IMG/VR virus record: IMGVR_UViG_3300042882_000943
Coordinates: 1 to 25,940 of that record
Reading direction: 5' to 3' (one strand)
DNA length: 25,940 nt
DNA from: a virus
The position numbers and the translations under genes were made by a program. Under the pieces are notes generated by a model that worked only from the letters and a program-made list of their open reading frames with translations, was not told where the DNA came from and searched no databases. This document shows positions 1-25,940 of this stretch, piece by piece. The stretch's first letter is position 1, and every line of letters starts with the position of its first letter.

Positions 1-19
1 AAGTGAAAGCCAAGTACTC

Positions 20-59
20 AAACTAAAAAATGGTTTAACAGAATGAGTTAGTTTTTTTT
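20..59 (+). terminator. possible weak intrinsic terminator
   Basis: A 7-bp inverted repeat (AAACTAA at 20-26, TTAGTTT at 48-54) is followed by a run of eight T. The stem is AT-only and the loop is 21 nt, so stability is doubtful. No gene is visible upstream because the window begins here. Confidence 0.25.
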
Positions 60-103
60 GCAAAGCCGACAAAATACTATATGCCCAAAAATAAGGCCCC
101 TCT

Positions 104-292
104 TCAACCCACCTGATCATTGATTAAGCCCACAAGCCTCTGCCTGCCCCACACAACAAACTGGTAAACTACACCTGCCGTTGTATAAACCTTCATCCCA
201 TTCGGAATTATGTACATGGTATTAACGGCAACTGCGTTAGCAATATCAGAGAAAGGCACTTCTCTTTTGGCTGCTGTAGGTTCACCTCTTTT
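104..292 (-). other. open stretch, possible gene remnant
   Basis: On the minus strand this stretch reads without stops for about 62 codons and ends in TGA at 104-106, with an in-frame TAA just upstream at 293-295. The reading includes VYTTAGVVYQFVVWGRQRLV and looks protein-like (alternating hydrophobic and charged residues). Possible starts are a GTG and an ATG inside it; the ATG would give a protein of about 37 residues. I recognise no family. It may be the tail end of a decayed gene or a chance open frame. It lies on the host side of the att scar. Confidence 0.25.
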
Positions 293-311
293 TTAGGTCC
301 GCCTTGCTGCA

Positions 312-536
312 GGAACTCCTCCCCTTACAGCAGGAGCTTCCCCCTTTACAGCAGGAACTCCTCCCCTTACAGCAGGAACTCCTCCCCTTACAGCAGGAAC
401 TCCTCCCCTTACAGCAGGAGCTTCCCCCCTTTGATGCAGGAGCTTCCCCCCTTACAGCAGGAACTCCTCCCCTTACAGCAGGAACTCCTCCCCTTACAGC
501 AGGAGCTTCCCCCCTTTGATGCAGGAGCTTCCCCCG
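312..536 (+). repeat. 21-bp tandem repeat array, about 10.5 copies
   Basis: The unit is GGAACTCCTCCCCTTACAGCA or a close variant beginning GGAGCTTCC. Units start at 312, 333, 354, 375, 396, 417, 439, 460, 481, 502 and 524. The units at 417 and 502 are 22 bp long and contain TTTGATGCA. As 21 is a multiple of three, the array codes for a heptapeptide, LQQELLP in one frame and TAGTPPL or AGASPLT in another; each 22-bp unit shifts the frame by one. It has no spacers and is not a CRISPR. Repetitive heptapeptide linkers before the last domain are, from memory, common in AAA_4/AlbA_2 proteins, and the array runs into such a domain here. Confidence 0.9.
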
Positions 537-811
537 TATCTAATCCAATGTTGTTAGAAATTGCTCGGCCTGCGAGAGAGAAAAAGAAACTGGTTCCAGA
601 ACTCACAAAACGGCTGATTCAACGGTTGTATCAAAATGAACCGTTGACGGCGGAACAACTAGGGGAATTGCTTGATCGACGCGAGGACAAGTTGCAAAAG
701 CACTTCTTGGCGCAAATGGTTGCTAATGGCGAACTTCAGCTTCGCTACCCCGATCAGCCGACGCATCCAGAACAAGCCTACCGAACCAACTCCAATTGGA
801 GCGAATCATGA
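431..811 (+). pseudogene. C-terminal remnant of an AAA_4/AlbA_2-type DNA-binding protein
   Basis: The open frame (126 residues if begun at the TTG at 431) starts inside the repeat array and continues into a non-repetitive part from about residue 38. The last 75 residues carry KRLIQRLYQ, then LTAEQLGELLDRREDKLQ, LAQMVANGELQLRYPD and HPEQAYRT. This matches, from family knowledge, the C-terminal winged-helix module of AlbA_2/AAA_4 (RecG-like, Schlafen-type) proteins, where an LTARELAELL helix and a final ELRYPDxPxHPxQAYRT are typical. The N-terminal AlbA_2 and ATP-binding parts are absent upstream, so this is a 5'-truncated remnant or a repeat-fused fragment. It is the clearest host-side coding sequence in the window. 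An alternative is a small stand-alone wHTH protein, less likely because the only start lies within the repeat. Confidence 0.55.
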
Positions 812-959
812 ACCAATCAACACCGGCCAGCTAAAAGAAATATAGATCCAGCAAAAGTGGAGCAACTTAACAAGGCCCCCTGCCAATTCCCTGCCTCCAG
901 AACAGTTTGTAAGTCTCTGGATGAATAAAACATAACATCGGCTTCGCTGGCCTAACAAG

Positions 960-1250
960 CTATAGAGCTTTGCATATTCCAATCGACAAAACAAAAGCAC
1001 ACTTATGGTCGCCATAGTAACGCCGTAAGCGCACAGCTTTCCGAATGGCACATATAGTAAGTCCTGGGAACTTCGCTGCTAGAGTTTCAGCTTTCTGGCC
1101 ACCATACCCTAACTGTTTAAATCGAGGTTCCAATAGACCGCCAAGCTGCCAATACCAAGCAGCGGGCCTTGGGTATGGAGCATGCGATAAATGCTCTACG
1201 GCACTTAGAGTTTGATCTGGGAAGGAAGCCTTAGTGCTAGGTGTACGCAT
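960..1250 (-). CDS. hypothetical protein, doubtful
   Basis: A 96-codon frame starts at ATG with GAGG about 7 nt upstream. The protein has a middle part, WYWQLGGLLEPRFKQLGYGG followed by a helix ending RLRRYYG, that faintly recalls the N-terminal part of DUF1016-type nucleases (YW.iG ... LS ... mR.FY). The resemblance is weak. Both ends look non-coding. It lies on the host side, between the wHTH remnant and the tRNA scar, on the opposite strand to the former. It may be a chance frame or a decayed fragment; I assign no function. Confidence 0.22.
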   Translation of the reverse strand: MRTPSTKASFPDQTLSAVEHLSHAPYPRPAAWYWQLGGLLEPRFKQLGYGGQKAETLAAKFPGLTICAIRKAVRLRRYYGDHKCAFVLSIGICKAL

Positions 1251-1331
1251 TTCTACCTCGATGTAAAATCAATTTACACATGGAAGCGAACACTCCAGTT
1301 TATCAAATCTTTTGATTGGGCATGGAAAAAG

Positions 1332-1353
1332 CTTGCTACATTCTTGCTACATT
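1332..1353. repeat. perfect 11-bp tandem duplication
   Basis: CTTGCTACATT occurs twice in direct succession (1332-1342 and 1343-1353) about 115 bp from the att scar. It is not inside a convincing gene. It may be chance or a binding-site pair. Confidence 0.5.
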
Positions 1354-1468
1354 TTAGCCAAACTTGATGTTCTAGACCGATTTTAACCCAACCTAACCGA
1401 ACAAGCGGTAAAGTGCCAAAACCTAAATAATCTAAGTGAAATATGCAAAAAACGGGGGAAAATTGAAG

Positions 1469-1510
1469 TGCGCCCGATAGGAATTGAACCTATGACCCTC
1501 GATTTAGGAA
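1469..1510 (-). other. tRNA-Arg(CCT) 3' fragment, prophage attachment site (att)
   Basis: Read on the minus strand, the segment has in order: anticodon loop TTCCTAA with anticodon CCT (1506-1508), 3' anticodon-stem strand ATCGA, 5-nt variable loop GGGTC, a perfect T arm (ATAGG, loop TTCAATT, CCTAT), acceptor strand CGGGCGC and discriminator A at 1469. CCA is not encoded. Beyond 1510 the sequence no longer pairs (GCGGT where TCGAT is needed), so the 5' half is missing and the break is at the edge of the anticodon loop. Many tyrosine integrases use tRNA 3' halves as attachment cores. By its polarity the prophage lies to the right and host DNA to the left; an intact copy with the same 3' half should sit at the other end of the element. 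Confidence 0.8.
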
Positions 1511-1634
1511 ACCGCCGAACCACGCTGGAAAACATAAAGGCAATCCGCATCCATGCGGGCTGAAACCCCTATGATTAAAGCGTTTCTACGATAGCCGCCC
1601 AAAAAAAACAAGGCGGGTTAAATAGGGCTAAAAT

Positions 1635-1650
1635 CCGGTAGTACTACCGG
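1635..1650. repeat. perfect 16-bp palindrome
   Basis: CCGGTAGTACTACCGG is identical to its reverse complement. A one-mismatch copy of 11 of its bases, CCGGTAATACT, is found about 115 bp to the right, on the same strand. This looks like an operator or recombinase arm site near att, but its function is inferred only from shape and place. Confidence 0.55.
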
Positions 1651-1805
1651 CGTGTACAAAATATCATCACGAAATTGGCTTCGGGATCATCCAGCAGAAC
1701 GCTAGAAAAGTAGGCGTTCACCATGCGGTATTTTTGGCTAGGGGGGGTTAACCGGTAATACTAATTTAATTGCGTTTAGTAGTTCAGCAACTTGGACTAA
1801 GGAAC

Positions 1806-1844
1806 CCGCTTAGTTAAGGGAAAGCCGTTTCCGTGAACTAACGG
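1806..1844 (-). terminator. large hairpin just after the last operon gene
   Basis: The outer stem pairs CCG(C)TTAGTT (1806-1815, one bulged C) with AACTAACGG (1836-1844). An inner stem pairs GGAAA (1819-1823) with TTTCC (1828-1832). It lies 1 nt past the stop of the HNH gene at the end of a 24-kb operon, a good place for a transcription terminator. There is no T run behind it on the minus strand, so it would not be a textbook intrinsic terminator; it could instead be a factor-dependent end or an RNA-stabilising 3' hairpin. Confidence 0.4.
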
Positions 1845-1845
1845 C

Positions 1846-2166
1846 CTAGCTGTCGTGTCGTGATAGAAGGGTTGCCGCATCAAGCGTTGCCCTGCGGTTG
1901 ACCTTAAACCAAGAATTTAAATGGCCTACGACTAGGTGGCAACGGTCGCAAAATGTGCAAAGATTTTCTGGGTCAAGCTCTTTGGAAGGGTCGAGATGTA
2001 CCGGGCAAATGTGATGCACTTCAAGCGACTCAGTACGCCCGCAGGCAATGCAAGCCGGGTTGCTTTCAAGAAAACGCTTGCGGAGAGTCGCCCACCCCCC
2101 GCTGCGCTTGCCCTCAACAATATTGGGGGGCATAACCCCCCAAACGGTTAAAGGGTCTATCGACAT
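1846..2166 (-). CDS. HNH endonuclease
   Basis: This 106-residue protein has the layout of a small phage HNH nuclease. Two zinc-type pairs are visible, C39xxC42 and C73xxC76, around the H-N-H core: LEVHHI (H51, H52), N68 in DPENL, and H77 or H82 in CHLVVGHLNSW. It probably cuts DNA with a metal ion held by the HNH fold. The start is taken at the ATG at 2166, which overlaps the previous stop by 10 nt; an ATG 15 nt further upstream is possible. It is the last gene of the operon and lies next to the att scar. Phage HNH proteins often assist packaging next to terminase genes; here it is far from any visible terminase, so a homing or accessory role is as likely. Confidence 0.8.
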   Translation of the reverse strand: MSIDPLTVWGVMPPNIVEGKRSGGWATLRKRFLESNPACIACGRTESLEVHHICPVHLDPSKELDPENLCTFCDRCHLVVGHLNSWFKVNRRATLDAATLLSRHDS

Positions 2167-2402
2167 GAACCACCAGAGCAAGTAGCCGAGGAACCACGGG
2201 AACGATGCCCAAATAAATGGTGCGATCTATTGCCCACGGTGACTTTCACGGGGGGAGTAATCCCGCTACCGGAAACCGTTCTGACTCCTCGGCGTTTCAT
2301 GCTGGCTTCAGTTTCAACGGTTACAACCGCCCTTACCTTAGCCGCTGTTTGGCACTCCTTGCAATCGGCGTGGAGCGCAAAAAACAAAATGAAAGTAATC
2401 AT
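2157..2402 (-). CDS. small cysteine-containing exported protein
   Basis: The 81-residue product begins with a short hydrophobic stretch, MITFILFFALHA, that looks like a signal peptide, followed at once by a CxxC pair (C14, C17). The C-terminus is rich in Ser, Gly, Arg and Cys (C75, C80), a tail style I have seen in small planctomycete proteins. The start ATG overlaps the stop of the preceding gene by one base (TAATG), which supports translation. It sits in the lysis-like end of the operon. A spanin-type or envelope role is possible, but there is no good lipobox, and I do not recognise the family. Confidence 0.55.
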   Translation of the reverse strand: MITFILFFALHADCKECQTAAKVRAVVTVETEASMKRRGVRTVSGSGITPPVKVTVGNRSHHLFGHRSRGSSATCSGGSCR

Positions 2403-2722
2403 TATTTCTTCCCTTCAAGTAAAAGTTTCAAAAGCAAACGACTCACAATTTCCGCCAACAACGCATAAGGAATAAAGCCCCTAATAGCGGTTTGGTTTTG
2501 GCTGTTTTTCATTAGGTCTTCAATCAGTTGTGCCTCGGCCTCGTCGCCTGCAACAATGCCCACGATCTGCGGGCTGTCCGGTACGATATTGCCAAGAGCA
2601 TAACCACTGACAACCCAAGACGCATGAATTGCGGTTGAGGTATTCACGGGCTTGCCTCGCAGCTTGTCCATGACCACACTAAGCGCATAAGTCGGGAACT
2701 CTCCCGGGTACGGTACTAACAT
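2402..2722 (-). CDS. hypothetical phage protein, lysis-region neighbour
   Basis: This 106-residue protein begins with MLVPYPGEFPTYALSVVMDK. Its middle is acidic and its last 30 residues form a hydrophobic and basic helix (IPYALLAEIVSRLLLKLLLE). The ATG at 2722 is chosen; a TTG directly before it is possible. A purine-rich AAGGGGG lies upstream. It follows the papain-like peptidase by about 11 nt and is translationally joined (TAATG) to the next small gene. The C-terminal helix could lie on a membrane, so a helper role in lysis is conceivable, but no family was recognised. Confidence 0.6.
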   Translation of the reverse strand: MLVPYPGEFPTYALSVVMDKLRGKPVNTSTAIHASWVVSGYALGNIVPDSPQIVGIVAGDEAEAQLIEDLMKNSQNQTAIRGFIPYALLAEIVSRLLLKLLLEGKK

Positions 2723-2733
2723 CAAACACCCCC

Positions 2734-3618
2734 TTAAATCAGCCAGTGGATTCTCCGAAGTGGATATCCATCAACGGCCGAAAATGCCCATGAATCGCCT
2801 TGGCGAAGCATATTGTTTACTACATCCGCATCGGCCCAGAAGCCCGCCGTTGGGGGGTCGCCCGCCCCACTAGGCCCGGTGTGTGCATCGTCGCCCCATG
2901 AGTTGAGTAAAAACCCGCCTTCACGCTTGCCAGTCTGGTAACCAAGCAAGGCCATACAGTGACCCCACTCCCCAGATGGCTTTGCGAATCCGTCTTGGTC
3001 ACGGGTCATGGTGAAGCCCCTATCGGAGCAAACCGCAATACCAAAGCCGCTTGACAAAGCCTTCTTAGCCTCATCCCAGTCACGGACTAGGCTTGCTGTT
3101 TTGACTGGGTGTTTTCTGCACTCTGGTTCAAGCAGGTCGGGAACCCCATTACGGCCCCAATCCTTGCACCGTGGTTCTGAGTATTTGGTAAGGTCGAGCG
3201 AGTCGTAAATGCCACGGGCCAATACACCGTACTTGGTGACAAACTCGGCCGCCCAAGCCCCTACGCTGCCATCGCCCGATATTTGGTTGCGACCTATCTC
3301 AACCCTTGAACCGCCATAAATTTCTTCTTGGCAAAGCTCTCTGAACTCTTCGGGCTGCCCTGCCATGACTTCCGTAAGCATGGTGTGTTCAATTGCGCTG
3401 GCCGTGCCGAAGCTCACGCAACTTCCAACCGACCCTTGATTGCGCCCGGGCAACAAATGCCCCAATACTTGTTCGGCTGCTTTCCAAAGGTAGGCTTGCT
3501 CGCTGATTGCGCCTGCATAGCTGCCCGCTGCGCTTGCAAAGAACAAAGGCCTTGCTAGCCTGCCCATGACCGCTTGAACTTCCACCGGGTTTTGAACCCA
3601 TCCAAAATGGCGTTCCAT
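2734..3618 (-). CDS. papain-like (family C1) cysteine peptidase
   Basis: The 294-residue protein holds the full papain active-site set in the right order. NQGSVGSCVSF gives the oxyanion-hole Q61 and nucleophile C67, exactly six residues apart as in papain. GEWGHCMALLGYQ gives H220, and LLNSWGDD gives N239 within the usual NSWG motif. It would hydrolyse peptide bonds by thiol catalysis. No signal peptide or long inhibitory propeptide is visible; about 50 residues precede the domain, and the N-terminal HFGWVQ segment could be a short pro-region. It is joined by TAATG to the secreted Ig-like protein and follows a holin-like gene, the place where phages keep endolysins. I infer a role in lysis or in cutting the cell-surface protein layer, but virion maturation or defence against host proteins is also possible. 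Confidence 0.85.
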   Translation of the reverse strand: MERHFGWVQNPVEVQAVMGRLARPLFFASAAGSYAGAISEQAYLWKAAEQVLGHLLPGRNQGSVGSCVSFGTASAIEHTMLTEVMAGQPEEFRELCQEEIYGGSRVEIGRNQISGDGSVGAWAAEFVTKYGVLARGIYDSLDLTKYSEPRCKDWGRNGVPDLLEPECRKHPVKTASLVRDWDEAKKALSSGFGIAVCSDRGFTMTRDQDGFAKPSGEWGHCMALLGYQTGKREGGFLLNSWGDDAHTGPSGAGDPPTAGFWADADVVNNMLRQGDSWAFSAVDGYPLRRIHWLI

Positions 3619-4271
3619 TAGTTTAGCCCCCCCAAGATTTCTGCATAACGGTTAAAAAGCATAGCCGCCTTAGTTCGCACTTCAACCGTTAATTCTGCCT
3701 GTGGGTCGGTAGGTAGGTTGGCATCGATGTCGGCCGCTATTTTTTCACGAATCGGTAGTAATGCCCCGGGCGGTAAAATTTTTGCTGAACTTTGCTTGGC
3801 AATGGAAAAAAGCTCGCCCACGGAACGAATATCTATATCAGAGGACTTCTTTGCCATCTCCGCCCACAATGCCTGCAATGAATCTTTGAAAGCCTTTTTG
3901 CCCGCTGAACCGTCTGCCCCGTAGATGGCCTTGATTGCATTTCTGAGAGCGTCATCGGGTGCAGGTGGGTTTGGTTGCGGGTTGGAATCGCCCACTTGAA
4001 TAGCGCAGATTGAGGCCTCTGAGGGTACATCGGCGGCGGCTGTCCATGCAAATATTTTGTAATTGCCGGGAACGGTTGAACTGAAGATTGCCCACCTACC
4101 AGATTCCGAAACAATTAAATCCGCATCCTCCGAAGTGTTGGCCCAGCGAATTACCTTGCCTGCGCTGGTTGCTTCGATCTTGAGAAGCCTTCCCGGCTTA
4201 ACCGTTAAATCCTTGGGTATGTTGATAGCTGGGGCTTGCCCCAAAACTAGGGCCAAAAAAAGATGGATCAT
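3618..4271 (-). CDS. secreted Ig-like domain protein
   Basis: This 217-residue protein starts with a short signal-like segment (MIHLFLALVLGQAPA). Residues about 18-95 form an all-beta, Ig- or cadherin-like domain: DLTVKPGRLLKIEA, then GRWAIFSSTVPGNYKIFAW, ending ICAIQV. A proline linker (NPQPNPPAPDD) leads to a helical C-terminal half. The strand pattern and the phrase PGxYxxxAWTAA...VPS remind me of planctomycete phage-type proteins. A strong AAGGAG Shine-Dalgarno site precedes the ATG. It lies between the holin-like gene and the cysteine peptidase, which suggests a partner of the peptidase at the cell envelope, for example a binding or inhibitory partner. Function is inferred from context only. 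Confidence 0.65.
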   Translation of the reverse strand: MIHLFLALVLGQAPAINIPKDLTVKPGRLLKIEATSAGKVIRWANTSEDADLIVSESGRWAIFSSTVPGNYKIFAWTAAADVPSEASICAIQVGDSNPQPNPPAPDDALRNAIKAIYGADGSAGKKAFKDSLQALWAEMAKKSSDIDIRSVGELFSIAKQSSAKILPPGALLPIREKIAADIDANLPTDPQAELTVEVRTKAAMLFNRYAEILGGLN

Positions 4272-4275
4272 TGCG

Positions 4276-4566
4276 TTACTCCTTGCGCTTTGAACTCGGT
4301 ATATCCGTACGGCTTTCCCTTGATAGTTCCTTGCTCAATAATGCCGTTAATGTGCCAAGCTCTCGGGCCAGTTGCTCTTGACCGTTAGCTAGTGTTTTAA
4401 GTGTTTCCTCGAGATTTCCGAGGAATTTCATATGCCCCTCTTGAAGTGGAACCACCACACGATTGCCGAACCAAATCACCGACTGCCAAAAGCCGTAGCT
4501 GAAAACAAGTAAAATCCCCATCGGGATGCCCAGTTTTTCGACGATAGAAAAAAAGCTTGTTTCCAT
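4276..4566 (-). CDS. holin-like small membrane protein
   Basis: The 96-residue protein has one transmembrane segment (residues about 12-34, GIPMGILLVFSYGFWQSVIW) followed by a helical, coiled-coil-like part (about 45-82) with a charged end (SSKRKE). One membrane helix plus an amphipathic coil is the outline of BhlA/XhlA-type holins and related lysis helpers. The ATG at 4566 is chosen; an in-frame TTG at 4602, 11 nt after the preceding stop, is possible, but the extra residues are proline-rich and unlike a leader. No clear Shine-Dalgarno site is seen. It opens the lysis-like gene group. A membrane anchor for the neighbouring envelope proteins is the alternative. Confidence 0.55.
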   Translation of the reverse strand: METSFFSIVEKLGIPMGILLVFSYGFWQSVIWFGNRVVVPLQEGHMKFLGNLEETLKTLANGQEQLARELGTLTALLSKELSRESRTDIPSSKRKE

Positions 4567-4613
4567 CGGAAGAGGGTAACAAAAAGGCGGGGGGTAAAGC
4601 AAACGAGGGCGGA

Positions 4614-7600
4614 TTATTGAATTGAAACCTTAGTCAAATGCGATATCGCAATTGGTGCGGAACAACCGGTCATAAACGTGAAATTGTCTACGCCTTTTGC
4701 TAGAAACGGGTAGGCAGTTGGGGCGGAAAAGTTTGCCCAATAATTGTTGATATTGTTACTAATTAAAGTTGTTCGGAAATTTGTATATTCCAATTCGGTG
4801 GGGCTCCTGTTTGTAGGAAACCCAAAATAAATGGATGCGGTAAAACCAATTCTTATTTGACATAAAACTTCTTCTAAAACCCCGTAATATGAAGAATAAT
4901 TTTTTCTGTACGCAGTTCCAATTATCTTGATGTAATCAGAATCGGTGCTGTTTTGTTTTGTACCAGAAGAAGCGCAAAAATAATATTTGCCAGCTTTTTT
5001 TATTATGCTACTAGTTAAATAAAGCCTAAAGCCGGTAACCGGGTTGTATAGGCCAATATCTTGATTTCCTTCAGTAAAATAAAACTCGACTTCCCCGCCC
5101 GTACCATTGACCGTATTAATGCTAATTGTTGGCTTAGTTTTAAATACATACCCGGCGTTTAAATCTAAGGTCAGCCTTTGAGTGCCGTCCACGCTCCAAT
5201 ACTCAACCCAGTTGTTAACACTTAATGATTGCAGCCCGCCCCAAGGGATATTAAAAACGTCATCTTTAACTAACACCGAACCGCCTTTTGTGTCTTCTGA
5301 TATTACAAGCTCGTATCCGTTGTTTTTTATCGATGAGTTGTAAGCGTTAGCGTTAAGGTAAAACCCCGAGTAAAAGTAAGATGAATCGGACGAAGCCGGG
5401 CCAATTGATTCCCCCGCCGGGTCGGTAATTGAAGCCGGTGGGGTTAAAACTAATCCCAAAGTACGCTGATAAAAGTTAATGCTGTATTGTGAAACGGTTG
5501 GTTCATATTCGATTGTATTGTAAGGCGGGTTTGGGTTAGCAATTGGTTTTTGCCAAGTGTAAGTTCCGTCTTGTGGAAAGTATGTATCAATTTTTGTATT
5601 ACCTAGACAAGCAAATTCTTTGTATTCATTTGGAGAAGCGTAAATTTTAATACTTGCTTGGGTGGTAGAAATTAAAACCGGGTAATAGGTGTAGCTGTAA
5701 TAATAATAAGAGTTGTAGATGTTTGAGGAAATTCTTATTTGTGGAACAATTTCAATTTTAAAAGGTATTCCGTTTGAAGATAAAGAACTGCTTGACCATA
5801 TTTTTTTTTGTGGTTTATAAGAACAAACAACCGGGCCGGAAAAGCTGCTAGGGGTTTGTTGATAATCTTGGCTAGTCAATTGGCTTAGCCTGTTGTACTT
5901 TTCCCCGCCAACATTGTTTGAGTCTGGAACCGGGTCTGCAACCATAGTTCTCTTGCGCCATGTATGGGTGACTTGATCGGAAAAGTCTAACTTAAAAGAT
6001 TTAGACTCATCAATTAAAGTATAAGGGTCGCCAAGGGTTATTTGACTAGGCAAAATTCCCGTTTCAGAAGTAACCGCAACAAAAGCACTTCCCGTTTTTT
6101 TGTAAGTTCTTTGTTCTTCTTTAAGCAAATAAATAGGGCTCCAAAAAACTCCGTCTTGCCCTGTTATTGGCTGAGAAATTAAACTTATATATTCTTCTCC
6201 GGTTTGTTTATTTATCGCATACATTGCCGCAATTCTTAAGTTGTAAGAAACAATGTCTTCGGAATCGGTAAAGGTTGTTTCGCCTTGAACAACATTTTGT
6301 TGATACCTTGAATATTGAACCGGGTTACTGTTTGGAATAACCGTTTCACCAACTAAGGTTGTGTTTACTTGGGTTACGCCGTAATGTGTAAGAGATTTAA
6401 AAGATGACCTAGTGGTTACACCACCAAAAAACAATTCATAACAAGCAGCCCCCCTCATAGTGCTTTGACCGTCATAACTTACCGGGCCACTAGTTTCATA
6501 CAAATAATTCTTAAAACTTGTAAACCTTCCAGCAAAAGCAAGAGGACTGTTGTTACCGGTTCCATTTGCAAAAATGGTGTATCTTATTTGTTCTTCCGTA
6601 GTGTTTCTGTCAAGGTAAAAATCAATTGTTCCTAAATAAGCCAAGGTTTTTGACATGATGTTATCGTAAACCGCTTTAGTAGTTGCATAAGGTATTTTGT
6701 AGGTTGATGGCACGTAAGTAGATGAATACCAGTAATCTTTATAGTTTTCATAAGGGTAATAAGTAGTTGGGGCCAGCGGAGTCCAATGAGCCGCTTTATC
6801 AAGAACCATTTCCAGTTTTATTCCGTCAATAGTCACAGAGTTTAACGGCGGTTCCGGCAATGTGTTAGGATACATTGACAAAGTATATGTCGGAGATTTG
6901 CCGCCCGTAGAAGTAAAACTTTGGGTATCTATAAAAGTGACACCGGGTAAGAAGCTACCGGTATTGTATTGACGGTAAGTAGGCGAAACAGGAGTGTCAA
7001 CAGCCTTTGCAGGGTCGTAAGCTGGCATATTAAGGTTAAGACGCATCTTGTAACCTTGAACAAATTCAACCGAAGATTTAGTTGAAGGAAACATTAAAGT
7101 GTAGTCTGTAGAGGCAACGCCGTTAAAAGGAATATTATAAAAGACTTGATTGGTTTTTTGGTTTAATGGTTCAAGGGCTGTTGTCTCTTGTGGGTTCCAA
7201 ATGTACTTTCCGGTTTGAATATCGGTAACCGTTTTTTCTAACTTTAAAAAAGTATTCGGTTCAACTTTTAAACGTAACGCTTCCCCCGATAATGCCTTGG
7301 CTTTTGTTTCTGCTAATTGGAACCGCCCGCTATCTTTTTTAATTAAAAAACATGACTGCGAAGGGGGCAGAACCGTTTCGACTTCTTGCCCGTTAACTGT
7401 TTTTAACGTGCTTATTGTTTTAGTGTTGTTAGACTTTGCCCGATAAATTAATATTGCCCCTTTGCCAACACTTTGAAAAGTAACGGGATTACCTGCAATT
7501 GCATCTTCATAACTTGCCGCCAGTTTTATTTTGTTCCCGTTTTTGATTAAGAAATATCTCCCGCCATCTTCAAGACCGTCGGGAAGTTCTGTAAACGTGG

Positions 7601-9662
7601 AAGCGAAATAACGGGAACCAGCATACCAAGCGTTGTTTACTGATAAAAGATAGTCGTTTTCATATCTAAATGCAGCGTTGTTATATAACCCGTCTTGATA
7701 ATTACCGTAAAAAGATTGAAGCCGTTTTCTTTGTTTAGTGGTAATTGTTTGTTCAATACCGGGAAGTCCTTCGTAACCGTTCCAAGGTTGCATTTGTTTG
7801 TAAACAGTTAGTTCGCCGTTATGACCTTCTGAATAATCCTTTATTACGCATATGTATAAATCACGCCTCCAAGCCTCAATATTGTTATCAACGTGACCCG
7901 CTGTATTTGGTGCTGACGCTTGAACGGTATTGTTTCCAAAATACCAAGCATATCCGCTTGCTGAATAATAGCTAGAAGTTGACCTATCAATTTGTGGAAT
8001 TACTCTTTCTATTTTTATGCCCGTAAATGTTGCCCCATACCATTGCGTTTGAACAACGTAATAAAATCCGTTTTGTGCTGGAATGGCTTGCCCAGTTAGC
8101 AAAAAACTAGTTCCATAATCTAATGACAAATTACAGGTGTAAAGGTTTGTGTTTACCGTTGGGGTCAAGACTTGATTCGTTTTAAATATTTGATGGACTA
8201 CGCAAAAGGTTCCCCCTTGAATAACATTGCAAGCACCTACGGTTTCAACTTCAACCCCTGTTTTAAAGTCCTCAATATACCCTTCGTTTTGAACCGTTAT
8301 TTCGTTGGTATCTAAATTGACATACCTAGAATCTAACCAACTAAAATAATTGTAATCATTTGAACCGCCCCAATAATCGGCCCAGTATCTTTCAGCGGGG
8401 GCACGTGCTGAAACCAAATTTACTTCGTCGCCAGTCTTCCACCTACTATCAACTTTTATTTTGTATACGTTAAATTCCATGCCGGAACCGCTAGAGGTCA
8501 ACCAAGTGGTATTAGACTCTATCGGGTTATCAAACAAGTTTTGTTTGTATGAATACTGCCCATAATAAGTTCCCGCAGTTGTTGAATAATAACTTCGGTA
8601 TCTGCTCCATTCAATTTTTTCAATTGTTTTTCTTGCTACGTACTTACCGGTATTAGTTTTCTTAAAGTTTACTCCACGAAATGGCTGAGTGCCTATATAA
8701 CTACCTACGGAAGTAGTTCCAACGAAAGAGGCTGGAACCCTTATATTCATAGTGTTTTTGCCATCTTTCCAATATTCTGTTACTCCAAGCCGTACGTTGT
8801 TCATTAAAGAAAAAACGGTGTTAGGAATAGCCGTGATTACCGGGCTAATTGTCAATGGTTTGTTTTCATTGTTTTCAATGTAAAAGAATTTGGGAACTAA
8901 ATAGACAAACTCGCCTTCTTTAAGTTGGTTTCCAATAGAGTCGGGAAAGTCAAGGGATTGTTCTGAAACATTAAAAGCAGAATTGGTTACCGTGCCTAAT
9001 AAATTGTAGTTGTCGTAATCTTCAATCGGAAGTTTTTTGTATTCTAAGTTTCTTTGATCATAAACAGTCACTAGACTTTCATAATCAATACGAGGCGTTT
9101 TAATTACTACTTCTTTTAATTCTAATATGTTACCGTATCCAAAGTAAGTAACCCCCGTTCTTAATGGCCCTGCGGTGTAAGTGTATTGTGGCGAATAAGG
9201 ATGCCAAGCATTTCCAGAGATGTTTGAATAACTTAAATTTACAACCCCGTTTGAGACAAATCCATATCCCCAATAACTAGTACCAAAACCATCTATATAA
9301 AAGTTTTCGCCGGTGTAATTTGTTGGGTTATAATTATATCCGGGGTATCCGTCTAACCAAACTTGAGAAATTGTCTTTGGTGCAGGTAAAGCAAAGTTCA
9401 TCGTAACCGGAATCCAAGTTCCGTTGTAATATATCCATTGTTGAGGGGTAGCCCCAAAAACATAGCTTTGATAATTGACCGGATTTGCAGGGAACGAAAG
9501 TGACCTTATTTCGTAAAGAAATGTGTGCCGTTCTGGGTTCTTGATTCTTGCCCTTCCGTTTACAAACTCGTTTGTATCTGGCAAAAACTCGTCAGAAAAA
9601 ACATTGTATTCTTGCGTTTCAGTAGACGGCTTATATTCACTATAGCTTGTTGAATTGTTCAC
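4614..9662 (-). CDS. giant tyrosine-rich tail protein, probable receptor-binding fibre
   Basis: This is the largest gene of the window: 1682 residues, very rich in Tyr, Asn, Ser and Thr, with clusters such as SYYYYSYTYYP near residue 1318. The composition suggests an extended beta-rich surface protein. Residues about 692-741 (LPDGLEDGGRYFLIKNG ... IKLA ... DAIAGNPVTF) match a small beta module found in many phage tail proteins, and a diverged second copy follows at about 764-810 (CFLIKKDSG ... FQLA ... ALSGEAL). The start is GTG, overlapping the previous TGA (GTGA). By eye the gene is near 40 percent GC against about 50 percent in its neighbours, so it may have been acquired separately. Position after the fibre genes and before lysis genes supports a host-range or adhesion role. 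No enzyme motif was found. Confidence 0.65.
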   Translation of the reverse strand: MNNSTSYSEYKPSTETQEYNVFSDEFLPDTNEFVNGRARIKNPERHTFLYEIRSLSFPANPVNYQSYVFGATPQQWIYYNGTWIPVTMNFALPAPKTISQVWLDGYPGYNYNPTNYTGENFYIDGFGTSYWGYGFVSNGVVNLSYSNISGNAWHPYSPQYTYTAGPLRTGVTYFGYGNILELKEVVIKTPRIDYESLVTVYDQRNLEYKKLPIEDYDNYNLLGTVTNSAFNVSEQSLDFPDSIGNQLKEGEFVYLVPKFFYIENNENKPLTISPVITAIPNTVFSLMNNVRLGVTEYWKDGKNTMNIRVPASFVGTTSVGSYIGTQPFRGVNFKKTNTGKYVARKTIEKIEWSRYRSYYSTTAGTYYGQYSYKQNLFDNPIESNTTWLTSSGSGMEFNVYKIKVDSRWKTGDEVNLVSARAPAERYWADYWGGSNDYNYFSWLDSRYVNLDTNEITVQNEGYIEDFKTGVEVETVGACNVIQGGTFCVVHQIFKTNQVLTPTVNTNLYTCNLSLDYGTSFLLTGQAIPAQNGFYYVVQTQWYGATFTGIKIERVIPQIDRSTSSYYSASGYAWYFGNNTVQASAPNTAGHVDNNIEAWRRDLYICVIKDYSEGHNGELTVYKQMQPWNGYEGLPGIEQTITTKQRKRLQSFYGNYQDGLYNNAAFRYENDYLLSVNNAWYAGSRYFASTFTELPDGLEDGGRYFLIKNGNKIKLAASYEDAIAGNPVTFQSVGKGAILIYRAKSNNTKTISTLKTVNGQEVETVLPPSQSCFLIKKDSGRFQLAETKAKALSGEALRLKVEPNTFLKLEKTVTDIQTGKYIWNPQETTALEPLNQKTNQVFYNIPFNGVASTDYTLMFPSTKSSVEFVQGYKMRLNLNMPAYDPAKAVDTPVSPTYRQYNTGSFLPGVTFIDTQSFTSTGGKSPTYTLSMYPNTLPEPPLNSVTIDGIKLEMVLDKAAHWTPLAPTTYYPYENYKDYWYSSTYVPSTYKIPYATTKAVYDNIMSKTLAYLGTIDFYLDRNTTEEQIRYTIFANGTGNNSPLAFAGRFTSFKNYLYETSGPVSYDGQSTMRGAACYELFFGGVTTRSSFKSLTHYGVTQVNTTLVGETVIPNSNPVQYSRYQQNVVQGETTFTDSEDIVSYNLRIAAMYAINKQTGEEYISLISQPITGQDGVFWSPIYLLKEEQRTYKKTGSAFVAVTSETGILPSQITLGDPYTLIDESKSFKLDFSDQVTHTWRKRTMVADPVPDSNNVGGEKYNRLSQLTSQDYQQTPSSFSGPVVCSYKPQKKIWSSSSLSSNGIPFKIEIVPQIRISSNIYNSYYYYSYTYYPVLISTTQASIKIYASPNEYKEFACLGNTKIDTYFPQDGTYTWQKPIANPNPPYNTIEYEPTVSQYSINFYQRTLGLVLTPPASITDPAGESIGPASSDSSYFYSGFYLNANAYNSSIKNNGYELVISEDTKGGSVLVKDDVFNIPWGGLQSLSVNNWVEYWSVDGTQRLTLDLNAGYVFKTKPTISINTVNGTGGEVEFYFTEGNQDIGLYNPVTGFRLYLTSSIIKKAGKYYFCASSGTKQNSTDSDYIKIIGTAYRKNYSSYYGVLEEVLCQIRIGFTASIYFGFPTNRSPTELEYTNFRTTLISNNINNYWANFSAPTAYPFLAKGVDNFTFMTGCSAPIAISHLTKVSIQ

Positions 9663-10522
9663 GGTCTAGCCTCTAAGGTTGTTACCCTTCCCTCTAATAT
9701 CGTTACCTTTGCTTCCGTGGCGGTCACCTTTTCTTCAAGGACGGTAACTTTTGTTTCTAGGGCTAGTACCCTTGCGTTAGTAGTATTCAACGCCGTTGTT
9801 AAACTGTTGATTGCAGTTTGCAGCGTAGCGGCCGCAGCAATAAAAACGCCCGTGCCGGAATTTTCAACCACACTGGCCCCAAACTCAAAGCCGGTTTCCG
9901 AATTGTTCACGCAAAGAACTTTGTTTTTTTGCCCTGCAAGGCTTTTTGGTATTACATCGGTGCTGGCCATAACCGTTGGGCTGAATGTGTAGTCGGCCCC
10001 ATAACTAGAAAACTTATGCTTGGTTTGAATGATTCCAGCGGGGCTTGCTGATATGTTGGTGACAACTTCTTGGGCAACCGTATCCCCTCCATAACTAAAA
10101 CAATTAAAGCCGTAAATGTTGTGCTGGTTATTTTCTATGTCGTTGTAGGAAGTTAAAAAGATAAGCTGAACTATTGACCCACTTGGAACAACCAAACTAC
10201 CGTTTACTTCAACGGCATAATCTCCGGTTCCGCTACTTTTCCGAAGTGTTCTTGCTTCAACATTTATATTGTTTTCATTCCAGCCCCGTTGCGGTACTGA
10301 TTTTTGTACTTCTTTGAATCCGTAGTTGTATCCATCACGCCCGGTAATCATTGCAAAGAACCCATTCGGTGCATCTGCCGATAGGTGAACCCCGCCAGCC
10401 TCGTGCGACAATGTGCCGCCCTCAAAGAAAGTATTTCCCTGCCTGCGTAGCTCGTTTGACTGAGCATTAAGGTCGCTCGCTCTTAACGGTTGACCCGGGC
10501 TTGCTGGTTGAATTGGCTGCAT
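9659..10522 (-). CDS. tail fibre protein with C-terminal coiled coil
   Basis: The 287-residue product has a beta-rich body (GGVHLSADAPNGFFAMITGR, NGSLVVPSGSIVQLIF, SETGFEFGASV) and, from about residue 235 to the end, a clear heptad pattern with the repeated phrase KVTxLExx (TKVTVLEEKVTATEAKVTIL). This coil probably makes a parallel trimer, as in many fibres. The body includes GQKNKVLCVNNSETGFEFG, a phrase like those preceding variable fibre regions. The gene overlaps the giant gene by 4 nt (GTGA), so the two are translated together and may form one appendage. The coil lies at the C-terminus rather than between body and anchor, which may mean it binds the giant protein. Confidence 0.65.
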   Translation of the reverse strand: MQPIQPASPGQPLRASDLNAQSNELRRQGNTFFEGGTLSHEAGGVHLSADAPNGFFAMITGRDGYNYGFKEVQKSVPQRGWNENNINVEARTLRKSSGTGDYAVEVNGSLVVPSGSIVQLIFLTSYNDIENNQHNIYGFNCFSYGGDTVAQEVVTNISASPAGIIQTKHKFSSYGADYTFSPTVMASTDVIPKSLAGQKNKVLCVNNSETGFEFGASVVENSGTGVFIAAAATLQTAINSLTTALNTTNARVLALETKVTVLEEKVTATEAKVTILEGRVTTLEARP

Positions 10523-10524
10523 CG

Positions 10525-10722
10525 TTATACCTGTGCATCGAAGTATAGTTTTAATAACCGCTTAAGCTGCTGAACCTTGATTTCAATCTCGCTGCCATCT
10601 GCGAAAAAGTCTTGCTCATTCATTGTCTTTTTTTTATTGCGATTAACGAAGGTGATGGAATAGCCTGTGCTTGGTGATCCATTTTCATTGCTTCTGGTCT
10701 GTTCGCTGATTAAAATTTCCAT
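10525..10722 (-). CDS. small hypothetical tail-region protein
   Basis: The 65-residue protein is charged and has a C-terminal amphipathic helix (IEIKVQQLKRLLKLYFDA). It has a strong AGGAGA ribosome site 5 nt before the ATG and ends 2 nt before the next start. The first half (ISEQTRSNENGSPSTGYSIT) looks flexible. It could be a fibre-assembly helper by position. I do not recognise it. Confidence 0.6.
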   Translation of the reverse strand: MEILISEQTRSNENGSPSTGYSITFVNRNKKKTMNEQDFFADGSEIEIKVQQLKRLLKLYFDAQV

Positions 10723-10730
10723 TTTATCTC

Positions 10731-11492
10731 CTAGGTTTTGATGATGAAATTCATTACTAAAACTGGTGGTATCGTATCATGTCGGCTACCGCTTGGAGTA
10801 TTCGCCACATTGTTAATACCAATGTTGTGGGTGTGGGATGTGTCTGCCGTATTGGTTGACAGCACATCATTGTCATTGCCGAGTTTGTTAGCAATGTTAT
10901 ACACCCCACCCGCTGGCCCTGCTGCTTTATTAACTAGGGTGTGAAAATGTGTTGCATTCTGACTCATCGGCCCTGTGATCTGATTGCTTCCGCCAGAAGA
11001 TGAACCAACCGTGTTTGCGTGTGTATGACTTGCCAATTCTGTTGCTGTTAACAAATGTGTTTCTTCACCAAACCACGCACCCAATGCCCTTGCAGTCATA
11101 GCCGTTCCAGAGGTCACGCCTGTTCCAGAAGCGTTTAATCCTAAACCAGTTCCAGACCCCATCGGAAGCCTGCCAGCCATCGATGGCAAGTTGAATGTGG
11201 TTGATCCATCGCCTGTGCCATAGGTGGTTCCGATAGCTGAAAACAATGCGCTGTAAGTAGTTCTTGAAACTGCATTCCCATTTGCAAGTAGCCAACCACT
11301 AGGGCAATTAGTTGTTACCACCCCTGCACTTACTGTTTGGGTTACAGCCCCTGCATACATTTGCATCGATCCCGCTGGCAATAAAGAAACAACTGTACCA
11401 CCAACCCACGCTGTACCGTTAAACACCCAAAGCTTATTGTTATAACTGTAGGTTTGATTGGTTGTCGGGGATGATGGAAAGTCTATCGGCAT
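10731..11492 (-). CDS. tail collar-domain protein
   Basis: This 253-residue protein begins with MPIDFPSSPTTNQTYSYNNK and a LWVFNGTAWVG motif, a short docking module common in phage tail proteins. A tail collar domain (Pfam Phage collar type, PF07484) follows at about residues 40-110: AGSMQMYAG, CPSGWLLANGNAVSRTTYSALF, IGTTYGTGDGSTTFNLPSMA and GRLPMG. The C-terminal part has His pairs (ASHTHANT, TSHTHNIG) that may bind metal ions, as HxH motifs do in T4 fibre tips, and ends PPVLVMNFIIKT. It is a paralogue of the C-terminal half of the protein encoded at 11502-12998. It probably forms a tail or fibre tip trimer. Confidence 0.8.
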   Translation of the reverse strand: MPIDFPSSPTTNQTYSYNNKLWVFNGTAWVGGTVVSLLPAGSMQMYAGAVTQTVSAGVVTTNCPSGWLLANGNAVSRTTYSALFSAIGTTYGTGDGSTTFNLPSMAGRLPMGSGTGLGLNASGTGVTSGTAMTARALGAWFGEETHLLTATELASHTHANTVGSSSGGSNQITGPMSQNATHFHTLVNKAAGPAGGVYNIANKLGNDNDVLSTNTADTSHTHNIGINNVANTPSGSRHDTIPPVLVMNFIIKT

Positions 11493-11501
11493 ATTGTCTC
11501 G

Positions 11502-12998
11502 TTAAGTTTTAATTAGGTAATTAACCCCAATAGAGGGCTGCATATTGCTATGCGTACCGCCACCGCCAGTATTATTGTTGTTTGTAATGCTTGGGGTAAA
11601 GGTGTGGTAGTGATCGGGTGCTGTGGCTAAAGTTAATCCCGCCCCTGCTGACCCCTGCCAAACTGATCCGGGATAAGGGTCATATCTATCGCCACCCGAT
11701 CCACGGTATGTTAAAACTTCTTTACTTAGCGTATGCGTGTGACTTCCTGCACTTGAAGTACCCCCGCCACTCACGGTATTAGGGTGTGTGTGTGCTGGTA
11801 TTTGCGTGTAGTCCAAGGTTGTGTTTTCTGTTCCAGTTGAACCGCCAAGAGTCCTAGCAGTAAGGCCAGAGCCTGTTCCCGCCCCGATCAATACCCTTCC
11901 CCTATAGTCGGGCAAGGTAAAATTTAAAGCTGCTGCCCCAGAGTATGCGCTGCCACCATAGGTATTGCTGATCACGGAATGAAGGGCTAAATAATCCGAA
12001 CTGGAAACACTCGCCCCATTGCATAGCAAGAACCCCGTAGGTGCATTTGCCCCTGCAAAAGGAATGATCGTTCCAGTAGGGTTGGAAACCATACCGCTGT
12101 TGGAAGTCTCAACCCATTGCGAGGAAGTGCCATCGCTGAAATAAATCAGATAGCAGCCTGTGCTTGTGTCATACCATCTATCGCCCGAGGCAGGCGAAGC
12201 AGGGGCTGTTGCGCTTGCTGTAAAAGAAGGGCCACCAACCACCGCACCCCATGAAGTATTTGTGCCATTGCTGGTGAGGTATTTCCCGCTATTGCTCGCT
12301 TGCGTTGGCAGTAAAGCGTTTAGCCCTGCATTGGCCGTTGTTTGGCCTGTGCCACCCTTTGCAATCGAAACCGTTGCCAATGTCGTTGTGATTGCATTAG
12401 AACCAGAACCAGTCACATCGCCCGAAAGAGTAACCGTTTGATTTGCGGTTAAGTAGGTTGAGGTATCAAGTGACCAAGTATTGGCAGCGGTTTTTTTTAG
12501 GATTCCTGTTGTGCCTGCAATCGCTGCAATAGAATCTATGTCGGCATCCCACGCTTGAACATTTGTGCCAATAACTAGCCCTAATGAAGTCCTACCAGTA
12601 GCAGCAATTAAATTTGTAGCCCCGCCATCCCATTGAAGCCTCTGAGTGTAACCAGAATCCCAGTTAGTTTGCGAAGATGTCGTGGGGATTGAATAGCCGG
12701 AAGTTAGAGAAAAAACACCAGTAGCAGAGGTGTAAGTTAACCCTGTTGCGCTTGAAGAAATTGCAGCCCTTGCCAATGAATCGGCATAGAATTTATTGGT
12801 GCTACCCTGCGTTAGATTGTCGGTTGTTCCTGTGTGATCCGATATTGCCATTGAAGAAACTAAAATAACACTAGCAGCATCAGCCGAGGCCATGTAAACC
12901 TTTTTATCGGCACAATTAATGGCAAGCTCACTACCAACCAAACCAGTTGGAACTACAGAAGTTGTGTATGATCTTTTTGGCTTGATTTTGTTTGCCAT
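11502..12998 (-). CDS. modular tail fibre with phage tail repeats and collar domain
   Basis: The 498-residue product is modular. Residues 1-50 (MANKIKPKRSYTTSVVPTGL, SELAINCADKKVYM) are the N-terminal anchor seen in many fibre proteins. Residues about 55-120 carry tail-repeat motifs (NKFYADSLARAAISSSATGL). A glycine module with IAKGGTGQTTANAGLNALL follows, then GDRWYDTSTGCYLIY, and from about 300 a collar domain (GTIIPFAGANAPTGFLLCNG, NFTLPDYRGRVLIG). The end has IPAHTHPNT and MQPSIGVNYLIKT. It shares its anchor with the protein at 13001-14272 and its collar with the protein at 10731-11492, so it looks like the hybrid of the two neighbours. Probably a side or tip fibre. Confidence 0.8.
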   Translation of the reverse strand: MANKIKPKRSYTTSVVPTGLVGSELAINCADKKVYMASADAASVILVSSMAISDHTGTTDNLTQGSTNKFYADSLARAAISSSATGLTYTSATGVFSLTSGYSIPTTSSQTNWDSGYTQRLQWDGGATNLIAATGRTSLGLVIGTNVQAWDADIDSIAAIAGTTGILKKTAANTWSLDTSTYLTANQTVTLSGDVTGSGSNAITTTLATVSIAKGGTGQTTANAGLNALLPTQASNSGKYLTSNGTNTSWGAVVGGPSFTASATAPASPASGDRWYDTSTGCYLIYFSDGTSSQWVETSNSGMVSNPTGTIIPFAGANAPTGFLLCNGASVSSSDYLALHSVISNTYGGSAYSGAAALNFTLPDYRGRVLIGAGTGSGLTARTLGGSTGTENTTLDYTQIPAHTHPNTVSGGGTSSAGSHTHTLSKEVLTYRGSGGDRYDPYPGSVWQGSAGAGLTLATAPDHYHTFTPSITNNNNTGGGGTHSNMQPSIGVNYLIKT

Positions 12999-13000
12999 GT

Positions 13001-14272
13001 TTAAAACGACCCGCCGTCAATCGTAACACCATCTAAAACTGTTGCACTTAGCACGGTTGTGCCTGCGAACTTAATTACCTTGCCTGCAACTAGGTCAATG
13101 TTTTCGCTTGAAGTCCACGAAGTGGTAGAGGCAACATAGGTAAATAATCTATCAGAAACCGATCTTAAAGTTATACCGCCCCCATCTGCTGTGGCCTCGC
13201 TGGGTGTTGTCACATTTCCTAAAACAATGTTCTTATCTGAGATATCCAAAGTGGTAGAATTTAAAGTTGTCGTAGTGCCATTAACTGTTAGCCCGCCACT
13301 GAGTACAAGTGAAGTACCAATTGCAACCCCGATGTCGGGTGTTATAAGAACTGGACTATCATCGACCACAAACTTTGTGCCTGTTCCAGTTTGCGAAGTT
13401 ATCGATGTTACACCAGAACTATTGCTAGTAATCACACCAGTTAGGTTTGGAAGATCCGCAGCGGTGATCGCTGATAGGGTTGAGTTATTACCATCTGATC
13501 GCAAGAACTTGCCTGCCCCTTGTGTGCCTGTGAGCGCATTGATTGCAGCCTGCTGTGTGGTTTCGCCAGTACCGCCATTAACGATGGCAACAATGCCAGT
13601 TACATTCGCTGCATTGCCTGTGATGGTTCCACTAGGTATTACATAATCAGTTCCCGCAACCGCAATGCTTGGAACCCCTGTACTTGTAGTGTTGAATAAA
13701 ATACCTGTCGCTAACGATGCAAGACTTTGGCCATTGATTCTGACCACGGTTAGGGCTGTGGCCCCTGTGGCATCGCCTGTGTGGTTGGAATTTGTAATTA
13801 AATTGCTGTATTGAGAATTTGTTGCATCATCTCCGGTATTAGTGCCACTTACAGAACCAGCGGAAGGACAGCTTAAGGTGGCCCCATCTGCAATGGTTAA
13901 TGTTGAATTTGTTGCAGGCTGCGTGATGATTACTTTATTTACACTAGTAACAGTTGCCACGCCTAAGACTGGGGTAATAAGCGTAGGAGTATTATCTACC
14001 ACGAATTTTGTGCCTGTTCCAGTCTGGGATGTTATCGAGGTCACATTGTTAGATGATGTGATAGGCCCAGTTAAATCAACTGGGGGGTTAAAATCTGGGC
14101 CACCAATTGGGATAACGCTGGTAGCAGTACCAAAACCATCGTTGCCCAAACCGTAATACAATATGCGGAACCCCGAAGTTTCATTGATTGCAAGTTCTGA
14201 AGCTGCCAGCGAAGCAGGCCCGCCTGTACCACCGCCTGCTGATCGTCTTTTGATTCTGATTGTATTAGCCAT
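13001..14272 (-). CDS. tail fibre with anchor module and repeated GTGTKF modules
   Basis: The 423-residue protein begins MANTIRIKRRSAGG ... SELAINETSG, the same type of N-terminal anchor as its neighbour. A 35-residue module, NVTSITSQTGTGTKFVVD...LITP..GVA, occurs twice (about 75-110 and 295-330). Between them lie GGTGETTQQAAINAL and a glycine-rich part. The C-terminal 90 residues (LTVNGTTTTLNSTTLDISDK, then ADGGGITLRS) match a fibre domain known from marine phages, and the protein ends DGVTIDGGSF. The ATG at 14272 is chosen because AAGGGGA lies at the right distance; it leaves 13 nt after the previous stop. Confidence 0.75.
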   Translation of the reverse strand: MANTIRIKRRSAGGGTGGPASLAASELAINETSGFRILYYGLGNDGFGTATSVIPIGGPDFNPPVDLTGPITSSNNVTSITSQTGTGTKFVVDNTPTLITPVLGVATVTSVNKVIITQPATNSTLTIADGATLSCPSAGSVSGTNTGDDATNSQYSNLITNSNHTGDATGATALTVVRINGQSLASLATGILFNTTSTGVPSIAVAGTDYVIPSGTITGNAANVTGIVAIVNGGTGETTQQAAINALTGTQGAGKFLRSDGNNSTLSAITAADLPNLTGVITSNSSGVTSITSQTGTGTKFVVDDSPVLITPDIGVAIGTSLVLSGGLTVNGTTTTLNSTTLDISDKNIVLGNVTTPSEATADGGGITLRSVSDRLFTYVASTTSWTSSENIDLVAGKVIKFAGTTVLSATVLDGVTIDGGSF

Positions 14273-14285
14273 AACTAAATCCCCT

Positions 14286-14675
14286 TTAAAAGTTTCCACC
14301 GTCCAAAATAGAAGTATTAACCCATTGCGAAGCCGTGTTGCTGTATCTGATTAAATTGTCGGCCTGCAAACTTGTTATTGCCACATCGGTTAAATCGTCT
14401 AGGTATGCAACGGGGCCACCGGGGTTCCCTTGAATACCTTGAATACCTTGCCCGCCTTGAATTCCAACCGTTGAAATCTCGACCGCTACTTCTGAATTCG
14501 TAACACTAACCAAGGTGCTTTCGCCGACAATGGCAACATTGCTAACGGTGTCCGTAACCGTTATAGCCCCGCTGTCATCCGTGACCGTTACCGCTCCGCT
14601 AGACGATTCAACGTAAACACTGTAGCCTGCGACAATGTCTACCGCTGCATTAGGGTCAATGATTTCTAGGGTCAT
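14286..14675 (-). CDS. small fibre protein with collagen-like stretch
   Basis: This 129-residue protein has a valine- and threonine-rich beta part (VTVTDDSGAITVTDTVSNVA) followed by six Gly-X-Y triplets (GIQGGQGIQGIQGNPGGP, about residues 74-91). It ends with SQWVNTSILDGGNF, close to the DGGSF end of the next fibre. Collagen-like stretches are known as trimer-forming stalks in phage fibres. GGAGG precedes the ATG, which overlaps the previous TGA (ATGA). It could be a short stalk joined to the larger fibres. Confidence 0.7.
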   Translation of the reverse strand: MTLEIIDPNAAVDIVAGYSVYVESSSGAVTVTDDSGAITVTDTVSNVAIVGESTLVSVTNSEVAVEISTVGIQGGQGIQGIQGNPGGPVAYLDDLTDVAITSLQADNLIRYSNTASQWVNTSILDGGNF

Positions 14676-15022
14676 CGTGTTACCTCCGCTTTCACGGCAA
14701 ATTTGCCTTCAATAAGTCGGGTGACCTTCCCACTAGGTGACACAATTTCAAGGTCGTAAACATAGGTTGCCGCAGCGATAGAACTCATCACCGCAGCCGA
14801 AACCAATAGGCTAATCGTTCCCAAAGCCCCGCCTAGAGTAATGCCGCCATTAGCGGTGGTAAGCTCCAAAATAAAAGTAGCAGTTTCAACCGCTACCCTT
14901 ATTTGCATTCGTGCCGTGTAGCTGGTTAGGTTGACTAACGCCCCTGCGCTGTCTTTGTAGGTGATGATCCTTTCCATCGTTGCGCCCTGTTCGGCTGCAA
15001 AATTATAAGTTCCCGCTGCCAT
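14672..15022 (-). CDS. baseplate/fibre-type beta protein (BppU N-terminal-like)
   Basis: The 116-residue protein reads MAAGTYNFAAEQGATMERII, LTSYTARMQIR, ELTTANGGITLGGALGTISL and YDLEIVSPSGKVTRLIEGKF. This ordered set (EQGATF...D, LTGYTARMQIR, GGITL...GTI, YDLEL...G.V.RLLEG) is a widespread phage module related to the N-terminal domain of baseplate upper proteins. It ends AEVTR. It is joined to the upstream gene by TAATG and to the next by ATGA. It probably docks the fibres to the tail tip. Confidence 0.65.
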   Translation of the reverse strand: MAAGTYNFAAEQGATMERIITYKDSAGALVNLTSYTARMQIRVAVETATFILELTTANGGITLGGALGTISLLVSAAVMSSIAAATYVYDLEIVSPSGKVTRLIEGKFAVKAEVTR

Positions 15023-16017
15023 TAAGTAGCCCTCGGATTGAAGAGAAGATTGAAGCCGGTAGCAGCCGCTTGGACAACATCGGTATCGTAATTGTAAATG
15101 CCACGGGTTGGGGTTTTGACCTCGGAGAGCGTATCCCAGTACCCTCTATCGGGCCGGTAAATCCTGTTCCATCCCACGAATTTCATGGCTGTAGTTGAAG
15201 CGGTTATTATTTTGCCCGCACTATCAACCACCTCGGTTGAGGTTGCACAAAGATCGTAAACCGGTTGAATGCAAAATTTGTAATTGATATCAAAAAACTT
15301 GAACCCATCCGAGGTTACTTTTTGGGATATATTTGCCCCCTCGAATCGCAAGGTTTCGGCGGGCCAAATTGCAACGCCCAAGTTGAAAGCGTTCTTATTG
15401 ATTCTGCCTAGCAAACTGGTGATTGCAACCAACGGTCTGCGGGCCACTTCGTGCCGCTGCAAAGCGTAGTCAATGCGGGGCATGACCTTCGTACCGTTCA
15501 CCCCTTGGATCATGCTCGTACCACCAGCGGCCCCATACTTGAACTTGAGTTGGGATAGTGGAAGGGTTAGCGACTGGGCAGAAAAGTCAAAGGTTTGGGA
15601 GGCCAATTCAATTTCGCTTTTTTCGTCGCCTTCATCTTCAGCGGCCGCTTCTTTTTCTTCCGGCGTTGCCCGTTCCGGTGTCTTGTAGGTAACTGTTAGG
15701 CGGGCGAAATCGTACTCCGCTAAATTGCTAAGCACCGCAGTTGGCGTATAAGCCGAACCATCAAAGCCGTAAAATCTTCCCATGCCCTCGCTGTCAATGT
15801 TTTCGACAAAGCATTGTGGTAGCCACGGGTCACGCTCTGGCAACCTGCGCCAGATTCTTCCATTCACATACCTTGGCCCCCCTAGCATTTCATACGCTAA
15901 TGGCGCAGCCTGTTTGAAAGGATAAACATCAAGCACTCGGGTAACCGTTAAACCGTCACGGCTGTAAGTTGCTTTCCTTGATATTTCTTTAATTGTGCAG
16001 TTTGTAATTACTGGCAT
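15022..16017 (-). CDS. probable tail-tip protein after the tape measure
   Basis: This 331-residue protein is not recognised by motif. It lies directly after the tape measure, where siphoviruses place the distal tail (Dit) or tip protein. It is soluble, beta-rich, with many aromatic residues (VNGRIWRRLPERDPWLPQCF, FFDINYKFCIQPVY, GWNRIYRPDRGYWDTL). A highly acidic segment (about residues 117-134, PEEKEAAAEDEGDEKSE) interrupts it and looks like a flexible loop. The last third, with VYDLCATST and TRGIYNYDT, is well ordered. No Tal or lambda J-like protein is visible elsewhere, so this gene may carry part of that role. Confidence 0.55.
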   Translation of the reverse strand: MPVITNCTIKEISRKATYSRDGLTVTRVLDVYPFKQAAPLAYEMLGGPRYVNGRIWRRLPERDPWLPQCFVENIDSEGMGRFYGFDGSAYTPTAVLSNLAEYDFARLTVTYKTPERATPEEKEAAAEDEGDEKSEIELASQTFDFSAQSLTLPLSQLKFKYGAAGGTSMIQGVNGTKVMPRIDYALQRHEVARRPLVAITSLLGRINKNAFNLGVAIWPAETLRFEGANISQKVTSDGFKFFDINYKFCIQPVYDLCATSTEVVDSAGKIITASTTAMKFVGWNRIYRPDRGYWDTLSEVKTPTRGIYNYDTDVVQAAATGFNLLFNPRAT

Positions 16018-16021
16018 TATT

Positions 16022-18964
16022 TTACCTCACCGCCGGTACTTTGTCTTTGATGGTAACTAACGCCGCAGCCGCTATTTGCATATTTGCGTTAATGCCCTTC
16101 ATTTCCCCTAATTGCGCTTTGTCGATGTTAGGGCCAACATTGTTAGCAAACGCCAATTGAAGACGGTCAAAGGTTGCCCCCAAGCCCTCCATTGAAACAT
16201 TTGCCTTAATCTGAAACCCACCCGGCTTTTCCAATCCGCCCTTAATCGTGCCAACTATTGCCCGAGCCATTTTCTTTGCCCGCTCGGTATTTTCTTCAAG
16301 CCTTTTTCCTAGTTCATTTCCTACGGGCGGGTTAACAAAGTCGCTAATCGCTGCGCCTACTTCCTTCGCTTTCTTTTTGTTTTCTTCCATGCCAACTTGC
16401 ATTCCGTCAAGGTAGCTATCCATCTTCTTGCGCATTGCAGCGGTATCAAATATATCGGTATCGCCCTTGCCCGCCTGCCTCATTTTGTCGGCTGTATCTT
16501 TACTGATTAGCCCCATCTTTTCCATGATCCACGCCGCCGCTTTTGCAAGCTTGTTGATCATCCCCCACCAAAGGGCCGATATCGTATTAACAATTTCGGC
16601 AAACTTTTCAGCAATGGTAAAAATAAGGCTTACAACAACTGAGGTAAAATTTTTCCAGCTTGAAAACATAAATTTGATCGCCCCGCCAACGCTTGAAATA
16701 ATACCCCCGGTAGCATCCTCAAATGCGCCAAAGATGCCGTCGGCAACCTCCTTGACATAACCCCAAACTAATTTGAAAGCGTCAAGGATGAATGAAATCG
16801 TTGGCTTAACGGCCTTCTCGTATATCCACATGAAGCCATCGGAAAGCGCACTAATCACCGCATCTGCCGCTGTTTGCAAATCAAGCCATGCTTCCACAAC
16901 GGTAGACATGACCCCCTCGAAGCTTGAAGCATCCTCAACGCTCGTACCAAAAAAGCTGGCTATTGATTCGGCAAGATAATCGACAACCCCGCCAATGGAT
17001 TCGCTAACCGAGTTCCAACTTTCTTCCATACCTTCAAGCATTGGCTTAACGGTTGAATCGTATTGGGAAACTACGCCCCCGCAGAACTTGTCAAACGCAT
17101 CCCCCGCCCTTGTCCAAGCGTCCAAAAAGAATTCAATAAAGCTTGCAAGCACTTCTTCCCACGACTTGGTTGCATCAAACACCCCTGCAAAGTATCCCGC
17201 CATTGCCACGATTGCAGCCCCGGCCAATCCGATAGGGGATAACAATGCAAAGACCGCCCCCGATAGCGCAGCAACGCCCGCAAGTAGGGTTGGTATCAAC
17301 GCAGCAAAAGCCGCAACCGCAGCCGTTACCATTGCCCAGTTTGCAATGCTCGCCTTGGTTGATGCCGATAGCGTTTTAAAGTAGGCTGTAAACCTGTTTA
17401 CCAAGTCTGTCGCAAGTCTGACATAGGGCGCAAACATATCACCCACCACACGGCCCGCATACTCATACGACTTGGCCAACTGTTCCCCTTCAACGGTTCC
17501 AGCGGAAGCCGCCCGGGTAAGTGTTCCAACTGCTCCACCAATTGCTCCGCCTACGACAAGGGCCACCACCTGCATTTTTTGTAGCTTCCCGGTAATAGCC
17601 GCAATACCTTTTTCCGCTGCTGGCAGGCTTTTTGTATCAACTTTTATTTCGGTCTTACCGCCTTTAACTACCGGGGCCAATTCTTTGCTTGCTTTTTCTT
17701 CTTTAGCCGCTGGCTTTGAAACCTTGCTGACAACCTTCATTTCTTTAGCTGCTATTTTTTCTTCCATTGCCGCCAGTGCCGCCGCTGCCTTGGTTGTCTC
17801 TTTAAAAGCCCCAGTGCTTAAATTTAACTGCCGTGCTTCAAGTTGTAATTTTTTAGTTGCGATATCCGTGGCTTGGCTCGCCTTCATTTCAGCGGCCGCA
17901 AGTTTGACTGCCTCCTTATCGGTTGCCTGCATCTTCGCTACCAGCAATTGGCTCTCGGCCCCAAGTAACTTTTCTTTGCTGGCCAAGTTTGCAATATTAT
18001 TTGCGGAAGTTCTGAACGCTTTATCCGTTTTTAGCAGTAAACTTTCAAGACTTTTTTGGCCCTCCGATAGCTTGGCCTCGCTCTCCTTAAGCCGCATTTC
18101 CTCTTGCATTAATGCCTTGGTTGCACCGGATGCCACTTGTGATTGTGCAGCGTTTAGCGATAAGCTTCTAGTGGCAATATCCGTTGCCTTGGCTGCGCCA
18201 ACTTCCGTGGCTGCTAACTTGATTGCCTCTTTATCAACCGCTTGCATCTTGGCTACTAGTGCTTGATTCTCGGCGGCAAATAGCTTTTGCTTGCCCGCTG
18301 AATTAGCAATCGCTAAAGCCTGCTTTTGAAAGCTGGCATTAGTTTTCAGCAGGGAATTTTCAAGCGACTTTTCTGCCGTTATTAAAGCCAATTCTTGCCC
18401 TTGAAGTTTCATGTCGGCTTGCAATGCTTTTTCAGTTTCGCCGGTCTTCAACCGTAATGCCTGTGCGTTAAGCCCTAAAGTCTTTGCCGCCTGCTCCGTT
18501 GATTTTGCAACCCCCATTTCCGCAGCCGTTAACGCAATACAAGCCTTATCGGTTGCCATCATCTTCGCCACAATGGCTTGATTCTCAGCGGCAAATAACT
18601 TTTGCTTTTGGGTTGTCCTTTGGATTTCTAATGCGCTAAACCGGAACCCCTCGCTAGTTTTTAGCAAGGAATTTTCAAGCGACTTTTCCAGCGTGATTAG
18701 CTTTTGGGTTTGGACTTCCAGCCCGATAGACGAAAGCATCATTGCCTTCGCTTGGCCCGACAGGCTTTTTAAAGCCGTTGCCTGCAAGGTGGTTGACTGC
18801 AACGCTTCCCGGTTGCGCTGCCCATAATTCTTGAATGACTCGGCTAGGACTGCCGTTGCCTTGTGCGCAGTTTTGCTTTGCCCTTCAACGCCCTTGATTG
18901 CGGACTCGGTTTCTTCCAAGCCTTTGGCGACGAACTCAATATAGCTTTCAGCCAGTTTTCCCAC
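16022..18964 (-). CDS. tail tape measure protein
   Basis: The 980-residue protein follows the chaperone genes and precedes the tip genes, as tape measures do. The N-terminal 400 residues are helical and alanine- and lysine-rich, with three tandem 105-residue repeats (about 88-402; see the repeat entry). A lysine-rich linker leads to hydrophobic segments at about 464-485 and 541-597 (ALVVGGAIGGAVGTL, then AAVAAFAALIPTLLAGVAAL), typical of tape measures, which may enter the host membrane. The C-terminal third is helical with aromatic spots. The start is GTG, within the end of the preceding frame (17-nt overlap). At about 0.15 nm per residue it would set a tail near 150 nm. Confidence 0.9.
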   Translation of the reverse strand: MGKLAESYIEFVAKGLEETESAIKGVEGQSKTAHKATAVLAESFKNYGQRNREALQSTTLQATALKSLSGQAKAMMLSSIGLEVQTQKLITLEKSLENSLLKTSEGFRFSALEIQRTTQKQKLFAAENQAIVAKMMATDKACIALTAAEMGVAKSTEQAAKTLGLNAQALRLKTGETEKALQADMKLQGQELALITAEKSLENSLLKTNASFQKQALAIANSAGKQKLFAAENQALVAKMQAVDKEAIKLAATEVGAAKATDIATRSLSLNAAQSQVASGATKALMQEEMRLKESEAKLSEGQKSLESLLLKTDKAFRTSANNIANLASKEKLLGAESQLLVAKMQATDKEAVKLAAAEMKASQATDIATKKLQLEARQLNLSTGAFKETTKAAAALAAMEEKIAAKEMKVVSKVSKPAAKEEKASKELAPVVKGGKTEIKVDTKSLPAAEKGIAAITGKLQKMQVVALVVGGAIGGAVGTLTRAASAGTVEGEQLAKSYEYAGRVVGDMFAPYVRLATDLVNRFTAYFKTLSASTKASIANWAMVTAAVAAFAALIPTLLAGVAALSGAVFALLSPIGLAGAAIVAMAGYFAGVFDATKSWEEVLASFIEFFLDAWTRAGDAFDKFCGGVVSQYDSTVKPMLEGMEESWNSVSESIGGVVDYLAESIASFFGTSVEDASSFEGVMSTVVEAWLDLQTAADAVISALSDGFMWIYEKAVKPTISFILDAFKLVWGYVKEVADGIFGAFEDATGGIISSVGGAIKFMFSSWKNFTSVVVSLIFTIAEKFAEIVNTISALWWGMINKLAKAAAWIMEKMGLISKDTADKMRQAGKGDTDIFDTAAMRKKMDSYLDGMQVGMEENKKKAKEVGAAISDFVNPPVGNELGKRLEENTERAKKMARAIVGTIKGGLEKPGGFQIKANVSMEGLGATFDRLQLAFANNVGPNIDKAQLGEMKGINANMQIAAAALVTIKDKVPAVR
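17759..18703 (-). repeat. three tandem 105-residue (315-bp) repeats in the tape measure
   Basis: The motif EKSLENSLLKT falls at residues 93-103 and 198-208, and QKSLESLLLKT at 303-313, an exact period of 105. Each unit continues with KLFAAENQAxVAKMxAxDK or KLLGAESQLLVAKMQATDK, then AE.G.AK.T...A..L.L.A. The DNA is diverged but clearly alignable, so the duplications are old and kept under selection. Unit 3 is the most diverged. Confidence 0.85.
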
Positions 18965-19618
18965 GGTTCGCCTTCCTACTTTGAATGAGTTTTATCGCCT
19001 CTGCAAAGCTCAGTTCCTTGCGGTAATGTTCCAGCGCAGCTAACTGCGGTAAAGACATTTCAGAAAGCTGTTGCAGGCTGTATCGGCCCTCCGATTTTTC
19101 CATCACATCTCGATACCATTTCGGCCGATCCTGTTCGCACCAGCCCACCAAAAAGGACGGCCAATCTAGTTTCCCGAATCACCGCCCAGTTGAACTAGGC
19201 CCGAAGCCGTTGCAAGATCGCCCATAACAACCTCGGGCGTTGCTTGCTTAACCAAGGCAATGCAGGCTTCGTGCGTAAGCTCTGGATGATTCTTTTTAGC
19301 TAACAACCAAAACAAGAAAGCGCAGCCCGCATCGGATAACATAGCATCACGATAAAAAGCCCCGTTTCCTTCTGCCCCGCCGTTGGCTTGCATCTTCACC
19401 GCTTCGGCTATTGCAAATTTTTGCAAGTCTTCTGGCAACCCTTTGAGGCTGTCCGCAATTGCAGCCAGCGGGGTCTTCATAGTGCGCCTAAAATAATTGT
19501 GCAGCGTTCCGGTAATCTGATCGCTGATAGGGTCAATCAGAAAGGTCTTGCCAGCAATTACAACTGAACCCTTGCCCGCTGCTACTGACGCATTGAAATC
19601 GCCTTCATTACTCAACAT
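18948..19618 (-). CDS. tail assembly chaperone GT, -1 frameshift fusion
   Basis: The second chaperone frame (18948-19169) lacks a good independent start: only a TTG with no ribosome site is available. It is open from just after a TGA upstream of the end of the first chaperone frame. A slip of -1 at GGGAAAC (19169-19175) reads the base at 19169 twice and joins residue N150 to LDWPSFLVGW. The fusion has 223 residues, the last 73 being the T part with WYRDVMEKSEGRYSLQQLSE and LPQLAALEHYRKELSF. In lambda and most siphoviruses G and GT bind the tape measure and lead tube subunits onto it. The T frame overlaps the tape measure start by 17 nt, the usual place. Confidence 0.8.
19123..19175 (-). promoter_or_regulatory. 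programmed -1 ribosomal frameshift signal
   Basis: The heptamer GGGAAAC (19169-19175) sits in the zero frame as G GGA AAC and fits X XXY YYZ; lambda uses GGGAAAG at the same gene pair. The zero frame stops directly after it (TAG, 19166-19168). Six nt further a hairpin begins: GGCCGTCC (19155-19162) pairs with GGA(T)CGGCC (19123-19131), one bulged base, loop of 23 nt. Slippery site, spacing and hairpin are all canonical. Confidence 0.8.
19166..19618 (-). CDS. tail assembly chaperone G
   Basis: This is the unshifted 150-residue product, ending ...GLVQLGGDSGN just at the slippery site. It has an N-terminal beta part (GKGSVVIAGKTFLIDPISDQ), then helices (MKTPLAAIADSLKGLPEDLQ, FAIAEAVKMQA and AFLFWLLAKKNHPELTHEAC). 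The size, the place between tube protein and tape measure, and the frameshift at its end identify it as the lambda gpG equivalent even though sequence similarity is not evident. AGGGAG lies 9 nt before the ATG. Most ribosomes would make this form, with a small share making GT. Confidence 0.75.
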   Translation of the reverse strand: MLSNEGDFNASVAAGKGSVVIAGKTFLIDPISDQITGTLHNYFRRTMKTPLAAIADSLKGLPEDLQKFAIAEAVKMQANGGAEGNGAFYRDAMLSDAGCAFLFWLLAKKNHPELTHEACIALVKQATPEVVMGDLATASGLVQLGGDSGN

Positions 19619-19640
19619 AAATAAATACTCCCTTGCGTTA

Positions 19641-20153
19641 TTACGCTGATTGTACGGGGTCGGTAATCACGCCAGACGATTTAAACGTACAGGCAAATTT
19701 AACCACATCGGCCACGGCGTTAACCGTTACGGCCAATGATTCAATTCGTGCGCCAAAGGTGTAAAATTTACCGCTGTCCCCAAGGGTAAGCTTTAAAGTA
19801 ACTAACGCACCAACTTCAAGCTGACCCGCTTTATCCGGCCCAAAGTTGTAATCAATTGTGGCTCCATTATTGTCTGTAAATGAAGAATCGGGGATGTTTA
19901 CAGAATCCCAGATTGCATTAAACGAGCCTGCGCCCCCAGTTTTAGTTGGAAGATATTCTTCAAAGCCCTTGCTTCCGCTGTTGGTGGTTTCAACCAATGT
20001 TGATGTTTTGGTGAAGTTCCAATCCAAAATGGCGTACTCTTTTTCACCGGTAGTTCCTAGTGTCTGAACACCTCCCGTAATGGTAGGCGCAGCAAAAACA
20101 GTAACCTTACCCCCGATACCCTTTGCAAAAATTGGCGTTGCTTGAGTTGGCAT
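19641..20153 (-). CDS. major tail tube protein
   Basis: The 170-residue protein is beta-rich with the order of a tail tube: start PTQATPIFAKGIGGKVTVF, central GTTGEKEYAILDWNFTKTST, then TNSGSKGFEEYLPTKTGGAG, and end VVKFACTFKSSGVITDPV. It reads like the tube proteins of the TTP family (beta-sandwich with EYxILDW...K... and a C-terminal F...F.SSG). The ATG at 20153 is used because AAGGGGGC lies 5-6 nt upstream and it lies just after the stop of a small gene; an upstream frame to 20201 overlaps that gene and is not used. It is the only tube gene and no sheath gene follows, indicating a non-contractile tail. Confidence 0.75.
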   Translation of the reverse strand: MPTQATPIFAKGIGGKVTVFAAPTITGGVQTLGTTGEKEYAILDWNFTKTSTLVETTNSGSKGFEEYLPTKTGGAGSFNAIWDSVNIPDSSFTDNNGATIDYNFGPDKAGQLEVGALVTLKLTLGDSGKFYTFGARIESLAVTVNAVADVVKFACTFKSSGVITDPVQSA

Positions 20154-20163
20154 GATTGCCCCC

Positions 20164-20328
20164 TTATTTAGATTTCTTTCCGTTCCCTTTGCTTCGCACA
20201 TTGCGTCGCATTAATAACTCCTTCGCCGCAGCCGTTACCAACCACGGTTGATTCGTTTCCTTGGTGCTGGTGCTTGCAGGCTTCAACTGCTCAACCATTA
20301 CAACCACGGTAAATTTGTATTCGCTCAT
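20164..20328 (-). CDS. small 54-residue protein between tail completion and tube genes
   Basis: The short gene reads MSEYKFTVVVMVEQLKPAST and ends with a basic tail (RRNVRSKGNGKKSK). Its ATG overlaps the TGA of the upstream gene by ATGA, and its stop lies 10 nt before the tube protein start. Its first strand (YKFTVVVMVE) followed by a charged part is like a small beta domain; the protein may help tube or completion protein assembly. It is so short that simple ORF length cut-offs miss it. No family recognised. Confidence 0.65.
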   Translation of the reverse strand: MSEYKFTVVVMVEQLKPASTSTKETNQPWLVTAAAKELLMRRNVRSKGNGKKSK

Positions 20329-20765
20329 ATTGTGTTTGCTCCACTGGCAACCACATCAAACGATGCCTTGGTGATTAGTACATCTTCAGCGTTTCGCAAG
20401 CCCGGGTCTAATTCCACGGTGTTGCTGCTAGGCTGAAAACATATCAATCTTCCCGCAGGTAAGGTCGTTGTCTTTTCCATGAAGTCAAAAACATTGCTAA
20501 GTAATCCCGCTACCAATTTTGCACTGGTTGAACCGGGGCCACCTGCACTGTAAATCGCCACTTGGAAGACAAAATTCTGGATAAAATGACCGTTAGTCGT
20601 AAAAGTTTTCTTGCCATCTTCAACGGTTACAATGCCATAGGGTATCGCAGTATCTTGTGGAACCCTTGCGTACCAAAGGCCACCGGGAACAAGCGTTGCG
20701 CTTACCGTAATAGCTGTCCATCTGGTTTGAATGGCTTCAAGAATATCGTAGCTGAGTGTATTCAT
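20325..20765 (-). CDS. tail terminator/completion protein
   Basis: The 146-residue protein begins with a helix (SYDILEAIQTRWTAITVSAT) followed by GGLWYARVPQDTAIPYGIVT, HFIQNFVFQVAIYSAGG and a helix SAKLVAGLLSNVFDF. It ends with strands carrying ELDPGLRNAEDVLITKASFD. This helix and strand order, with ...yP.a.....FQV.iys, is that of tail terminator (lambda gpU-like) and DUF3168-type completion proteins. Place between the HK97-gp10-like gene and the tube gene agrees. It starts with TAATG coupling. Confidence 0.65.
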   Translation of the reverse strand: MNTLSYDILEAIQTRWTAITVSATLVPGGLWYARVPQDTAIPYGIVTVEDGKKTFTTNGHFIQNFVFQVAIYSAGGPGSTSAKLVAGLLSNVFDFMEKTTTLPAGRLICFQPSSNTVELDPGLRNAEDVLITKASFDVVASGANTI

Positions 20766-21199
20766 TACGATGGCCCCATATTTACGGAAGCATCTGCAAG
20801 CTGTTTCAAAAAGCTTGCATTATCGGCCAAGGTTTGCTTCAACCCTAGACGATCTTTTGCTACTTCAAGAATCGCCCCGTAAGCCGCTTCACTTCGGTAA
20901 CCCACTTTGATTCGCATGGTTGTTTCAACTTCAGATAACTTGGTCGGTTCGTGCCTAATGGAAGCTTGCAAAAAGCCAGTTCGCTTCATCGGGTATTCGC
21001 CGGGCTGTGAAAATGGGCCAACATAAACACGCCTTGATTTGCCTGCAACCTTTACATCTTTGGTTGCGGGGGTTCGTTCCCCCAGTTTGGCCATTAACTG
21101 CTGCTCTAAAAACAAAGCGGCCCGCATGAGGTTTTGCGCCAGTTGTTTTCTGGCTTCCCCCATGACTGCGCTTGCATTACTGTTATAAATCGATGGCAT
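20765..21199 (-). CDS. HK97 gp10-like tail completion/neck protein
   Basis: This 144-residue protein has a long N-terminal helix (ARKQLAQNLMRAALFLEQQL), then strands RRVYVGPFSQPGEYPMKRTG, FLQASIRHE and MRIKVGYRSEAAYGAILEV, ending in a helix. The sequence PxxRTGxLxxSI...vG....YA..lE is the mark of HK97-gp10-type proteins, which complete the tail or neck. TAATG overlaps occur at both ends. Confidence 0.7.
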   Translation of the reverse strand: MPSIYNSNASAVMGEARKQLAQNLMRAALFLEQQLMAKLGERTPATKDVKVAGKSRRVYVGPFSQPGEYPMKRTGFLQASIRHEPTKLSEVETTMRIKVGYRSEAAYGAILEVAKDRLGLKQTLADNASFLKQLADASVNMGPS

Positions 21200-21861
21200 T
21201 ATAGAATCCTTTCAAGCGTTAAAACTTGTAGGGTGTCCATAACATCGGGGGCTGCCCCGCTAACGATCTGATAAACCAAGCCCGCCCCATCAATAATTCG
21301 ATCTGTAGACTTCCAGTTCAAACGGAAACCGCAATGACACTCGTACCGGGTTTTGACTTGCTTTTTTCCTAAAATGTCTGTGGCTTCCGTGCCTGTTTCC
21401 TGTATACGACAGGGAACTAAACCCAGTATCAAAGTGTAATCGCTAGCGACCCTTCCACCCGCAGCATCCTTGCTGTTGGACGGTCTGTAGAGGTTGCACA
21501 CCTGCTTGAGAGCCTCCGCAAGAACTAGATTTCGTGTGACAAGTCTCCAAGTGGATTGGAGATTGTTTAATTGAGTTTCTAACACCGTCCATATTCGCCC
21601 CGCTGCATCGGTAAGATAATCGTTGGGGTTTGGTCTTACCCCTACTGGCACAACGGCGGCAGGCAATAACCATACCAAATCGTCGGCAGTAAATATCCCT
21701 GTGCGCTGGCTAGGTACATCACGATTGCTGATTGAACGCCGCTTGGCGGTAATACCAGTGTAGCTTTCAACATAGCCAGAAGTATGCAGCGTAAGGCCGT
21801 AGACGGTGTATGTAACCGCCTCCCGGTTATCCCACGCCAGATATTCTTGGCTAGTATTCAA
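21199..21861 (-). CDS. probable head closure/connector protein
   Basis: The 220-residue protein is made largely of strands (EAVTYTVYGLTLHTSGYVES, GIFTADDLVWLLPAAVVPVG, YLTDAAGRIWTVLETQLNNL), consistent with a head-closure or stopper protein. The phrase DYLTDAAGRIWTVLE is like that of head-closure proteins where a strand pair positions the ring. It starts at TTG (21861), with AAGGAAG upstream, directly after a stop. Order between head genes and gp10-like gene supports the call. The C-terminal half (IQETGTEATDILGKKQVKTR) is less typical. Confidence 0.55.
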   Translation of the reverse strand: MNTSQEYLAWDNREAVTYTVYGLTLHTSGYVESYTGITAKRRSISNRDVPSQRTGIFTADDLVWLLPAAVVPVGVRPNPNDYLTDAAGRIWTVLETQLNNLQSTWRLVTRNLVLAEALKQVCNLYRPSNSKDAAGGRVASDYTLILGLVPCRIQETGTEATDILGKKQVKTRYECHCGFRLNWKSTDRIIDGAGLVYQIVSGAAPDVMDTLQVLTLERIL

Positions 21862-21863
21862 AG

Positions 21864-22178
21864 TTAAACTTCCTTATAGACAATATGCCCGCCCACAGCG
21901 GCGGCAACGGTGCTATTCAGTATCAAAGCTTCGCCCGGTTGGGTTTCTAAAACCCCAATCAAGCCCCCCGGCATCAAGTCGGTATTGCCGTTGTAAATGT
22001 TGGAGTACGCCCCCACGGACATCGGGCCAGTAAGGTCGGTGCTTGAGCTTTTGAATTTCAGCTTGGTGTTGATATCGCTAGCCACAACATAGGTAATCAC
22101 TCTGATTTTTAAACCGTCTACGGCTGCAACAATGGTTGAATCGCCGCTTGCACTGATATCAATCTTGGCAAATCTCAT
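21864..22178 (-). CDS. small head-associated beta protein
   Basis: The 104-residue protein reads MRFAKIDISASGDSTIVAAV, GLKIRVITYVVASDINTKLK, then TGPMSVGAYSNIYNG and LETQPGEALILNSTVAAAVG. The order S.dntIVaAv.gkkIrVl.y.l....FkSg...LTGpm...... P.GlfeT..GEaL.l....a..VgGh..Y is a phage structural module that I recall from many phages, where it lies near capsid or fibre genes. It is probably a head fibre or decoration domain. The ATG overlaps the stop of the previous gene (ATGA). Confidence 0.6.
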   Translation of the reverse strand: MRFAKIDISASGDSTIVAAVDGLKIRVITYVVASDINTKLKFKSSSTDLTGPMSVGAYSNIYNGNTDLMPGGLIGVLETQPGEALILNSTVAAAVGGHIVYKEV

Positions 22179-22393
22179 GTTCTCATCCTTGTTATTTTTT
22201 GGTACGGGCCTTGCAATACTTGCAATGAAGTTTGCAATGCCACTAGGGAAGCGGTAAGACTTGTAAGGTAGCTTTCATGGCTGTAGCTTTCGCCGTCCAC
22301 GCTGTAGGTGGGCTTGTAGGTGGCGGTTACCTCCACGATGCGCTGGCTTACTTGGTCTATCGCTGTTTTGATTCGTTCGGTAGCGGTTGACAA
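22175..22393 (-). CDS. small helical protein of the head region
   Basis: The 72-residue protein carries KPTYSVDGESYSHESYLTSL, a phrase typical of small phage proteins (YSVDGQSVSHTEYL) that stand between capsid and connector genes, and a helix before and after it. The start is taken at TTG (22393), which overlaps the upstream gene by 37 nt; no ATG lies nearby. It may be a head-assembly helper. Function unknown. Confidence 0.55.
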   Translation of the reverse strand: MSTATERIKTAIDQVSQRIVEVTATYKPTYSVDGESYSHESYLTSLTASLVALQTSLQVLQGPYQKITRMRT

Positions 22394-22551
22394 TGTACCA
22401 CCTCCGAGAAAGTGACTTCAGAACGCAAGTGGAAACGCTCTTTGTAGATTGCTTCGGCCCCTGCCTTACTGATTGATTCGATAAGTAATTTGGGAAGACC
22501 GGCAACCCGAACTTCCCAAACTTGTAAACTTTCTGCTACTCCCTTTTTCAT
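22357..22551 (-). CDS. small conserved-type hypothetical protein
   Basis: The 64-residue protein MKKGVAESLQVWEVRVAGLP, LLIESISKAGAEAIYKERFH and LRSEVTFSEV folds by eye as strand, helix, strand, and follows a style seen in small phage and planctomycete proteins (WEV...g.p..LIEA....A...Yk...g....h.F.V). The ATG at 22551 is chosen with AGGGG upstream; a TTG two codons earlier is possible. It directly follows the capsid gene. Confidence 0.6.
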   Translation of the reverse strand: MKKGVAESLQVWEVRVAGLPKLLIESISKAGAEAIYKERFHLRSEVTFSEVVHCQPLPNESKQR

Positions 22552-22564
22552 CTTCAACCCCTAA

Positions 22565-23914
22565 TTAAGCTTTGTTGCGAACGGTGTGCCAAGGTGACCA
22601 TACGGAAGGTATGCCACGCTCGTTGGCAAAGTAGGAAGCAACAATACCTTTATCCAACATTTCGTATTGGTTAGGGGCCGCTTGTTGGACATTTAAAGGG
22701 TAGTTCTGCATATATTTGAAGGACTTACCAGCCTGCATGATCCACCAATATTCATCCGCATTGGCTTGCGAAAGATTAAGGCCATCCGCATCGGTGCAGC
22801 GCATTTCAATCAATGGACTGGAAAGCAATTTGAATTGTCCGGTGTAAGGATTGCCGGGGGTTTGACGAATCGACAGGTTGCTTGCGGTAGCTTGAGTAGC
22901 ACCCGTTGCAATTCTGTTTTCCGTCATGTTTGCGCCCAAGATTAGTTGCGCATTAGTAAGCCTTGCAGGGTTAACCAAAATGGTGTCGGGCATAATCAAA
23001 ATGCGTTTGCCAGAACCCGGGTCTTCCATTTTTGTAAACCGCCCAATGGCTTTATTGATTGCCAAGTGATCTTCCAGCACATTGCTATGATCATTAATAT
23101 AGCCCAATGTTTTGGAAGTCTGGTAGGTGTTGTAGGCGGTTCCGTTATATTTGAAGGAATTGTTTACACCAAGGATGGTGTCAATAACTTCAAGCTCTTT
23201 TCGGTATGCCAATTCTTCACCAACGCTGCCTGCAACATTTAACAGGTCGCCGGTAAGATCAAAGAAAATAGTCTCTTTCAAGATATCAACTGCGAGTGCA
23301 TTTTCCCTTGTCTCTGGGGTTTCAATCCAACGCTCGTTGAACTGCGCCCGCTGGTGTGGCTCGCCGGGATTTCGCTTCTTGCCTTTGTCTCCCAAACGGT
23401 TAACGCCAATCACTTTTTGACCGTTTAATTTAGTCGCTTCAGAGGGCATTAACTGATCTGCAATCAAAGCTGGATTTTGAAAAGCCTCCAAAATTTTCAC
23501 TTCAATTAAGCCGCCAACGACTGCGGTAAACGCATTAATATTTGCGAAGGCTGTAGGGTCAATACCGGTGCCGGTAGCCTCTAATAACGCCCTAGAATCG
23601 TTTGGAAACCCTTGCTCGACAAGGCTTCGTGCTACGGTATGCCGTGCCATTGCCCCACCGTTTGCAGGGTCAAAATAATTGCGCCACGAACTGCCGATAA
23701 TACCTTCAGCAAGTTCTTGAATACTGAATTGCTCGGGCTTCAATCGTGCTTCCCGTAGGGTTGCATTGCCTGCATGGTCACGATTAGGGGAACCGGACTT
23801 GTCCGAAAGGCCAAGGCCATGTTTGATATCGTTAAGGAACGCCAGCTTGCCCCCTGCGGAGTGCTTGCGGGATTCGTATAGTTCTTTAACCTTCAGCGAA
23901 TTAATTCTGGACAT
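22565..23914 (-). CDS. major capsid protein
   Basis: The 449-residue protein follows a decoration-like gene and a prohead protease, the canonical place for the capsid. The first 100 residues are charged and helical (INSLKVKELYESRKHSAGGK, LKPEQFSIQELAEGIIGSSW) and could be a delta or scaffold-like domain cleaved off by the protease. The body (INAFTAVVGGLIEVKILEAF, then LAVDILKETIFFDLTGDLLN, YRKELEVIDTILG, RILIMPDTILVNPARLTNAQ) has the long spine helix and peripheral strands of the HK97 fold. The gene has the strongest ribosome site of the window (AAAGGAGG), as expected for the most abundant protein. Confidence 0.8.
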   Translation of the reverse strand: MSRINSLKVKELYESRKHSAGGKLAFLNDIKHGLGLSDKSGSPNRDHAGNATLREARLKPEQFSIQELAEGIIGSSWRNYFDPANGGAMARHTVARSLVEQGFPNDSRALLEATGTGIDPTAFANINAFTAVVGGLIEVKILEAFQNPALIADQLMPSEATKLNGQKVIGVNRLGDKGKKRNPGEPHQRAQFNERWIETPETRENALAVDILKETIFFDLTGDLLNVAGSVGEELAYRKELEVIDTILGVNNSFKYNGTAYNTYQTSKTLGYINDHSNVLEDHLAINKAIGRFTKMEDPGSGKRILIMPDTILVNPARLTNAQLILGANMTENRIATGATQATASNLSIRQTPGNPYTGQFKLLSSPLIEMRCTDADGLNLSQANADEYWWIMQAGKSFKYMQNYPLNVQQAAPNQYEMLDKGIVASYFANERGIPSVWSPWHTVRNKA

Positions 23915-23933
23915 TGCGTCCTCCTTTAAAGGG

Positions 23934-24428
23934 TTATATTTTGTTTCTTGAGGCTAAGCCAATAAGCCGAACCGTTACTTTTGTAATGTTTCCGGCTGTG
24001 TATTTGGTAACCAAGCCGATGGCCTTGGAATCGGTTGCAGTTTCAACAACTGCTTGATCGCTGATTGCCCCTGCTGCTGCTGCACCAGAAGAAACCACGG
24101 AAACCATATCGCCGGGCAGATAAGTGCTTGCAGAAGCGCAATCGGCTTCATAAATGCACTCGGTTACAACTTCGATTTCGCCTGCTGTGATTTGCTGCGC
24201 AAGCCTTGCTTGAACGGCAACACCCACAAACAAAGCTGCTAGGTCGGTATGATCGGTTCCCGCTACGCCGCTGCCAACATATGCGGATAACGGTTTAACA
24301 ACTGAATTGGTTGCATCCCAATAAAGGAAGTCACCAATTGAAATTACGGTGCTTGCTGGTGCGGGGTATCTGACCAAGCGAAAGTCAACCGGCTTCACAA
24401 ATCTTGAACCGCCAAAAGTGCTAGACAT
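23934..24428 (-). CDS. capsid decoration/stabilisation protein
   Basis: This 164-residue all-beta protein lies between the protease-scaffold and capsid genes, where phages of this type keep lambda gpD-like or DUF2190-type decoration proteins. Typical features are VISIGDFLYWDATNSVVKPL, LFVGVAVQARLAQQITAGEI, TYLPGDMVSVVSSG and a VTVRL end, a pattern of repeated strand-turn units. A good AAGGAG site precedes the ATG. Confidence 0.6.
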   Translation of the reverse strand: MSSTFGGSRFVKPVDFRLVRYPAPASTVISIGDFLYWDATNSVVKPLSAYVGSGVAGTDHTDLAALFVGVAVQARLAQQITAGEIEVVTECIYEADCASASTYLPGDMVSVVSSGAAAAGAISDQAVVETATDSKAIGLVTKYTAGNITKVTVRLIGLASRNKI

Positions 24429-24440
24429 TGTTTCTTCTCC

Positions 24441-25550
24441 TTAGTTTTGTAGCCAATTGTAGAGGTCTTGCCCTGCTGGAATGCGGGCTTGTTTTGCTTC
24501 GGTAACGGGTACACCGCTACGAGGTTTGGTTTGCTTGTGTGCCAAGGCTAATCGCTTAGCATGGCGCAAGATGGCAGTCTTTTTCAACGGTTTAAAGTCT
24601 TCAATTAACTGCTTGGTTGCAGGCAAGCCTTCAGACTCACAAAGGCGGCGAATGAACGCTTCCTTTTTAATACTTCGGACTTCTTCTTGGAGTTGTTCAA
24701 GCTTGGAAGATTTGCGATGACGGGAAGATTCTTCGGTATCTTCTTCTTCGGTATCTTCTTCTTCGGCTTCGGTGGTGTCTTTTTCTTCGTCCTTGTCTTC
24801 ATCGCCTTCAGCTTCGGTGGTATCTTCTTCGCCGTCAGCTTCTTCAAGGGCTTCTTTAACAAGGTCAACGATCTTTTGCGCCTTTTCTTCGTCGCTATCG
24901 TCAGCTTCTTTGAGCGCATCCATTACCTTGGAAGCTAGATCGTCTTTTTCATCGTCTTCGCCTTCCTTGGTTGGCTCGTCGTATTCTTCCACTGGCTTTT
25001 CGTCTTTTTCTTTTTCGTCTTCTTCTTTCATGCGATTCGACTTCTGCATTTTCTTTGCCTCCGATAAGGATGATGTGGTTGCTGGGTCTGCGACTAGGTC
25101 TACATGGCGTACTTCGGTGATTTTGGAAACGATAAAAATACCGCCTTCCTTTTCGCCTTCGCCTTGTGCGTTGTGTGACAAGCCAAATAAATCTGGCATT
25201 TGTTCTGCTGCGCTGAATACGCTTTCAAATATGCGATGACCGGGGTTTAGCCAAAGGTCACCGAACAGGCCTTTGCCTTCGATAAAGCGAACATTGATTA
25301 ATTTGCCGCATCGGTCATAGGCTGAACGGGTATCGCTTGGATCGTCGGGATGATCCACATTAACTTTGATGCCTTCATAAAGTGGCAGGGCTTTTTTCAA
25401 AGCTTCTGGAAGGTATTTGCGGCCGTTGTCAGAATCAAAACCAATGATTTTAACACCGTAAATCAAGCACTTTTTACGATCCACTTTAAGCGGTTCGAAA
25501 GAAAGCTTGGCTTCGGTAAACCAGATTTTTTTGATTAACTTAATCAGCAT
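24441..25550 (-). CDS. prohead protease fused to acidic scaffold
   Basis: The 369-residue protein has two parts. Residues 1-165 look like a prohead serine protease: VNVDHPDD with H67, GLSHNA with S125, and VRHVDLVADPATT, the strand and loop that close the herpes-protease-like fold. Residues about 172-285 are extremely acidic (KEEDEKEKDEKPVEEYDE, TEAEEEDTEEEDTEESS) and the last 85 are basic and helical (LEQLQEEVRSIKKEAFIRRL). Acidic, coiled-coil scaffold followed by a basic capsid-binding end is how internal scaffolds are built. As no separate scaffold gene is seen, the fusion would supply both. It should cut itself out after shell assembly. Confidence 0.75.
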   Translation of the reverse strand: MLIKLIKKIWFTEAKLSFEPLKVDRKKCLIYGVKIIGFDSDNGRKYLPEALKKALPLYEGIKVNVDHPDDPSDTRSAYDRCGKLINVRFIEGKGLFGDLWLNPGHRIFESVFSAAEQMPDLFGLSHNAQGEGEKEGGIFIVSKITEVRHVDLVADPATTSSLSEAKKMQKSNRMKEEDEKEKDEKPVEEYDEPTKEGEDDEKDDLASKVMDALKEADDSDEEKAQKIVDLVKEALEEADGEEDTTEAEGDEDKDEEKDTTEAEEEDTEEEDTEESSRHRKSSKLEQLQEEVRSIKKEAFIRRLCESEGLPATKQLIEDFKPLKKTAILRHAKRLALAHKQTKPRSGVPVTEAKQARIPAGQDLYNWLQN

Positions 25551-25599
25551 GGCGCAGAGTATGCGAAATGCAGGGGGGCAAAGTCAAATTGAGAGGGGC

Positions 25600-25940
25600 T
25601 TAACTTTTGGGCTTAGTTTTTTTGGGTGGTTCTTCATTGAACCCAAAGTCAAAGCTTAGATCGTCGGGGGTGTTGGTTTTGGGGTCGTGCTTTCGGGCGG
25701 CTTCTTCTTCGGCTCGTTCTCGCTCCCATTCTTTGGCAAGTTCTTTGTCTCGCTGTTGTTGGGCTGCAAGGCTTGCCGGGCTTTGCGGACTCCATTCAGC
25801 GAGGTCTTGAGCAACTTGCTCCTGTGCTGCAAGTATGCCAGCCGCTTTGCTGTCTCTGCGTATTTTTTTAAGGTCTCGCTCATCGTGTCCTTCCGCCTTT
25901 ATCTGTGCTTGAAGTTTTGCCCACTGGTTGTATTCATCGT
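25600..25940 (-). CDS. C-terminus of a probable portal protein (partial)
   Basis: A frame open across the right edge ends at TAA (25600-25602). The 113 visible residues begin DEYNQWAKLQAQIKAEGHDE, contain RRDSKAAGILAAQEQVAQDL and end DDLSFDFGFNEEPPKKTKPK. They are helical and strongly charged, with the acid-base mix common in portal C-terminal tails. In the canonical order terminase, portal, protease, capsid, this place belongs to the portal. No core portal motif is in the window, so the identity rests on position. Confidence 0.55.
   Translation of the reverse strand, partial: DEYNQWAKLQAQIKAEGHDERDLKKIRRDSKAAGILAAQEQVAQDLAEWSPQSPASLAAQQQRDKELAKEWERERAEEEAARKHDPKTNTPDDLSFDFGFNEEPPKKTKPKS

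Follow-up and report, generated by a model that had tools for sequence, protein, structure and literature searches.

The gene at positions 2734 to 3618 of the window, the 25,940-nucleotide stretch of viral DNA analysed here (IMG/VR record IMGVR_UViG_3300042882_000943), encodes a papain-family (C1A) peptidase, hereafter C1. Its fold and catalytic triad establish this identity far beyond chance, while its catalytic activity is inferred. C1 is likely to be the effector enzyme of a host-lysis cassette in tailed phages of planctomycetes, where a papain-family protease would take the slot of an endolysin; both its activity and its part in lysis are inferences. The lysis role is proposed because C1 is a core gene, a sister branch of the family is membrane-anchored, a holin-like gene accompanies only un-anchored forms, the endolysin families searched are absent, and the hosts show a matching pattern of YTV wall proteins and MurG.

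C1 sequence, active site and fold

An initial annotation had called a papain-like cysteine peptidase at 2734–3618 with active-site residues Q61, C67, H220 and N239. Both claims held: the open reading frame bounds are exact, the strand is minus, and all four residues are present.

2734..3618, minus strand: C1A papain-like cysteine peptidase gene, 294 aa (Pfam, AF2 model and structure matches)
3436..3438, minus strand: codon of Q61, the oxyanion-hole glutamine, kept in 34 of 37 family members
3418..3420, minus strand: codon of C67, the catalytic cysteine, kept in 37 of 37
2959..2961, minus strand: codon of H220, the catalytic histidine, kept in 37 of 37
2902..2904, minus strand: codon of N239, the third triad member, kept in 36 of 37

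Residues 56–244 match the Pfam family PF00112 (Peptidase_C1) with an E-value of 1.8e-4 and a score of 22.1 bits against a cut-off of 20.7. Q61 and C67 are six residues apart, as in papain, and the order and spacing of Gln, Cys, His and Asn fit family C1A. The AF2 model of C1 (pLDDT 95.6, pTM 0.94) has xylellain as its top PDB match in Foldseek (3ois; E 1.8e-11), with cathepsins also close. VIA-align superposed 238 residues of the model on xylellain (Z 24.1, 2.8 Å, 18% identity), and a profile search linked the two proteins at E 4.6e-7. Family members share the motif IY(A/G)GSRVEIG...DGSxGAWAAEF. Conservation of the triad across homologues indicates selection for keeping C1 active.

The window copy has no signal peptide, and only about 55 residues precede the oxyanion glutamine. 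Pfam gave no I29 propeptide match in C1, and its N-terminal residues align in part to procathepsin chains in VIA-align. C1 lacks a cell-wall binding domain and has no useful PHROG match.

The C1 gene cassette

C1 sits in a cassette of co-directional genes, encoding in order a single-TM coiled-coil protein, an Ig-like protein with a signal peptide, C1, a 107-aa protein, an 81-aa Cys-rich protein and an HNH endonuclease.

4276..4602, minus strand: holin-like protein, one N-terminal TM segment followed by a charged coiled-coil tail
3618..4271, minus strand: Ig-like partner, 217 aa, with signal peptide, Ig-like domain (21–93), Pro-rich linker and five-helix bundle (108–214)
2402..2725, minus strand: 107-aa protein with a C-terminal hydrophobic segment, a conserved cassette member (29 of 80 loci)
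2157..2402, minus strand: 81-aa secreted Cys-rich protein, with DCKEC after the signal peptide and CSGGSCR at the C-terminus
1846..2181, minus strand: HNH endonuclease (Pfam HNH, E 6.9e-7), in 35 of 80 loci and often last in the operon

The placement of C1 between a holin-like gene and the end of the late operon, as originally described, held only in part: the immediate upstream neighbour of C1 is the Ig-like gene, the holin-like gene comes one position before that, and three further small genes (107 aa, 81 aa and HNH) lie between C1 and the operon end. The Ig-like/C1 and 107-aa/81-aa junctions are TAATG stop/start overlaps, and translational coupling of C1 with its neighbours is inferred from sequence alone.

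The Ig-like gene lies immediately upstream of C1 in 69 of 80 non-redundant loci; correspondingly, when only the Ig-like gene served as the query, C1 was the next gene in each of the 24 loci recovered. The partner model (pLDDT 94.5) comprises an Ig domain and a five-helix bundle, and in Foldseek the Ig domain resembles that of the lambda tail-tube protein gpV. Chagasin (I42) was not among the listed Foldseek matches of the partner, where other Ig folds rank higher; the idea of a chagasin-like inhibitor is thus unsupported by that list, though not excluded. One relative (L153, 7181–7963) carries a poly-asparagine linker of more than 30 residues in place of the Pro-rich linker of its relatives.

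The true start of the holin-like gene is probably the internal ATG of METSFF. Its product resembles BhlA/UviB-type holins in architecture alone (one TM segment and a charged tail). No Pfam holin match was found among the cassette and prophage neighbours, this product included, and the weak PHROG matches of the holin-like proteins include Rz-like spanins. Small secreted Cys-rich proteins similar to the 81-aa protein occur in L003, L078 and L385. The HNH endonuclease is regarded as a neighbour outside the proposed lysis mechanism.

Fuller lysis-like neighbourhoods are found in three host prophages (L178, L179 and L181), where small TM proteins and a lipoprotein adjoin C1. The neighbours of C1 in L002 show no sequence similarity to those in the window; the order of exported protein, C1 and small proteins is kept. 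In L182, L183 and L185, the ORF directly upstream of C1 joins holin-like TM segments to an internal lipobox (LAGC/LVGC), with a PKD/Ig-like domain as well in L183 and L185, an apparent fusion of holin and outer-membrane lipoprotein. In 17 of 80 cassettes (L017, L019, L082 and others), some 1.5 kb upstream of C1, there is a gene for a calcineurin-like metallophosphoesterase (~283 aa, identified by eye). A cluster beside the TM gene ('38/13'), suspected of being an endolysin, was set aside, as its sequences look like phage structural proteins.

At 1469–1514 on the minus strand, the window contains the 3′ portion of a tRNA-like element (GGTTCAATTCC T-arm and acceptor end). ARAGORN found no full tRNA in the window, and tRNA and Rfam scans of the window returned nothing at threshold. 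From sequence alone, this element looks like an attachment-site remnant, and bases 1 to about 1470 are therefore probably the host flank of a prophage. This presumed flank contains tandem repeats of CTTACAGCAGGAACTCCTCCCC and variants at about 300–560.

Distribution and core-gene status

C1 is not an oddity but belongs to a large family, whose members placed in genomes are planctomycetal. Progressively broader queries of IMG/VR returned 31, then 160, then 518 relatives; these sets overlap to an unknown extent, and the family numbers at least 518. In a genome collection, C1 matches fell in five MAGs, all labelled planctomycetes, and a survey of 392 Planctomycetota genomes found 13 with C1 at E < 1e-8. 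Several of these planctomycete C1 genes adjoin phage genes related to the window's own. Two family members used as queries found no relatives among 50,697 GenBank phages (INPHARED).

Core status was assessed with the major capsid protein as sole bait, and 26 of the records found, each of at least 20 kb, were checked for C1. C1 is present, at a distance of 16–19 kb, in all 10 records that run on for 18.9 kb or more past the capsid gene, and three more of the 26 also carry it. The remaining 13 have at most 17.3 kb of room after the capsid gene and are hence uninformative. As every capsid relative long enough carries C1, it is a core late gene at a fixed distance from the capsid gene, unlike an accessory gene. 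The idea of an accessory (moron) gene was set aside, the absence of C1 from some capsid relatives being explained by contig ends.

One 59.6 kb viral contig (G040, comprising L101 and L137) contains two C1 cassettes. In L031 and L032 the C1 ORF reaches 604 and 713 aa, apparently through a long N-terminal extension, and thioredoxin-like genes follow.

Cytosolic and anchored forms

In a sister branch, 53 of 54 C1 homologues carry an N-terminal TM segment or signal-anchor, which indicates that the envelope is the enzyme's intended destination. Such an anchor is absent from the window copy, which is not itself a SAR endolysin, although the anchored relatives would work like one; the C1 of L029 begins in a Tat-like manner (MDRREFIK). 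On a tree of 71 members, the cytosolic and anchored states must have been exchanged at least five times.

The holin-like family occurs near 43 of 59 cytosolic-form C1 loci versus none of 37 anchored-form loci (Fisher p 5e-14). The holin-like profile draws mainly on the cytosolic branch, which makes distance a confounder of this comparison. Anchored members inside the cytosolic branch (L026, L027, L034 and L172) also lack the holin-like gene. Exported thioredoxin-like proteins flank several anchored and divergent members (in L174, PF13899 at E 7.5e-8). Such a neighbour would, by inference, suit a thiol enzyme that is exported into an oxidising compartment.

Absence of the endolysin families searched

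The initial annotation had reported no muramidase, amidase or transglycosylase motif in the window, and this held for the window proteins scanned, none of which has a lysis-enzyme domain. Among long relative records, Amidase_2, SLT, phage lysozyme, CHAP, NlpC/P60 and M15_3 each matched 0 of 31, while control genomes were matched; the 31 records searched for Amidase_2 differed in part and included shorter ones. The annotation had named a separate endolysin as evidence that would count against a lysis role. A full Pfam scan of the near-complete relative G002 listed 18 families and no lytic family among them. In G016 and G025 together, 25 of the 35 Pfam families include no lytic family other than C1. 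Across the 31 records this absence covers the six families named above and leaves out other muralytic families such as Amidase_3, M23, GH19 and GH25; it is also limited by fragment records and by the sensitivity of Pfam, which would miss a very divergent muralytic enzyme.

Host wall proteins and MurG

YTV-domain wall proteins were found in 17 of 17 C1-positive genomes versus 3 of 48 controls (p 6e-13), and MurG was missing or weakly matched in 8 of 17 versus 3 of 48 (p 5e-4). MurG was not found in G032–G035, which hold C1 genes of the window's own branch. Both comparisons are confounded by host phylogeny, and the MAGs may be incomplete. Most Planctomycetales have protein walls with cysteine-rich YTV proteins and have lost peptidoglycan genes (PMC8567305); in Planctopirus, peptidoglycan genes are dispensable and a YTV gene is essential (PMC10632474). 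Some planctomycetes reportedly make peptidoglycan, and MurG is present in 9 of the 17 C1-positive genomes; a protein-only target therefore cannot be assumed for all hosts. One MAG labelled Candidatus Kuenenia (L033/G032) has YTV domains and no MurG, unlike the anammox planctomycete in the literature, and its label or binning is doubtful.

Proposed mechanism and alternative explanations

It is proposed that reduced, active C1 would accumulate in the cytoplasm late in infection, until the small holin-like protein breaches the inner membrane and gives C1 access to the envelope, where it would cut structural proteins belonging to the wall or the periplasm. The exported Ig-like/helical partner and the Cys-rich protein may assist in targeting, restraint or redox control. 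In related phages without the holin-like gene, the protease would instead be exported by its N-terminal membrane anchor, and the exported thioredoxin of several anchored cases might maintain the catalytic thiol in its reduced state or undo the disulfide links of wall proteins. There are no activity data, and the partner roles, like the protein substrate, are inferred. The lysis role, which the initial annotation had itself flagged as inference, has gained independent support; catalysis, substrate and lysis are still inferred.

A wall-protein substrate is plausible and, by inference, favoured over peptidoglycan stem peptides. The principal alternative, considered unlikely, is a lysis enzyme that acts on peptidoglycan, its papain fold turned to stem peptides as in CHAP, NlpC/P60 and C39-like domains. 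Other papain-fold families do cut stem peptides (PMC10318531), and the N5 domains of mycobacteriophage Lysin A are papain-family endolysin modules (PMC3314691). Further support comes from the nine MurG-positive genomes and from BFVD structural matches, one named N acetylmuramidase (fragment) and one peptidoglycan binding-like. Against it, the fold is that of classical C1A enzymes (xylellain and cathepsins), a protein-cleaving group, C1 carries no cell-wall binding domain, and MurG is lacking in the genomes of the window's own branch. A bolder form of the protease reading, rated somewhat less likely than not, holds that C1 is a true proteolytic endolysin of hosts that have lost peptidoglycan, which would cut a cystine-rich protein wall (e.g. 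YTV) as an exported thioredoxin or the Cys-rich protein breaks its disulfides.

Two non-lytic roles appear very unlikely. C1 could be an exported or cytosolic accessory (moron) acting in superinfection exclusion, lysogen envelope remodelling or counter-defence; its gene is distal in the late operon and close to the integration end, and a protease paired with a secreted Ig-like protein might change the surface of the host. Against this stand its co-direction and inferred translational coupling with its neighbours, its presence in every sufficiently long capsid relative, and the correlation of its form with the holin-like gene. Alternatively, C1 could be a virion maturation or tail protease working in the cytoplasm, as the window copy lacks a signal and follows tail-fibre genes, and the partner's Ig domain resembles that of gpV. 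A virion structural or maturation role was also the other counter-evidence named by the initial annotation. The signal-anchored homologues argue against it: an anchor in 53 of 54 sister homologues, like the partner's signal peptide, would be needless for a cytoplasmic maturation factor. In addition, G002 has a PHROG head-maturation-protease match among its other proteins. Points that weigh against the preferred lysis reading itself include the lack of a match between the holin-like proteins and any known holin family, and the chance that the anchored forms serve a non-lytic envelope function.

Significance and comparison with known systems

The means by which phages lyse bacteria that have little peptidoglycan, or none, is an open question, for which the C1 family is a concrete and widespread candidate. 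No paper on a C1 lysis enzyme in planctomycete phages was found in the open-licence literature searched. The active site of the family is defined, relatives of its hosts can be cultured, and the family contains its own contrast, between cytosolic forms with the holin-like gene and anchored forms. C1 can also serve as a marker gene by which phages from metagenomes are assigned to planctomycete hosts. If the lysis reading is true, the endolysin concept would extend from cutting glycans and stem peptides to proteolysis of wall proteins, with a bearing on what carries mechanical load in planctomycete walls.

In fold and in its Gln-Cys-His-Asn active site, C1 resembles the bacterial C1A enzymes xylellain (3ois) and Lpg2622 (6a0n); it differs from them in being a phage late-operon gene with its own conserved motif and no recognisable propeptide. 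Mycobacteriophage Lysin A, a phage lysis enzyme, likewise contains a cysteine peptidase of papain fold, its N5 domain (papain-family/C39-like; PMC3314691), but N5 is usually one module beside amidase or muramidase and binding domains, whereas the C1A domain of the window stands alone. Lambda R/S and P1 Lyz exemplify canonical and SAR holin–endolysin systems. The C1 family shows both modes of export, cytosolic with a holin-like gene or by an N-terminal anchor, but C1 is a protease rather than a lysozyme or transglycosylase, and an exported Ig-like partner is nearly always present.

PeiW and PeiP, the pseudomurein endoisopeptidases, are viral cysteine peptidases suited to a host without ordinary peptidoglycan; they differ from C1 in belonging to family C71 and in cutting pseudomurein cross-links. 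Cwp84 (4ci7), the S-layer-associated C1A protease of Clostridioides difficile, shares the C1A fold (Z 19.4 in VIA-align) and acts on an envelope protein layer. Cwp84 is a host enzyme for S-layer maturation and differs from C1 also in its lectin-like domain.
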